Assembly: GCA_021851865.1 (NCBI GenBank)
Contig: JAJZBU010000012.1
Location: 1 to 64,000, forward strand
Direction of reading: 5' to 3'
DNA: 64,000 bases
DNA from: Pseudomonadota bacterium
GTDB lineage: Bacteria > Pseudomonadota > Gammaproteobacteria > Pseudomonadales > Moraxellaceae
The position numbers and the translations under genes are program-made. The notes beneath the pieces were generated by a model. It ran no database searches. It saw only the letters and a list, made by a program, of their open reading frames with translations, and was not told the DNA's origin. Below, piece by piece: positions 1 to 64,000 of this stretch (its first letter is position 1; each line of letters starts with the position of its first letter).

Positions 1-24
1 GGTGCTATGCTTTTTTGCGGTCAT
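1..24 (-). CDS. 5' end of a gene truncated by the left window edge
   Basis: Reading leftwards, an ATG at 24-22 follows a perfect AGGAGG (33-38) with 8 nt spacing and opens a frame beginning MTAKKHST that leaves the window after eight codons. The Shine-Dalgarno match makes this a credible gene start, but eight residues cannot identify a family. The start region is duplicated in inverted orientation at 72-85, which hints at a mobile-element end, but that is only inference. Confidence 0.45.
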
Positions 25-85
25 GGTATGGTCCTCCTATGGGACACAGGGTTGGTATTGACGATCTCCCTCATACCATGACCGC
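17..85. repeat. Perfect 14-bp inverted repeat around a gene start
   Basis: GCGGTCATGGTATG at 17-30 is exactly inverted at 72-85, with 41 bp between the arms. The left arm contains the start codon of the leftward truncated gene, so the right arm carries a second ATG ACC GC on the plus strand that lacks a ribosome binding site. The arrangement could be an operator for autoregulation or a subterminal repeat of an insertion element. Only the repeat itself is certain. Confidence 0.55.
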
Positions 86-342
86 TTTCGCAGTCCAAGA
101 ATTTGCACATAAGTCAGTACACTACCTAACCACGCGGACTTGCGAGCCTTGTTGATGATCGAGTGGGAGTGAATTGACGTCCTTTGAGGACTATCGCCAT
201 CTATCGAAAAACGGCCGTAGCCAGTCCAAAAAATTAGCCCCCACTGAACAGTTTAAATCATCATTGACACTCTTCGCCTATTGTGAAAGCTGCGGCGGTT
301 CTGCTCGTATATTTCGGTTGTCGGAGAAAAGAGTCTGCCTGG
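86..342. other. Intergenic region, nothing recognised
   Basis: Apart from short open frames without convincing initiation signals, nothing can be recognised here. A 64-codon frame opening with TTG at 174 has a GGGAG upstream, but its product resembles no family I know and it overlaps the 3' end of the convergent acetyltransferase gene. Confidence 0.4.
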
Positions 343-1068
343 TCAGATGCGTGTTGATGATGGACTGAGCACCGCTTTGCGGATCTCTTGCAGGCTCATA
401 CGCTGTCTTTGCTGTTCATCAAAATTTTCTCGCGCTAGCCATTGCGCGATGCATTGTGCCAGGGTTGGCCATTCGCATTCAAGGATGGAGTACCAGGCCG
501 TATCACGATTACGACCTTTGACAACGCGAGCCTGACGGAAGATCCCTTCAAAGGTGAATCCAAGCCGTTCTGCTGCTGAACGTGAGGGTTGATTGAGCGC
601 ATCGCACTTCCATTCGTAGCGGCGGTAACCTTGATGAAAGGCCGATTGAGCCATTAGGAACATCGCTTCTGTCGAAATCGGTGTGCGTTGCATCAGATTC
701 GAATATTTCAGATGTCCAACTTCAATGACACCGACATCAACATCGATGCGAAGATAGGCCGCCAAACCGACGGCCTTTTGCGTATGGAGATCAATGATGG
801 CAAAAAACAGGGGGTCTTTGCTTGTGGCTTGTTGGTTGAGCCAGCTCTGGTAAGCAGAATATTCAGTAAATGGGCCGTAAGGCAGATAAGTCCATGCTCT
901 CGCGTCGGGATCAAGGCTGTTGGCAACAAATAATGACTCACCATGGTCGCTCGGATTTAAAGGTTCGAGACGGCAGAATCGTCCATACATGGGGGTGTGC
1001 TCGGGGAACGCAGGTGCTTTCCAGTCAGGCAGTGCGTCACCCACGGGCTGGCCATAGGCATTGATCAT
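343..1068 (-). CDS. GNAT-family N-acetyltransferase (RimJ/RimL-like)
   Basis: About 241 aa. The sequence fits the Acetyltransf_3/RimL type of the GNAT fold, which transfers acetyl from acetyl-CoA to an amine: an N-terminal segment ending in the RLEPL strand, a central block (FFAIIDLHTQKAVGLAAYLR), the VIEVGHLKYS beta-bulge region, and the late motif NQPSRSAAERLGFTFEG that in this family contacts CoA. The frame stays open to 1293, but an AGGA stands 8 nt before the ATG at 1068 (3 nt before another at 1074) and homology begins there, so the upstream 75 codons are probably untranslated. The acceptor substrate cannot be deduced. It stands alone between two poorly coding stretches. Confidence 0.8.
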   Translation of the reverse strand: MINAYGQPVGDALPDWKAPAFPEHTPMYGRFCRLEPLNPSDHGESLFVANSLDPDARAWTYLPYGPFTEYSAYQSWLNQQATSKDPLFFAIIDLHTQKAVGLAAYLRIDVDVGVIEVGHLKYSNLMQRTPISTEAMFLMAQSAFHQGYRRYEWKCDALNQPSRSAAERLGFTFEGIFRQARVVKGRNRDTAWYSILECEWPTLAQCIAQWLARENFDEQQRQRMSLQEIRKAVLSPSSTRI

Positions 1069-1724
1069 GGTCATGATCCTAGTCCGTATTTCTGCATATG
1101 ACAGAGGGATATGCAGATGATCGACGGAAGTGCTTCCTTTGGTCAAGACAGAATTTAGCGCCGCTTCGGCGAGTGACGAAAAACCATGCTCAATCAGATG
1201 CCCGTCGCAGAACATGCCGTGGGCGAATGGCGCGGCCTCGGCCATCGTCAAAAGTGAAATCTGCAGTCTCCCGATGGCGGTGCGGGTGAACAAGGCCAGG
1301 GTGCTGCGGCCGCATCAGCCGCTGTTCTTCCAGCGCGGTCGTTGACGATGAGCGCGACGCGCAAGTCGCCGTGGGGCCGGGATGAAGATGAATGGCCGAC
1401 CGCCGGGCTATGGTTCATGGTATCGTTTGCAGCGACTTGGGCGATAGACTTTGGCAGAGAACTGAACGGCCAAGATGCGCCAAGAGGTGTTGCGACAGGG
1501 AAAGGATCCCGGCTACCATGCGACGCCTAGGCTGGTACGCGCTTGTTGGTGGGATAAGCCCAACACAGATCGACGAATACCGGCCTTTTTTGTAACTATG
1601 CTGCCCGACGTAACAGCAACAAAGCCGGATGAGCTGTGCCGGATGCCATATGGTCGCTGCATGCTTCGGCTCCATCGGTGATCATAGGCGCTCACGCATT
1701 TTGCGCATTTTTTGAGAATTCCCC
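1069..1724. other. Long intergenic stretch, no recognisable gene
   Basis: Several short frames on both strands (60-86 codons) occupy this segment, but none has a good ribosome binding site or recognisable product. The minus-strand frame continuing from the acetyltransferase (1069-1293) and plus-strand frames around 1130-1345 and 1475-1681 could be decayed coding sequence. I see no tRNA, clear terminator or repeat. Confidence 0.4.
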
Positions 1725-3917
1725 ATGGAAATCAAAGTCAACTTTCTCGACAAACTTCGTCTCGAAGCCAAGTTCGACGACTTCACGGTCATCGCCGACC
1801 AGCCGATTCGCTACAAGGGTGATGGCTCGGCGCCAGGGCCGTTCGACTATTTTCTGGTGTCGTCGGCTTTCTGCGCGGCCTATTTCGTGAAGCTGTATTG
1901 TAATACGCGCGGTATCTCGACCGAGAATATCCGCCTGTCGCACAACAATATGGTTGACCCAGAGAATCGCTACAAGCAGGTTTTCAAGATTCAGGTCGAG
2001 CTGCCGCCGGATATCTCCGAGAAGGACCGTGTCGGCATTCTTCGATCGATCGACCGTTGCACGGTGAAAAAGGTCGTGCAGAACGGCCCTGATTTCGTGA
2101 TCGAAGAAGTCGCGAACCTGGACGCCGATGCGCAGGCCCTGTTGACCGTGAAGCCGGACGCTGAGGCGAGTACTTATATCCCGGGCAAAGATCTGCCGCT
2201 GGAGCAGACCATCGCCCAGATGTCCGGCGTGCTGGCCAATTTGGGCATCAAGATCGAGATCGCGTCGTGGCGCAATATCGTCCCCAATGTATGGTCGCTG
2301 CATATCCGCGATGCGCATGCGCCGATGTGCTTCACCAACGGCAAGGGCTCGACCAAGGAGAGCGCCCTGGCTTCGGCCCTCGGCGAGTATATCGAACGCA
2401 TCAACTGCAATCATTTCTATACCGGCGAGTACTGGGGCGAGGAGATCGCCAACGCGGCCTTCGTGCATTATCCGGAAGAGCGCTGGTTCAAGCTAGGCAA
2501 GGATGATGCGCTGCCCGCGGAAATCCTCGACGCATACTGCCTCGACATCTATAACCCGGACGACGAGCTGCTCGCCTCGCATCTGGTCGATACCAACTCC
2601 GGCAACATCGAACGCGGCATCTGTTCGTTGCCCTTCGTACGCCGGTCGGACGGCAAGGTCGTCTACTTCCCATCGAATCTGGTGGAGAACCTCTTCGTCA
2701 GCAATGGCATGAGCGCCGGCAATACGCTGCCCGAAGCGCAGGTGCAATGCCTGTCCGAGATATTCGAGCGTGCCGTCAAGCGCGAGATCCTGGAAGGCGA
2801 AATCGCCCTGCCCGACGTGCCGCAGGAGGTGCTGGCCAAGTATCCGAAAATCCTGGCCGGCATCCGGGGCTTGGAAGAGCAGGGTTTCCCGGTGCTGGTG
2901 AAGGATGCCTCGCTGGGCGGGAAGTATCCGGTCATGTGCGTCACCCTGATGAACCCGCGCACGGGTGGTGTCTTTGCGTCCTTCGGTGCGCACCCGAGCT
3001 TCGCGGTGGCGCTGGAGCGCAGCCTGACGGAACTGCTGCAGGGGCGTAGTTTTGAAGGCTTGAACGATCTGCCGGCGCCGACCTTCAGCAGCCAGGCCGT
3101 GACCGAACCCTACAACTTCGTCGAACACTTCATCGATTCGAGCGGCATCGTGTCATGGCGATTCTTTAGCGCCAGGGCCGATTACGAATTCGTCGAGTGG
3201 GATTTCTCCGGCCATAGCGAGAACTCCAACGCGCAGGAAGCCGCCATCTTGTTCGGCCTTCTCAAAGGTATCGGCAAAGAGTCCTATATGGCGGTGTACG
3301 AGCATTTCGGCGCCATCGCTTGCCGCATTCTGGTGCCTGGCTATTCGGAAATTTATCCGATCGAGGATTTGGTCTGGGACAACACCAACAAGGCGCTGCT
3401 GTTCCGCTCGGATATCTTGAACCTGCACCGCCTCGACGATGACGCACTGGAGGCACTGCTCGATCGCCTGGAAGATAATGAGCTCGATGAGCATGGCGAC
3501 ATCGCGAGCCTGATCGGCATCGAGTTCGACGAGAATACGGACTGGGGCCGGCTCACGGTGCTGGAGCTGAAGTTGCTCATTCACCTGGCCTTGCAGCAGT
3601 TCGAGGATGCGCATGAACAGGTGGGCGCTTTCTTGCAGTACAACAACAACACGGTCGAGCGTGGTTTGTTCTACCAGGCGCTGAACGCGGTGCTGGAAAT
3701 TGAACTGAATGACGAGTTGGCGCTGGAAGACTACGAGGCCAACTTCCGCCGCATGTTTGGTGAGGCGCGGATGGACGCGGTGATCGGTTCGGTAGAGGGC
3801 AGTATACGCTTCCACGGTCTGACTCCAACCAGCATGAAACTTGAAGGACTCGATCGCCACACCCGCAAGCTCGACAGCTACCGCAAACTCCACGCCGCTC
3901 GCGCCAAGGCGCTCTGA
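1725..3917 (+). CDS. ycaO: OsmC-YcaO fusion protein (putative RimO-associated YcaO)
   Basis: 730 aa. Residues 1-140 form an OsmC-like domain keeping two cysteines (C50 in SSAFCAAY, C112 in DRCTVKK) at the spacing of OsmC/Ohr peroxidases. Residues about 185-560 are a YcaO ATP-dependent cyclodehydratase-type domain with the nucleotide/Mg residues recognisable in GEYIER (E221, E224) and QCLSEIFERAVKR (Q341, E345, E348, R349). The C-terminal 140 residues are helical, as in the TPR-like tail of E. coli YcaO. E. coli YcaO is implicated in RimO-dependent beta-methylthiolation of ribosomal protein S12; the same role is inferred here. There is no precursor peptide, E1-like partner or dehydrogenase beside it, and the C-terminus lacks the proline-rich tail of azole-forming YcaOs, so a peptide natural-product role is unlikely. 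Confidence 0.85.
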   Translation: MEIKVNFLDKLRLEAKFDDFTVIADQPIRYKGDGSAPGPFDYFLVSSAFCAAYFVKLYCNTRGISTENIRLSHNNMVDPENRYKQVFKIQVELPPDISEKDRVGILRSIDRCTVKKVVQNGPDFVIEEVANLDADAQALLTVKPDAEASTYIPGKDLPLEQTIAQMSGVLANLGIKIEIASWRNIVPNVWSLHIRDAHAPMCFTNGKGSTKESALASALGEYIERINCNHFYTGEYWGEEIANAAFVHYPEERWFKLGKDDALPAEILDAYCLDIYNPDDELLASHLVDTNSGNIERGICSLPFVRRSDGKVVYFPSNLVENLFVSNGMSAGNTLPEAQVQCLSEIFERAVKREILEGEIALPDVPQEVLAKYPKILAGIRGLEEQGFPVLVKDASLGGKYPVMCVTLMNPRTGGVFASFGAHPSFAVALERSLTELLQGRSFEGLNDLPAPTFSSQAVTEPYNFVEHFIDSSGIVSWRFFSARADYEFVEWDFSGHSENSNAQEAAILFGLLKGIGKESYMAVYEHFGAIACRILVPGYSEIYPIEDLVWDNTNKALLFRSDILNLHRLDDDALEALLDRLEDNELDEHGDIASLIGIEFDENTDWGRLTVLELKLLIHLALQQFEDAHEQVGAFLQYNNNTVERGLFYQALNAVLEIELNDELALEDYEANFRRMFGEARMDAVIGSVEGSIRFHGLTPTSMKLEGLDRHTRKLDSYRKLHAARAKAL

Positions 3918-4693
3918 GTCGCCGCGGGTTTCATGGGGAGGGGCTGTTTCATGACCATGGGGGCACTTGGCGGCGGTCAAGGAGAGGCGGCGACCATTCC
4001 ATTCAATTGAAGGGCCTCGGTGAGGCTTTCGCCAAGAGCGCGGGTGGCCATCATCGTGCGCGTCTTTTGCGGATTATTTGTGATGCCATTAACAATTAGT
4101 AAGCTAAATATCAGCGCCAACAACGAATAACAAAAAATTCTGCCGTTCATAAAGGAGATACCGGCAGGAGGTGCCGGCGAGCTCAAAGATAAGCGCCAAT
4201 ACCATGACCACCGCCCGCCCAGTGCCGATAGAACGCACGGAAATCATCAGCGCGTCGTGGATGATAAGGAAGGCCGGGCGCTTGCGTGCCTAGGTATGAC
4301 GGCACATGGCGTCGCTAGACGGTGACTGACCGATAGGTCTTTGATGGTTCTGCTGGCCGGAGCAACGGCCTATGGAATGGACAAGGACCTGAGCCCTTCC
4401 ACACCGACCATAACCGGGTCTCTTAAGAGAATGAGTTTTATTTCAGTGTGCGATCTCACCTTCAATCAGGAAAGACTAGAGCTTATCAGCAGGCCTTTCC
4501 TGTCTTTTTCTGATGGGCGTCAATGAATCGTTCCGCACTTTGTCGCTTGCGGTTGCATTTATTTAGGTGTTGCGCTCATATTTAATAGCGCATCCTGGAT
4601 GTTGGTCGTGTTTTCTGTGCAGGCTGCGGCGATCCCTCATAAAGTTTTGACTGCTATGAAATTCCATGACCATGGATATCGCGCGAGATTAAT
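3918..4693. other. 776-bp intergenic region with one terminator-like hairpin
   Basis: No convincing gene is seen. A minus-strand frame at 3977-4186 could encode a small one-helix protein but has no ribosome binding site. A frame opening at 4341 is also weak. The only structured element is the hairpin and T-rich tract at 4467-4510. The AT content rises towards 4560-4690, consistent with a promoter for the following lipoprotein gene, though I cannot fix the -35 and -10 boxes. Confidence 0.4.
4467..4510 (+). terminator. Terminator-like hairpin without an obvious gene upstream
   Basis: CAGGAAAG at 4467-4474 pairs perfectly with CTTTCCTG at 4495-4502 (8-bp stem, 20-nt loop) and is followed by TCTTTTTC. 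The orientation suits a plus-strand transcript. The nearest upstream plus-strand gene ends 550 bp earlier, so it could end the ycaO transcript or an unannotated small RNA. The large loop makes it a weaker terminator than the others in this window. Confidence 0.4.
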
Positions 4694-6760
4694 ATGAAAG
4701 GCAGGTTATCGGTTTCATGCGTTGCAGACCAGGATGATTCAAAAGCCAAGCCGCCGCGCCGGGTACGATCACATGTACCGCAGCTCAGCGCGTGTTGCGC
4801 TGCGTTGCTGCTGGCGGCCTGTGGTGGTGGTGGCGGCGGTGGTGGCGGTGCTGCCGCCGTGTCCAGTGTGGTGGGTTCAGGACCATCGGCGTCGAGTCTG
4901 AGCGGCTCGGTCATGGGCGGGCAAAGTCCGGTGACGGGGTCGACCGTGGTGTTGTGGGCCTCAGGTCCGGTCGGCGGCGCGGCAACGCCGATCGCCAGCA
5001 CGACGACCAACGCCAACGGGAAGTTCACGCTGAGCTACACCAACCCCGGCGGCAGTGCGCTGCTGTACGTGACCGCCTACCAGGGCAACGCCGGCGCGGG
5101 GATCAATCCGCAACTGCAGATGGTCTCGGCGCTGGGGGTGGCCAGTGGGGTCAATACGTCGGCGACGATGACCGTGAACGAACTGACGACGGTGGCGTTC
5201 GCCGATGCGTTCGGCACGTCGTACACGTCAGCCGGGGTAGAAGGTGTGACCAGCCAGCAGGCGGGCATCGCTGCGGCCTTGGTCGAAACAGCCACGGGTA
5301 CGTTCAGTTCGACTTTACTCACCGCGGCCAATGCGACGACCGTCGAGACTTTGACGCTGAAGGCCGATGCGCTGGCCTCTTGCGTGCAGAGCAGCGGTGC
5401 ATCCGGCGGCAATTGCAGTACCATCATGAGCAGCAGTGGCGGTACCGCTGACGTTTTCCTCAGTGTCGTCAACTGGGCGACCAATTTCACCGCCGTGAAC
5501 TGGAGTGCGCTGTATGCGTTGGCGCAGGCGACGCCGGTCTTCGACCAGTCCAGCTACCCGATTTCGTCGCTGGCTAGCGGATTGCCGCAGATTCCCTACG
5601 TCAATATCACGGCGTCCTCGGCGAGTTCGAATGCGCTGCAATCGCCGCAGGGTATCGTGTTCGACCAGCAGTGCAACGCCTGGATCGGTTCGAGTCTGCA
5701 AGCGAACGGTTATCTGAGCAAGATCTCGGTGGGCAGTCCAGGGTTTCCGGCGACCGCAGCGACGGCGGCCGACGCGAATCTTCTGGTGCCAGACAACAAC
5801 GGCGGGTTTTTCTACGCCGCTTCGGCGGTCAACAATAGTGTCGCTGACCTCGATGCCAGCTCGATCGCGTCCGGCAACCTGATCGCCCCCAGCGGTCAGC
5901 TGGGCGGGACCTTCACGGCACCGCTGACCGGAATGGCGACCGACCCGAGCTTGACGACATCGTCGATTTCGGTGGCCTGGATCGCCGAGCAGGGAGGCGT
6001 GTGCCAGGGAACGACCGGCTACCAGGTGAACCAGCCCTGTTATGCGGTGAACAATCCTGGCCCAGTGGCGGTCGACGCGATAGGCAATTTGTTCGTCGGC
6101 AGCGCGGGCAGCGCCGTGGTCTGGGTGATTCCGAAAGGCACGCCGTACGGCTACCCGAGCGTCAACGGCATCACCGGCAACCAGCCGTCGATTTCGTGCA
6201 GTGTCGGTGGCGTGCCCAGTCAGATGGCGGTGGACAAAAGCGGCCATGTGTGGGTGCTCAGCAAAACTGGCAATACCCTGTCGGAGATCGGCGCATTCAG
6301 CGCGAGCACTCCGACGTGCAGTGTCGTCGCGGGTTGGAGTAACTTTCAGAGCCCCGATGCGCTGGCGATCGACGACGGTGGCAATGTCTGGGTCGCCAAT
6401 TCGGGCAATGGATCGATCGACGAGATCCCGGTGTCGAACAACTACTACAACAGCGTGCTGATGTTCACCAACTCGACGATCAATGCCCCAGTGAGCCTGG
6501 CCGTGGACCCGCTCGGTGACATCTGGGTGGCCAACAACGGTAGCAATAGTGTGACGGTGCTGTTCGGCATAGCCTCGCCGACCGGCACGTGCACGCCGCC
6601 GAGCCAGGGCTTGGTGTGGTCGGCTCCCACCAGCGATGCGAATTGGAGTCCGTCGATCTCGTCGGGCGCGTCCGCAACGGCAGCGTCGTCGAGCTCCAGT
6701 GGTGGTGGCTGGGGTCTGGATTGGTCGGGCATGTACACCGGGATCAACTTTTTCGACTGA
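4694..6760 (+). CDS. NHL/beta-propeller-type lipoprotein with polyglycine stretch
   Basis: 688 aa. A signal sequence ends in the lipobox LLAAC (C43), followed directly by a run of nine glycines, so the protein is probably a lipoprotein. Its signal n-region is unusually long (about 25 residues, PPRRVRSH before the hydrophobic core). Residues about 70-130 look like an extracellular Ig/carboxypeptidase-regulatory-like domain (NANGKFTLSYT). From about residue 310 onward at least five propeller blades repeat a pattern such as PDALAIDDGGNVWVANSGN and PVSLAVDPLGDIWVANNGS, typical of NHL repeats. The low-complexity Ser/Gly tail ends in GINFFD. NHL propellers usually bind proteins or carbohydrates; no ligand can be named. 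Confidence 0.7.
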   Translation: MKGRLSVSCVADQDDSKAKPPRRVRSHVPQLSACCAALLLAACGGGGGGGGGAAAVSSVVGSGPSASSLSGSVMGGQSPVTGSTVVLWASGPVGGAATPIASTTTNANGKFTLSYTNPGGSALLYVTAYQGNAGAGINPQLQMVSALGVASGVNTSATMTVNELTTVAFADAFGTSYTSAGVEGVTSQQAGIAAALVETATGTFSSTLLTAANATTVETLTLKADALASCVQSSGASGGNCSTIMSSSGGTADVFLSVVNWATNFTAVNWSALYALAQATPVFDQSSYPISSLASGLPQIPYVNITASSASSNALQSPQGIVFDQQCNAWIGSSLQANGYLSKISVGSPGFPATAATAADANLLVPDNNGGFFYAASAVNNSVADLDASSIASGNLIAPSGQLGGTFTAPLTGMATDPSLTTSSISVAWIAEQGGVCQGTTGYQVNQPCYAVNNPGPVAVDAIGNLFVGSAGSAVVWVIPKGTPYGYPSVNGITGNQPSISCSVGGVPSQMAVDKSGHVWVLSKTGNTLSEIGAFSASTPTCSVVAGWSNFQSPDALAIDDGGNVWVANSGNGSIDEIPVSNNYYNSVLMFTNSTINAPVSLAVDPLGDIWVANNGSNSVTVLFGIASPTGTCTPPSQGLVWSAPTSDANWSPSISSGASATAASSSSSGGGWGLDWSGMYTGINFFD

Positions 6761-7124
6761 GCAGCGCTGTCTTGGCTGCTGTTGGAACGAGGGGGAGTAT
6801 CTCGCGCTTGGCGAAGAAGTTGGAGAAGGCCGTGTTCAGGTGGCGCAGTGCCTGCGGCACCGGCACGCGGCTGACTTCGTTCCGCCAAGTGTGTTCGGAG
6901 GTTTTCTTCAGCGCGGTGAGCGCTGCGGAGGTCTCGTGATAGCCCACACGCTCCTGGCGTTGAAGCCACGCATCGCTGCGCAGCCGTAGCATGTCGTTAT
7001 ACGCAAAACGCGCACACCCGAACGTGCGAGCCAGGAGTTGTTCCTGCTCGGGCGTTGGGTAGAAGCGAAAGCGGTAGGCGCTCCTTATCCTCCCCGCCCT
7101 GAACGGCGGGGTTTCTCGGCGCAA
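6744..7124 (-). pseudogene. Truncated TnpB (IS200/IS605 OrfB) N-terminal remnant
   Basis: 126 codons. Residues about 15-92 match the N-terminal helix-turn-helix region of the IS605 OrfB/TnpB family (YRFRFYPTPEQEQLLARTFG, then FAYNDMLR and VPQALRHLNTAFSNFFA). Intact TnpB is about 350-420 aa with a RuvC nuclease and a zinc ribbon; here the similarity stops near 6850 and the frame ends in unrelated residues overlapping the tail of the NHL gene. The nuclease domain and the 3' guide-RNA region are missing, so it is inactive. The insertion or its deletion may have determined the present 3' end of the NHL gene. Confidence 0.75.
7092..7111. repeat. IS200/IS605-type subterminal palindrome
   Basis: CCCCGCC (7092-7098) pairs with GGCGGGG (7105-7111) around the loop CTGAAC. 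Such GC-rich palindromes close to the tnpB start are typical of the left end of IS200/IS605-family elements, where the single-strand transposase binds. It lies at the start of the truncated tnpB, so this end of the element is preserved while the rest is lost. Confidence 0.55.
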
Positions 7125-7202
7125 AGGATGAAGTTTTTCCCGCGGCCCAAGCGCATTAAAACATCAACGGCAGCGGTTCAACGGCAAGCGCAAGACGGCT
7201 CT

Positions 7203-7817
7203 TCAGGGCTTGTCCGCGGCATCGCGCGCGACTTGGCGGCGTAAGTATGACAGGGTGTCCTGTAGCGCCTGATGCAGACGGGTCGCGGACATGCTGACGC
7301 TCTCGTTCCAGTCGCTGGCGGCCTGGCCATCAGCGCCGTCGGTGATGAATTTGAGCGAGACGAAAGGTGCGCCGAAGCGCTGACAGACCTTGGCTATGGC
7401 ATAGGCCTCCATATCGATGATCTGCATGGGCAAGGTGGGGTGTTTGTCGGTGATGAAGCGGTCGCCGGTGTAGCAGACGGCGTGCGCCAGCCCTGGAATG
7501 GCGAGGCCATAGTCGAGATGGGTCGTCTCTTCGAAAGGCGTCTGCCCGAGGGCGTAACCGAGCGCGGTGGCATCCATGTCGTGCTGGAAGAAGCGGGTGG
7601 CACAGACGACGACGCCTGCCTGCAAGGTGTGAGAGCCGGCTGAACCGAGGTTGATGACGGTGGCGGAGGTGCCGTACTCATGCAGAGCAGCGGTGAGGCT
7701 CATCGCCGCATTGACCTTGCCGACGCCGGTATACACGATGGGCAGGTCGAGGTCATCGAAGCGGCCGTCGGCATTTTCTTGCGGCAGTGCCAGGGCTAGC
7801 AACACAGTGTCGTGCAT
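7203..7817 (-). CDS. MTA/SAH-type nucleosidase family protein
   Basis: About 204 aa, of the purine nucleosidase/phosphorylase fold (PNP_UDP_1). Visible hallmarks are the glycine-rich VYTGVGKVNAAMSL, the INLGSAGSH segment, the IDMEAYAIAKVCQRF motif with the substrate-binding Met-Glu, and KFITDGADG carrying the catalytic-type aspartate. Members hydrolyse N-glycosidic bonds of methylthioadenosine, S-adenosylhomocysteine or related nucleosides. I chose ATG 7817 because an AGGAG stands 10 nt upstream; an alternative ATG at 7856 overlaps the apt stop (ATGA). Coupling to apt suits purine salvage: nucleosidase releases adenine, Apt recaptures it. The precise substrate is inferred. Confidence 0.8.
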   Translation of the reverse strand: MHDTVLLALALPQENADGRFDDLDLPIVYTGVGKVNAAMSLTAALHEYGTSATVINLGSAGSHTLQAGVVVCATRFFQHDMDATALGYALGQTPFEETTHLDYGLAIPGLAHAVCYTGDRFITDKHPTLPMQIIDMEAYAIAKVCQRFGAPFVSLKFITDGADGQAASDWNESVSMSATRLHQALQDTLSYLRRQVARDAADKP

Positions 7818-7848
7818 CCGTACGATTCTCCTGACGGCGTCGCCGCTC

Positions 7849-8367
7849 TCATTCATAGGCGAAAAGGCTGCGCACCGCCAGCTCGCGCCAGGCGAAGCGG
7901 TTTAGGCTTTTCAGGTCGATCAAGGTGGTGATGCCGGCGATGCTGTGTCCGGATTTTTCACAGAGCGAGCAGGTCGCCGTCAGGGTGCCGCCACTGGCGA
8001 GGACATCATCGACGACCAGTACGCGCTGGCGGGCCACATCAGATGCCATCTGCAGGGCATCCTCGCCGTATTCCAGGGTGTAGCTCATGGTGTGCAGAGG
8101 CGGCGGCAGCTTGCCCGGCTTGCGCACGATGAGCAGCCCCTTGCGGCGCGCATAAGCGAGTCCGGCGGCAAGAATGAAGCCGCGTGACTCGATGCCGACG
8201 ATGGCGTCGATGGCCGCCCATTCGGGCTCGTTGAACTGAGCCGCCAGCAGGTCGATGGTCGCATGGAAATGTGTGCCGAGTAGCGGCGAGATGTCACGAA
8301 ACAAGATCCCAGGCTTGGGAAAGTCAGGGTGGAGGCGGATCAGTCCTTCCAGTTCGGCGCCCGTCAT
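7849..8367 (-). CDS. apt: Adenine phosphoribosyltransferase
   Basis: 172 aa, the usual Apt length. It converts adenine and PRPP to AMP in the cytoplasm. The type I PRTase PRPP loop is clear (VLVVDDVLASGGTLTA), and the N-terminal FPKPGILFRDISPLL and the IVGIESRGFILAAGLA segment are typical of Apt rather than hypoxanthine enzymes. AAGGAG lies upstream of its ATG. It sits between nrdB and the nucleosidase on the same strand, making a nucleotide-metabolism run; a strong hairpin lies between nrdB and apt. Confidence 0.95.
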   Translation of the reverse strand: MTGAELEGLIRLHPDFPKPGILFRDISPLLGTHFHATIDLLAAQFNEPEWAAIDAIVGIESRGFILAAGLAYARRKGLLIVRKPGKLPPPLHTMSYTLEYGEDALQMASDVARQRVLVVDDVLASGGTLTATCSLCEKSGHSIAGITTLIDLKSLNRFAWRELAVRSLFAYE

Positions 8368-8384
8368 GGGAAACTCCTTGTACA

Positions 8385-8413
8385 GAAGGCCGCCGCAGGC
8401 TGCGACGGCCTTC
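8385..8413 (-). other. Strong intercistronic hairpin between nrdB and apt
   Basis: GAAGGCCG (8385-8392) pairs with CGGCCTTC (8406-8413) and CGCA (8394-8397) with TGCG (8401-8404), giving a long GC-rich stem with a small symmetrical bulge. On the minus strand it follows the nrdB stop and precedes the apt ribosome binding site. No T tract follows it, so it is more likely an mRNA-stabilising or partial termination element than a full terminator. Confidence 0.5.
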
Positions 8414-8428
8414 CGCTGCTTGCTTGCG

Positions 8429-9694
8429 TCAGGTCCAGCTCAGGGCGCCACCGGTCTGGTATTCGGTGACACGGGTTTCAAAAAAGTTCTTTTCCTTGCG
8501 CAGATCCATGATCTCACTCATCCAGGGGAAGGGATTCTTCACTCCGGGGAAGTGCTCGGCGAGACCCAACTGCACCAGACGGCGGTTGGCGATGAACTGC
8601 AGGTATTCCTCCATCATCGCCGCGCTCATGCCGAGGACGCCGCGCGGCATGGTGTCGCGCGCGTAGGCGATCTCGAGGTCGGTGCCTTCGAGGATCATGG
8701 CGCGCACCTCCATCTGGAAGTCGCGACTCCACAGATGCGGATTCTCCAGCTTGATCTGATTGATGACGTCGATGCCGAAATTGAGATGCATCGATTCATC
8801 ACGCAGGATGTATTGGAACTGCTCGGAGACGCCGGTCATCTTGTTGCGCCGGCCCATCGACAGAATCTGGGTGAAGCCGCAGTAGAAGAAGATACCCTCG
8901 GTGACGGCATAAAAACCGACGAGGTTGCGCAGCAGCTCCTGATCGGTCGTGGGTGTGCCGGTCTGGAAGAGGGGGTTGGACAGGGCGTGGGTATGCTTGA
9001 GGCTCCAGGCCGCCTTGTTGGCGACGGCCGGAATCTCGCGATACATGTTGAAGACCTCGCCCTCATCCATCCCTAAGGACTCGACGCAGTACTGGTAGGC
9101 GTGGGTATGAATAGCCTCTTCAAAGGCTTGCCGTAGCAGGTATTGCCGGCACTCGGGGTTGGTGATGTGGCGATAGATGGCGAGGACGAGGTTGTTGGCG
9201 ACGAGAGAGTCGGCGGTCGAGAAATAGCCGAGCGAGCGCATGATGATGCGCCGTTCGTCTTCGCTCAGACCGTCGTTGCTGCGCCAGAGCTGCACGTCCT
9301 TGGCCATGTTGATCTCTTGCGGCATCCAATGGTTGGCGCAGCCATCGAGATACTTCTGCCAGGCCCAGTCATACTTGAAGGGTACCAGTTGATTGAGATC
9401 GGCACGGCAGTTGATCATGCGTTTGTCGTCGACCTGGACGCGCGCGGCGCCCATCTCGAGCTCCTCGAGGCCGGTGCCTTGCGGCGCGGTCAGGGCTTCG
9501 AGGGCGGCATCGTGTACCACGGGATGGGTGGCAGCAGGGGCAGGCGCAGCTGGTGTCGTTCCAGGTAGAACCACTGCTGATGGCGGTGGCGCTGCAACTG
9601 CCGGCGCAGGCGGTGCCGCTGGAGCAGACGCCGGTGTTGAACGTGCGGGCGGAGCCCCTTCTTCTGCATGGTAATCGTCCCAGGAAAACATCAT
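8429..9694 (-). CDS. nrdB: Class Ia ribonucleotide reductase beta subunit
   Basis: 421 aa. NrdB houses the diiron-tyrosyl radical used by NrdA to reduce ribonucleoside diphosphates. Ferritin-like helices with the metal-ligand pattern are visible ([15 protein letters not shown] and the later [16 protein letters not shown]). Residues 10-60 are a proline/alanine-rich extension absent from E. coli NrdB (376 aa) but usual in Pseudomonadales. It follows nrdA on the same strand with a 40-bp gap, so the two are probably co-transcribed. Confidence 0.96.
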
Positions 9695-9734
9695 CTACGG
9701 CATCCTCGTGAGCATAGCATGGCGGGGGCCGGCC

Positions 9735-12581
9735 TTACTGGCAGGCCTCGCAATCAGGGTTGTCGATGCTGCAGGCCTTGGGCAAAGGCGCGGCCGTCAG
9801 GGCATCGAGGGAGGTTTTGACCGCATTGAGCGCACCATCGTTCAGGGTCGACTTTTCGGTCATGGTCGCGGCCAGCGAACGCAGATAGTACGTCGTCTTC
9901 AAACCATGATACCAGGCCATACGATAAGTGACGTCGAGCTTCTTGCCAGAGGCGCCGGCGATGTAGAGGTTGAGCGATTGCGCCTGATCCAGCCACTTCT
10001 GGCGGCGTGAGGCGCACTCGATCAGCCAGCGCGGCTCGACTTCGAAGGCGGTGGCGAAGAGTTCCTTGAGCTCATCGGGGATGCGATCGATCTGCTGGAC
10101 AGAGCCGTCATAGTATTTGAGGTCGTTGACCATGACGTTGTCCCACAACTGCTGCGCCTTCAGGGCACGAACGAGGTAGGGGTTGACGACGGTGAACTCG
10201 CCGGACAGATTCGATTTGACGTAGAGGTTCTGATACGTCGGCTCGATCGATTGCGACACGCCGCAGATGTTGGAGATGGTCGCCGTCGGGGCGATGGCCA
10301 TGACATTGGAGTTGCGCATGCCGATGGTGACGACACGGGTGCGCAGGGCGCTCCAGTCCATGCGCTGGCTGCGATCGACCTGGATGTAGGCGCTGCCACG
10401 CTGATCCTCGAGGAGGTCGAGAGAGTCGAGGGGGAGGATGCCGCGGCTCCACAGCGATCCTTCATAGCTCGAATAGGAACCGCGTTCACCGGCCAGAGCG
10501 CAGGAGGCATCGATGGCGTAGTAAGCGATCGCCTCCATCGACTGATCGGCAAACGCGACGGCGGCTTCGCTCGCGTAGGCGATGCTCTGCGCATAGAGCG
10601 CGTCCTGAAAGCCCATGATGCCAAGTCCGACCGGACGGTGTTTGAGGTTGGAGCGGCGCGCCGCCGGGACGGCGTAATAGTTGATATCGATGACGTTATC
10701 GAGCATGCGCACAGCGCTTTGCACCGTGCGTTTGAGCTTGTCCAGATCGAGCCCCTGCGCGTTGACGTGGTTGACCAGGTTGATCGAGCCGAGGTTGCAG
10801 ACGGCGATTTCATCCTGACTCGTGTTCAGGGTGATTTCGGTGCAGAGGTTGGACGAATGCACGACGCCGACGTGCTGCTGCGGTGAACGCAGATTGCAAG
10901 GATCCTTGAAGGTCATCCATGGGTGTCCCGTTTCAAACAGCATGCTCAGCATGCGGCGCCAGAGATCCTGGGCACGGATGCGTTTGAACAGCTTGATCTG
11001 ACCGGTGCGGGTGGCTTCTTCATAAGCGAGATAGCGTTGCTCGAAGGCGCGACCGTAGAGGTCATGCAGGTCGGGGACGTCATTGGGAGAGAACAGCGTC
11101 CATTCGGTATCGTCGATGACCCGCTTCATGAACAGATCGGGAATCCAGTTCGCCGTGTTCATGTCATGGGTACGGCGGCGATCGTCGCCGGTGTTTTTGC
11201 GCAGTTCGACGAATTCCTCGATATCGAGGTGCCAGGTCTCCAGGTAGGCGCAGACCGCGCCCTTGCGCTTGCCACCCTGGTTGACCGCCACGGCGGTGTC
11301 ATTGGCCACTTTCAGGAAAGGCACGACCCCCTGGCTCTTGCCATTGGTGCCTTTGATGTAGGAGCCGAGAGCGCGCACCGGTGTCCAGTCATTGCCGAGT
11401 CCGCCGGCCCATTTCGACAACATGGCATTGTCATGGATGGCACCGAAGATGCCGTCGAGATCATCCTTGACCGTGGTCAGATAGCAGCTCGACAGCTGCG
11501 GGCGCAGCGTGCCTGCGTTGAACAGGGTCGGCGTCGAGGCCATGTAGTCGAAGGTCGACAGCAGATGATAGAACTCGATCGCACGCGCTTCCTTGTCCTT
11601 TTCCTGCACCGACAGCCCCATGGCGATGCGCATGAAAAAGACCTGCGGCAGTTCGATGCGCGTCTCCTGCGTATGGAGGAAGTAGCGGTCGTAGAGCGTC
11701 TGCAGGCCGAGGTAGGTGAACTGCTGGTCGCGCTGCGGCACGATGGCGGCACCGAGACGGGCGAGATCGAATTTGTTCAGGTCCGGGCTCAGCAGTTCGA
11801 GTTCGATGCCGCGCTGGATGAAGGCATTGAGGGCGCGTGGATAGATGAGGGTCATCTCTTCGGCGCTGGCGTGTTCGGAGATGCCAAGATAGGTGAGCGC
11901 TTCGCTACGCAGCTGATCGAGGAGCAGGCGGGCGGTGACGTAAGTATAATTCGGCTCCTGCTCGATGAGGACGCGCGCGCTCATCACCAGGGCATTGTTG
12001 ATGTCGGACTCGCTGACGCCATCGTAGAGGTTGCGCTGGGCATCCTCGAGGATAGCGGTCGCCGAGACTTCCGGCAGATCGCTGACGGCGCTTTGCACGA
12101 GAGCTTCGAGGCGGCCGAGATCGAGAGGATGGCGTTGGCCATGGCGATCGGTCATGTGCAGGGTCGGGTGCACTTTCACCTCGCCCTCATGACGGGCACG
12201 GCGGCGTTCATCGCGATAGATGACGTAGGCGCGCGCCACTTTATGCTCGCCGGAGCGCATCAGGGCCAGTTCGACCTGGTCTTGAATCTCCTCGATATGG
12301 ATGCTGCCACCACCGGCGAGGCGACGCTGAAACGTCGTCGAGACCATCTGGCTCAGCGTTTGCACCTGTTCATGGATGCGACTGGAGGCAGCGGCGATGC
12401 CCCCCTCCACCGCCAAAAAAGCCTTGGTGATGGCGAGAGCGATCTTGCCCTCGTCATAAGCGACGACGGTGCCGTTGCGCTTGATGACGCGGAGTATACC
12501 CGGTGCTGTCGCCCAAAGACGGGCATCGGCGTCGCTGCCGTGGTGGAGGGAGGCCGGACGACTGATGGTTTCCGTGGACAT
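9735..12581 (-). CDS. nrdA: Class Ia ribonucleotide reductase alpha subunit
   Basis: 948 aa. The catalytic subunit of aerobic ribonucleotide reductase. Residues about 28-120 are an ATP-cone (RVIKRNGTVVAYDEGKIALA), followed by a second cone-like region (about 135-230), then the ten-stranded barrel. Active-site segments are seen in SSNLCTEITLNT (thiyl-radical cysteine) and AVCNLGSINL, with the Cys of QLSSCYLTTV completing the redox pair. The C-terminus CSIDNPDCEACQ carries the shuttle cysteines. The architecture matches Pseudomonas NrdA. Two DnaA boxes and a plausible sigma-70 promoter lie upstream. Confidence 0.97.
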   Translation of the reverse strand: MSTETISRPASLHHGSDADARLWATAPGILRVIKRNGTVVAYDEGKIALAITKAFLAVEGGIAAASSRIHEQVQTLSQMVSTTFQRRLAGGGSIHIEEIQDQVELALMRSGEHKVARAYVIYRDERRRARHEGEVKVHPTLHMTDRHGQRHPLDLGRLEALVQSAVSDLPEVSATAILEDAQRNLYDGVSESDINNALVMSARVLIEQEPNYTYVTARLLLDQLRSEALTYLGISEHASAEEMTLIYPRALNAFIQRGIELELLSPDLNKFDLARLGAAIVPQRDQQFTYLGLQTLYDRYFLHTQETRIELPQVFFMRIAMGLSVQEKDKEARAIEFYHLLSTFDYMASTPTLFNAGTLRPQLSSCYLTTVKDDLDGIFGAIHDNAMLSKWAGGLGNDWTPVRALGSYIKGTNGKSQGVVPFLKVANDTAVAVNQGGKRKGAVCAYLETWHLDIEEFVELRKNTGDDRRRTHDMNTANWIPDLFMKRVIDDTEWTLFSPNDVPDLHDLYGRAFEQRYLAYEEATRTGQIKLFKRIRAQDLWRRMLSMLFETGHPWMTFKDPCNLRSPQQHVGVVHSSNLCTEITLNTSQDEIAVCNLGSINLVNHVNAQGLDLDKLKRTVQSAVRMLDNVIDINYYAVPAARRSNLKHRPVGLGIMGFQDALYAQSIAYASEAAVAFADQSMEAIAYYAIDASCALAGERGSYSSYEGSLWSRGILPLDSLDLLEDQRGSAYIQVDRSQRMDWSALRTRVVTIGMRNSNVMAIAPTATISNICGVSQSIEPTYQNLYVKSNLSGEFTVVNPYLVRALKAQQLWDNVMVNDLKYYDGSVQQIDRIPDELKELFATAFEVEPRWLIECASRRQKWLDQAQSLNLYIAGASGKKLDVTYRMAWYHGLKTTYYLRSLAATMTEKSTLNDGALNAVKTSLDALTAAPLPKACSIDNPDCEACQ

Positions 12582-12720
12582 ATGGATCGATCCCTAGGGT
12601 TGACTATGATGAACTCTTGGCCGCATATCATCGCAAATCGGGGCTGGCGAAGACGCTCAGGAATCCCGTGGTGATGACTGCATGACCCAAGATATGGTGG
12701 TTGATTATCATTTGACCTAC

Positions 12721-12749
12721 AAGATAAGAGGCTCTGGCGAGAATTGCAA
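12721..12749 (-). promoter_or_regulatory. Predicted sigma-70 promoter of nrdAB
   Basis: On the minus strand TTGCAA (12749-12744) and TATCTT (12726-12721) are separated by exactly 17 nt. Each hexamer has two mismatches to consensus, so strength would depend on activators. The expected start near 12714 would leave a leader of about 130 nt before the nrdA ATG. Confidence 0.35.
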
Positions 12750-12770
12750 GTGCATAAGCCGAGGTCTTCC

Positions 12771-12790
12771 TGGGGATAAGTTGTGGATAA
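12771..12790 (-). promoter_or_regulatory. Two adjacent DnaA boxes upstream of nrdA
   Basis: The minus strand reads TTATCCACA at 12790-12782, a perfect DnaA box, and TTATCCCCA at 12779-12771, one base off consensus, in the same orientation with 2 bp between. They lie about 190-210 bp upstream of the nrdA start and just upstream of the predicted promoter. In E. coli, DnaA binds paired boxes upstream of nrdAB and links dNTP supply to replication; the same control is inferred here. Confidence 0.6.
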
Positions 12791-12902
12791 TCGCCTCTGC
12801 CCTGAAAGCGACGTCTGATGTAGGGTGATTGTAAATGGCTCTGTGAGGTGATGGCGGCTTTGCACTATCATCAAGGTCAGTCATAGGGGAAGGAGGACAC
12901 TC

Positions 12903-13616
12903 ATGATCGACAAAGACCTTCGCGGTCAGCGCGTCCTGATCGTTGAAGATGATCAGCGTTTGGCCGGCCTGACGCAGGAATACCTGCAGCGCAATGGTTT
13001 CCATGTCCACGTCGAGGGCGATGGCGCCCAGGCGGTGCGCCGGGTCTTGCAGGAGCAGCCCGATCTGGTGGTGCTCGATGTGATGCTGCCTGGGGTGGAT
13101 GGATTGACGGTATGCCGCGAGTTGCGGGCGCATCATTTCAATCAGCCTATCCTCATGCTGACGGCGCGTAGCGATGATATGGACCAGGTCCTCGGTCTTG
13201 AGATGGGGGCCGACGACTACGTCGCCAAGCCGGTGCAGCCGCGCGTCCTGCTGGCGCGGGTGCGCGCCTTGTTGCGGCGCGTCGATGGCGGTGAAGAAGA
13301 GCAGGTGCAGCGTCTCGAGTTCGGCGACCTGGTGATCGATAACGGCGCGCGTTCGGTGAGCCTGGCGGGAGACCTCGTCGACTTCACCAGTGCCGAGTAC
13401 GACCTGCTCTGGCTGCTCGCTTCGCATGCCGGAACCATCTTGTCGCGCGAGGACATCTTCGCCAGCCTGCGTGGCATCGAGTATGACGGCCAGGATCGGT
13501 CGATCGATGTGCGCATCAGTCGTATACGCCCGAAGATCGGCGATGACCCCGATAATCCGCGCCGGATCAAGACCGTGCGCAGCAAGGGCTATCTTTTCGT
13601 TCGCGAAAGTACCTGA
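12903..13616 (+). CDS. rstA: OmpR-family response regulator, RstA-like
   Basis: 237 aa. An N-terminal receiver has the acidic pair ED (15-17), phosphoacceptor D59 (VVLDVMLPG), T87 and K109 (VAKPVQP). The C-terminal winged helix (about 135-235) shows DFTSAEYDLLWLLASHAG, RSIDVRISRIR and KTVRSKGYLF, which is the specific RstA pattern rather than generic OmpR. A strong GGAAGGAGG precedes the ATG. The kinase gene begins 5 nt after its stop, so the pair is one operon. E. coli RstA responds through PhoPQ to low Mg and acid; signal and regulon here are unknown. Confidence 0.9.
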   Translation: MIDKDLRGQRVLIVEDDQRLAGLTQEYLQRNGFHVHVEGDGAQAVRRVLQEQPDLVVLDVMLPGVDGLTVCRELRAHHFNQPILMLTARSDDMDQVLGLEMGADDYVAKPVQPRVLLARVRALLRRVDGGEEEQVQRLEFGDLVIDNGARSVSLAGDLVDFTSAEYDLLWLLASHAGTILSREDIFASLRGIEYDGQDRSIDVRISRIRPKIGDDPDNPRRIKTVRSKGYLFVREST

Positions 13617-13621
13617 ACCCT

Positions 13622-15283
13622 ATGTCGAAAGTGAGCGTACGGCGACCACGCGTCAGTCTGTTCCTCAAACTCTACGGTAGTTTGCTCGTCTGCATCACGG
13701 TGGTGGCGTTGGTGACCTGGTGGAGTTTGCAGGGTATCAATGGCTGGCGGGCGGCGCGGTATCGGGAGCATATGGCGAGTGGCATGTTTCGCCTCATCGC
13801 GCTTGGAACGGCGCGTCACGCCGGGCATGAACGCGCCAGCTGGCTGCAGGGTCTCTCGCAGATGATGGAAGCCCCCTTCGACGTCGTGCAGGGGCGCCGT
13901 CAGCACTTCACCTGGATCGAGTCGCGTGATCTGAAGGTTGGGCGAGCCGTTGTTCGTCTCGATCCTTCGGCTTCGCAGGCGGATATTTTTGCGCGCATAC
14001 CCGGTGAACCCGACGCCTATATCCATACCCGGATGAGCAAGGTGTCGGAGCAACAGGCCAAAGCCCTGGCGGCCTTGTTCATCGATGAACTGCAGTCGGT
14101 GCCTCTGGCGCAGCGCAGCCAGCATTTACAGGTGCTCAAGCCCTATTTTTATTACCAAGTGCGCATGGTCGATGTCGATGCCGTGCATCTGGACGCCGAA
14201 CAAATGGCGCGCATCGCGCATAAGGAAGTCGTGCTCATCCTCAAGCAGGGCAACAGTCCGAACAGCTCGTCGGTGCGCATCCTGGCGCCTTTGCCGCAGA
14301 GCCGGCAGATCCTCGAGCTCGGTCCGCTCTACCTGTTTACCTGGATGCCGGTGCGGCTGATGGTGATCTCGGCCATCCTCGCCTTGGCGACGATCACTTT
14401 ATGCGCCTACCTGCTGGTGCGGCCGCTCGAACGCCGCATCAAACAACTGGAACTGGTCGTGCGACGCTTGCGCGCTGGCGATTTCGACGCGCGCGCCGAG
14501 GTGCGCTCGAGTGATGAGGTCGGGCAGTTGGCCTTCGTCTTCAATGGTATGGCGGAGCATATCCAGCGATTGATCGTGTCGCAAAAAGAGATGGTCCGTG
14601 CCGTCTCGCACGAGCTGCGGACGCCAGTGGCGCGGATACGCTTTGGTGTTGAGATGCTGGCGGAAGCCGATGCGGCAGAAGATCGACAACACCAGTTGCA
14701 GGAGATCGACGCCGACATCGAAGAGCTCAACCAGCTGATCGATGAGATCCTCACCTATGCAAGGCTTGAGGAGGGGCAACGCCATCTACAGTTGACGACC
14801 TTCAATCTGGCGGATCTCCTGCAGCGCGTGCGCAGCGAGACGGAAGCCCTGCGCGTGCCGGTGAAGATCGAGGTGGTCATATCGGCCATGACCGAGGTCG
14901 TCGCTGAAGAACGCTACATCCACCGTCTTGTGCAAAATCTGGTGGGCAATGCCGTGCGCTACGCGCGCGGTCGTATCCGTCTGAGTGGTGGTCAGGATGC
15001 CATGAACAACTGGCTCGCCGTTGAAGACGATGGTCCTGGCATTCCCGAGGCCGAACGGCAGCGCATCTTCGAACCCTTTGCACGTCTCGATGACAGTCGC
15101 ACGCGAGCCTCTGGTGGCTATGGCCTGGGCCTGTCCATCGTCGAGAAGATCGCACATGGTCACGCCGGTCAGATGAGCGTCGGTGTCAGCGCCGCTTTGG
15201 GCGGGGCTTCCTTCATCCTGCTCTGGCCGCGCCAGCTATCAACGCTTGAGGTGACGCAGGAGGAAGCGAAGCCGCTTACATAA
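13622..15283 (+). CDS. rstB: Sensor histidine kinase, RstB-like
   Basis: 553 aa. Membrane topology: a transmembrane helix at about 12-35, a periplasmic domain to about 240, a second helix at about 242-265, a HAMP linker, a HisKA domain with phosphorylated H330 (VSHELRTPVARIRF) and a HATPase with N box (LVGNAVRYARG), G1 (VEDDGPGIP) and G2 (GGYGLGLSIVEKI). It is longer than E. coli RstB (433 aa), mostly in the periplasmic sensor. It is co-transcribed with the upstream regulator and followed by a terminator. Confidence 0.88.
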   Translation: MSKVSVRRPRVSLFLKLYGSLLVCITVVALVTWWSLQGINGWRAARYREHMASGMFRLIALGTARHAGHERASWLQGLSQMMEAPFDVVQGRRQHFTWIESRDLKVGRAVVRLDPSASQADIFARIPGEPDAYIHTRMSKVSEQQAKALAALFIDELQSVPLAQRSQHLQVLKPYFYYQVRMVDVDAVHLDAEQMARIAHKEVVLILKQGNSPNSSSVRILAPLPQSRQILELGPLYLFTWMPVRLMVISAILALATITLCAYLLVRPLERRIKQLELVVRRLRAGDFDARAEVRSSDEVGQLAFVFNGMAEHIQRLIVSQKEMVRAVSHELRTPVARIRFGVEMLAEADAAEDRQHQLQEIDADIEELNQLIDEILTYARLEEGQRHLQLTTFNLADLLQRVRSETEALRVPVKIEVVISAMTEVVAEERYIHRLVQNLVGNAVRYARGRIRLSGGQDAMNNWLAVEDDGPGIPEAERQRIFEPFARLDDSRTRASGGYGLGLSIVEKIAHGHAGQMSVGVSAALGGASFILLWPRQLSTLEVTQEEAKPLT

Positions 15284-15664
15284 GCGCCACAAACTGGACA
15301 CAAACAGTGCCTAGCGCACGCGCAAGCACTGTTCCATAATGAACCTATTACTGCATGATCTCGCGTTGCTGTGTCGATCGTTCTTCCTCGCCCGCTGTTG
15401 CGGGCTTTTTTATTTCACCATGACGGGTTGGCAGCACGAAATCTGGATCAATTTCCGCTCTGCTGGTGTTGATTTGCACTGAAATCTGAGTTGCCCCCCC
15501 GATCGTCATACGCGTTCCTTATCCGATTCGAGCAAGGGGTTGTTCGATCACGTCGCAGGCCTGCCGCTGCCAACATCCCCGTGCTCGGACATGAGCGTCT
15601 AGCTGTAGGAATTCCGCCCTTATCCGCGCAAGCGGCAGTCATAGACGGAGGGCGGGGAAGAATG
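15284..15664. other. Intergenic region downstream of the kinase
   Basis: Holds the rho-independent terminator at 15390-15411. The remainder (about 15412-15660) has no recognisable gene. Short frames on both strands lack initiation signals; a decayed insertion-element end is possible but I cannot support it. Confidence 0.4.
15390..15411 (+). terminator. Rho-independent terminator of the RstAB-like operon
   Basis: GCCCGC (15390-15395) pairs with GCGGGC (15400-15405) around TGTT and is followed by six T residues. It lies about 105 bp after the kinase stop and is correctly oriented. Confidence 0.75.
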
Positions 15665-16297
15665 TCAACGCGGCAACGACGCGTGCAAAGCCTGACTGCC
15701 GGCGAGCAGCATGCGCACCATGGTGCACAGCTCTTCGGTGATACGCGGGTGCTCATTGGCCGGACGGTCGACGGCCGAGGCACCGAGGGTGAAGACCAGG
15801 CGGGTGATGGCCTTGGCGGTCAAGGCCGGGGCATAAAGAGGCTGTTGCCGGTGCTGCGCCAGACGGATGAGGTCATGGCAGAGCTCCTGCTCGAACTCGC
15901 TCAGGGCCTGTTCGATGGCGTGCTGGTATGCCGGTGAGCCGATGTGGCTTTCGCGCAAGAGCAGATGCAGAAACTTTTCATCCTCATGCAGTTGTTGCAT
16001 GAAGGCCTGAATGGAACTGGCGACGACGCTGCCATGGCCGCGGGTGGCGCGTTCGCGCGCTTCACGGATGATCTGACGCAGGGAGTCGGCGGCAAGGTCG
16101 ATGAGGGCGATCGACAGCTCGTCGAGATCACGAAAGTGACGATAGAAGCTGTTCGGCGCCATGCCTGTTGCGCGTGCGATTTCGCGGAGACTCAGGCTCG
16201 ACATGCTGCGACTGGGGCCGAGCAGGCCGAGGGCGGCGATCATGATCTCTTCGCGGGTGATGCTCGCGGGTCGTCCGAGCGCAGGCGCATTGAGCAT
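15665..16297 (-). CDS. fabR: TetR-family repressor, FabR-like
   Basis: 210 aa. The N-terminal helix-turn-helix (about 10-60) contains SLSLREIARATGMAPNSFYRHFRDLDEL, split here as SLSLREIARATGMAP and NSFYRHFRDLDEL, which is the characteristic FabR signature rather than a generic TetR one. FabR represses fabA/fabB and balances unsaturated fatty acid synthesis by sensing acyl-ACP/CoA. The C-terminal ligand domain keeps LHLLLRESHIGSPAY. No fab gene lies beside it; it is divergent from the epimerase gene, with 157 bp between. It could instead be a FabR-like local regulator. Confidence 0.8.
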   Translation of the reverse strand: MLNAPALGRPASITREEIMIAALGLLGPSRSMSSLSLREIARATGMAPNSFYRHFRDLDELSIALIDLAADSLRQIIREARERATRGHGSVVASSIQAFMQQLHEDEKFLHLLLRESHIGSPAYQHAIEQALSEFEQELCHDLIRLAQHRQQPLYAPALTAKAITRLVFTLGASAVDRPANEHPRITEELCTMVRMLLAGSQALHASLPR

Positions 16298-16454
16298 GAG
16301 GCGATCCTCGGCGGGGGGGGCAGGTGCCTAGGTTAGCCGCAGCGGCGGCGAAGACTCAAGTAGGCCGGGCGCTGAATCGTGCGCGATGCTTGGAGGGCGC
16401 GATCATCATGACGTACACTGCCGCCTCGGGTGCGTCGTGAAGGAGATGATCGGC

Positions 16455-17477
16455 ATGCGTGTTCTTGTCACCGGTGGAGCGGGATACATCGGATCCCTGG
16501 CGGTATGGCGCCTGCTCGCTCTCGGGCACACGGTGAGTGTCGTCGACAATCTCGCCAACGGTTCGCTGGCGGCCGTGCAAAGCGCTGAAGATCTGGCCGG
16601 ACGTGCTGCCGACTTTGTCCAGGCAGACATCCGCGACACCGATCTGCTCATCCGTCTGCTGCGCGATGTGCAGCCGCAGGCGGTGCTGCATTTCGCCGGT
16701 TTGAAATCGGTGGCCGAGTCCGTCGCCTTGCCACTGCGCTACTACGATCACAACGTGCAAGGCTCCTTGAGCTTGTTGCGGGCGATGCAGGAGACGGCGG
16801 TGCGCCGCATCATCTTCAGCTCCTCGGCGACGGTCTATGGGCAGGCGGCGCGCGCGCCTTTTGCCGAGACCTCCCCCATCGAACCGGTCAATCCTTACGG
16901 CCGCAGCAAGTGGATGGTGGAGATGATGTTGCGTGATTTTTGCGCAGCGGATCCGGCTTTCAGTGCCGTCGCCCTGCGTTATTTCAATCCGGTCGGCGCG
17001 CATCCGAGTGGGCGTCTCGGTGAATGGGTGGCGGGAGCGCCGAACAATCTTTTGCCCTACATCATCGGCGTCGTGCAGGAGCGCTTCGAGCGTGTGCGTA
17101 TCTTTGGCGATGATTATCCGACGCCGGATGGATCGGGGGTGCGCGACTATATTCACGTCCTCGATCTGGTCGAGGGGCATTGCGCCGCCCTGCAGGTCGG
17201 CCCAGGGTTTTCGGTCTATAACCTCGGTACCGGCATCGGTTACTCGGTGCATGAGGTGATCCGTGCCATGCAGGTGGCGTGTGAACGAGCGATTCCCCAT
17301 GAGGTGGTGGAGCGCCGCTCAGGTGATGTCGCGATCAGTATCGCTGATCCGGCGCGCGCGCGGCACGATCTCGGCTGGCAGGCACAATACGATCTTATGG
17401 CCATGTGTCGTGATGCCTGGCGATTTGCCGAACAGCACCCCAATGGGTATGGCCGTGTAGCGGCAGGCGCAAGCTGA
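16455..17477 (+). CDS. UDP-sugar 4-epimerase, GalE family, PelX-like
   Basis: 340 aa. Short-chain dehydrogenase/GalE fold: the NAD motif TGGAGYIG at the N-terminus, catalytic S124 (SSSATVYG), Y148 and K152 (NPYGRSKWM). The start at 16455 is chosen because AGGAG (16441-16445) is 9 nt upstream; an in-frame ATG at 16446 abuts the AGGAG. The gate position that is Tyr299 in E. coli GalE aligns with S295 here (RSGDVAISIADPARA against REGDLPAYWADASKA). A small residue there is known to admit N-acetylated UDP-sugars, so UDP-GlcNAc/UDP-GalNAc interconversion is inferred. It ends 20 bp from the convergent pelG; P. protegens PelX is such an epimerase for Pel. Confidence 0.85.
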   Translation: MRVLVTGGAGYIGSLAVWRLLALGHTVSVVDNLANGSLAAVQSAEDLAGRAADFVQADIRDTDLLIRLLRDVQPQAVLHFAGLKSVAESVALPLRYYDHNVQGSLSLLRAMQETAVRRIIFSSSATVYGQAARAPFAETSPIEPVNPYGRSKWMVEMMLRDFCAADPAFSAVALRYFNPVGAHPSGRLGEWVAGAPNNLLPYIIGVVQERFERVRIFGDDYPTPDGSGVRDYIHVLDLVEGHCAALQVGPGFSVYNLGTGIGYSVHEVIRAMQVACERAIPHEVVERRSGDVAISIADPARARHDLGWQAQYDLMAMCRDAWRFAEQHPNGYGRVAAGAS

Positions 17478-17497
17478 CGCGCCGATCTTCCCCTTGC

Positions 17498-18877
17498 TCA
17501 GCGAGAAGGGCGCGTCATGAAGGTCTCATACTCGAGATGTTCCAGGCGCCGATCGAGGAGATAGAACCCCCAGCAGACCGAACTGAGCATGGCCAGGGCG
17601 TAGCCGTAGCCAAAATAACTCGGTCCCAGGTAGAGACTGAGCCAGGTCAGGGCGGCGTTGCTCAGGCAGAACCACAGGGTCAGGCGGAGGACGATAGCGC
17701 GGTGATCGAGATAGAAGAAGACGTTGAGGATACCGAGGAAGACCACCTGTAATCCCGCTGAAACGAGATTGACGAAGAGCAGGGGTAGGTAGAGTTTGGA
17801 GATGCCGAGCCAGGTGAGCAAGGTGCGCGCATTCACCAGCATGATCAGGACGGTGATCAGCTGCACCTTGAGGATCTGAAAGATGCCCTGGCGGACGGTG
17901 AAGACCATGCCATCGCGTAGTTCTTCGATCTCCTCCAAAGAACCGCCGTGGCGCACGGCATCGTAGAAGTCGTCGTAGAAATCGACAAAATCGGTTTCCA
18001 TCTTCACCAGGAAGACGGCCATGCCGGGAATGATGGAAAGATAGGCGAGGAACACCGGCATATCGTAGATCGGCGAGGCACGTAGCCAGCCGATGATAGG
18101 AATACTGGTCGCCGATGACCACCAGAAGATGAATTTGTCGATCCAGAGGCCGAGGTTGTAAAACAGACCGATGGCGATCAGGGCGGGGAAGATCTGGCTG
18201 CGGCGAAGGAAGTCGTAGCGCAAGAATTCTGGCGAGGGGAAGTGTTCCTCGATGAGTAGCACCATGCCGAGCAGGAGGGCGAAGTGACCGATGACGAAGC
18301 CGCCGAGCAGGCCCTCGAGCTTGTCATGGCGCAGAAGCAGCGCCAGACCGACGGTCAGTCCATAACCGATGGCGAACATGACCAGGATGCTCTTGTACTG
18401 CTTCATCGAAGATAAAAACAAGGCCGCCAGCCAGATGTTGCACATCAGGACGAAGCCACAGAGCATGAGCAGACGATAGATCAACGATGTCTGATGGAAG
18501 CCGAGGCTGAGCAGGGCGAGGGCGAAGAGGCCGGCGCCCAGGGTCAGGAGCAGGGCCAGGGCGCGATAGTTGGGCAAGATCCAGTCGTTGTGCTTTTCAA
18601 ACAGGCGATCCGCACAGAAGCGCGTGAAGGCGAGTTGGATGGGGCCGGTGAAAACGAGGCTGGTGGCGATCAGATAGGTGACGCTGACCTGGAACTGGGT
18701 GACCAGGATGTTGGGAATGACGATACCGAGGCTGAGTATGCCGACCAGCAGGATGCCGAGGATGGAGAGCACCCAGGGGCCTGAGCTGATCAACCCGGCA
18801 TAGGTGTAGGCCTGCAGCAGACCGAGCAGACTGTCACGGCGCAACAGCTTGCGCAATTCAAACCCTATGCCGGCCAT
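17498..18877 (-). CDS. pelG: Pel polysaccharide inner-membrane transporter
   Basis: 459 aa, about twelve hydrophobic helices, with the typical N-terminus MAGIGFELRKLL of PelG. PelG belongs to the MOP flippase superfamily and works with PelD, PelE and PelF in moving the nascent Pel chain across the inner membrane. Last gene of the pel operon, overlapping the end of pelF by 13 nt. It converges with the epimerase gene, leaving only 20 bp and no visible terminator. Confidence 0.95.
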   Translation of the reverse strand: MAGIGFELRKLLRRDSLLGLLQAYTYAGLISSGPWVLSILGILLVGILSLGIVIPNILVTQFQVSVTYLIATSLVFTGPIQLAFTRFCADRLFEKHNDWILPNYRALALLLTLGAGLFALALLSLGFHQTSLIYRLLMLCGFVLMCNIWLAALFLSSMKQYKSILVMFAIGYGLTVGLALLLRHDKLEGLLGGFVIGHFALLLGMVLLIEEHFPSPEFLRYDFLRRSQIFPALIAIGLFYNLGLWIDKFIFWWSSATSIPIIGWLRASPIYDMPVFLAYLSIIPGMAVFLVKMETDFVDFYDDFYDAVRHGGSLEEIEELRDGMVFTVRQGIFQILKVQLITVLIMLVNARTLLTWLGISKLYLPLLFVNLVSAGLQVVFLGILNVFFYLDHRAIVLRLTLWFCLSNAALTWLSLYLGPSYFGYGYALAMLSSVCWGFYLLDRRLEHLEYETFMTRPSR

Positions 18878-20415
18878 GGCGCCTCCGCCTGTGCCGCCGT
18901 CGTGGTGAGGGCATGGGTATAGATGTCACGGTAGGCCGCAAACATCTGCGCTTCGGTATAGTAGCGCTCCACCCGGCGTCGACCGGCCGCGCTCGCTGCC
19001 TGCCAAGCGGCAGCGTCGCTCATCAGCTCGACGACCGCCTGTCCCAATCCTTCCGGATCGGCGATGCGCACGATGCGTCCGGCGCGGCCGATGGCGCGGT
19101 CCTCGGCATCGAGACCCTCGACCAGTTGTCGGCAGGAGCCGACGTCCGTCGCGACACAGGGAATACCGGCCGCCCAGCCCTCCAGCAGCACCAGGGGCAG
19201 AGCTTCCGAGATCGAGCTGAGGACGATGAGCCCAAGTTTCGGCAGCAGTTCGTCGATGCGCTGAAAGCCGAGAAAATGCACATGTTCCTCGAGGCCGCTG
19301 CTGCGCACGAGATTGCGGCACTCGCTGGCGTAGGCGGGGTCTTCATCCTCGGGGCCGGCGATCCATGCCTGCAATTGCGGCAGACTGTAGGCGATTGAGC
19401 GCATGGCGCGAATAAAGGTCTTGATGTCCTTGATCGGGACGACGCGGCCGATCAGACAGATGACGGCGGGCGGGGTGGCCGGGCGACGCTGGTACAGGGC
19501 GGAGAAACGCGGCAGATCGATGCCATTGGGAATGTTGCGTGTGCGCTCTGCCGGTGCGCCATCGCTGATCTGGCGCTGGCGATTGTTTTCATAGAGGGCG
19601 ATGATGGGGTCGGCCTGCTGGTAGCATTCGCGCCCCAGGGCTTCGAAAAAGCGTATCCACATCTGGCGAAAATAAGCGACTTCGCCGGTATCTTTCTCGA
19701 GCAGACCGCGGTTGTCGCGTATCCATTGCGCCTGAAACAGGTCGATCTTGCGCTCTTTGGTGTAGATGCCATGTTCGGTGAGGATGAGCGGGATGCGGCG
19801 ACGGCGCTTCATGATGGCACCGAGCATGCCCGCGTAGCCGGTCGAGACGGCATGCAAGGCGCCGACTTTCGGAAAGCTCTCGGCGATGCGCATCAGCGAC
19901 CACAAGGGCTGATGCATGATGCGTACCGTCCAGAAGTAGTCGATGAAAGAAGGATCGGTGCAGTGCTGGCGGTAGTGTTCGGTGATGCGTGTCCAGGCTT
20001 CCCGTGTCATGGTCAGATCGTATTCGCCGTGACGTCCGGCGGCGTGGGCGGCGAGCAAGGCGTCCATCGGCTCCTGCGCGACGCCGGTTTCCTGATAATC
20101 ACGGTGTAGAGCGTGCAGCTGAGCGACGACCTCGGGATCGCTATGCCGATGATTTTGGGTGCGATCGGAGGTCTGCGTGAAGTCGGCATCGTGCATGAAG
20201 TGTGCCTCGCAATGCACCACCTGGGGGGGCAGTTCATAATTTTGACGAGGATAGTCACTGTGACGACTGCCGAGAAAGCAGATGGCGAAGCGTTTATCGG
20301 GAAATCCGCGCAGGATCTGTGCGATCCAGCTGGACACGCCGCCACTGACATAAGGATAAGTCCCTTCGAGGAGGAGGCCGATGTCGGCGTCGAAGCCCTG
20401 GCGTAGTAAGATCAT
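18865..20415 (-). CDS. pelF: Pel polysaccharide glycosyltransferase (GT4)
   Basis: 516 aa. Cytoplasmic GT-B glycosyltransferase that polymerises Pel from nucleotide sugar (UDP-GalNAc in characterised systems). The N-terminus LLLEGTYPYVSGGVSSW is diagnostic for PelF. The retaining EX7E motif is seen at E404 and E412 (SEALPLVLLEGW), almost the same numbering as P. aeruginosa PelF. Its ATG overlaps the pelE stop in an ATGA arrangement, implying translational coupling. Confidence 0.96.
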   Translation of the reverse strand: MILLRQGFDADIGLLLEGTYPYVSGGVSSWIAQILRGFPDKRFAICFLGSRHSDYPRQNYELPPQVVHCEAHFMHDADFTQTSDRTQNHRHSDPEVVAQLHALHRDYQETGVAQEPMDALLAAHAAGRHGEYDLTMTREAWTRITEHYRQHCTDPSFIDYFWTVRIMHQPLWSLMRIAESFPKVGALHAVSTGYAGMLGAIMKRRRRIPLILTEHGIYTKERKIDLFQAQWIRDNRGLLEKDTGEVAYFRQMWIRFFEALGRECYQQADPIIALYENNRQRQISDGAPAERTRNIPNGIDLPRFSALYQRRPATPPAVICLIGRVVPIKDIKTFIRAMRSIAYSLPQLQAWIAGPEDEDPAYASECRNLVRSSGLEEHVHFLGFQRIDELLPKLGLIVLSSISEALPLVLLEGWAAGIPCVATDVGSCRQLVEGLDAEDRAIGRAGRIVRIADPEGLGQAVVELMSDAAAWQAASAAGRRRVERYYTEAQMFAAYRDIYTHALTTTAAQAEAPWPA

Positions 20416-21419
20416 GCGCTAGCTCCCCAGAAACGCAGGCTGTTCTGCAGGGCGCTCAAGCCACTGCTCAGGGGCATCTGGCGGCAGAGTTTGCGCAGAT
20501 GCACGTAGTCGTGTTGCAAGTAGGCGGTCTCGGCGAGATAGGGGAGCAAGCGTAGCCTCGGGTAGCCCTGACGCAAGGCGACCTGCCAAGCGGCTTCGGC
20601 GGTGCGGACGTCCCCTTGCAGGAGGTGCCAGCGGCCATAGAGTGCCCATAAACCGGCATCTCGCACCGCCAGTCTGAGCGCCTGGCGAACATGGTGCTGC
20701 GTGCGTTCGAGAGCATATTGCCGCATATGGCCTTCGCTGAGATTCTGGTAGACCAGCTCCCAGTACAGCTCGGCCAGGGTGCGTTCGGCAGCGGCGCGCT
20801 CGCTGTCGTCTTGTTCTTGCCCCATGGCCTGCTGATCGAGAGCCTGTTGCAGGCGCAAGGACAGATCTTTCTCGCGTTGTTCGAGCATCCCGTAGGCGAG
20901 TAGGCGCAAGTCATCCTGCGCATCGCTCAAGGACTCACGCAGGAGGCGGGCAGACTGTCGCGTAGGCACCGATTGCAGGGTGAGCAAGGAGCGCAGGCGC
21001 AACTGCAGAGGGAGATGATTCTGCTGCAGGATGCGGCCGACCTGGCCATGTCGGATCGCCGGCGCACGTTGATGCCGCGGCATGCTGAAATGAGGTAATT
21101 CGATACGCTGGAAGTGGTAGGTGTGCGTCGTGTGCTTCCAGAGCCTGTGCCAGAGCAGATAGATCAGGTAGGACGACAGGCCCAGGACGGGTAGAAAGAA
21201 GAAAAAAGCCAGGGTATACCAGCGCGGTGGCTGGTCATGGCGCGCCTGTGTCGCGCGCTCGGCGAGGATGACGCAGGCCAGGTGCCAAAGCCAGAAGTGC
21301 AGGTCGAGGGCGGCGCTGGCGGCATCGACGGCGACTGCTTCAGCGAGGACGGCCAACAACATGAGGAGCCACCAGCGCCGCCCTGGTGGATGCTGCGGGG
21401 TCTTAATAGAGTTCGCCAT
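20412..21419 (-). CDS. pelE: Pel inner-membrane TPR protein
   Basis: About 335 aa. Two N-terminal transmembrane segments (roughly residues 18-75) precede a soluble alpha-helical TPR-like domain. PelE interacts with PelD in the inner-membrane Pel synthase complex. The start at 21419 overlaps pelD by 17 nt; an upstream ATG at 21461 would give 14 extra residues and a larger overlap, and neither has a good Shine-Dalgarno. Assignment rests on order, topology and weak sequence features, because PelE diverges quickly. Confidence 0.88.
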   Translation of the reverse strand: MANSIKTPQHPPGRRWWLLMLLAVLAEAVAVDAASAALDLHFWLWHLACVILAERATQARHDQPPRWYTLAFFFFLPVLGLSSYLIYLLWHRLWKHTTHTYHFQRIELPHFSMPRHQRAPAIRHGQVGRILQQNHLPLQLRLRSLLTLQSVPTRQSARLLRESLSDAQDDLRLLAYGMLEQREKDLSLRLQQALDQQAMGQEQDDSERAAAERTLAELYWELVYQNLSEGHMRQYALERTQHHVRQALRLAVRDAGLWALYGRWHLLQGDVRTAEAAWQVALRQGYPRLRLLPYLAETAYLQHDYVHLRKLCRQMPLSSGLSALQNSLRFWGASA

Positions 21420-22719
21420 GACGCAGGACCTGCTCGAGGATGGTGGCGGGACGCTGGTCATCGAGCGCGCAGCGCAGGGGCCTGATGCCGGCTTCCGAAA
21501 AATTGGGCAGCGCGAAGATGTCCTGGATGTGCTTTTCCAGGCGCAGCAGATAGCCTGTGGCCGCAGCTTCGCCGAACAGCGGCATCAGGGTGATCAACAA
21601 GGGGCGCGGCCCGGGGATTTCGCAGACGAGGTCGAGGTCGCGGCCCTGGCGGCGCACGTCCTGCAGCAGCTGTTGTGCCAGCTCCGCATGGGTGAAGTGC
21701 AGTCCCACCAGGGTCGATTCGATCCTGGCCTCGCGTTTGATGCGGCTCAGGCGCAGGACTTCGGCCATGAAATCGGCAGGTAGCTGCGGAAAGGATTCCT
21801 GCAGAACGGCGAGATCAGGATGAACCTCGAGCAGATCGCCGTAATAGCCGAGCATCACCGCCATGAATTGCAGACTCTCTTCATTCATCGACAAAAACGG
21901 CAGTTTTTCGATGATGAGGCAGGCGCGTTCGCCGCCTTCGATGCGCAGGGGAGCGACGATGCGGTAATGGCTGTCATCGAGCTGACCGGGCTGGCTTTGC
22001 ACATGCAGCAGGGCGGCTTGCTTGCGCGCTTCGCGCAGAAGAGGGTCGTGCTGGCGTAGCGGAGTGATCTCACCGCGCTGGATCAGCGGCGTAGCGTCGA
22101 GCTCGCCATTTTCCAGCGTTGCGTAGATGGCGGCGACCTCGAGCTGGCAAGACTGGGTGAGAATCTGCATCACTTCATCCATGGCCGGAAAGGGCAGATA
22201 GCGCTGGTCGGCGATACTGTGGCGCAGGTGCGCGAGGGCATCGCGCAGGGTCATCGGCTTGAGCAGGAGATCCTGCTCAAGGCGTTCATGGGACAGGCGC
22301 AGGAGCACGTGCCGGCGGGTCAGGGCCAGTAGGCGCTGACCCTGATAATCGTGAGCGCTCTGCAATTGCTGGCGGCGCATATGCCAGACATCGGCGAACT
22401 CACCGGCGATCAGGCTCTGCAAGGTACCGCCCAGCATGAAACTGGCCAAGGCATGCTGGTGCAGAATGTCCTGATGCTGGACCAGTGCCGCCAGAGCATA
22501 ACAGCTGGCAGCGAAGACAGCGGCGACGGAGCCATAGCGCAGGGCGAGCAGGGTGGGGAGCAGCCAGAGCCAGGGGAAATGGGTGTGTGCTCCGAGAGGG
22601 TCATCGGGCGTCGCCCAGGACTGTAGGGCACAACCCAGCGCCATCAACAGCAGGGTCTCCAGCCACATCGACCAGGATACCTGCAAAGAGGAAAGTTTTC
22701 TCGCCCACCATCGTCCCAC
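21403..22719 (-). CDS. pelD: c-di-GMP-binding Pel activator, degenerate GGDEF
   Basis: 438 aa. Four hydrophobic segments within about residues 15-105, a coiled region, a GAF domain (about 180-300) and a C-terminal degenerate GGDEF domain. The active-site GGDEF motif is absent, but the inhibitory-site RxxD is present at R360-D363 (GRDLD), and R393 (YLLRLEKH) matches the second binding arginine of P. aeruginosa PelD (R367, D370, R402). Binding of c-di-GMP to PelD switches on Pel polymerisation, so this operon should be c-di-GMP-controlled after translation. Confidence 0.94.
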   Translation of the reverse strand: MGRWWARKLSSLQVSWSMWLETLLLMALGCALQSWATPDDPLGAHTHFPWLWLLPTLLALRYGSVAAVFAASCYALAALVQHQDILHQHALASFMLGGTLQSLIAGEFADVWHMRRQQLQSAHDYQGQRLLALTRRHVLLRLSHERLEQDLLLKPMTLRDALAHLRHSIADQRYLPFPAMDEVMQILTQSCQLEVAAIYATLENGELDATPLIQRGEITPLRQHDPLLREARKQAALLHVQSQPGQLDDSHYRIVAPLRIEGGERACLIIEKLPFLSMNEESLQFMAVMLGYYGDLLEVHPDLAVLQESFPQLPADFMAEVLRLSRIKREARIESTLVGLHFTHAELAQQLLQDVRRQGRDLDLVCEIPGPRPLLITLMPLFGEAAATGYLLRLEKHIQDIFALPNFSEAGIRPLRCALDDQRPATILEQVLRHGELY

Positions 22720-22734
22720 GATCGACCTCGATGC

Positions 22735-23280
22735 TTACCAGAAGTGCCCAGAAGGACGATAGGCGCTGCGCAGCAGATGCAGCAGGTGGCGTTGCGCCAG
22801 AGCGCTGACGGCTTCACGGCCAAAACCGGTCCCGGCATAGCTGCCAGCCCAGAGCACGCGATGCTGTGCGACGTCGATGATGCGCAGGCTCATGCCGACG
22901 GCGGGCTCGCCGTCGAGACCGACCTTGTAGCGCCATTCGTCGAGGCTGATGGCCAAGGCATAGGTCACATGCGCCTTTGCCGCCTCCAGGAGAGCCTGCT
23001 CCTGGCGCGTGCGGTCATGGAGATCGCCATCCGTCGCTGCCGGCAGCGTTGTACGTTCGACATCGGTGACGCCGATGACGTGCAGGAGGTTTTCCGCCAG
23101 TTCATCCATCCTCTCGCCGGCCATCGGCGTCTCGGTATTGTTGATGCTGGGCAGAATCATGATCGAGGCCTGACGCTTGAGCTGCCCCGGCGCATCACTT
23201 TGTGCCAGGGTGCTGCAGGCGCTGAGGCCGCTGAGGGTGATTCCCATACTTGCTATCATCACCAGGGGGCGCAGGGTCAT
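22735..23280 (-). CDS. pelC: Pel outer-membrane lipoprotein
   Basis: 181 aa. A signal peptide ends in LSGLSAC, a canonical lipobox. PelC forms a periplasmic dodecameric funnel at the outer membrane that guides cationic Pel to PelB. I chose the ATG at 23280 because AGGAG lies 10 nt upstream; the longer frame starts only at a TTG. The mature part carries the PelC segments SIMILPSINNTETPMAGER and SLRIIDVAQHRVLWAG. Confidence 0.93.
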   Translation of the reverse strand: MTLRPLVMIASMGITLSGLSACSTLAQSDAPGQLKRQASIMILPSINNTETPMAGERMDELAENLLHVIGVTDVERTTLPAATDGDLHDRTRQEQALLEAAKAHVTYALAISLDEWRYKVGLDGEPAVGMSLRIIDVAQHRVLWAGSYAGTGFGREAVSALAQRHLLHLLRSAYRPSGHFW

Positions 23281-23294
23281 AGACGAGTCTCTCC

Positions 23295-26200
23295 TCAATA
23301 AAACCAGGTATAGGTTAAGTTGATTTGCCGGACCAGGTCACCTGGGACGGTGCTGCCCTTGTCCAGCTCATAGATGAATTGCCAGCGATCGGGGCCGATC
23401 AGGCTGCCCTGCCAGCCACCACGCAGTTCGTAACCGGTGCCAAGAGGATGGGTGTAGACCCAGCCGATATCGGCGATGCTCTGCCAGGTATGGACGAGAG
23501 CGGTGTCGTCGGCGAGCAGGTGCCAGAAAAGACCGCTCTGCTGATAATTGCCGGGGAGCAGGGTGGCGTTGGCCGTGGCGGCGGCGAGAGCGTAGCGCAG
23601 TTGCCGATCGACGAGACCGGCCTGTGCGGCAAAGCTGTCGCTATTCCAGTCCAGACTCAGGCTTTGACGCGCAGGCAGGGCATGATCGAGGTGTACGTCG
23701 ACGGCATGCCCGAGGCCGATACCGGGACCATCTTGTGCCAGGTAACGGCTGGCGCGCAGGCTCGCACTCAATTGCCATTGCGAACCGAGGGCCAGACTGG
23801 CGCCGGTTTCGATCTCGTCCTTCATCGCCAGGGCCAGCAATGCCGCGCCTTCGGGGGCGTCCTGGCGATAATCGAGATGACTGCTCCATTGCAGGATGCC
23901 ATCGACCTGTACCTGTTGTTCGACATGCGCCGAGGCATGATGGCTGAGATCCTGACGTGCGAGCAACTGAGCGCTGATCTGATCATCGCGGCTCTGCCAG
24001 TCGAGGTGGGCACCTTGTGTGGAGATGCGCGGCACATGGGCAAGTTGTGTGGTGTCGAGGCTATAAGCGTCGATCTGCTGGCGGATCAGACCGATTTTCC
24101 AGTGCGCATTCATCGCCTGGGTCAGGTCGATGCCGCTGCCATAACGCAACAGCGCGCCGATCTGCATCTCTTCCCCCATGCCGCTGAGCGATGAGGCTTC
24201 CGGCAACAGCTCCTGAATCTGGCGCGCGAGATCGTTCTGCTCGGGTTCGCTGTTGGCTTCCTGCCAGAGGCTCTGATCGCGCTCATCGCGGCGATCGAGG
24301 GCGGTGAGCAGGCTACGCTGATCGGCGCCGTCGCTGCCGGTGCGAGACAGCAAGGCCTGCATGGCGTCGCTGTCGTCGCGCGCCAGGGCCTGGTAGGTGG
24401 CTTGCCAGGCGGGGAGTCGCGTGCGGCCATACCAGACCATGTCATTCCCGGACGCCGACATCGCATCGGCGACGCTCTCCTGTGCGCTGACGCGCCGGAC
24501 GGCGGGCCAACGTGAACGGGCCATGGCGCGCAAGGCGGCGGCGCGGCGATCAGCGCTATCACCACCCTGGTCGAGGAGGGCCAGCTGCAGATAAGCCAAA
24601 GTGTCGGCCGGCAGGCTGGCGGCTCCGGCCTGGCTGAGGATCTGGCGCTGCAGATGACGCGCCTGATCTTGTGCGCCGAGCTCGGTCAGACAATCGGCGA
24701 GGCTGAGCATGACGTCGAGATCACCGGGATGCAGCGTCAGCCAGCGCGTGAAGTAGGGGCGGGCGCGTGCCGGTGCGTGCAGGCTCAGCCAGGCTCTTCC
24801 CCAGGCAGGCCAAAGAGCACTTTCATCGCCCCGCCAAGCGCGGTCGGCGCGTAGGCGCTGACGCAGACGATCGAGGCGTCCCTGCGCGATCGCCAAATCG
24901 ATGAGCTGGATGCGCGCGGCCAGTTGGCCGGGGTTTTCCTGCAAGCTGAGTTCGAGGTCATGCCAGGCGAGGCGAGGTTTTTGCGCCTGCTGCGCGAGAT
25001 CGGCATGGGCGAGATGGTAGGCCGAGGAGTGTGCCCATCTCTGCTGGGTCGAAGTGGGCAGGGCGGCGATGATACGCAGGGCGTCGGCGGCGTGCCGTAT
25101 CTGGCTCTGCAAAGCCATGAAGTTCAGCACACGAGCGAGGCTGGGATGGTGCGCGAGCTGATCGGCGGCGAGGGCGGCGGCGCGCACGGGATCGCTATGG
25201 CTGAGCAGATCGATGCAGCGGTCGATCTGGGTGACCGAGGCCTTGCCTTGTGCGATCAGCAGATCGTAGGCCTGCAGGGCTTGCGGGAATTGTCCGAGCA
25301 GGTGGGCGCTGTCGGCGTAGATCGACCAGAAGTCGCTGTCCGTAGCGGGCATCTGCGGTGCTGCTGCCTGCAGATGGCTCCAGGCATCCTGCATCTGTCC
25401 CTGGCCGTAGTCGAGATAGGTCAGATCAGCCAACCAGTGCGGCTGATCCGGCTGCACCGCCAGCAGCTCATGCAAGAGACGGATGGCCATCACCGGCTCA
25501 CCGGCGCGCCAGGCGAGGAGGGCGGCTTGCTCCTTGTAGTAGAGGTCTGCGCTACGGGTGTAGGCGGCGGCGAGCAGTGCCAGCGCCTGGTCGACTTGCG
25601 CCAGAGCTTCTTCCTGAGCGCTGATCGCCTGCAAGCGCGCATGACTGGGGCCGTGTAGGTGCAGATCATGCAGTTGCCAGGCGAGCATGGCCTGATGGTC
25701 ATCGAGTTGTGGCGCCATGCGGGCGATTTCCGCCCAGGCCGCGGCGTCGTCCGGCTGCAAGGCGACGACCTGCCGCCAGCTGGCGAGGGCATCGGCGCCA
25801 CGCTCGGTCCAGGTGGCGACCTGTGCCCGTCGGCGCCACCAGCGTAGAGAGCGCGGTTTGACCCGTAGGGCTTGTCGGGTCAGGGTATAGGCGTCGTCGA
25901 GATGTGCGGTGGCGGTAGCGGTCAGATAAGCGAGGTCATAGGTGCGGTCGGAATAGCCCGTCTGTTCATGGCGCTCGGCCTGACTGTAAGCATAGGCGGC
26001 ATTCATGTCGCCGGCAGCGATGGCCAGGCCGGCGAGCTCTTGCAGGGTGAGGGGGTCGTGGCGCAGGGCGCCGATGTGCTGGCGGGCGGCCGGTAAGAGC
26101 TCGTCGAGCAGCTGCCCTCCTTGCAGGGCGCGCAGGGCCAGCAGAAACCAATGTCGTTGCTGGTTACGGCTGCTCGCCTGGGGTTGCAGGGCGAAGGCGG

Positions 26201-26804
26201 CGTCAGCGGCTTGTCGTGGCTGACTTGCCGCCAGCGCCAGCTGGTAGACGAGGAGTTCATGGGCGCGCATCACCTTGCCCTGCAAAAAGTGCAAGGCGAT
26301 CTCGGGGTGGCCCAAGGCCGCCGCCTGTTGTGCCATGTCGACGCGCTCATCGCTGTCCAGGTCAGGCAGGATCTGCTGTTGTAGCAGCGCGAGGTGGGCG
26401 CGCTCCGCAGCGCGCCTGCCGCTCTGCCGCGGGATGCGCCAGATGCGCCGGAAACTCAGGGTGATGGCAGCCCGACGCACGCGCCGATCGCTGATGGCGC
26501 CGTTCGCCGGCAACAGAGGGCGGAGAAATTTCTCGGCCAGTGCATCCTGATGCGAATTCAGCAACTGCTCGACCATCAATTGGCGCAGGCGCTGATCTTG
26601 TGGGTCGGCCTTCAGCCAGGCGCGCTGGAAAGCGAAGGCGATGCCGCTGTGGTGGGCATCCTGGGGCGAGCCGAAGTCGGGCAGCTGCGAGCTGTGCATG
26701 GCCGCCAGGACGCCGCCCATGACGCCGGCAAAGCCGAGCACCTGCAGCGGATGGATGAAGCGCTGTCGCCGATTATGGGCACTGGAGGCGAAGTGACGGC
26801 GCAT
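23295..26804 (-). CDS. pelB: Pel outer-membrane export porin with TPR scaffold
   Basis: 1169 aa. A single N-terminal hydrophobic segment (about residues 20-40) is followed by a very long TPR superhelix (to about 830) and a C-terminal beta-barrel of about 300 residues that alternates polar and hydrophobic residues and ends in aromatic residues (INLTYTWFY), as needed for barrel insertion. PelB TPRs bind PelA and direct modification; the barrel exports Pel. Its start overlaps the end of pelA by 32 nt. Confidence 0.95.
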   Translation of the reverse strand: MRRHFASSAHNRRQRFIHPLQVLGFAGVMGGVLAAMHSSQLPDFGSPQDAHHSGIAFAFQRAWLKADPQDQRLRQLMVEQLLNSHQDALAEKFLRPLLPANGAISDRRVRRAAITLSFRRIWRIPRQSGRRAAERAHLALLQQQILPDLDSDERVDMAQQAAALGHPEIALHFLQGKVMRAHELLVYQLALAASQPRQAADAAFALQPQASSRNQQRHWFLLALRALQGGQLLDELLPAARQHIGALRHDPLTLQELAGLAIAAGDMNAAYAYSQAERHEQTGYSDRTYDLAYLTATATAHLDDAYTLTRQALRVKPRSLRWWRRRAQVATWTERGADALASWRQVVALQPDDAAAWAEIARMAPQLDDHQAMLAWQLHDLHLHGPSHARLQAISAQEEALAQVDQALALLAAAYTRSADLYYKEQAALLAWRAGEPVMAIRLLHELLAVQPDQPHWLADLTYLDYGQGQMQDAWSHLQAAAPQMPATDSDFWSIYADSAHLLGQFPQALQAYDLLIAQGKASVTQIDRCIDLLSHSDPVRAAALAADQLAHHPSLARVLNFMALQSQIRHAADALRIIAALPTSTQQRWAHSSAYHLAHADLAQQAQKPRLAWHDLELSLQENPGQLAARIQLIDLAIAQGRLDRLRQRLRADRAWRGDESALWPAWGRAWLSLHAPARARPYFTRWLTLHPGDLDVMLSLADCLTELGAQDQARHLQRQILSQAGAASLPADTLAYLQLALLDQGGDSADRRAAALRAMARSRWPAVRRVSAQESVADAMSASGNDMVWYGRTRLPAWQATYQALARDDSDAMQALLSRTGSDGADQRSLLTALDRRDERDQSLWQEANSEPEQNDLARQIQELLPEASSLSGMGEEMQIGALLRYGSGIDLTQAMNAHWKIGLIRQQIDAYSLDTTQLAHVPRISTQGAHLDWQSRDDQISAQLLARQDLSHHASAHVEQQVQVDGILQWSSHLDYRQDAPEGAALLALAMKDEIETGASLALGSQWQLSASLRASRYLAQDGPGIGLGHAVDVHLDHALPARQSLSLDWNSDSFAAQAGLVDRQLRYALAAATANATLLPGNYQQSGLFWHLLADDTALVHTWQSIADIGWVYTHPLGTGYELRGGWQGSLIGPDRWQFIYELDKGSTVPGDLVRQINLTYTWFY

Positions 26805-29535
26805 CGTGCTGGCTGAGCTGGTAGAGATAGGTGTCAGTGTTCAGGCGCTTGCCGATGAGGCGGCGCTGGCCCTGCCAGAGCTGGCAGCTGGCGCGTTGGT
26901 GCAGGCTGAAGGACAGGGCGACGTCGGCGTGCAGGCCGAAATCGAGGCGCGCGCCATGGCGATCGAAGGAGCTCAGACGGCCATTGCTGTCGATCACGTA
27001 GGGGAGGTCTGGTGCCGCCCCCAGCACCAGTTCGGCGCTGGCGCCGCTGAGGGTGAGATAGCGTGCCTGGGGGCCGGGCGCCCAGCCAGCGATGCCGGAC
27101 GAATGCTGCAGGTCGATCGCTGCACCGCTGGCCGGCAGGCGCACGTCGCGCAGCGCGCCGTGGCCGCGCAGACGGAAACCCTGCGGCGTGCGCGCGATGG
27201 CGAAGTCATTGAAGTCGAGAACGCTGTCGATGTATTGCGAGGCGAAGACGGGATGCAGGTTCTGGGTAGCCAGCCAGGCGTAAACCTGCTGCAGTGCATT
27301 CAGGGAAGCGGGCTTGCTGACGGCATAGATGTGGTAGTAGAGATCGATGGGCTTGAGTCGATAGGGGGTTTCGGTCAGCTCATAAGTCTGGATGACATTG
27401 CGAAAACCATAGAAGGGCCCCGTCCAGTCATGGGTGTAGACATTCTCATTCTGATTCGGTGCGAAGACCTGGTAGTAGGGGCCATGGAAGACCCCGAGTC
27501 CGGCCAGTAGCGTCCAGGAGCGATGCGCGTCCGTCATCGTCGTATCACCGCCATTCATATTGCGGATGCCGGCGGCAGCGGTTTCAGCGAGGGCGGCACG
27601 CGATGGGACGCAATTACCCGACCAGAGCAGAACCTGCACCTTTTTGCCGGCTGGAGCGAGGCGGCGATTGATATAGTCGATGGAGCCTTCGATCTCCCTG
27701 TGTAAGGAGAACTGATAGCCGGGGATGGGTAGATGCGACTGGGCATCGCTGCCCTCGGCCGTCGTCGCTGCGGCATTGCGCCAATCAAAGGGGTGAGAGT
27801 AGGTGTGGCTGGCGATTTCCACCCAGGGCAGAGCAAAGATTTGCCGGGCGATGGCTTCCGCCTGCGGCGCCAGATCAGGGTGCAGGCCATCGGCAGCGAT
27901 CTCGCCTTCGATGACCGAGAAAGTCGTCGGCCAGGGATGGCGAAGCAGCACTTCGTGATAGAGCACGTCGGCAGAAAAGGGGAAACCGGCGCGTTCGACG
28001 CGGTTGACGAAGCCATCGCCGTCGATGTGCACCATGAGCACACGCCGACCGCTGGCGGTGCTGACATCGGCCACCGGCGCGTCATCGGGCAGGGCTAGGC
28101 CTGCGTGCAGGAAGGCGATGGGATCGATCAGCCAGCGGCCGGCATCATCGTCGCCACCGTTGAGCGCGCGAATGACGAAAGGCGCCAGGGCATAGGCGCC
28201 CCATGCGGTGATGGCGACCGGGTCGATATCGTCGCCGTGGTCATCAGCGAGGCGGAGCCAGCTTTGGTCGCTGGTACGACCTTGCAGGGGCGCTACATCC
28301 ATGTATTGCGCCGCCAGCGGCAGTTCAAAACCGACATGAGCGTTGTGTGCGATGGCGCGCCAGGTGGCTTCCGGCGCTGTCGGCAGGAGCTTCAGACCGA
28401 GGGCTCGCAGCGCCGGCATGTCGTCCGACAGGCCCAGCTGGTTGAAAAAGACCAGTCGCCGTCCTTGCTGCAGGCGGCGGGTGATCCAGTCATTCCAGGG
28501 CTGGCCATAGTCATGGTCGCCATTCAACCAGACGATGACGCCGACGCTGCCACGATCGAGGTCGGGGTGGGCGAGAAGCTCGTCGACACGGACGTAGTGG
28601 GCGACCAGGCCGAGATAGGCCAGGGGCATGCCCAAAGAGCGTTGCGCTTCCCAGATATTGACGGCGTGTGCGCTGGCGGCATCGGTGACGACCAGGACGT
28701 CGCGGCGTAAAGGTTCGATGCGGCCACGTCCGACGTGCTCGAGAGTAGGGTCGCTGACATAGGGGATGAAGCCAAGGGCGAGCAGATTCCTGACATCGGC
28801 GGCACGGCCGGCGGCATCACTCGCCGGCAGGTAGTCGATGGCCAGGATCGGCAGATGATCGTCCTGATGGATACGCTGCAAGGTGGCGAGAAGGCTGGCA
28901 TGCGTGGCGGCATCGACGGGCTGATAACGGCCGTCGGCATAGGTCCAGTTCAAGGATTCGGCGGCGACCATCCAGGCGGCATCATGGACCTGCGGCAGCA
29001 GCTCAAAGCCGCGATTGAAGATCAGACGGGCTTGCGGCCAGCGCCCGTGGATGCGCGCGATGATGCTGGCCAGGGCTTGTATCTGTGCGGTCCGTTGCGC
29101 CGCAGATAATGCTGCCGAGTTGTAAGCATCGAGGGTGTCGAGGAAGAAACCACGAAAACCGCGCTGCCACAAAGGCGCCATGATATGGTCGAGGACGTAG
29201 TCGGGCCAACCTGGTGCCGTCTGGTCGATACGGCGGCTGTCCCAAGCCGGGTTGCGCTCGCGCAGCCAGGCGGTGGGAAAGGCAGCGTCGTAATGCCGGG
29301 TACTGGCCAGTTCGCCGAGACTGACATAGGCAAAGAGTTGATGCCCAGGTTCATCCTCCGCCTTGGGGTCGACACCGCTAGCATCCGGATCGACGACGGC
29401 GACGTCGAAAGAGCGCAACAGCGCCAGGGGTGGGTGGTCGGCATAGTCGAGGGCGACGTCAGGGCCAGGAAGTTCGGCGTGCGCCAGGCACGTCAGTGCC
29501 AGGGAGAGGATCGCGCCCAATCTGAGAGCTTTCAT
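26773..29535 (-). CDS. pelA: Pel periplasmic hydrolase-deacetylase
   Basis: 920 aa from ATG 29535 (ATG 29547 is also possible). A signal peptide ends near LAHA. The N-terminal glycoside hydrolase domain keeps FFLDTLD (D133) and the catalytic-type glutamate E193 (VAAESLNW). The polysaccharide deacetylase domain shows HIDGDGF (D505, D507) and the metal histidines H577 and H581 (SHTYSHPFDW). PelA cleaves alpha-1,4-GalNAc polymer and partly deacetylates Pel, giving it positive charge. First gene of the operon, so the promoter must lie in 29536-29690. Confidence 0.96.
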   Translation of the reverse strand: MKALRLGAILSLALTCLAHAELPGPDVALDYADHPPLALLRSFDVAVVDPDASGVDPKAEDEPGHQLFAYVSLGELASTRHYDAAFPTAWLRERNPAWDSRRIDQTAPGWPDYVLDHIMAPLWQRGFRGFFLDTLDAYNSAALSAAQRTAQIQALASIIARIHGRWPQARLIFNRGFELLPQVHDAAWMVAAESLNWTYADGRYQPVDAATHASLLATLQRIHQDDHLPILAIDYLPASDAAGRAADVRNLLALGFIPYVSDPTLEHVGRGRIEPLRRDVLVVTDAASAHAVNIWEAQRSLGMPLAYLGLVAHYVRVDELLAHPDLDRGSVGVIVWLNGDHDYGQPWNDWITRRLQQGRRLVFFNQLGLSDDMPALRALGLKLLPTAPEATWRAIAHNAHVGFELPLAAQYMDVAPLQGRTSDQSWLRLADDHGDDIDPVAITAWGAYALAPFVIRALNGGDDDAGRWLIDPIAFLHAGLALPDDAPVADVSTASGRRVLMVHIDGDGFVNRVERAGFPFSADVLYHEVLLRHPWPTTFSVIEGEIAADGLHPDLAPQAEAIARQIFALPWVEIASHTYSHPFDWRNAAATTAEGSDAQSHLPIPGYQFSLHREIEGSIDYINRRLAPAGKKVQVLLWSGNCVPSRAALAETAAAGIRNMNGGDTTMTDAHRSWTLLAGLGVFHGPYYQVFAPNQNENVYTHDWTGPFYGFRNVIQTYELTETPYRLKPIDLYYHIYAVSKPASLNALQQVYAWLATQNLHPVFASQYIDSVLDFNDFAIARTPQGFRLRGHGALRDVRLPASGAAIDLQHSSGIAGWAPGPQARYLTLSGASAELVLGAAPDLPYVIDSNGRLSSFDRHGARLDFGLHADVALSFSLHQRASCQLWQGQRRLIGKRLNTDTYLYQLSQHDAPSLRLQCP

Positions 29536-29660
29536 GCTGGCACCCATGTCGCGTCCATTTTAAAATGTGATATGAATCACAGTATGCTGTCATCATAAGA
29601 GATCAGGGCCCGGGTTCGCTAGAGAATTCATCTCGGTATCGCTGGCTATCTGATTGTAAT

Positions 29661-29678
29661 TTCTGATTTTTGTCAGAA
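29661..29678. promoter_or_regulatory. Inverted repeat in the pelA/amidase divergent promoter region
   Basis: TTCTGA (29661-29666) and TCAGAA (29673-29678) form a perfect 6-bp dyad with a 6-nt spacer TTTTTG. It lies about 125 bp upstream of pelA and just before the ribosome binding site of the divergent amidase gene. It could be an operator. It does not match the published FleQ box. Confidence 0.3.
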
Positions 29679-29690
29679 TTTGGGGTGCTT

Positions 29691-30536
29691 ATGCGGTGTC
29701 GCGTCGGGTTGTTACAGATGAGCAGTGGAGCCGATGTCGCGGCCAATCTCGCCTTCATCGCCGCTCAGGCTGAACGGGCGGCGGCCGACGACGTCGATTG
29801 CCTCTGTCTGCCGGAGAACGCCATGGCCATGGGCGGTGCCGGCGCCCTCACCTGGGCGGCGCAGGCACCAGGCTTTCTCGCGGCTTTGCAGGATCTGGCA
29901 CGCGTGCATGGTCTCTGGCTGCTGGCCGGTACGCTGCCCTGGGCCTGGCGTCCTGATGGCACGGCCTGTGCGCCGGGCAAGCTGCGCGCCGCCAGCTTTG
30001 TCATCGACGCGCAAGGCCAGATACGCGCGCGTTACGACAAGATCCATCTGTTTGACGTGGTGGTCGCTGACGCTTGTGGCAGCTACCACGAATCCGAGCA
30101 TATGGAGGCGGGCGATGGTTTAGGCTGGGTCGATACGCCGTGGGGGCGCTGGGGTCTGTCGGTGTGCTACGACCTGCGCTTCGCTGAGTTGTTTTCCGCC
30201 TTGCTCAAGCAGGGCATCGATGCCATCGTCGTGCCGGCCGCCTTCACCCGCCTGACCGGAGCGGCACATTGGCAGGTCCTTCTGCGTGCGCGTGCCATCG
30301 AGAGCCAGGTCATGGTGCTGGCGGCGGCACAGACCGGTCAGCATGACGAGCGCCGGCAGACCTATGGGCACAGTCTGGTGGTCGACCCCTGGGGCGAGCT
30401 TCTTCTCGATGCCGGTGAAGCGCCCGGTCTCTACGTCGTCGATATGGACATGGGCGAGGTTGCGCGTCGTCGTCATGCCATGCCGATGGCGCAGCAACGG
30501 CGCTGGCCTGTCGAAGACTTCACAAAACGCGGATGA
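29691..30536 (+). CDS. Nitrilase-superfamily amidase, Nit1/YbeM-like
   Basis: 281 aa. Carbon-nitrogen hydrolase with the catalytic triad E42 (LPENA), K117 (RYDKIHLFD) and C159 (SVCYDLRF). The sequence best fits the Nit1 branch, whose members hydrolyse deaminated glutathione, a metabolite-repair reaction. The start at ATG 29691 is preceded by GGGGTG; a TTG seven codons upstream also keeps the frame. Divergent from pelA. The role in this organism is inferred from family only. Confidence 0.85.
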   Translation: MRCRVGLLQMSSGADVAANLAFIAAQAERAAADDVDCLCLPENAMAMGGAGALTWAAQAPGFLAALQDLARVHGLWLLAGTLPWAWRPDGTACAPGKLRAASFVIDAQGQIRARYDKIHLFDVVVADACGSYHESEHMEAGDGLGWVDTPWGRWGLSVCYDLRFAELFSALLKQGIDAIVVPAAFTRLTGAAHWQVLLRARAIESQVMVLAAAQTGQHDERRQTYGHSLVVDPWGELLLDAGEAPGLYVVDMDMGEVARRRHAMPMAQQRRWPVEDFTKRG

Positions 30537-30602
30537 ATGGGGCGCGCATGCGCGCCGCGGTGCTAGGATGGAAGCTGAGCTGGACGGGAGTGTGGGTAGA
30601 GC

Positions 30603-31067
30603 ATGGCATTTCGAATCTCTGATTATCTGGTCGATGTGCCGATCTTCATCGAGCTCGATGAGGCGGAGCGCATCACGCTGGAAAAGTTCATGTTCTTCAA
30701 TCGCATCGTTGCCGGCGATTATGTCTTCAAGGAAGGCGACAAGGGCGATTTCGTCTGTTTCGTCGCCAGCGGTGTCCTCGAAGTGGTCAAGCACAATCAG
30801 CAAGGACAGTCGGTGATCATCGCCACCTTGGGTAAGGGCAGTTCGCTCGGCGAAATGTCTTTGATCGATAAGCTGACGCGCTCGGCTTCGGTGCGCGCAC
30901 GCAGCGCTACGGCGCTGGTCGTGTTGACGCGCAAAGGTTTCGACATGGTGCTGAAAATGCATCCGGAAGTGGGGATCAAGATCCTCAAGGGAGTCGCCTC
31001 CCTGTTGAGCATGAACCTGCGCAAGACGTCGGAACGCCTGACCGACTTCATGCCGCCCTTGGCCTGA
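30603..31067 (+). CDS. Small cyclic-nucleotide-binding-domain protein
   Basis: 154 aa consisting almost wholly of one cNMP-binding beta-barrel: FKEGDKGDFVCFVASGVLEV and the phosphate-binding cassette around GKGSSLGEMSLIDKLTRSASV, which includes the Gly-Glu and Arg expected for cAMP contact. There is no DNA-binding or enzyme domain, so it is a stand-alone sensor or adaptor. An adenylate cyclase is encoded 9 kb away. It ends 2 bp from the convergent darP. Confidence 0.85.
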   Translation: MAFRISDYLVDVPIFIELDEAERITLEKFMFFNRIVAGDYVFKEGDKGDFVCFVASGVLEVVKHNQQGQSVIIATLGKGSSLGEMSLIDKLTRSASVRARSATALVVLTRKGFDMVLKMHPEVGIKILKGVASLLSMNLRKTSERLTDFMPPLA

Positions 31068-31069
31068 GC

Positions 31070-31588
31070 TCAGTTCTTGAGCAGCATCAGCTCGCGCAGG
31101 TAGAGGCGTATGCGCTCACGCCCAGTGTGTTCGTCGCCATCGAGTTCCTTTTCCTGTTCGGTCAGGCGGACGAGCAGGCGCAGATAGTGTCGGTCGAGCA
31201 TGGGCAAGCGCTGGATCAATTCCTGCACGGCGCGGTCGCCTTCCTGGAGTAGCCGGTCGATGCTGTTGTTGAGCAGGAGGTCGCGGCCAGGGTGCGGCTG
31301 CAGGGCCTCGAGAGCATCGAGCAGGGCCGACTCATCGATCTGTCGCATCAGCTTGCCGAGATACTGTCGATGTCGGCGTTTGGCTTCGCCGGATTTGATG
31401 CGGGCGTCGTCGGTGAGGGCCTGGTGCAGGGAGTCGCTCAGGGGCAGCGTCGCGCGCAAAGACGGTTTCAGGCGCAGCAGGTGTTCGCCTAGAGCCTGTA
31501 GACGGTCCATGTCGCGCTTGCGCTGACTTTTGCTGATGCGCTCGAGCTCATCGTCTTCCATATGGTGGCGTGGAGATGCGGCCATCAT
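31070..31588 (-). CDS. darP: Ribosome maturation protein DarP (YjgA, DUF615)
   Basis: 172 aa. DarP promotes late assembly of the 50S peptidyl transferase centre. Family features: ISKSQRKRDMDRLQALGE near the N-terminus, KRRHRQYLGKLMR, and the C-terminal RERIRLYLRELM. The start overlaps the ptsO stop as ATGA, so it is the last gene of the rpoN cluster here. Confidence 0.92.
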   Translation of the reverse strand: MMAASPRHHMEDDELERISKSQRKRDMDRLQALGEHLLRLKPSLRATLPLSDSLHQALTDDARIKSGEAKRRHRQYLGKLMRQIDESALLDALEALQPHPGRDLLLNNSIDRLLQEGDRAVQELIQRLPMLDRHYLRLLVRLTEQEKELDGDEHTGRERIRLYLRELMLLKN

Positions 31589-31854
31589 TCGGCCTCCTCA
31601 AAGCGTTCATCGATGAGTCGGCGCACGGCAGCGAGGGCTTCACTTTCATCTTCGCCATCGACGCGCACACTGACGCGTGTACCACAGCTGATCGCCGACA
31701 GTAGCAAGGCCATGATGCTCTTCGCGTCGATATAGCGGCCGCCATGGCCGATCTCGATACGCGACTGATAGCCATGGCAGACGCTGACCAGCTTGGAAGC
31801 GGCACGGGCATGCAGGCCGAGTTTGTTGATGATGGTCAGTTCCATCTCGATCAT
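31585..31854 (-). CDS. ptsO: HPr-like phosphocarrier (NPr) of the nitrogen PTS
   Basis: 89 aa. An HPr-fold protein with phosphorylated His15 (LGLHARAAS) and the second-site serine region AKSIMALLLSA. In the PTS-Ntr it accepts phosphate from PtsP and passes it to EIIA-Ntr (PtsN). The start at 31854 overlaps the rapZ stop as ATGA, with AGGA 7 nt upstream. No ptsN is found between hpf and rapZ where it usually lies. Confidence 0.92.
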   Translation of the reverse strand: MIEMELTIINKLGLHARAASKLVSVCHGYQSRIEIGHGGRYIDAKSIMALLLSAISCGTRVSVRVDGEDESEALAAVRRLIDERFEEAE

Positions 31855-32732
31855 GGGGGGGTTCCTGGCGGCAAGGACAGCTCGCGGTGTCGGATCTGGA
31901 CCTGGGTATGTCCCAGATGGTGAAGGCGTTCTGCAAGACGCTCGGCGATGTAGACTGAGCGATGTTGCCCGCCGGTACACCCCATGGCGATGGTCAGATA
32001 ACTACGATCACCCTCGTTGAAGCGCGGTAGCCAGCGTTGCAGATAGTCACAGGTGTCGTCGAGGAAGCGGCTGACCACCTCCTGGCTTTGCAAAAAGGCG
32101 GCGACGCCAGCATCGAGGCCGGTCTGCTCGCGCAGGTCCTGTTGCCAGTGCGGGTTGGGCAAACAACGAACGTCGAAGACGAAATCGGCGTCGGCGGGTA
32201 CACCATTTTTGTAGGCGAACGATTCGATCAGCAAGACGACCGAGGTGTCACGACCGGCTTCGACGCGGCGGCGGAACTCTTCCCGCAATTCGTGGATGTT
32301 GTAAGCACTGGTGTCGATGCGCATGGTCGCTTGCGAACTCATATGGTCGAGGAGGCGGCGCTCGCTCTGCATCGACTCTTTCAGGGACTGCGAAGCATTG
32401 CTCAAAGGATGCTTGCGACGGGTCGAATGAAAGCGCTGGATGAGGACGTCATCGCTGGCGTCGAGATAGAAGACCTCGACGCGCACGCCCTGTTGCCGCA
32501 CTTCTTTCAGGATGGCTTCGACGCGTTCGAGATCCTCAGCGCGGTTGCGCGCGTCGATGCCGACAGCGAGATCCTGTGGGTGGGTGTGGTCCACCTGGTT
32601 CAGACTCTGGGTCAAGGCGGGCAGCAGGGTGACCGGGAGGTTGTCGACACAGTAATACCCCATGTCTTCAAGCACGTGCAGGGCAGAGGTCTTGCCTGAC
32701 CCCGATCTTCCGCTGACAACGACGAGTTTCAT
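31851..32732 (-). CDS. rapZ: RNase adaptor / nucleotide-binding protein RapZ
   Basis: 293 aa. N-terminal P-loop GRSGSGKTSA (8-17) and C-terminal RNA-binding domain with the conserved AMGCTGGQHRSVYIAERL. In enterobacteria RapZ delivers the sRNA GlmZ to RNase E and so sets GlmS level and UDP-GlcNAc supply; UDP-GlcNAc is also the precursor for Pel. Outside enterobacteria the sRNA partners are uncertain. Coupled by overlap to ptsO. Confidence 0.94.
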   Translation of the reverse strand: MKLVVVSGRSGSGKTSALHVLEDMGYYCVDNLPVTLLPALTQSLNQVDHTHPQDLAVGIDARNRAEDLERVEAILKEVRQQGVRVEVFYLDASDDVLIQRFHSTRRKHPLSNASQSLKESMQSERRLLDHMSSQATMRIDTSAYNIHELREEFRRRVEAGRDTSVVLLIESFAYKNGVPADADFVFDVRCLPNPHWQQDLREQTGLDAGVAAFLQSQEVVSRFLDDTCDYLQRWLPRFNEGDRSYLTIAMGCTGGQHRSVYIAERLAERLHHLGHTQVQIRHRELSLPPGTPP

Positions 32733-32769
32733 GGAAAACTCTGGGCTCCTGAGGTCGAGTGACCGTTGA

Positions 32770-32794
32770 GCGGATGGAGGGGCGCTCCATCCGC
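32770..32794. other. Perfect 10-bp hairpin between hpf and rapZ
   Basis: GCGGATGGAG (32770-32779) pairs with CTCCATCCGC (32785-32794) around a 5-nt loop. It fills the 72-bp gap where ptsN stands in related clusters. For the leftward operon transcript it lacks a T tract, so it is not an ordinary terminator. It may block exonucleases or be a processing site separating rpoN-hpf from rapZ-ptsO-darP. Confidence 0.5.
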
Positions 32795-32804
32795 GTTTTG
32801 CACA

Positions 32805-33092
32805 TCAGCGACGGTGCAGCTTCTCTTTGTGTTTCTTGATCTGCCGATCGAGCTTGTCGGTCAGGTCGTCGATCGCCGCGTACATGTCGCTCGACTCGGC
32901 GTTGGCAAAGATTTCGGCGCCAGCGGCGCGCAAGGTGGCCTCGGCTTTTTGGATCAGTTTGTCGACGCTGAGGATGACCTGCAAGCTGGTGATCTGATCG
33001 AAGTGGCGTTCCACGCGCCCCAGCTTCTCGCCGACGTAGTCCTTGAGTGCCTGGGTGACTTCGACATGGTGTCCGCTGATGGTCATTTGCAT
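32805..33092 (-). CDS. hpf: Ribosome hibernation-promoting factor, short form
   Basis: 95 aa. Typical short HPF/YfiA fold: MTISGHHVEVTQALKDYVGEK, RVERHFDQ and the basic end DRQIKKHKEKLHRR. It binds the 30S decoding centre and promotes 100S dimers in stationary phase. Start chosen at 33092 with GAGG 8 nt upstream; upstream frame is open but unrelated. It lies between rpoN and rapZ as in most gammaproteobacteria. Confidence 0.94.
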   Translation of the reverse strand: MQMTISGHHVEVTQALKDYVGEKLGRVERHFDQITSLQVILSVDKLIQKAEATLRAAGAEIFANAESSDMYAAIDDLTDKLDRQIKKHKEKLHRR

Positions 33093-33190
33093 AGGCCTTA
33101 CCTCTTCATGTTGTGGGGCCTGTACCCCCCCTGACGGTGCGTGCTCTAAAGCGACATCGGGCACGCGCCTCCTGATTTCAATGTAGCACA

Positions 33191-34666
33191 CTAAAGCAGT
33201 CGCTTTCTCTCATTTGAGGGCGCGATATTCAGCGATTCACGATATTTGGCGATGGTGCGGCGCGCCACCTGGATTCCCTGAGCTTCAAGGAGATCGGCGA
33301 TCTTGTTGTCGCTTAAGGGCTTGCGCACGTCCTCCTGACCGACCAGCTTGCGGATCATGGCGCGGATGGCCGTGCTCGAGCATTCACCACCGCTGCTGGT
33401 GGTGACGTGGCTGGAAAAGAAGTACTTGAGTTCGAAAATGCCGCGTGGCGTCAGCATGTATTTCTGGTGGGTCACGCGCGAGATCGTCGACTCGTGCATG
33501 CCGACTTCCTCGGCGACGTCACGCAGCACCAGGGCCTGCATTGCTTCCGGGCCTTCCTCGAGAAAGCGACGCTGGTGGCGCACGATGCAGCTGGCCACCT
33601 TGAGGATGGTCTCGTTACGGCTCTGCAGGCTCTTGATGAACCAGCGCGCCTCTTGCAGGTGGTTCTTCAGATAGGTGTTGTCGGCGCTCGAGTCGGCGCG
33701 CCGGATGAGGGAGGCATAGTCCTGATTGATCCTGAGACGCGGCAGATGGTCGGGGTTGAGCTCGACGCGCCAGCCTTGCGCTGTCTTGCGCAGGATGACA
33801 TCGGGGGTGATGTAGTCGGTATCGTCGCCGCCGCTGCGGCTGCCGGGGTGCGGGTTGAGGCTCTGGATCAGGGTGATGATGCCGCGCAGGGCATCAGCAT
33901 CGAGCTTGAGACGGCGCTGCAAGGTGACGTAGTCGTGTTGTCCGAGCAAGGCCAGATGCTCGTTCACCAGCCGTATCGCCGCGCTCCGCCAGGGGGTGGT
34001 CGCGGCCAGCTGTTCGAGCTGGATGAGCAGGCATTCGCGCAAATCGCGCGCCGCCACGCCGGGAGGATCGAAGTGTTGCAGGCGATGGATGACGGCGAGA
34101 ATTTCGCCGTCGTCGATCTCGTGGCCAGGAAACAGCGGAAGCACGGCGCTGCGCAGGTCTTCGAGCTCGGCGCAGAGATAGCCGCGCTCATCGATGGCGT
34201 CGATCACGGCGACGGCGATGGCGCGATCAAGGTCGCTGAACGGGGTCAAGTTGAGCTGCCAGAGGAGCTCGTCCTGGAGCGTACTGGCGACGGCATTGCG
34301 TGTTTCCAAAAGATATTCGTCATCGCCATCGCCGCCGCCACTGCCAAGGCCGGTTGTCGAGGTGCCGCTGAAAACGTCTTCCCAGGCCGTGTCTACCGGC
34401 AGATCTTCCGGAATGCTGGACTGGGCGTCCATGTCCATAGGTTGCTCGCCGGCTGTTGCGGCGTCGGCGCTTTCGCTGGCGGGAGAAGGAAGTGGGTCGG
34501 CGATCTGCTCGTCTTCGTGCTGCTCGAGCAAGGGGTTGCTGTCGAGGGCCTCGCGGATTTCCTGGTCGAGCTCGAGGGTCGATAACTGTAGCAGGCGTAT
34601 GGCCTGCTGCAGCTGCGGCGTCATGGTCAGTTGCTGGCCTATCTGCAGGCTCAGCGATTGCTTCAT
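33191..34666 (-). CDS. rpoN: RNA polymerase sigma-54 factor
   Basis: 491 aa. Region I is glutamine/leucine-rich ([20 protein letters not shown]), region II acidic (about 55-130), and region III holds the core-binding and DNA-binding parts, ending in the RpoN box [14 protein letters not shown]. Three consecutive ATGs stand at 34672-34666; MKQ at 34666 matches the family start and places GAGG 8 nt upstream. Sigma-54 serves nitrogen, motility and exopolysaccharide programmes through enhancer proteins. No lpt genes precede it here. Confidence 0.96.
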
Positions 34667-34806
34667 CATCATGACCTCAATGCCTCGCTCGACAAGGCAA
34701 ATTACAAGCGAAAGTTGTGCCAAGTTCATTATAGCAGTTGATCGAGGCTTGGCTAGACGGTTGCGGCTTGAATAGGTGCCCGCCTGGAACTAGACTCCCC
34801 GGTCAG

Positions 34807-34829
34807 CAAAAAGCCCCCCTCGCGGGCTT
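34807..34829 (-). terminator. Terminator-like hairpin reading leftwards upstream of rpoN
   Basis: On the minus strand AAGCCC, a 6-nt loop GCGAGG, GGGCTT and then three more T residues. The structure points towards rpoN, but upstream of it (rightwards) only the divergent fadB is known. Either a short minus-strand RNA ends here or it insulates rpoN from antisense transcription. Confidence 0.45.
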
Positions 34830-34940
34830 GGGATCCAGTACACTTGGACGCCTGTGCAAGTTGCAGCCGGTTCAGCCGGCGTTAGTCGGAGGTGGTCGTC
34901 ACCATCTCCATGCCCCTTCCTGACAGCGGGAGACGCTTGA

Positions 34941-38278
<3,338 letters not shown>

Positions 38279-38360
38279 AGCAAAGGCGGCGCTGAGCCCC
38301 CTAGAGTTCCATCTTGTCGCCAAGGATGCCAGTTACCCGCTGGCGTCCGACAAGCAGCCA

Positions 38361-38386
38361 CCGCGACCACAAGTCGCGGTTTTTTT
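38361..38386 (+). terminator. Rho-independent terminator of fadBA
   Basis: CCGCGAC (38361-38367) pairs with GTCGCGG (38373-38379) around CACAA, followed by seven T residues. It is the clearest terminator in the window and closes the fadBA operon before the SQR gene. Confidence 0.9.
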
Positions 38387-38460
38387 GCGCCAGGACAAAG
38401 AAGAAAGCGGCATGCCGTCTACACTGAAAACGCTGACATCAGTTAGGAAGGTGTGTGTCG

Positions 38461-39756
38461 ATGGCTCATATCGTGATTTTAGGAGCAGGGCTTGGCGGTA
38501 TGCCGGCGGCCTATGAGGCCAAGGCTTTGCTCGGTGCCGAGCATCGCGTTACGGTCATCAACGCGAGTGCGGACTTTCAATTTGTTCCCTCCAATCCCTG
38601 GCTGGCCGTCGGTTGGCGTCAGCGCCAGGACATCAGCTTTCCCATAGCGTCGTATCTGGCGCGCAAGAACATCGACTTCATCGCCCAGGTGGTGACGCAG
38701 ATCGATGCCGAGGCGCGTCGTCTGACCCTCGCTGATGGACGGCATGTCGATTATGACTGGCTCATCATCACCACCGGGCCGCAGCTGGCCTTTGACGATG
38801 TGCCCGGGGCGGGGCCGGAGACCGGCTACACGCAGTCCATCTGCCATCTCTCGCACGCCGAGACCTGTCACGAGGATTTCAAGCGCTTGTGCGCCGACCC
38901 CGGGCCGGTCATCATCGGCGCCCTGCCCGGTGCCAGTTGTTTCGGGCCGGCCTATGAATATGCCATGATCCTGGACACCGAGTTGCGGCGGCGCAAATTG
39001 CGCAGCAAGGTGCCGATCCTGTATGTGACGCCCGAGCCTTATCTCGGTCATCTCGGCCTCGATGGCGTCGGTGACTCCAAGGGCATCATGGAGCACGAGT
39101 TCCGCGAACAGGGCATACGCTGGATCACCAATGCTCGCACGACGCGCATCAGCGCCGGCGTCATGCAAGTCGAGGAACTCGATGCGCAGGGGCAGGTGAT
39201 CAAAACGCATGAGCTGCCTTTTCGTCACAGCATGATGCTGCCGGCCTTCAAGGGGGTGGCGGCGGTCGCCGCCGTGCCGGAGTTGTGCAATGCGCGCGGC
39301 TTTGTCATCGTCGATGAGTTTCAGCGCAGCCCCAAGTACAAGTCGATCTATGCGGCGGGGGTCTGCATCGCCATCCCCCCCGTCGGGCCGACGCCGGTGC
39401 CCTGTGGTGTGCCCAAGACCGGCTACATGATCGAGTCCATGGTCACCGCCATCGTGCACAACATCGAAGAGGAACTGCAGGGCCGTCTGCCGCGGCACAA
39501 AGGCTCCTGGCAGGCTCTCTGTCTCGCCGACTTCGGGCGCACCGGCGCCATGTTCGCAGCGATTCCACAGATCCCGCCACGTGACACCAACTGGTTCGTG
39601 TCGGGACGCTGGGTGCACTATGCCAAGATCGCTTTCGAAAAGTATTTCATCCGCAAGATGAAGATCGGCAGCTCGGAACCGATGTACGAGAAGTACATGA
39701 TGAAGCTGATTGGGTTCAAACGTCTACAGGACAAGATCTTGCCGCGTAAGGGGTGA
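38461..39756 (+). CDS. sqr: Sulfide:quinone oxidoreductase
   Basis: 431 aa. FAD-dependent, membrane-associated enzyme oxidising sulfide and reducing quinone. The N-terminal dinucleotide motif is VILGAGLGGMPAA. All three catalytic cysteines are present: C128 (SICHL), C160 (GASCFGPAYE) and C354 (ALCLADFG), matching C128, C160 and C356 of the Acidithiobacillus enzyme. The amphipathic C-terminus (WVHYAKIAFEKYFIRKMK) is the membrane anchor. ATG 38461 has AGGAAGG 9 nt upstream; a GTG two codons earlier is possible. Likely used for sulfide detoxification or supplementary electron input; other sulfur genes are absent nearby. Confidence 0.93.
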   Translation: MAHIVILGAGLGGMPAAYEAKALLGAEHRVTVINASADFQFVPSNPWLAVGWRQRQDISFPIASYLARKNIDFIAQVVTQIDAEARRLTLADGRHVDYDWLIITTGPQLAFDDVPGAGPETGYTQSICHLSHAETCHEDFKRLCADPGPVIIGALPGASCFGPAYEYAMILDTELRRRKLRSKVPILYVTPEPYLGHLGLDGVGDSKGIMEHEFREQGIRWITNARTTRISAGVMQVEELDAQGQVIKTHELPFRHSMMLPAFKGVAAVAAVPELCNARGFVIVDEFQRSPKYKSIYAAGVCIAIPPVGPTPVPCGVPKTGYMIESMVTAIVHNIEEELQGRLPRHKGSWQALCLADFGRTGAMFAAIPQIPPRDTNWFVSGRWVHYAKIAFEKYFIRKMKIGSSEPMYEKYMMKLIGFKRLQDKILPRKG

Positions 39757-39765
39757 GGTGTGGTG

Positions 39766-40152
39766 ATGACGAACCTATTGAAGGAACTCGAGTCCTGGCG
39801 TCACGAGTTTCTCCTCGCCATGATGCAAGGGACGCCGCTCGATGTGGAGCGCATCATGGGGCCCCATGCCTGTCGTCTAGGCCGGTGGCTCGTCGGGCCG
39901 GGGCGGCGTTACGCCGATCAGCCCTGGTATGGTCAGATGCTCGACGAACATCTCGGCTTCCATCGCGAAGCGGGTCGTCTGGCGGTATTGCTCAATCGTG
40001 GCTGCTATGCCGAGGTCGAGGCGGGTTTGCGCCCTGGCGCTGAGTATGCGCGTCGTGCGCAGGTCTTGCAGGAACTGTTGCGCCAGCATCTCGAGCACCT
40101 CGCAGAAGAGCCCGCACAGGGCCGGCGGTCAGAGAATGGTGCGGTCGCGTAG
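39766..40152 (+). CDS. Small CZB (zinc-binding) domain protein
   Basis: 128 aa. Nearly the entire protein is a chemoreceptor zinc-binding (CZB) domain: a first His in SWRHEFLLAM, then HACRLGRWLVGPG with the key Cys, and EHLGFHREAG with two further His, giving the 3His/1Cys zinc set. CZB domains usually sit at the end of chemoreceptors or diguanylate cyclases and sense zinc or oxidants; here it is alone. The gene starts 9 nt after the sqr stop (GAGG within the gap), so the two are probably one operon. Its 3' end overlaps the convergent adenylate cyclase gene by 24 bp. Confidence 0.8.
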   Translation: MTNLLKELESWRHEFLLAMMQGTPLDVERIMGPHACRLGRWLVGPGRRYADQPWYGQMLDEHLGFHREAGRLAVLLNRGCYAEVEAGLRPGAEYARRAQVLQELLRQHLEHLAEEPAQGRRSENGAVA

Positions 40153-41535
40153 ATTGCGCGCTGCGCTCTCCAAGGCCTGTACGATGCGATCCTTGTCATA
40201 GTTCTTGAGCTTGTTCAGGTCGAGGTGCATGGTAAAACCGTCGAACTCATGTTCGATGAAGCTCGATTGTGCGCCCAGATCACGCCGGAAATCGACGACG
40301 CTCCACACCTGGACGGGGCGGCTGATGCCCTTGACGGTGATCAAGCCTTTTTCCTTGCACAGGATGCGTTCGCGCACCAGCAGATAAGTCTCGTGGGCGA
40401 TGAGGATTTCATCCGGCTGCGCCGCGGTCTGCAGGCGCGCGGCGAGGTTGGCTTCGCGGCCGATGATGGTGTAATCCATGCGCGATTCGCTGCCAAAATT
40501 GCCGACATGACAAAATCCCGTGGTCAGGCCCATGCGCACATGCAAGGGTTTGAGGATGCCTTGTGCCTGCCAGCGATGGCGCAACACCTTCATCATATTG
40601 CGCATGTCGATGGCCATGGAAACGCAGGCGAGGGCGTCCTCGCGCGTCCCTAGCGATTTCGGGTCGCCAAAGAAGATGAGGATGGCATCGCCGATGAACT
40701 TGTCGATGGTGCCGCCATACTTCAGGGCAATGCGCGACATCTGGTCGAAATAGTGATTGATCATTTCGGTCAGGGCGTCGGGCGACATCTCGTCCGTCGT
40801 TTCGGTGAAGTCCTTGATGTCGGAGAAAAAGATGGTCAGTTTTTTGCGGTGGGTCTGCAGTTTTACATCGCGACGACCGGAAAAGATCGATTCCCAGACC
40901 TGCGGTGGCAGGTATTTGACCAGTTTGCGTGACAGCAGGATGGCTTCCTGCTGTTGTTGCACGACTTGGTTGCGCGCTTGCAGAAAGGCCTGATACTGCT
41001 TGCGCGTGTAGTAGGCATTGAGACCGATGAAACATATGGTGCCGAGGCCGGCCCCCAGGCTGAGCGGCCAGGGCGCGGATAGGTGCGGGTGGAGACCGAA
41101 CACAGTCATGCCGGAGAGGGCGCCGATGATGACGAAGACCATGCTCGTAGCCCAGGCCTGGCTGGCGGCGCGATGCAGGACCGCGGCATTGAGCATGATG
41201 GCAAAGAAGAGGCTGATCGTCAGGCTGAACTGGATGGCGGCCATCGACAGTCCCATCACCCAGCCATCGAGGACGACCTCAAGCGAACGCTGGCGCTCGG
41301 GGGAACCCGCCCAGCGCTCTTCGATCCAGGGGAGCAGCCAGGGATAGAGGCATAGACCGGGCAAGAGCAGGAGCAGGCGGTGCTCAAAAAAGCCTATCGC
41401 CACGCCCCAGGCGATGACGATGGCGACGACCATGAAGGAAAGCTGTCGTGTTCGCCTGAGCGGAGTTTGCGAAAAATCGTTGAAATCGGACGACGGGGGC
41501 ATGCCTGGCGCATCCTGAGCTGGGCCGACTTCCAT
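40129..41535 (-). CDS. cyaB: MASE2-domain class III adenylate cyclase
   Basis: 468 aa. The N-terminal MASE2 membrane sensor (about 25-175) has several transmembrane helices; a coiled linker (NQVVQQQQEAILL) leads to a class III cyclase domain with metal aspartates D239 (FFSDIKDFTET) and D283 (FIGDAILIFFGDP) and the nucleotide region MDYTIIGREANLAARL. The architecture is that of Pseudomonas CyaB, which supplies cAMP to Vfr. No vfr gene is seen in the window; a stand-alone cNMP-binding protein lies at 30603. Confidence 0.9.
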   Translation of the reverse strand: MEVGPAQDAPGMPPSSDFNDFSQTPLRRTRQLSFMVVAIVIAWGVAIGFFEHRLLLLLPGLCLYPWLLPWIEERWAGSPERQRSLEVVLDGWVMGLSMAAIQFSLTISLFFAIMLNAAVLHRAASQAWATSMVFVIIGALSGMTVFGLHPHLSAPWPLSLGAGLGTICFIGLNAYYTRKQYQAFLQARNQVVQQQQEAILLSRKLVKYLPPQVWESIFSGRRDVKLQTHRKKLTIFFSDIKDFTETTDEMSPDALTEMINHYFDQMSRIALKYGGTIDKFIGDAILIFFGDPKSLGTREDALACVSMAIDMRNMMKVLRHRWQAQGILKPLHVRMGLTTGFCHVGNFGSESRMDYTIIGREANLAARLQTAAQPDEILIAHETYLLVRERILCKEKGLITVKGISRPVQVWSVVDFRRDLGAQSSFIEHEFDGFTMHLDLNKLKNYDKDRIVQALESAARNLRDRTIL

Positions 41536-41743
41536 GTCGCCTCTGAGGTTATTATGGATGAGCTAAGCTAGCACAGGCGAAGGCGCTGACCAAGCCCCGG
41601 TCCATCTGTTTGTTCATGCAAACTGTTGCTGTTGCGGGCCGATGGGTCAGCGAAGGGGGGCAGTCAGTGCGATTTCTGGCGGGAGCGGAGCCGGGCGGAG
41701 CTCAAGTCAGAGCGAGTTAGAACCAATCAGAGATAGAAGAAAG
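41536..41743. other. Intergenic region between fnr and the cyclase gene
   Basis: About 208 bp. Because both neighbours are on the minus strand, this should contain the fnr 3' UTR... in reading order fnr ends at 41744 and the cyclase begins at 41535, so the cyclase promoter must be here. I see no clear terminator or operator. Confidence 0.35.
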
Positions 41744-42520
41744 TCACGTGCCGTGTTGTCTGCAACGGCCGGAAACGCCTTCCTCGCCGCCTAGGGAGAT
41801 ACGGCAGAGGGCCTCTTTGTCGAGGACGGTGATCTCTTTGCCTTCGACCACCAGAACGGTTTGTGTCTGGAAACGGGTGAAGATGCGGCTCACGGTTTCA
41901 ACGGCCAGCCCCAGGTAGTTGCCGATGTCGGAACGCGACATGGGGAGGCGAAAACTGTACTCGGACAGGCGCCGACGCTTATAGCGCTCCGCCAGACTGA
42001 GAAGAAGAGAGGCGATACGCGATTCGGCGGTCTTTTTGCTGAGCAGGAGCATGAGCAGTTGGTTGGTCTGAATCTCTTTGCTCATCAGTTTGAAGAAATG
42101 GTTCTGCAGGCTGGGAATGTCATGGCTGAGTTCCTGCAGTTGCTGGAAGGGGATCTCGCAGACCGAGGTCGTTTCCAGAGCGACTGCAGAACTGGTATGG
42201 GTGTCGGTGTGGATGCCATCCATGCCGACGACTTCGCCGGGCAGGTAAAAACCGGTGACTTGTTCTTCGCCCGAGTCGGTGGTGGTATAGACTTTGAGTG
42301 CTCCCGAGCGCACGGCGTAGATGCCTTCGAAAGGGTTGTTCTCGCGATACAGGTGGTCACCACGGTGCAAGGGACGGGATCTTTGGATGATGGCATCCAG
42401 GCGGTGCAGGTCTTCGATATCAATGGCCACAGGCAGGCAGATGGGACTGAGGGAGCAATCGACACACTGAGCATGCGCCTGATGACGGAAGCTCAAGGGT
42501 CGGTGCGAAAGGTCATCCAT
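41744..42520 (-). CDS. fnr: FNR/Anr-type oxygen-sensing transcription regulator
   Basis: 258 aa. CRP-fold activator with the oxygen-labile [4Fe-4S] cysteines C19, C22, C28 and C121, one residue off the E. coli FNR numbering (20, 23, 29, 122). The recognition helix contains VETVSR, whose Glu, Ser and Arg read TTGAT half-sites. The start has AGGA 7 nt upstream. Under low oxygen it should activate hemN, whose promoter carries a matching site. In Pseudomonadales the gene is called anr. Confidence 0.95.
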   Translation of the reverse strand: MDDLSHRPLSFRHQAHAQCVDCSLSPICLPVAIDIEDLHRLDAIIQRSRPLHRGDHLYRENNPFEGIYAVRSGALKVYTTTDSGEEQVTGFYLPGEVVGMDGIHTDTHTSSAVALETTSVCEIPFQQLQELSHDIPSLQNHFFKLMSKEIQTNQLLMLLLSKKTAESRIASLLLSLAERYKRRRLSEYSFRLPMSRSDIGNYLGLAVETVSRIFTRFQTQTVLVVEGKEITVLDKEALCRISLGGEEGVSGRCRQHGT

Positions 42521-42624
42521 ACCGAAATCCTGTAAGGGAGCACACGCCGGTCATCATACCCAAGCGCGCTGTAAGAGGAAAGCCCATACGCCCGCTTTTC
42601 CAGAACAGTTGGTCGCATTCGGAC

Positions 42625-44004
42625 TCACAAAACTTGTGAATATTGGGCTTGATGCAGGGGGTTATCGCTCCAGTAACGGTCGAACAAGCGGCAGATGAAA
42701 CGGATGTAGTGCTTGCCTGCGCCAAAGATGCGCAAGTGGCGCGGTCCGCGTTCCAGCCAGTGTTCAGGCAACTGATCGAGGAGCGCCAGCTCAGCGCGGA
42801 AATAGTCAGCGAAATCGATCTGATGGCGCTGTTCCAGAGCGGCGATGTCGAGGGTCAACAGGCAGAGCAGGTCCATGATGACGTCGCGTCGCAGCAAGTC
42901 GTCCGGGAGCAGGAGAAGGCCGCGTTCGGTAGGCAGCTGTCCTGCGTCGAGGGCGGCGTAGTAGGCCGGAAGCATCTTGTGGTTCTGCACATAAGTGTTG
43001 TCGACCTGGCCGATGCTGGAAACGCCGAGGCCGATCAGATCGGTGGATGCCTGTGTCGAGTAACCCTGGAAGTTGCGGCGCAGCTCACCACCTTCGCGAG
43101 CCTGGAAGAGGCCGTCGCTGCGCCGGGCATAATGATCCATGCCGATCTCTTCATAGCCGGCGGCACGCAGGGCCGCCTGTGTCTCCTCGAGCAGCAGGCG
43201 CTTTTCCTCGAGGGAGGGCAGGTCTTCAACGTGGATGCGGTTTTGCGGAAAGAATCGCTGCGGCAGATGCGCATAGTGAAACAGCGAAAGTCGATCCGGG
43301 GCCATGGCGATCACTTCGCGCAAGGTATGGCGAAAACGTTCGGCGGTCTGCAGGGGCAGGCCGTAGATGAGGTCAACGCTGACGGAACGGAATCCGTAGC
43401 GACGCGCGGCGTTGACCACGGCGGCGGTCTTCTCGACGGACTGAATGCGATGCACGGCTTTTTGGACGTCGGGATCGAAGTCCTGCACCCCGAGGCTGAC
43501 GCGATTGAAGCCGAGGCCACGCAGCAGGGCCATGCCGCCGTCATCGACCGTGCGCGGATCGATTTCGATGGAAAATTCGGCGTCGGCGGCGCGGCTCAGG
43601 TTGAAATGATGAGCGAGCTGATACATCAACTCGGTCATCTCGGCGTCGCTCAGATAGGTCGGTGTGCCACCGCCCCAGTGCAGCTGGGTGACGACGCGCT
43701 GACGGTCATAGAGAGGCGCCACCAGCTCGAGTTCTTTGCGCAAGTAGTCGAGATAGGTGCGGCCGGCTTCTTTGTCCTTGGTGACGATCTTGTTGCACGC
43801 GCAGTAGTAACAAAGTGAGTGGCAAAAAGGGATGTGCACATAGAGCGACAGCGGCGCTCCCCCGACATTGCTGCGCTGGGCGGCCTGGGTATAGTCGGCG
43901 GCGGTGAAATCCGGGCGAAAGTGCGGTGCTGGCGGGTAGGAGGTATAACGCGGTGCGGTATTGGTCTCGCCGCGTAGCCATGCGGGTATTTCGACGGTAT
44001 TCAC
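42625..44004 (-). CDS. hemN: Oxygen-independent coproporphyrinogen III dehydrogenase
   Basis: 459 aa. Radical SAM enzyme decarboxylating coproporphyrinogen III during anaerobic heme synthesis. The cluster motif is CHSLCYYCACNK (CxxxCxxCxC), and the N-terminal RYTSYPPAPHF and GGGTPTYLS are typical of HemN rather than HemW. I choose GTG 44004: AGGGAG is 8 nt upstream, and the FNR promoter predicts transcription from about 44040, downstream of the other in-frame starts (44091, 44049). Confidence 0.95.
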   Translation of the reverse strand: MNTVEIPAWLRGETNTAPRYTSYPPAPHFRPDFTAADYTQAAQRSNVGGAPLSLYVHIPFCHSLCYYCACNKIVTKDKEAGRTYLDYLRKELELVAPLYDRQRVVTQLHWGGGTPTYLSDAEMTELMYQLAHHFNLSRAADAEFSIEIDPRTVDDGGMALLRGLGFNRVSLGVQDFDPDVQKAVHRIQSVEKTAAVVNAARRYGFRSVSVDLIYGLPLQTAERFRHTLREVIAMAPDRLSLFHYAHLPQRFFPQNRIHVEDLPSLEEKRLLLEETQAALRAAGYEEIGMDHYARRSDGLFQAREGGELRRNFQGYSTQASTDLIGLGVSSIGQVDNTYVQNHKMLPAYYAALDAGQLPTERGLLLLPDDLLRRDVIMDLLCLLTLDIAALEQRHQIDFADYFRAELALLDQLPEHWLERGPRHLRIFGAGKHYIRFICRLFDRYWSDNPLHQAQYSQVL

Positions 44005-44047
44005 TGCCTGCACTCCCTGGTGCCTGTGCCTTGACGGCCGTCGCGGC

Positions 44048-44088
44048 ATTGTACCTAAAAAGCTGGAGTTCTGTTTGACCTGTATCAA
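44048..44088 (-). promoter_or_regulatory. Class II FNR-dependent promoter of hemN
   Basis: TTGAC-CTGT-ATCAA at 44075-44088 departs from the FNR consensus TTGAT-N4-ATCAA at one base. On the minus strand a -10 box TACAAT lies at 44053-44048, so the expected start near 44041 is about 41 nt from the centre of the box, the class II spacing. The regulator gene itself lies just downstream of hemN. Confidence 0.75.
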
Positions 44089-44248
44089 CAAGTTTTCGGA
44101 GAAATCTTTTCAACATAAGATCAGGTCGTCGACTTCGTGACGGTGGCACGGGTCGACAGAATGACTGTGCTAGAGTGTGCGGGGGCACCGGCCCGACATC
44201 GGGAATGAAGGGTGCCGAGAGGAGATGCCATCCAAGGGAGGATGAAAA

Positions 44249-45124
44249 ATGCAACAGCTCCTGGCGGTGATCGATCATGGGGAGGCTGCGCAGCGCGTTG
44301 TGCGCGTCGCCGCGCGTTGGGCGCAACGATCGGGCGCACAGCTGTCGGTGTTTTTGCCGGTGGCGCTGTCCATGCCCAAGGGACTGGAGTTGGGGCCCGG
44401 ATTGTTGGCGACTGTCGAGCACACGAGTGAGATGGAAGCCATGGACTGGCTGCAGACCTTTCTCGAGCAGCATCACATCGCAGCAGAGCAGCACGCTGCC
44501 GCCAGTCGTCATTGGGTGCGGGCGATCCAGCATGAAGTCGAGCGCATGCAGCCTGACTTGGTTTTCATCGCCCCTGACGTCGCGCCTAAGGCCGGATGTT
44601 GGAAGCAGTTGCTGCGGCAATTGGCGCGTCCGACCTATATCGTCCATCAGGACATCGTGCCCCAGCATTTTCGGGTGGCGATCAGCTGTTTGCCCGATGA
44701 TGTGCCGCATAGCCTGCTCAATGACGCACTGCTCGGCTGGGGGCAGCGTCTGGCGCAATTGTGGCAGGGCGATCTGTGGGTGAGCAGCGCGTTGCCGAGC
44801 CCGCTCGAGATGGCGCCGATGGTCGGCGAGACCTATGCCGTCGGTTATGTCGAAGCGTCGATGCAAGATGCCATGCGCCAGGGCTTGCAGGAGTTGCTGC
44901 AGACGCATGGTGTGCCGGTGGAGCGATTGACCACGGGAGTGGGATCGATCGAGGCGGTGCTTTTGCAGCAACAGGCGCAGCAGGCGGCGGATTGTCTGCT
45001 CGTCGGCACGGTCGCGCGCTCGGCTCTGTCGGCTTTTCTGGTAGGCAATTCTGCCGAAGTTCTGGAAAAAAGATTGCCGTGTGATCTGCTCTTGTTGCAT
45101 CCCCAGGATCTTCAGGAGGACTGA
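44249..45124 (+). CDS. Tandem universal stress protein (UspE-like)
   Basis: 291 aa, two Usp domains in tandem (about 1-140 and 145-288). The second ends in LLVGTVARSALSAFLVGNSAEVL, carrying a G-x2-x9-G-(S/T)-like nucleotide loop. GGGAGG precedes the ATG by 7 nt. In Pseudomonas, several Usps are Anr-induced for anaerobic survival; this one is divergent from hemN with its FNR site, so co-regulation is possible but the box is about 165 bp away. Confidence 0.85.
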   Translation: MQQLLAVIDHGEAAQRVVRVAARWAQRSGAQLSVFLPVALSMPKGLELGPGLLATVEHTSEMEAMDWLQTFLEQHHIAAEQHAAASRHWVRAIQHEVERMQPDLVFIAPDVAPKAGCWKQLLRQLARPTYIVHQDIVPQHFRVAISCLPDDVPHSLLNDALLGWGQRLAQLWQGDLWVSSALPSPLEMAPMVGETYAVGYVEASMQDAMRQGLQELLQTHGVPVERLTTGVGSIEAVLLQQQAQQAADCLLVGTVARSALSAFLVGNSAEVLEKRLPCDLLLLHPQDLQED

Positions 45125-45247
45125 GCCGGTCTTTAGCCGGCGCAGGGTTGCGGTCAATGCTTCCCTTCATCGCGGTCATTGCCTTGTCGGCGTGGGCACG
45201 GCATCGTCTGTCTCAGGGCGTCGGCCCATGACCGGTGAGGAGGATGT

Positions 45248-46462
45248 ATGACCGCGGAAGCCTTTATCTATGACGCCGTGCGTACGCCGCGTGGCAAAGG
45301 AAAGAAAGACGGTAGTCTGCATACCGTCAAGCCTGTCGATCTCGTCGTCGGCCTGCTCGATGCCTTGTGTTTGCGTCAGGGTGATGCCTTGCGTCAGGAG
45401 ACCGATGACCTGGTGCTCGGTTGCGTGACGCCAGTCGCGGATCAAGGCGCCGACATCGCCAAAACGGCGGCGTTGGCGGCTGGTTGGCAGGATACGGTGG
45501 CGGGTGTGCAGCTCAACCGTTTCTGCGCCTCGGGGCTCGAGGCGGTCAACATCGGCGCCATGAAGATCCGTTCCGGATTTGAGGATCTGGTGGTGGTCGG
45601 TGGCGTCGAGTCGATGTCGCGCATCCCCATGGGCTCCGATGGCGGCGCCTGGGCGATGGATCCGGCGACCAATCTACGCACCGGCTTCGTGCCGCAGGGC
45701 ATAGGCGCCGATCTCATCGCCACCCTTGAAGGGTTCACCCGCGCCGACGTCGATGCCTTCGCCCTACGTTCGCAACAAAGGGCGGCAGCAGCGCGCAGCG
45801 CCGGGTACTTTCAGGGCAGTCTCGTGCCGGTGCGCGACCTCAATGGCCTGCCGCTGCTGCTCGAAGATGAGTTCATTCGCCCGGACACGACGCTGGAGGG
45901 TCTGGCGAGTCTGCAGCCGTCGTTCACGATGATGGGTGAGATGGGCGGTTTTGACGCCGTTGCCTTGCAGAAATATCACTGGGTCGAAGCCATCGAGCAC
46001 GTCCACACCGCCGGCAACTCTTCCGGCATCGTCGATGGTGCCGCCTTGATGCTGATCGGCAGCGAGGCGAAAGGTCGGCAGCTCGGCTTGCGCGCCCGGG
46101 CGCGGGTGGTGGCGACGGCAGTGTCCGGCGCCGATCCGACCATCATGCTCACCGGCCCGGCGCCGGCCGCGCGCAAGGCACTGGCGCGAGCTGGTCTGCG
46201 CGTCGAGGACATCGATCTTTGGGAGATCAATGAGGCCTTCGCGGCGGTGGCGCTGCGCTTCATGCGCGACATGGAGATCGATGCCGATCGCGTCAATGTC
46301 AATGGCGGCGCCATCGCCATGGGGCATCCCCTCGGCGCCACCGGCTGCATGATCGTGCAGATCGCTCTCGATGAACTCGAAAGACGGGGATTGCGGCGGG
46401 CACTTTGCACCCTCTGTGTCGGTGGCGGCATGGGCATCGCCACCATCATCGAACGCGTCTAA
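45248..46462 (+). CDS. Acetyl-CoA acyltransferase (thiolase), FadI-like partner
   Basis: 404 aa. Thiolase with nucleophile C93 ([11 protein letters not shown]), [25 protein letters not shown] and terminal TLCVGGGMG. Distinct from FadA upstream in its N-terminus ([14 protein letters not shown]), it resembles the acetyl-CoA acetyltransferase class paired with FadJ-type proteins. GAGGAGG precedes the ATG. It lies 27 bp upstream of the FadJ-like gene, implying a second beta-oxidation complex. Confidence 0.92.
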
Positions 46463-46489
46463 CTTCAGCCGGATAGAGAGATTATCGAC

Positions 46490-48670
46490 ATGACGACGAG
46501 TATTCATTGGAGTGAGGATGCCGGGCAGATCGTCACCTTGACGCTCGATGACCCGCAGCAGTCGGCCAACACCATGAATGCGCTTTATGTGCAGTCCATG
46601 GCGGATAGCGTCGCGCGCTTGCAAACCGAGAAGGATCGCATCCGTGGCGTCATCATCACCTCCGCTAAAAAGACCTTTTTTGCCGGTGGCGACCTGCACT
46701 TGCTGCTGGCGGCACGCAGCGAGCAAGCGGCTGAGTTTCAAGCCGGCGTGACCGAAATCAAGCGCCAATTGCGCGTTCTTGAGACCCTCGGCAAACCGGT
46801 GGTGGCCTGCTTGAATGGCACGGCTTTGGGAGGCGGCTTCGAAATCGCCTTGGCTGCACACCATCGCATCGCCCTCAAAGGCACGCGCGCCGAGTTTGGC
46901 CTGCCCGAAGTCACGCTCGGGCTTTTGCCCGGCGGCGGCGGAGTGACGCGGACGGTGCGCATGCTCGGCTTGCAGCAGGCTTTGATGAATGTGTTGCTGC
47001 AGGGGCAGCGCATGAAGGCTGAGAAAGCGCTCGAACTCGGACTCATCGATGCGCTGGCGGACTCGCCCGAGGCGATGTTGCAGGCGGCCCGCTCTTGGAT
47101 CGATGCGCATCCGAACAGCCAGCAGCCCTGGGATCGACCCGGCTACAAAATGCCCGGCGGGACGCCGGCGACGCCAGCCCTGGCGATGAACCTGCCGGCC
47201 TTCCCGTCGAATCTGCGCAAACAGCTGAAGGGCGCGCACGCCCACTATCCGGCGCCGGCGGCGATCATGGCTGCGGCGGTCGAAGGGGCGCAGGTCGATT
47301 TCGATCGCGCCAGCTTGATCGAGGGGCGTTACTTCACCCATCTGGTGACCGGGCCGGTGGCGAAGAACATGATCAAGGCCTTTTTCTTTGATCTGCAGAA
47401 GATCAACGCCGGTGGATCGCGCCCGGCGCGCGATCAGTTTCCAGGGCGTGAGTGTCGCAAGGTCGGCGTCATCGGTGCCGGTATGATGGGGCAGGGCATC
47501 GCCTATGTTTCGGCCTTCGCCGGCATCGACGTGGTCTTGCTCGATAACGATGTGCAAGCCGCTGAACGTGGCCGCGACTACAGCCGCAAATTGCTCGACA
47601 AGCGTGTGGCGCGTGGGCGCATGAAGGCGGAGCAAGCCGCTGAGATCCTGCAACGCATTGCGGCCGGCACAGATTTCGCGGCCCTGGCCGATTGCGATCT
47701 GGTGATCGAGGCGGTGTTTGAGAGCCGGCAGATCAAGGCCGAGGTCAGTCAGCGCGTCGCTGCCGTCGCTCGCCGCGATCTCGTTTTGGCGTCGAACACC
47801 TCGACCCTGCCGATCACCGGCCTGGCGCAAGCCTTCGTCGACCCGGCCCGCTTCATCGGGCTGCACTTTTTCTCGCCGGTGGACAAAATGCCCCTGGTCG
47901 AGATCATCTGTGGAGAGAAGACGGATGCGGCGACTCTGGCCTTCGCTTTCGATTATGTCATCAAGCTGCGCAACACGCCTATCGTCGTCAATGACAGCCG
48001 TGGCTTTTTCACATCGCGGGTCTTTGCGACGTATTGCACGGAGGGTGTCGCCATGCTGGCTGAGGGCTATCCGGCGGCGAGTATCGAACAGGCCGCCTTG
48101 CAGGCGGGTATGCCGGTCGGGCCGCTCGCGGTGCTCGATGAGGTCAATCTCGAATTGACGCGCAAGGTCAGGACACAGACGCGTGAGGACTTCGCCGCCG
48201 AGGGCAAGGTCATGCCACAGCATCCAGCGGAAGCGGTGATCGACGCCATGTGCGAGCAATTTAAGCGGCCAGGAAAAAAAGAAGGGGCTGGTTTTTACGA
48301 CTACCCCGCGTCTGGCAGCAAGCGTTTATGGCCAGGGCTGCGCGAGCATTTCGCTCACGCCGAACTGGCGCAGCCGAGCGATGCTCAGTTCGCCGAGCTG
48401 CAGGAACGCCTGCTCATGCGCCAGGCCATTGAAGCTGCGCGCTGCTATGAAGAGGGAGTGTTGCGTTCGGTGGCTGACGCCAACATCGGCTCGATCTTTG
48501 GTATCGGTATGGCACCATGGACGGGAGGGCAACTGCAGTACATCAATTACCGTGGTCTGCCCGACTTTGTGGCGCGCGCCGATGCTCTCGCCGAGCGTTA
48601 TGGCCGTGACCGTTTCGCACCGCCTGAGCTTTTGCGCCGTATGGCGCGGGAGGGTCAGGTTTTTGAGTGA
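46490..48670 (+). CDS. FadJ-like hydratase / 3-hydroxyacyl-CoA dehydrogenase
   Basis: 726 aa. N-terminal crotonase domain with E118 and E140 (GGGFEIAL and GLPEVTLG), then a dehydrogenase domain with VIGAGMMGQGIAYV and LHFFSPVDKMPLVE. In the last motif the usual Asn-Pro-Val-His is Ser-Pro-Val-Asp; the variant is common in this FadJ-like group. Likely acts with the preceding thiolase on acyl-CoA of a different chain length or condition than FadBA. Confidence 0.92.
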   Translation: MTTSIHWSEDAGQIVTLTLDDPQQSANTMNALYVQSMADSVARLQTEKDRIRGVIITSAKKTFFAGGDLHLLLAARSEQAAEFQAGVTEIKRQLRVLETLGKPVVACLNGTALGGGFEIALAAHHRIALKGTRAEFGLPEVTLGLLPGGGGVTRTVRMLGLQQALMNVLLQGQRMKAEKALELGLIDALADSPEAMLQAARSWIDAHPNSQQPWDRPGYKMPGGTPATPALAMNLPAFPSNLRKQLKGAHAHYPAPAAIMAAAVEGAQVDFDRASLIEGRYFTHLVTGPVAKNMIKAFFFDLQKINAGGSRPARDQFPGRECRKVGVIGAGMMGQGIAYVSAFAGIDVVLLDNDVQAAERGRDYSRKLLDKRVARGRMKAEQAAEILQRIAAGTDFAALADCDLVIEAVFESRQIKAEVSQRVAAVARRDLVLASNTSTLPITGLAQAFVDPARFIGLHFFSPVDKMPLVEIICGEKTDAATLAFAFDYVIKLRNTPIVVNDSRGFFTSRVFATYCTEGVAMLAEGYPAASIEQAALQAGMPVGPLAVLDEVNLELTRKVRTQTREDFAAEGKVMPQHPAEAVIDAMCEQFKRPGKKEGAGFYDYPASGSKRLWPGLREHFAHAELAQPSDAQFAELQERLLMRQAIEAARCYEEGVLRSVADANIGSIFGIGMAPWTGGQLQYINYRGLPDFVARADALAERYGRDRFAPPELLRRMAREGQVFE

Positions 48671-48740
48671 GGTGATCGGCATCTGGCCAGTTTCCGTCAG
48701 CCTGGGTTAAGGTAGCCGGGTTGTTCTTCAGGAAAGAGCC

Positions 48741-51700
48741 ATGCTGAACTGGTCGATCGCGGCGCCCGCACTATTGTTTCTGGGAGGCAGTGTCGGTGCC
48801 GCGATCGCCTGGATGGTCCTGCCTTGGTTCAGCGATCGCCGTGTGCCCAGGCACAGCGACCTGATCAACAATCTTCTGCACTTGATCTCCAGTCACCCGC
48901 AACAACTGGATCAGCTGCTGGGCTCGATGAACGAGGCCTTGTGGGTCTTCGATATCGAGCGCAGCGAGCTGCTCTTCGTCAGTGATTCGGTGCTGCGCAT
49001 CTATGGCCTCAGTCGTGATGAGCTGCAACAGCAGCCGTTGAGTTTGTTACGCCGTCTGCATCCCGATGACATCGACAAGGTGCGCGCTGCCTGGGAGGGC
49101 TTGCTGTCCGGCCAGAGCGTCGATATCGAACATCGCCTGCTCTGGGAGACGGGCGACATTTTCTGGGTCCATGTCGAGGCGCATCGCCTGCGTGACCGGG
49201 GTGACCGGCGACTGGTCGGAGGTGTATCGCGCGATATCACGGCGCAGCGACGCTTGAGTGAGTTCTGGCGCGTCAGCGAAGAACGTTATCGTCGCCTGGT
49301 CAGCATGGCCGACACCAGCATCATCGTCCTCGACGAGTCCCTGCACGTTCTGGAGTGGAATGAGGCCGCTGAGCGCATTTTTGGCCTGACGCGAGCCGAA
49401 GCTTTGGGCATGAACTTTCTTGAGCATGCTCTGCGCCCACAGGATCGCGATGCCTGGTACCAGGCTTGGGCGTCCCTGCGTGAAGATGCCGACATTTTTC
49501 GCCTGGAGACGGAGGTCATCGGTGCGCACGGTACGGTCTTTTGGGTGTCCTGGAACAGTCGTCTGTGTATCAATCCGCATAATGCCCGGCGCGAATTGGT
49601 CGTCGTCGGCATGGACGTCAGTGAACTGCACCGCATGACCCGTGATGTGGCGCGCAATGAGCGCCATTTTCGCGCCATCTTTGAGAATTCGCCCACCGCC
49701 ATGGCGCTCGTGCGCGATGACGGTCAGCTGTTGCGCGTCAATCGCGAATATGAAAACTTCTTCGCGACATCGGCGGAACAGCTGCTCATGCGCTCAGCGA
49801 TGGAGCGCGCCGATCACCCAGGGGGGCGCTATCTGCACGAAGATCTGCGCCGTCTCGAGCATGGTCAGGAAAGCCTGCAGGTCTTGCGCGTCTATCGCAC
49901 GACGCAAGGTGAGGTGCGTTGGGGAAATACTTGGTTACGGCGACATGAAGTGGGGGAAGATGGTCACGTTCTCTATCTTGAGCTCATCCTCGATGTCACC
50001 GAGCAAAGACGCGCCGAGGCGGCGCTCAATGAACGTGATCGTCAGTTGGCGAGTATGGTCAGCAACTTGCCGGGGATACTCTACAGCTATAGCTGCAAGC
50101 TGGGCCAGGGACTGCTGGTCGAGGCCGAGCGCTATCGACTGTTCAATCTGCATCATGACTGGCGGCCCAGCTTCATCAGCGAAGGGGCGCAACAGATCAC
50201 GGGCTTCAAAGCCGAGAGTTTTACCCGTGGTGACGTTTTTTCTCTTGGTCATCTGATTTTGGCGGAAGATCGCGCGCAGCTGATTCCACAGATGGAGCGC
50301 GCCATCAACCAGGGGGGGAGTTTTGAGCTTCTCTACCGTATCCGTGGCGCCGCCTCCGAGTTGCGTTGGATCTCCGAACGCGGACGGGCCGTCGTCAGCC
50401 ATGGCCAGCTGATGGTGGAAGGGCTGATGCTCGACGTCACATCGCAGAAACTGGCCGAGGAAAGTGAGCAGATCTATCGGCAGTTGGTGGCGGACACGCA
50501 TACCGGCTTTCTTGCCATCGACGGCAACGGTTTGGTGCGCGACGCCAACCGACCTTTCCTCGAATTTCTCGGTCTGCAGCAGATCGATCGCCTCTTGTTG
50601 CACTCCATCTATGAGTGGACCGCGCCTGAATCACGCGCCGCGACCATCGCCATGATCACCGAGGTGAGCACGGGCGCTGCCGTGAAGGACGTCGAGCTCG
50701 ACTATATCGCCGTCGATGGTCGGCGTGTCAGCCTCCTGCTCAGCGCCGTGGCGACGCGTAGTGATCATGAAGTGCTCATCCGCGGTCTTCTCGTCGATGT
50801 CTCGGAACGGCGCCGGCAGCAGCGTGAGCTCGAACAGAGCCGTAACCTCCTCGCCGAGTCGCAGCGTATCGCCGGTCTTGGCTTTTGGGTGGAGGACCGA
50901 ACGACGGCCACCTGGTTTGCCTCGGAAGAGCTGTGCGCCTTGTTGGGGTGGACACGCAGCACGCAGCCGGACAAACGTGAGCTTTGGTTGGATGAGGTGC
51001 ACCCAGACGATCGTCCGCAGGTCAAAGAACAGCTGCGCCGTGGCGAGGACTCCTGTCGCCCCTTCAGCCTCGAGTTTCGCCTCCGGCCTGGGGCGCAGGG
51101 GGTGCGCTTCATGCGCTGCAGCATCAATGTCGATCTCGATGCGCAGGGGCGGGTGTTGCGCTGGGTGGGCGTGTTGCAGGACGTCACCGCCATGCGTCAG
51201 GCGGAGCAGGCCATTCTCTTGTCGGAACAGCGTTATCGCTCGCTCTTCGATTCCAGCATCGATGGCATCTGCATTCTCGATTTGCAGGGGCGGATCGAAG
51301 AAACCAATCCAGCTTTTCAGAGCATCGTCGCCTACGACGCGCAGGATCTGCGCGGGATGAATGAGCATGATCTGACGTTGCTCGACGATCGCTCGCAAGA
51401 TGCGCGCATCCTGCAGCAAGTGCTGGCGCGTGGCTACGGTGAGATCCATCGCAAAACCTATCGTTGCCGCCATGGCGCGACGGTGGCGGTGAGCGTGCGG
51501 CAGTGGTTGGTCAGGGATTCACAGCATCAGCCACAACGCATCATGGCCATGGTGCGCGACATCAGCGAGCTCGAGGTCATCGAAGCGGAGAAGGAGCAGT
51601 TGCAGCGTGCCGTGCAGCAGGCGCAGAAGATGGAGGCTATCGGCCATCTCACCGGCGGCATCGCGCATGACTTCAACAACATCCTGACCAGCATCCTAGG

Positions 51701-52805
51701 CTATGCCGATCTGTCCTTGCGCTATTTTGACGCCGACCCAGCGCACCGGCTGACGCGTTATATTCGACAGATCCGCAGTGCTGGCGAGCGCGCGCGCGAG
51801 TTGATCGCGCAGATGCTGATCTTCAGTCGTGGTGGCCGTTCACCCGGGCGTGTGCAGCCCGTCCAGGAGCTGATTTTGGCGACTTTGCGCATGCTCCGCC
51901 CCGCCCTGCCATCATCCTTGCACCTGCGCACCCATATCGACGCCGACACCCCGCCCATCCTGGTCGATGCCGTGCAATTGCAGCAGGTGGTCATGAACCT
52001 GGTGATCAATGCGCGCGACGCCCTTGGTGCTTCCGGAGAGGTGGCGGTGGCGCTGCAGCAGGCCGATATAGGGGCGACCCACTGCGCTTCCTGCCATGCC
52101 CGCATCGAAGGGAGTCATGTCGTCATCGATGTCGCCGACAAGGGGCCGGGTATCGATCCGGCCATCGTTTCACGCATCTTCGATCCGTTTTTTACGACCA
52201 AGGAAGTGGGGCGCGGCAGTGGCATGGGCTTGTCGGTGGTGCATGGTATCGTGCACGAATTTGGTGGCCACATCCTGCTGGAGAGCGCGCCGGGGCGTGG
52301 CGCACGTTTCCGCATCCTCTTTCAGGCGCAGTCGCTCGAGCAGAGCGCGCCTGACCTGCTTGCAGCCGAGCAGCAGGTCTTCGATGCCCGTGCCGAGGCC
52401 AGCGGCGCCACCATCCTGATCGTCGAGGATGAGTTGGCGGTGGCGCAGATGCTGGCCGAGCTGCTTTCGCTGTATCACTATCGGGTGCAGATTCTGCAAG
52501 ATCCTCTGCAAGCGCTTGAGGCCTTGAGCGTCGAGGCGATGCCTTTTGATCTGCTCATCGCCGATCAGATCATGCCGGGGCTGCTCGGGCATGAGCTGAT
52601 CGCCCGGGTGCGCGCTTTGCATCCGACCTTGCCGATCCTGTTGTGCAGCGCGCAGGCGGATTTGCTGCAGCGACAGCAGTCCTTGCCGAATGCTTGCGCC
52701 TTGCTGAGCAAGCCCATCGAAGCGGAAGCCCTGTTGCGCGTCGTGCAGGATTTGCTGCGTCAGGCGCGTGGGGGGCTTCCCGATCTTGGGGCGGATACGG
52801 TATAA
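48741..52805 (+). CDS. Seven-PAS hybrid sensor histidine kinase
   Basis: 1354 aa. One N-terminal transmembrane helix (about 7-28), then by eye seven PAS/PAC modules (about 60-165, 183-295, 308-420, 436-570, 577-690, 705-815, 832-945). Next come HisKA with H976 (GGIAHDFNNILTSILGYADL), a HATPase domain (N box NLVINARDAL, DKGPGID, GSGMGLSVV) with an inserted CASC cysteine pair typical of this kinase type, and a C-terminal receiver with D1230 and phosphoacceptor D1275 (LLIADQIMPG). No separate regulator or Hpt protein is adjacent, so its output is unknown. Confidence 0.92.
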   Translation: MLNWSIAAPALLFLGGSVGAAIAWMVLPWFSDRRVPRHSDLINNLLHLISSHPQQLDQLLGSMNEALWVFDIERSELLFVSDSVLRIYGLSRDELQQQPLSLLRRLHPDDIDKVRAAWEGLLSGQSVDIEHRLLWETGDIFWVHVEAHRLRDRGDRRLVGGVSRDITAQRRLSEFWRVSEERYRRLVSMADTSIIVLDESLHVLEWNEAAERIFGLTRAEALGMNFLEHALRPQDRDAWYQAWASLREDADIFRLETEVIGAHGTVFWVSWNSRLCINPHNARRELVVVGMDVSELHRMTRDVARNERHFRAIFENSPTAMALVRDDGQLLRVNREYENFFATSAEQLLMRSAMERADHPGGRYLHEDLRRLEHGQESLQVLRVYRTTQGEVRWGNTWLRRHEVGEDGHVLYLELILDVTEQRRAEAALNERDRQLASMVSNLPGILYSYSCKLGQGLLVEAERYRLFNLHHDWRPSFISEGAQQITGFKAESFTRGDVFSLGHLILAEDRAQLIPQMERAINQGGSFELLYRIRGAASELRWISERGRAVVSHGQLMVEGLMLDVTSQKLAEESEQIYRQLVADTHTGFLAIDGNGLVRDANRPFLEFLGLQQIDRLLLHSIYEWTAPESRAATIAMITEVSTGAAVKDVELDYIAVDGRRVSLLLSAVATRSDHEVLIRGLLVDVSERRRQQRELEQSRNLLAESQRIAGLGFWVEDRTTATWFASEELCALLGWTRSTQPDKRELWLDEVHPDDRPQVKEQLRRGEDSCRPFSLEFRLRPGAQGVRFMRCSINVDLDAQGRVLRWVGVLQDVTAMRQAEQAILLSEQRYRSLFDSSIDGICILDLQGRIEETNPAFQSIVAYDAQDLRGMNEHDLTLLDDRSQDARILQQVLARGYGEIHRKTYRCRHGATVAVSVRQWLVRDSQHQPQRIMAMVRDISELEVIEAEKEQLQRAVQQAQKMEAIGHLTGGIAHDFNNILTSILGYADLSLRYFDADPAHRLTRYIRQIRSAGERARELIAQMLIFSRGGRSPGRVQPVQELILATLRMLRPALPSSLHLRTHIDADTPPILVDAVQLQQVVMNLVINARDALGASGEVAVALQQADIGATHCASCHARIEGSHVVIDVADKGPGIDPAIVSRIFDPFFTTKEVGRGSGMGLSVVHGIVHEFGGHILLESAPGRGARFRILFQAQSLEQSAPDLLAAEQQVFDARAEASGATILIVEDELAVAQMLAELLSLYHYRVQILQDPLQALEALSVEAMPFDLLIADQIMPGLLGHELIARVRALHPTLPILLCSAQADLLQRQQSLPNACALLSKPIEAEALLRVVQDLLRQARGGLPDLGADTV

Positions 52806-52859
52806 GCTCAGGCATGGGTGTCATGGCCGCTCGGGCCTGCTTGGGAGTGCTGGCGCAAC

Positions 52860-53708
52860 ATGAATCTCTGGGTCGTTCTAGTGGTGCTGTATCTGCAGGA
52901 AAACTCGCCTATGCCAGCGCTCGATCTGATCGATGGCCTGATCCTGCAGGCAGCGCGCGCTTTGCGCACCCTCAAGCTGCCCGGCGATGGATGGGCGGGG
53001 CTGCTGTTGTGGCTGTTGGTTCCGGAGTTGCTGGTGGGATTGCTCGGACATGCGTTGCATGGGCATTTCTGGGGCATAGCCAGTTTTGTGCTGAATCTGC
53101 TCCTGGTGCTGGTCATTCTGGGGCCGCACACCGAGGCGCGCATGCTGCCGGAGAACGAGGAGCAGCCTTTGCCGGATCCTGCCGCGACGACGCAGCAGTT
53201 GAGCTTGTTGCCGGCGCGCGAGGCGAATGAATCGTATTTTCGCGCGCAGTTGCTGGTGATCGGTCGTCGCCATCTGCGTTATCGCATGAGTCCTCTGTTC
53301 TGGTGGGTTCTGCTCGGCCCGCAGGGCATGCTGCTGGTCGCCCTGCTCGTCGCCGCCCGACGTTGTGATCCGGAGCAGCCGCCCTGGGTCGCGCAGCTCG
53401 ACAAGATGCTGTTCTGGATCGAATGGTTGCCCGGGCGTTGCCTGATGGTGAGCATCGCCATGCTCGGCGACTTCATGGCCTCCCTCGAGACGCTCAAGGC
53501 GACTTGGCGCACGCCGCATCCGAGCGATACCCTGTTGCCGGCACTGATCGAGCAGAGCCTGCGCTGGTCACCCCTGGAAGATGGCGATGGTCCGGAGAGT
53601 GCGGTTTGGCAGGAAAGGTTGCAGGGCTTACAGGCCTTGTTTCACCGTTGTCGGACTTTCTGGGTGGTCGTTCTGGCGATGCTCACACTCTATACGCCCT
53701 TGCCTTGA
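52860..53708 (+). CDS. AmpE-family (CobD/CbiB-related) membrane protein
   Basis: About 282 aa with four or five hydrophobic segments. It fits AmpE in topology and in blocks such as ESYFRAQLLVIGRRHLRYR, RMSPLFWWVLLGPQG and the C-terminal VVLAMLTLYTPLP. AmpE is described as a beta-lactamase-regulation modulator and belongs to the CobD/CbiB superfamily. The start is set at ATG 52860 by analogy with the family; a GTG at 52818 is also open. There is no ampD here. Its stop overlaps the start of a BtuF-like gene. Confidence 0.75.
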   Translation: MNLWVVLVVLYLQENSPMPALDLIDGLILQAARALRTLKLPGDGWAGLLLWLLVPELLVGLLGHALHGHFWGIASFVLNLLLVLVILGPHTEARMLPENEEQPLPDPAATTQQLSLLPAREANESYFRAQLLVIGRRHLRYRMSPLFWWVLLGPQGMLLVALLVAARRCDPEQPPWVAQLDKMLFWIEWLPGRCLMVSIAMLGDFMASLETLKATWRTPHPSDTLLPALIEQSLRWSPLEDGDGPESAVWQERLQGLQALFHRCRTFWVVVLAMLTLYTPLP

Positions 53709-54478
53709 AGCTCCTGTGTTGTCTGCTCCTGGCGCTGAGCTCGCTGTCGGCGGCGGGCGCGCGACTGGTCAGTCTGGCACCGTCGTTCACCACCCTCATC
53801 GATGAGCTCGGGGCTTGTCCGCAACTCGTCGCGCAAGTCGGTCAGGTGCGTGATCGCAGCGCCTGTCCGCAAGCGCCGGAGATAGCGCGCGGCTTGCAGT
53901 GGAGCGATGAAGAGTTGCTCGCCCTGCATCCTGATCTCGTACTGGTCTGGGGCGATGGCATGGCTCCGCAGCGCTTGCAAGCCTTGCAGGATCTCGGTCT
54001 GCATCTGCGTATTTTTGATCCGCATACCTTGTCGGACATCAGCGCGATGATCGCTAGCCTGGGGCGGATCACTGGCCGAGAGGAACAGGCGGCGCGTCTG
54101 GTGGCGCATTATCAGCGCCGTGCCGCCGAACTGACACGGGTCTATGGCGCGAGCCCTTGGCTGAATGTGTTCTATCAGGTGTGGCCACAACCTCTCATGA
54201 CCTTGGCGGCGGATCATTATGTGGCGCAGGCGCTGCGTCTGTGCCATCTGCGCCTGAGTTCGCCACTGGCGCATGGGGCGGCGCTCAGTCTTTCGCCGGA
54301 GTGGTTGCTCACCCAGCCGGTGCAGGTCATCCTCCTGCCGCGTCACCAGGCGCTCGCGCCGCGCTTGCCGGCTCGGCCCGTGCTCATGATCGATACGTCG
54401 CGGCTGGAAAGGCCGGATGCCGAGATGCTCGATGATCTCGATGTCTTGTGCCGGCGCGTGCGCGCCGCCGCGCGCTGA
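53705..54478 (+). CDS. BtuF-like periplasmic cobalamin/metal-chelate binding protein
   Basis: About 257 aa from a TTG (53705) that overlaps the preceding stop as TTGA. This start gives a neat signal peptide (KLLCCLLLALSSLSAAGA). The mature part is a class III helical-backbone binding protein: RLVSLAPSFTTLIDELG, HPDLVLVWGDG, and FYQVWPQPLMTL with the aromatic segment common in BtuF. No btuC/btuD is nearby. The non-ATG start is supported only by signal peptide and coupling; the frame is open further upstream. Confidence 0.7.
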   Translation: MKLLCCLLLALSSLSAAGARLVSLAPSFTTLIDELGACPQLVAQVGQVRDRSACPQAPEIARGLQWSDEELLALHPDLVLVWGDGMAPQRLQALQDLGLHLRIFDPHTLSDISAMIASLGRITGREEQAARLVAHYQRRAAELTRVYGASPWLNVFYQVWPQPLMTLAADHYVAQALRLCHLRLSSPLAHGAALSLSPEWLLTQPVQVILLPRHQALAPRLPARPVLMIDTSRLERPDAEMLDDLDVLCRRVRAAAR

Positions 54479-54600
54479 AACGAGCCCTTCGTCGCGCTCA
54501 TGACGCAAGGCTGGCGTAGCACGGACCTATGCTGTCGCGACCTTCACTTGGGCGCGCGGCCATCTCTGCTCTATGCTGTCTGCAGCAGATGAAGGAGTTG

Positions 54601-57243
54601 ATGATGCAAGATCAAGACCCAGTCGAGACGCAGGAGTGGTTGGCGGCGCTATCATCGTTGCTGGCGCGCGAGGGTCGAGAAAGGGCGCAGTTCATCCTGG
54701 CGCGCTTGCTCGAGGCCGGGTATGCACAAGGTCTGCATCCGCCCGGCTTGAACACGCCTTATCTCAACAGCATCGCGCCGCAGGACGAGGCACAGCGCCC
54801 CGGAGATCCCTGGATGGAGCGGCGCCTGCGCTCCCTGATACGCTGGAATGCCTTGGCTATGGTCATGCGTGCCAATGCCGATGAAGAAGAACTCGGCGGG
54901 CACATCGCCACCTTTGCCTCCAGTGCGACCTTGTACGATGTTGGGTTTCAGCACTTTTTTCGGGCGGCGACGGCCGATTTCGGCGGCGACATGCTCTACA
55001 TACAGGGGCATTCGGCGCCGGGGATCTATGCCCGTTCTTTCCTCGAGGGGCGCATCTCGGAGCGTCAGCTCGAGAACTTCCGCCGTGAGGTCGGCGGCAA
55101 GGGACTCTCTTCCTATCCGCACCCATGGCTGATGCGCGACTACTGGCAATTTCCGACGGTGTCGATGGGGCTGGGGCCGATCATGGCCATCTATCAGGCG
55201 CATATGCTCAAATACCTCGTCAACCGTGGCCTCTTGCCCGATCAAGGTCGCAAGATTTGGGCCTTTCTCGGTGACGGAGAGATGGATGAGCCGGAGTCCA
55301 TCGGTGCCCTGGCCCTGGCCGGACGCGAGAAGCTCGATCCTTTGATCTTTGTGGTCAACTGCAATTTGCAGCGTCTCGATGGGCCGGTGCGCGGCAACGG
55401 CAAGATCATTCAGGAGTTGGAATCTCTCTTTCGCGGCGCTGGCTGGAACGTCATCAAGCTCGTCTGGGGCGGAGGCTGGGATCGTCTGCTCGCCCGCGAC
55501 CACGAGGGCTATCTGCGCCGGCGCATGCAAGAATGTGTCGATGGCGAGTTTCAAGCCTATGCCATGCACGGCGGTGCTTATACGCGCGAGCATTTTTTCG
55601 GCAAGTATGAGCCTTTGCGCGCGATGGTCGCCGACATGAGCGACGATGAGATCAACGATCTCAAGCGTGGCGGGCATGACCCGCAAAAGGTCTATGCCGC
55701 TTACGCCGCGGCGATGGCGCACCAGGGCGGCCCCAGCGTCATCCTGGCCAAGACCATCAAGGGCTATGGAACGGGGCAGGGTGAAGCGGTCAACAAGACG
55801 CACCAGATCAAACACCTCGATCTTCCTTCCCTGAAGATCTTCCGTGATCGCTTTGGTATGCCCTTCAGTGACGAGGAACTGGCGCGTCTACCCTTTTATC
55901 GGCCGCCCGAGGACAGTCCGGAGCTGCGTTATCTGAATGAGCGACGGCAGGCTCTAGGCGGCTATCTGCCGCGCCGCCAGCCACTCGGGCCGACCTTGCC
56001 GGTGCCGGATCTCGCCAGCCTGCAGTCGCTGTTGCAGGCTTCCGATCGCCCCATGTCGACGACCATGGCCTTCGTGCGCTTGCTCAATATCCTGCTCAAA
56101 CAGGAGGTGTTGGGAGAGCGCATCGTGCCCATCGTGCCGGACGAGGCGCGCACCTTCGGCATGGAAGGGCTGTTTCGTCAGCGCGGCATCTACTCCAACG
56201 TCGGACAGCTCTATGAGCCTGAGGACAAGGCGCAGGTCATGTATTACCGCGAGGATGTCAAAGGACAGATACTCGAAGAGGGCATCAATGAGGCCGGCGC
56301 CATGAGCGCCTGGATCGCTGCGGCGAGCGCCTACAGCGTGCATCAGCTGCCGCTGGTGCCGTTCTACATCTTCTACTCGATGTTCGGCTTCCAGCGCGTC
56401 GGCGACCTGGCCTGGGCCGCCGGCGACATACAGTCGCGGGGGTTTTTGCTCGGCGCCACCAGTGGTCGAACCACGCTCAATGGCGAAGGTCTGCAACATC
56501 AGGATGGACACTCGCCGGTTCTGGCCGCCACCGTCCCCAATTGCCGAACCTATGACCCCGCTTACGCCTATGAACTGGCGGTGATCGTTCGTGACGGCCT
56601 GCAGCGCATGTACCAGCAACAGGAAAACATCTACTACTACATCACGCTGGTCAATGAGAACATCCTGCATCCGGCCATGCCCGAGGCGGCCGAGGAGGGC
56701 ATCCTGCGCGGTATGTACCTGCTGCGTCCGGCGACGCGTGTGTCGGGCAAACGCGTCAATCTGCTGGCGGCCGGGGTCATGGTGCCGGAGGCGCTCCTGG
56801 CGGCGACCATCCTGCAGGAGGTCTATGCCGTTGAGGCCCAGGTCTTCAGCGTCACCAGCTTCAATGAACTACGTCGCGATGGTCTCGCCTGTGAACGTCA
56901 CCATCGCCTACACCCCACCGATACCGCTCGTCTGCCGTGGATCACCCAGTTGTTGCGCCAGCACAAAGCGGCGGTCGTGGCGGTGTCTGATTTCATGAAG
57001 ATCCATGCCGACCAGGTGCGCGCCTGGGTTCCGGACGTCTATCAAGTCCTCGGAACCGATGGCTTTGGTCGTTCGGATACGCGTGCCGCGCTACGCCGGC
57101 ATTTCGAAATCGATCATGAGCACATCGTCGTCGCCGCTCTCCATGCCATGGCAGAGCGCGGCGATATCGGCCACAGCGTGGTCGACGACGCCCTGCATCG
57201 CTTTCGTATCGATGTCGACGGCACGGATCCACGAGACGCTTGA
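54601..57243 (+). CDS. aceE: Pyruvate dehydrogenase E1, homodimeric type
   Basis: About 880 aa. ThDP-dependent decarboxylation of pyruvate and transfer of acetyl to the E2 lipoyl group. The ThDP motif begins GDGEMDEPES and ends NCNLQRLDG. Other clear family blocks are NTPYLNSIAP, IQGHSAPGIYARSFLEGR and YEPEDKAQVMYYRED. AAGGAG (54592-54597) precedes two consecutive ATGs (54601, 54604); either may serve. aceF follows after 11 nt. A promoter is expected in 54479-54590. Confidence 0.97.
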   Translation: MMQDQDPVETQEWLAALSSLLAREGRERAQFILARLLEAGYAQGLHPPGLNTPYLNSIAPQDEAQRPGDPWMERRLRSLIRWNALAMVMRANADEEELGGHIATFASSATLYDVGFQHFFRAATADFGGDMLYIQGHSAPGIYARSFLEGRISERQLENFRREVGGKGLSSYPHPWLMRDYWQFPTVSMGLGPIMAIYQAHMLKYLVNRGLLPDQGRKIWAFLGDGEMDEPESIGALALAGREKLDPLIFVVNCNLQRLDGPVRGNGKIIQELESLFRGAGWNVIKLVWGGGWDRLLARDHEGYLRRRMQECVDGEFQAYAMHGGAYTREHFFGKYEPLRAMVADMSDDEINDLKRGGHDPQKVYAAYAAAMAHQGGPSVILAKTIKGYGTGQGEAVNKTHQIKHLDLPSLKIFRDRFGMPFSDEELARLPFYRPPEDSPELRYLNERRQALGGYLPRRQPLGPTLPVPDLASLQSLLQASDRPMSTTMAFVRLLNILLKQEVLGERIVPIVPDEARTFGMEGLFRQRGIYSNVGQLYEPEDKAQVMYYREDVKGQILEEGINEAGAMSAWIAAASAYSVHQLPLVPFYIFYSMFGFQRVGDLAWAAGDIQSRGFLLGATSGRTTLNGEGLQHQDGHSPVLAATVPNCRTYDPAYAYELAVIVRDGLQRMYQQQENIYYYITLVNENILHPAMPEAAEEGILRGMYLLRPATRVSGKRVNLLAAGVMVPEALLAATILQEVYAVEAQVFSVTSFNELRRDGLACERHHRLHPTDTARLPWITQLLRQHKAAVVAVSDFMKIHADQVRAWVPDVYQVLGTDGFGRSDTRAALRRHFEIDHEHIVVAALHAMAERGDIGHSVVDDALHRFRIDVDGTDPRDA

Positions 57244-57254
57244 GGAGAGGGCAG

Positions 57255-58541
57255 ATGGCGCAAGCGAGCATCAAAATTCCGGATCTCGGCACCGACGCTG
57301 CGACGGTGATCGAAATCCTGGTGCAGGAAGGGCAGGAGATCGCCCTCGATCAGTCGCTGATCACCCTGGAATCGGCCAAGGCCACCATGGAGCTGCCAAG
57401 TCCGGTGGCGGGGCGCTTGCTGCAATGGCAGTTGGCTCTCGGTTCCGAAGTTCATCAGGGCGACGCCTGGATGCTGGTGGAGGTCGCCGATGTGTCCGGT
57501 TCAGCACCAACGCCGTCAGCAGCACCGGCAGCAGCACCGGCAGCAGCACCGGCAGTAGCACCGGCAGTAGCACCGGCAGTAGCACCGGCAGCAGCACCGG
57601 CAGCAGCAGCGCCTTCTTCCCAGGACGAAGCCCTGGTGCACGCTGGGCCGGCGGTGCGGCGTTTGGCGCGCGAGATGGGCATCGATCTTGCGCAGGTGTC
57701 GGGGCATGGACCGCACGCGCGCATTCTCAAAGACGACATCAAAGCTTATGTGCGGACCCGCATGCAGCAGGCGTCGCCAGCAGCGCCCGTGGCGAGTGAT
57801 CTGGCGGGTTTGCTGGCGGCTCAGGAACGGCGGTTGCGGCAGGCGGGCGAGATCGAGTTTCAGCCTTTGACGCGTTTGCAGAAATTATCGGCGCGGCATT
57901 TGGTGGAGGTGCGCGCGCAGGTGGTGCCGGTGACGCAATTTGAATCGGCCGACATCACCGAGCTTGAATCCTTTCGTCTGCAGGAGAAAGCGGGAGCGGC
58001 CGCGCAGGGGGTGAAACTGACCTTGCTGCCTTTCCTGCTCCGGGCGCTGGCGACGATGTTGCGGCGCTATCCGCGTTTCAACAGTGAATGGCGCGTCGAC
58101 GGCGAAGGAATCTGGTTCAAGCAGGGGGTGCACATCGCTGTGGCGGTCGATACCGAACAGGGCTTGACCGTGCCGGTGCTGCACGATGTCGACCGTCTCG
58201 GCATCTTTGAGATCGCGCGTCAGCTCGAAGCACTCTCGGTCGCGGCGCGCGAGCAGAAGCTGCGGCCAGCCGATCTCAGTGGCGCTAGTATGACAATTTC
58301 TTCATTGGGCGGGGTGGGGGGGACGGCTTTTACCCCCGTGGTCGATCTGCCGCAGGTGGCGATTCTCGGCGTCTCGCGCGCGTCGATACAGCCGGTATGG
58401 GATGGCCAGTCTTTCCAGCCGCGCCGGCTCTTGCCTTTGTCGTTGAGTTACGATCATCGCGTCATCGACGGGGCGCTGGCAGCGCGTTTTGTCAGCGAGC
58501 TGGCGCAGCTGCTACAGGATCTGCGGCGTTTGTTGTTGTAG
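57255..58541 (+). CDS. aceF: Pyruvate dehydrogenase E2, single lipoyl domain
   Basis: 428 aa. One lipoyl domain (about 1-77) with the modified lysine in LESAKATMELP, an Ala-Pro linker (about 82-122), an E1/E3-binding domain (VRRLAREMGIDLAQVSGHG) and the acetyltransferase core with SYDHRVIDGALAARF. AGGAGAGG precedes the ATG. The linker is built of a 12-bp tandem repeat. No gene for E3 (lpd) follows; E3 must come from elsewhere. Confidence 0.96.
   Translation: MAQASIKIPDLGTDAATVIEILVQEGQEIALDQSLITLESAKATMELPSPVAGRLLQWQLALGSEVHQGDAWMLVEVADVSGSAPTPSAAPAAAPAAAPAVAPAVAPAVAPAAAPAAAAPSSQDEALVHAGPAVRRLAREMGIDLAQVSGHGPHARILKDDIKAYVRTRMQQASPAAPVASDLAGLLAAQERRLRQAGEIEFQPLTRLQKLSARHLVEVRAQVVPVTQFESADITELESFRLQEKAGAAAQGVKLTLLPFLLRALATMLRRYPRFNSEWRVDGEGIWFKQGVHIAVAVDTEQGLTVPVLHDVDRLGIFEIARQLEALSVAAREQKLRPADLSGASMTISSLGGVGGTAFTPVVDLPQVAILGVSRASIQPVWDGQSFQPRRLLPLSLSYDHRVIDGALAARFVSELAQLLQDLRRLLL
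57521..57604 (+). repeat. Seven 12-bp tandem repeats in the aceF linker
   Basis: Seven consecutive copies of AGCACCGGCAG(C/T), differing only in the last base (C,C,T,T,T,C,C). Each unit is four codons, adding Ala-Pro-Ala-Ala or Ala-Pro-Ala-Val to the flexible linker. Because copies are in frame, slippage changes linker length without frameshift. Confidence 0.9.
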
Positions 58542-58834
58542 GTCAAGGCGAGGTGGCGACGATCGTCGCGCATCTTGACAAGGGCGGCTATTTTTGCCAA
58601 AAATGGTGGTTTTCATCGAGGACGCAGGGCGACGGAGCCACCCTTTCCGTTGCAGGCGTCGTCGGTGCTTGTCCGTCGAGGGTTGGTGAACCACCGATGC
58701 CTCGCAGCGTTTCGCTTCGCCACGTATAAGCCTGTGGCAAGTCGATACGGCCTCACCTGGCAGAACTGGGCGGGCGAGTACCTGGCGTCGATCGGCATGG
58801 TGCTGGATCGCTGATTCTTTGTGAGGGTGAGTCT
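58542..58834 (+). other. Intergenic leader region upstream of ilvI
   Basis: About 293 bp between aceF and ilvI. It should contain the promoter of the ilv operon. I see neither a leader peptide rich in Leu, Val and Ile codons nor a clear attenuator terminator. A 79-codon frame at 58575-58814 ending in [19 protein letters not shown] has no initiation signal and is not called. Confidence 0.4.
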
Positions 58835-60553
58835 GTGGAACTCTTATCTGGTGGAGAAATGCTCGTCCGTGCACTCGCGGACGAGGGGGTCGAGGTCATC
58901 TTCGGTTACCCCGGTGGAGCCGTCCTGCACATCTACGATGCGCTGTTCAAACAGTCCAAGCTGCGCCATGTGCTGGTGCGTCACGAGCAGGCGGCAGGGC
59001 ACGCCGCAGATGGATACGCACGCTCGACCGGTAAGCCCGGTGTGGTGCTGGTGACCTCGGGTCCGGGGGCGACGAATACGGTGACGGCCATCGCCACCGC
59101 CTATATGGACTCGATCCCCATGGTGGTGATCTCGGGCCAGGTTCCGAGCAATCTCATCGGCGAGGATGCTTTTCAGGAAACCGATATGATTGGGGTTTCA
59201 CGCCCCATCGTCAAACATAGCTTCCAGGTTCGCCGCGCCGAGGATATTCCGGCGATGATCAAGAAGGCTTTCTATATCGCCTGCACCGGCCGTCCCGGGC
59301 CGGTCGTCGTCGATGTGCCGAAAGACTGCACCAATCCTGGCGACAAATTCCCTTATGAGTATCCGCAAAAGGTCAAGATGCGCTCGTATGCACCCGTGCA
59401 GCGCGGGCATGCCGGGCAGATCAAAAAAGCGGTGGATGAATTGCTGCAGGCCGAGCGTCCGGTGATCTATGCCGGTGGCGGCGTCATCCAGGGCAATGCC
59501 AGCGAGCAGTTGGTGGAATTGGTGCGCCGTCTCGATGTGCCGGTGACGACGACGCTGATGGGCCTTGGCGCCTATCCGGGATCGGATCGCCAGTGCCTCG
59601 GCATGCTCGGCATGCATGGCACCTATGAAGCGAACATGGCGATGCACCATGCTGACGTCATTCTCGCCGTCGGCGCCCGCTTCGATGATCGGGTGACCAA
59701 CAATCCGCGTAAGTTTTGCCCGCAGGCGCGCATCATCCATATCGATATCGATCCCGCCTCGATCTCCAAGACCGTGCGCGTCGATATTCCCATCGTTGGC
59801 GCCGTCGATGCGGTGCTCAACGATATGCTGCCCCTGCTCGAACCGACGGCGCCGGCGGCGCGTGCCGAGGTGCGCGCGCGCTGGTGGCGACAGATCGATG
59901 AATGGCGCGCTTTTCATGGGCTGCGTTTTGAGCGGGCTCCAGGCTTGCTCAAGCCGCAGGAAGTCATCCATATGCTGCACAAGGTGACGTCGGGGCAAGC
60001 CATCGTCACTTCCGACGTCGGTCAGCATCAGATGTTCGCCGCCATGCACTACGCTTACGATCGTCCGCGCCAGTGGATCAATTCCGGTGGTCTTGGAACC
60101 ATGGGCTTCGGTCTGCCGGCGGCCATGGGCTGCTTGTTTGGCAAGCCAGAGGTGCCTGTCGTCTGTGTCACCGGCGAGGCGTCGATCCAGATGAATATCC
60201 AGGAGCTGTCGACCTGTCTGCAATATGATCTGCCGGTCAAGATCGTCAACCTGAACAACGGCTATCTCGGCATGGTCAAACAGTGGCAGGACATGAATTA
60301 CGATGGCCGGCATTCACACTCTTATATGGAGTCGCTGCCGGACTTCGTCAAGCTGGCCGAAGCTTATGGTCATGTCGGCATGAAGATCACGGCGCAGGAT
60401 GACCTTGAGGCGCGCATGCGCGAAGCCTTCGCGATGACCAACAGGCTGGTGTTCATGGACATTTACGTCGATCCGGCCGAGCACGTCTATCCTATGCAAG
60501 TGCGCGATGGATCGATGCGCGATATGTGGCTGTCAAAGATGGAGCGCACCTGA
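58835..60553 (+). CDS. ilvI: Acetolactate synthase large (catalytic) subunit
   Basis: 572 aa. ThDP/FAD enzyme of the first common step in valine, leucine and isoleucine synthesis. The N-terminus [18 protein letters not shown] and FGYPGGAV are typical of IlvI; the ThDP glutamate is in [15 protein letters not shown]. The Mg-ThDP motif reads TGEASIQMN rather than TGDGSIQMN. Start is GTG 58835 with GAGG upstream. ilvH begins 1 nt after its stop. Confidence 0.96.
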
Positions 60554-60554
60554 C

Positions 60555-61046
60555 ATGAGACATATCATCTCCATACTTTTGGAAAATGAGGCGGGAGCCT
60601 TGTCGCGCGTCGTCGGCTTGTTCGCGCAGCGCAATTACAACATCGAGACGCTGACTGTGGCGCCGACCGATGACGCGACGCTGTCACGCCTGACCCTGAC
60701 CACCCTGGGCGATGATCACAAGATCGAGCAGATCACCAAGCAGCTGAACAAGCTGATCGATGTGGTCAAAGTGGTTGATCTGAGCGAAGGCGCGCATATC
60801 GAACGCGAACTGATGCTGGTCAAGCTCAAGGCTACCGGCGCCATGCGTGCCGAAGTCAAGCGCACCTGTGATATCTTCCGTGGCCAGATCGTCGATGTGA
60901 CGGCGAGTGTGTATACCGTGCAGTTGGTCGGCACCTCGGACAAGCTGGATGGCTTTCTGGAGGCGCTCACCGATACCGCCATTCTTGAAGTAGTGCGCAG
61001 TGGTGTGTCTGGCATGTCGCGGGGCGAGAAAGTCCTGAGTGTGTGA
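60555..61046 (+). CDS. ilvH: Acetolactate synthase small (regulatory) subunit
   Basis: 163 aa. N-terminal ACT domain (LENEAGALSRVVGLFAQRN) that binds valine for feedback inhibition, and the C-terminal domain (KATGAMRAEVKRTCDIFRG). The ATG at 60555 follows the ilvI stop by 1 nt with GGAG inside the ilvI end. Forms the holoenzyme with IlvI. Confidence 0.96.
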   Translation: MRHIISILLENEAGALSRVVGLFAQRNYNIETLTVAPTDDATLSRLTLTTLGDDHKIEQITKQLNKLIDVVKVVDLSEGAHIERELMLVKLKATGAMRAEVKRTCDIFRGQIVDVTASVYTVQLVGTSDKLDGFLEALTDTAILEVVRSGVSGMSRGEKVLSV

Positions 61047-61096
61047 GGGCGGGTGTAAGCCCATGATGAAGTGGCGGATGATTTCGCCAGAACTAG

Positions 61097-62122
<1,026 letters not shown>

Positions 62123-62146
62123 ACCTGAGCCGGCGAGGAGTTGGTC

Positions 62147-62953
62147 ATGGCGCATGATCCTGAGGAAGACGAGCTGTTGCATGAGGGTCTCACCTTCGAG
62201 GTTGAAGAGGACGAGCATGACGACGGTGGGCGTAAGGTGCGCAGCAAGGGGATTTACCTCTTGCCTAATCTGGTGACCACCGCGGCTCTCTTTGCCGGCT
62301 TTTACGCCATCATCGCGGCGATGAAGGGCATCTATGACAAGGCGGCTCTGGCCGTCTTCGTCGCTGCCCTGTTTGATGGCATGGATGGTCGGGTGGCGCG
62401 TATGACCAATACGCAGAGCGCTTTCGGCGCCGAATACGACTCTTTGTCCGACATGGTGTCTTTCGGTCTGGCGCCAGCGCTCATCGTCTACAGCGACAGT
62501 CTCTCGGCGCTGGGCAAGATGGGCTGGATGGCTTCTTTTATCTATGTCGCAGCGGCGGCTTTCCGTCTCGCCCGCTTCAATGTCCAGATTTCGCAGGTGG
62601 ACAAGCGTTACTTTATCGGTTTGGCCAGCCCCCTGGCGGCGGCGATCGTCGCCAGCTTGGTCTGGGCAGGTCATGACAATCAGGTGAATGTGCGCGTCGC
62701 CTGGGTCGCCATCGTCATCGCCATCGTCACCGTGATCACGGCTTTTTTGATGGTGAGCAACTTCCGTTACTACAGCTTCAAGGAATTCGACCGTTCGCGC
62801 GTCCCTTTCGCGGTGATGTTGCCGGTCGTCTTCCTGCTGTGTGCCGTCGCCTCGGATCTTCCCCTCGGCCTGTTGGCGGTCACCTTGGTCTACGCCGGAT
62901 CGGGGCCGGTGGCCGCGCTCTGGCGTCGGCGCAGGCTGGTATCGCTAGGGTAG
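62147..62953 (+). CDS. pssA: CDP-diacylglycerol-serine O-phosphatidyltransferase
   Basis: 268 aa. Type II phosphatidylserine synthase with the CDP-alcohol phosphotransferase motif running from DGMDGRVAR to GAEYDSLSD, and about six to eight membrane helices. The N-terminal 35 residues are strongly acidic. ATG 62147 has GAGGAG 6 nt upstream. Placement after ilvC is a conserved arrangement in proteobacteria. Its last 9 bp overlap the convergent lipoprotein gene. Confidence 0.94.
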   Translation: MAHDPEEDELLHEGLTFEVEEDEHDDGGRKVRSKGIYLLPNLVTTAALFAGFYAIIAAMKGIYDKAALAVFVAALFDGMDGRVARMTNTQSAFGAEYDSLSDMVSFGLAPALIVYSDSLSALGKMGWMASFIYVAAAAFRLARFNVQISQVDKRYFIGLASPLAAAIVASLVWAGHDNQVNVRVAWVAIVIAIVTVITAFLMVSNFRYYSFKEFDRSRVPFAVMLPVVFLLCAVASDLPLGLLAVTLVYAGSGPVAALWRRRRLVSLG

Positions 62954-63799
62954 GCAATGGCGAGTCATCTCCTGCTGCAGCGCATCAGCGATGCTGCGGC
63001 TGGCGCGGTGCGTTGAAGACTGCAGGAGTTGTGTCTGCGTGGCGTCATCCATGCGCCAGAGGTGGTGCAGGTGCCAGGTGGCCAGGCCGGTATCGCTAGT
63101 ATGCCAGAGTTCGGCGCCTGTTTGACCATCGATGAGATCGGCCTCGAGGCGTACCGGTTGCGATAAGCGGTTCAGAGCCCAGAATCCGGCATAACCCTCG
63201 CTCAGTTCTTCCGCGCTTTCCTCGATCAGATAGATACCGGCCACCGGTCGCGTGACCTTGTGCAGGTAGAAGGCGGTGGCGATGGCCAGCGTCGTCACCA
63301 CCTCGAAGGCGATGTAAGCGCCGGCCCAGCGCACGGGCGTCTCGCCGTAGTCGGTGACGCGCCAACGCAAATAGACGTCGGCGGGTAGCTGCGCGTGCAG
63401 CTTGCTCAGGGTGTCCGTCGTCAGGGCGTGGCCCATGTTGCTGACATCGCCGAGGGGCTGTGCGCCGGTGCGGGCGCTAACCCCGGCCTGTGTCAATGCC
63501 GCCATCAGCATCTGGTTGGCTTGGTCATCGATCTGTTGGTGATCTTGCAGCAGGGTCGCCGCCGGTGTTTTCTTCTCGTCATGGTTGAGCACGCGCCGCA
63601 GGGAGGCATCGCGCACCGTATCGGGCAGGCGCAGGACCGATACCGTCAACGGTCGGCAGGGGGGCTCATGGCGAAGCTCTTGTCGCGCACAGGCGCTGAG
63701 GCCGAGGAGAGCGATGAACGGTAAGAGGCGATGCTTGCGGCCAGAGTGTCGATGCGCTTCGGTGCGGCGTAGGCTAGAGGACGGTTCAGTCATGTCCAT
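62945..63799 (-). CDS. Predicted lipoprotein of unknown function
   Basis: 284 aa (or 282 from the second ATG). A basic n-region and hydrophobic core end in the lipobox LGLSAC (C37), so an outer-membrane or periplasmic lipoprotein is predicted. The mature protein has a hydrophobic stretch at about 160-180 (GAYIAFEVVTTLAIATAFYL) that could be a membrane helix. The sequence DLIDGQTGAELWHTSDTG resembles GNA1162/CsgG-like periplasmic lipoproteins in style (a modelled ligand or assembly role), but I do not recognise the family. Convergent with pssA. Confidence 0.7.
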   Translation of the reverse strand: MDMTEPSSSLRRTEAHRHSGRKHRLLPFIALLGLSACARQELRHEPPCRPLTVSVLRLPDTVRDASLRRVLNHDEKKTPAATLLQDHQQIDDQANQMLMAALTQAGVSARTGAQPLGDVSNMGHALTTDTLSKLHAQLPADVYLRWRVTDYGETPVRWAGAYIAFEVVTTLAIATAFYLHKVTRPVAGIYLIEESAEELSEGYAGFWALNRLSQPVRLEADLIDGQTGAELWHTSDTGLATWHLHHLWRMDDATQTQLLQSSTHRASRSIADALQQEMTRHCLP

Positions 63800-64000
63800 G
63801 AAGTCTCATGCGGTAGAGTGGTGAGGTGGTCTTAAGGTGACGTCGGTAATACCATGCATGGACGGGAATAGCCGATGAATTCGCTGCGTAATTGTAAACG
63901 ACGATGCTGTCGATGGAAAATCAGCTCGTATCGCCGGCGTGGGCTGTTGCGCGCGGCACCAGGCGCGCAGTGGTGAGAAAGGTTTTTATGGTGTGAATTT
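63800..64000. other. Right-edge region, nothing recognised
   Basis: No gene can be supported in these 200 bp. A 33-codon arginine-rich frame from ATG 63874 lacks a ribosome binding site. The promoter for the leftward lipoprotein gene should lie here. Confidence 0.3.

Follow-up and report, generated by a model that had tools for sequence, protein, structure and literature searches.

The locus described here raises the question of whether a sulfide:quinone oxidoreductase (SQR) and the free-standing CZB-like protein encoded directly behind it work together. The window, by which we mean the whole stretch of 64,000 nucleotides that was analysed, carries sqr (431 aa, with conserved C128, C160 and C354) at 38461..39756 and czb (128 aa) at 39766..40152, both on the plus strand. 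The sqr stop and the czb start are separated by 9 nt, and a ribosome-binding-like AAGGGGTGAGGTG, read by eye, is located immediately 5' of the czb ATG. The extent of 38461-40152, the spacing and the protein length given by an earlier sequence-only reading were all correct. Upstream, a terminator-like site with an 8-pair stem and a T run (38360..38387, plus strand) is located in the gap between fadBA and sqr, and a hairpin with a T run is likewise found upstream in the two other genomes of the genus, G001 and G002 (the window genome being G000). Downstream, a MASE2/class III nucleotidyl cyclase gene (40129..41535, minus strand) is convergent to the pair, and its stop codon falls within the tail of czb, closing the unit. 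The two genes therefore form a tight unit, running from the terminator-like site to the convergent gene, in all three genus genomes. The spacing is 9 nt in the window, 9 nt in G002 and 11 nt in G001.

No sigma-70-like promoter was found over positions 38200-40300. Control of sqr by FNR/ANR was considered and is not supported, as there is no perfect FNR-like box ahead of the gene; of the two perfect boxes in the window, one precedes hemN and the other falls within the cyclase gene. The former, at 44075-44088, is positioned just 5' of hemN, and its neighbours include the genes for a CRP/FNR-type regulator (41747-42520) and for a universal stress protein (44249-45121). A read-through fusion of the two proteins was also rejected: sqr and czb share one frame in the window and in G002 (a stop plus 9 nt), and the 11 nt spacing in G001 puts them out of frame.

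The SQR was identified by comparison with the Acidithiobacillus ferrooxidans enzyme (3sz0), which is called type I. The alignment covered 429 residues (568 bits, E 9e-170), and Cys128, Cys160 and Cys354 each stood opposite a cysteine of the A. ferrooxidans chain, with positions counted from the alignment. The enzyme is thus alike over its full length and in all three cysteines, as expected from its earlier description as a canonical three-cysteine SQR, and no difference relevant to function was seen; the CZB neighbour, however, is not part of the A. ferrooxidans system. The window SQR is an ordinary, known enzyme, predicted from its sequence to oxidise sulfide with quinone.

CZB domains hold a zinc ion through three histidines and one cysteine, and the zinc occupancy shifts with oxidation of the cysteine or with zinc availability, as described in the available parts of PMC8262984 and of the preprint PMC13370339. 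CZB-only proteins account for 27.1% of the 10,140 CZB sequences considered in the former, and CZB sensing has so far been linked to bleach, other oxidants, oxygen, pH and metals (PMC8262984; PMC13370339). The czb product matched the Pfam CZB family (PF13682) at 25.8 bits (E 1.4e-5), which does not reach the curated cut-off of 29.4, and the match begins at residue 20 and so omits the first zinc-ligand position. The proteins of G001 and G002 scored 23.0 and 23.9 bits, again under the cut-off, while the eight other free-standing CZB proteins that were scanned all scored 38-57 bits. A survey at the Pfam cut-off would therefore miss the sqr-linked branch (23.0-25.8 bits). Despite the low score, the aligned motifs support a descent of czb from the CZB family.

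When 12 free-standing CZB proteins were aligned, Cys36, His62 and His66 proved to be conserved throughout (12/12). The histidine of the HxxW motif, which provides the first ligand, was present in 11 of the 12, the exception being the window protein with Leu8. The complete 3His/1Cys motif is thus lacking in the window czb, and all four ligands are retained in G001 and G002. Leu8 could also be an assembly error. The earlier description of a protein that is only a zinc-binding CZB domain accordingly holds for the homology, but zinc binding is putative for the window protein, where the first ligand is replaced. This loss weakens, for the window genome, the zinc-centre chemistry that had been proposed. 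A weak AlphaFold2 model, built on an alignment of only three sequences, gave six helices with a mean pLDDT of 53, and a PDB search with the protein returned no match at E <= 1.

Similar to the CZB-only class described in PMC8262984, czb encodes a single domain of about 110-130 aa with the CxLGxW and HxxxH motifs. Unlike that class, the genus proteins are encoded behind sqr and score under the Pfam cut-off, and the window copy is without the first ligand histidine. The CZB domains of TlpD, McpA and DgcZ, where according to the literature the cysteine forms a reactive lid over the zinc, belong to the same family; czb differs from them in that its product carries neither a chemoreceptor nor a GGDEF output domain.

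Conservation of the pair was analysed within the genus. In all three genomes sqr is followed by czb, which goes against the pairing being unique to one genome, the outcome that the sequence-only reading had named as contrary to its proposal. The order fadB-fadA-sqr-czb-cyclase-fnr-hemN is kept, with G002 read over two contigs that meet inside czb. As the whole stretch is syntenic in the genus, the kept adjacency taken by itself argues only weakly for a functional link, and its conservation is not above the background of that stretch. Between the species, silent substitutions in sqr and czb approach saturation, yet the gene order persists. The G002 contigs C84 and C71 end in or near czb, and their alleles differ by 5 codons in 110, which suggests mixed strains in this metagenome-assembled genome.

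Among the nine neighbouring genes compared, czb was the fastest-changing; for G002 the comparison covered fadB and usp in part and lacked a counterpart of the second thiolase. Its identity to the window protein was 70% in G002 and 52% in G001, compared to 96% and 87% for sqr; of the eight other genes, seven ranged over 86-98% and usp over 67-88%. The dN/dS values of czb (NG86), which are rough given a dS near 1, were 0.17 for window-G002, 0.43 for window-G001 and 0.54 for G002-G001, and those of sqr were 0.02, 0.08 and 0.06 over the three species pairs. An accelerated decay of the window czb was not supported, since the window and G002 copies carried eight unique residues each. Given the homologues beside SQR in both other genus genomes and the dN/dS range of 0.17-0.54, czb is a real gene, loosely maintained under purifying selection.

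These values bear on the reading that czb is a gene on its way out, the pair being a relic in which the window protein no longer binds zinc. The leucine at the first ligand position and the fast change of czb agree with such a loss, as does the state of the second CZB gene of the window genome, a broken remnant (G000:C16:29735-29902; about 7736-7903 of L041, minus strand) of which the start and roughly the C-terminal half survive, in frames that differ, while the Cys region is missing. We nevertheless consider a gene in the course of being lost quite improbable, as the window-G002 dN/dS is 0.17, unique residues are equal on both branches, and Cys36, His62 and His66 are retained.

To place the pair in a wider context, SQR loci outside the genus were collected. 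A total of 141 non-genus matches were obtained: 30 in an order sample of 390 genomes, 106 in a class sample of 369 genomes and 5 strong ones in 9 genus and family genomes. The order and class searches were performed at E <= 1e-100. Neighbourhoods were covered for 122 of the 141 loci, that is, for all except 17 low-ranked class matches, G478 and G020, with flanks of 1.5-2 kb, or less where a contig ended (the downstream side was under 250 bases at one locus). The CZB profile was applied to every reading frame of the 122 loci and of the three genus loci, and the count of adjacent genes rests on this profile.

A CZB gene directly downstream of SQR was found at none of the 122 non-genus loci, the SQRs nearest in the tree included. 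Over the 125 loci the profile recovered four CZBs, those of the three genus members and one in G759, where a CZB-type gene is located about 1.6 kb from the SQR on the other strand, within an open frame of 520 aa. The survey that the sequence-only reading had proposed hence bears out the pairing in the genus (3/3) but not at other SQR loci (0/122). This absence makes a general SQR partner unlikely, and czb is not a conserved SQR subunit. As far as these loci go, sqr-czb is a genuine, genus-restricted gene pair, whose coupling is possible and putative.

A dedicated partner of SQR would be a CZB protein that binds the enzyme or takes persulfide or polysulfide at Cys36, acting as a sulfide or zinc-sulfide sensor or as a sulfur carrier. 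The arrangement of the two genes, co-directional and 9-11 nt apart in three species, is what such a role would predict, and Cys36 is present in all 12 aligned CZB proteins. The empty 122 loci speak against it, together with the far faster change of czb than of sqr (70%/52% against 96%/87% identity) and the missing first-ligand histidine in the window, and we regard a dedicated partner as unlikely.

Two other arrangements were seen downstream of SQR genes. In sister genera of the same family (L050, L052, L053), a small redox-type protein is also encoded 10-20 nt behind sqr, but it is thioredoxin-like with an extra CxxC pair (by eye) rather than CZB, and the SQR belongs to a different clade. At eight further loci (L132, L136, L138, L143, L152, L159 and two more), one family of PAS-like regulators, the domain type being assigned by eye, follows SQR on the same strand, at 58-120 nt among the six loci listed.

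The ancestry of the enzyme was obtained from a tree of 125 SQRs, built by a quick method with no bootstrap. In this tree, the SQRs of family f164 form the sister group of the three genus SQRs (support 99), f204 and G815 join this group (support 95), and four other SQRs of the window's own family are placed apart, among SQRs of the same and other orders. This position suggests that the genus SQR was acquired from another lineage of the class. As the nearest SQRs in the tree have no CZB neighbour, sqr and czb probably came together within the genus itself.

The surroundings of the remaining CZB genes of the family were also compared. A match to the CZB alignment that we built was found in 15 of 299 family genomes, the three genus members included, with some frames partial or broken. 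The regions covered around the CZB genes of family members outside the genus contained no SQR; in G019 and G021 it is on a contig other than that of the CZB gene. In G004 and G019, both of the sister genus g3, the CZB gene is part of a fliJ-czb-STAS-cheY-cheA-cheW cluster (names by eye), and these cluster CZBs are the nearest relatives. Another CZB gene is beside a chemoreceptor-like gene in G005 and G020 (g4), and a further one is beside a hemerythrin-like gene in G004 and G030, both by eye. No flagellar or chemotaxis, chemoreceptor-like or hemerythrin-like neighbour was seen at the CZB genes of G021, G284, G076 and G011. The G019 cluster frame contains an in-frame stop (L015, G019:C48, about 5727-6050); the loss of CZB-only genes may thus be under way in several genera of the family.

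These surroundings would fit a bystander, that is, a CZB-only signalling protein for chemotaxis or second-messenger control that came to lie behind sqr by chance. The chemotaxis-cluster genes of G004 and G019, the chemoreceptor-like neighbours in G005 and G020 and the hemerythrin-like ones in G004 and G030 are in line with this, as are twelve CZB loci from other families, which had varied neighbours and no SQR by eye. The window genome has eight CheW matches over four contigs, and a chemotaxis-type output therefore exists in it. The co-directional placement of czb, tightly spaced behind sqr in three species, argues against chance, and we consider a bystander possible but on the unlikely side. 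Apart from the remnant, no further CZB gene was detected in G000, and G001 and G002 had no CZB match outside the pair. With no other intact CZB gene found in the genus genomes, a CZB chemoreceptor or CZB cyclase is probably not the partner of czb there.

The reading that we prefer, though tentatively and with less than even confidence, joins an acquired SQR to a CZB-only protein encoded behind it, which would be a co-expressed redox/zinc switch acting in trans. A divergent CZB-only member would have come to sit behind the acquired sqr, and its product would be made together with SQR. The protein would be small, soluble and helical and would work through protein contact, with Cys36 as the putative reactive residue. 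The trigger may be sulfide or polysulfide products that alter the pool of labile zinc or of thiols; sulfide is a strong ligand of zinc and hence could act through it. The main text of the preprint PMC13370339 makes no use of the word sulfide. The chemotaxis apparatus, the neighbouring cyclase and SQR itself are candidate targets. The missing first-ligand histidine of the window copy and the synteny of the whole stretch count against this reading.

Co-occurrence across genomes was analysed in a class sample of 274 genomes, by scoring each for a type-I-like SQR and for a CZB protein, whatever its domain architecture (E <= 1e-6). Both were present in 41 genomes, CZB only in 21, SQR only in 33 and neither in 179. 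With one genome per family (157 families, the window left out), the respective counts were 25, 12, 18 and 102, giving an odds ratio of 11.8 (p 3e-9); which genomes belong to the sets of 274 and 157 was deduced from genome numbering, and kinship above the family level was ignored. The pooled odds ratio stratified by CheW was 8.0 for the 157 families and 6.8 for all 274 genomes. The effect was clear at 1-2 and 3-5 CheW matches and weaker at six or more (odds ratio 3.3, p 0.07), and no genome without CheW matches had both. Chemotaxis alone, considered as the cause, explains part of the association. The cbb3 oxidase is a marker of microaerobic life, and taken alone it was associated with CZB more strongly than SQR was (odds ratio 17.5). 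In a lightly penalised logistic model with SQR, cbb3 and CheW, the odds ratio was 6.6 for SQR (p 5e-5) and 4.3 for cbb3 (p 0.04); redox lifestyle alone likewise explains part.

Among the places compared, only G759 had a CZB gene within 35 kb of SQR on a shared contig. The association is thus one between genomes and not a gene linkage, and may reflect ecology, namely life at redox gradients. Its presence over families allows a loose link for the preferred reading and also speaks for a dedicated SQR partner. It is furthermore the lead, at an adjusted odds ratio of 6.6, for a broader view in which CZB proteins are generally sulfide-responsive. Sulfide would capture labile zinc or modify the zinc-site cysteine, sulfide oxidisers would keep CZB sensors, and sqr-czb would be the one case among the loci covered in which enzyme and sensor are encoded in one unit, with the window species drifting to a zinc-free, purely thiol-based version. 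We give this broader view only a slim chance.

One open-access library contained no paper joining "CZB domain" with "sulfide quinone oxidoreductase", in agreement with the initial impression that no SQR-CZB unit had been described, and "CZB" was not found among the matches listed in a further search of that library. Free-standing CZB proteins as such are already published and SQR is known; czb belongs, as a divergent member, to a class already described. No function of free-standing CZB proteins is named in the available parts of PMC8262984 and PMC13370339. As it stands, sqr-czb is a genus-level arrangement. Should SQR and the CZB protein act as one unit, CZB sensing would be connected to sulfide metabolism, and a function would be suggested for the free-standing CZB proteins. 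Whatever the pair does, the statistical co-occurrence of CZB with SQR over families makes a possible sulfide response of known CZB proteins worth attention.
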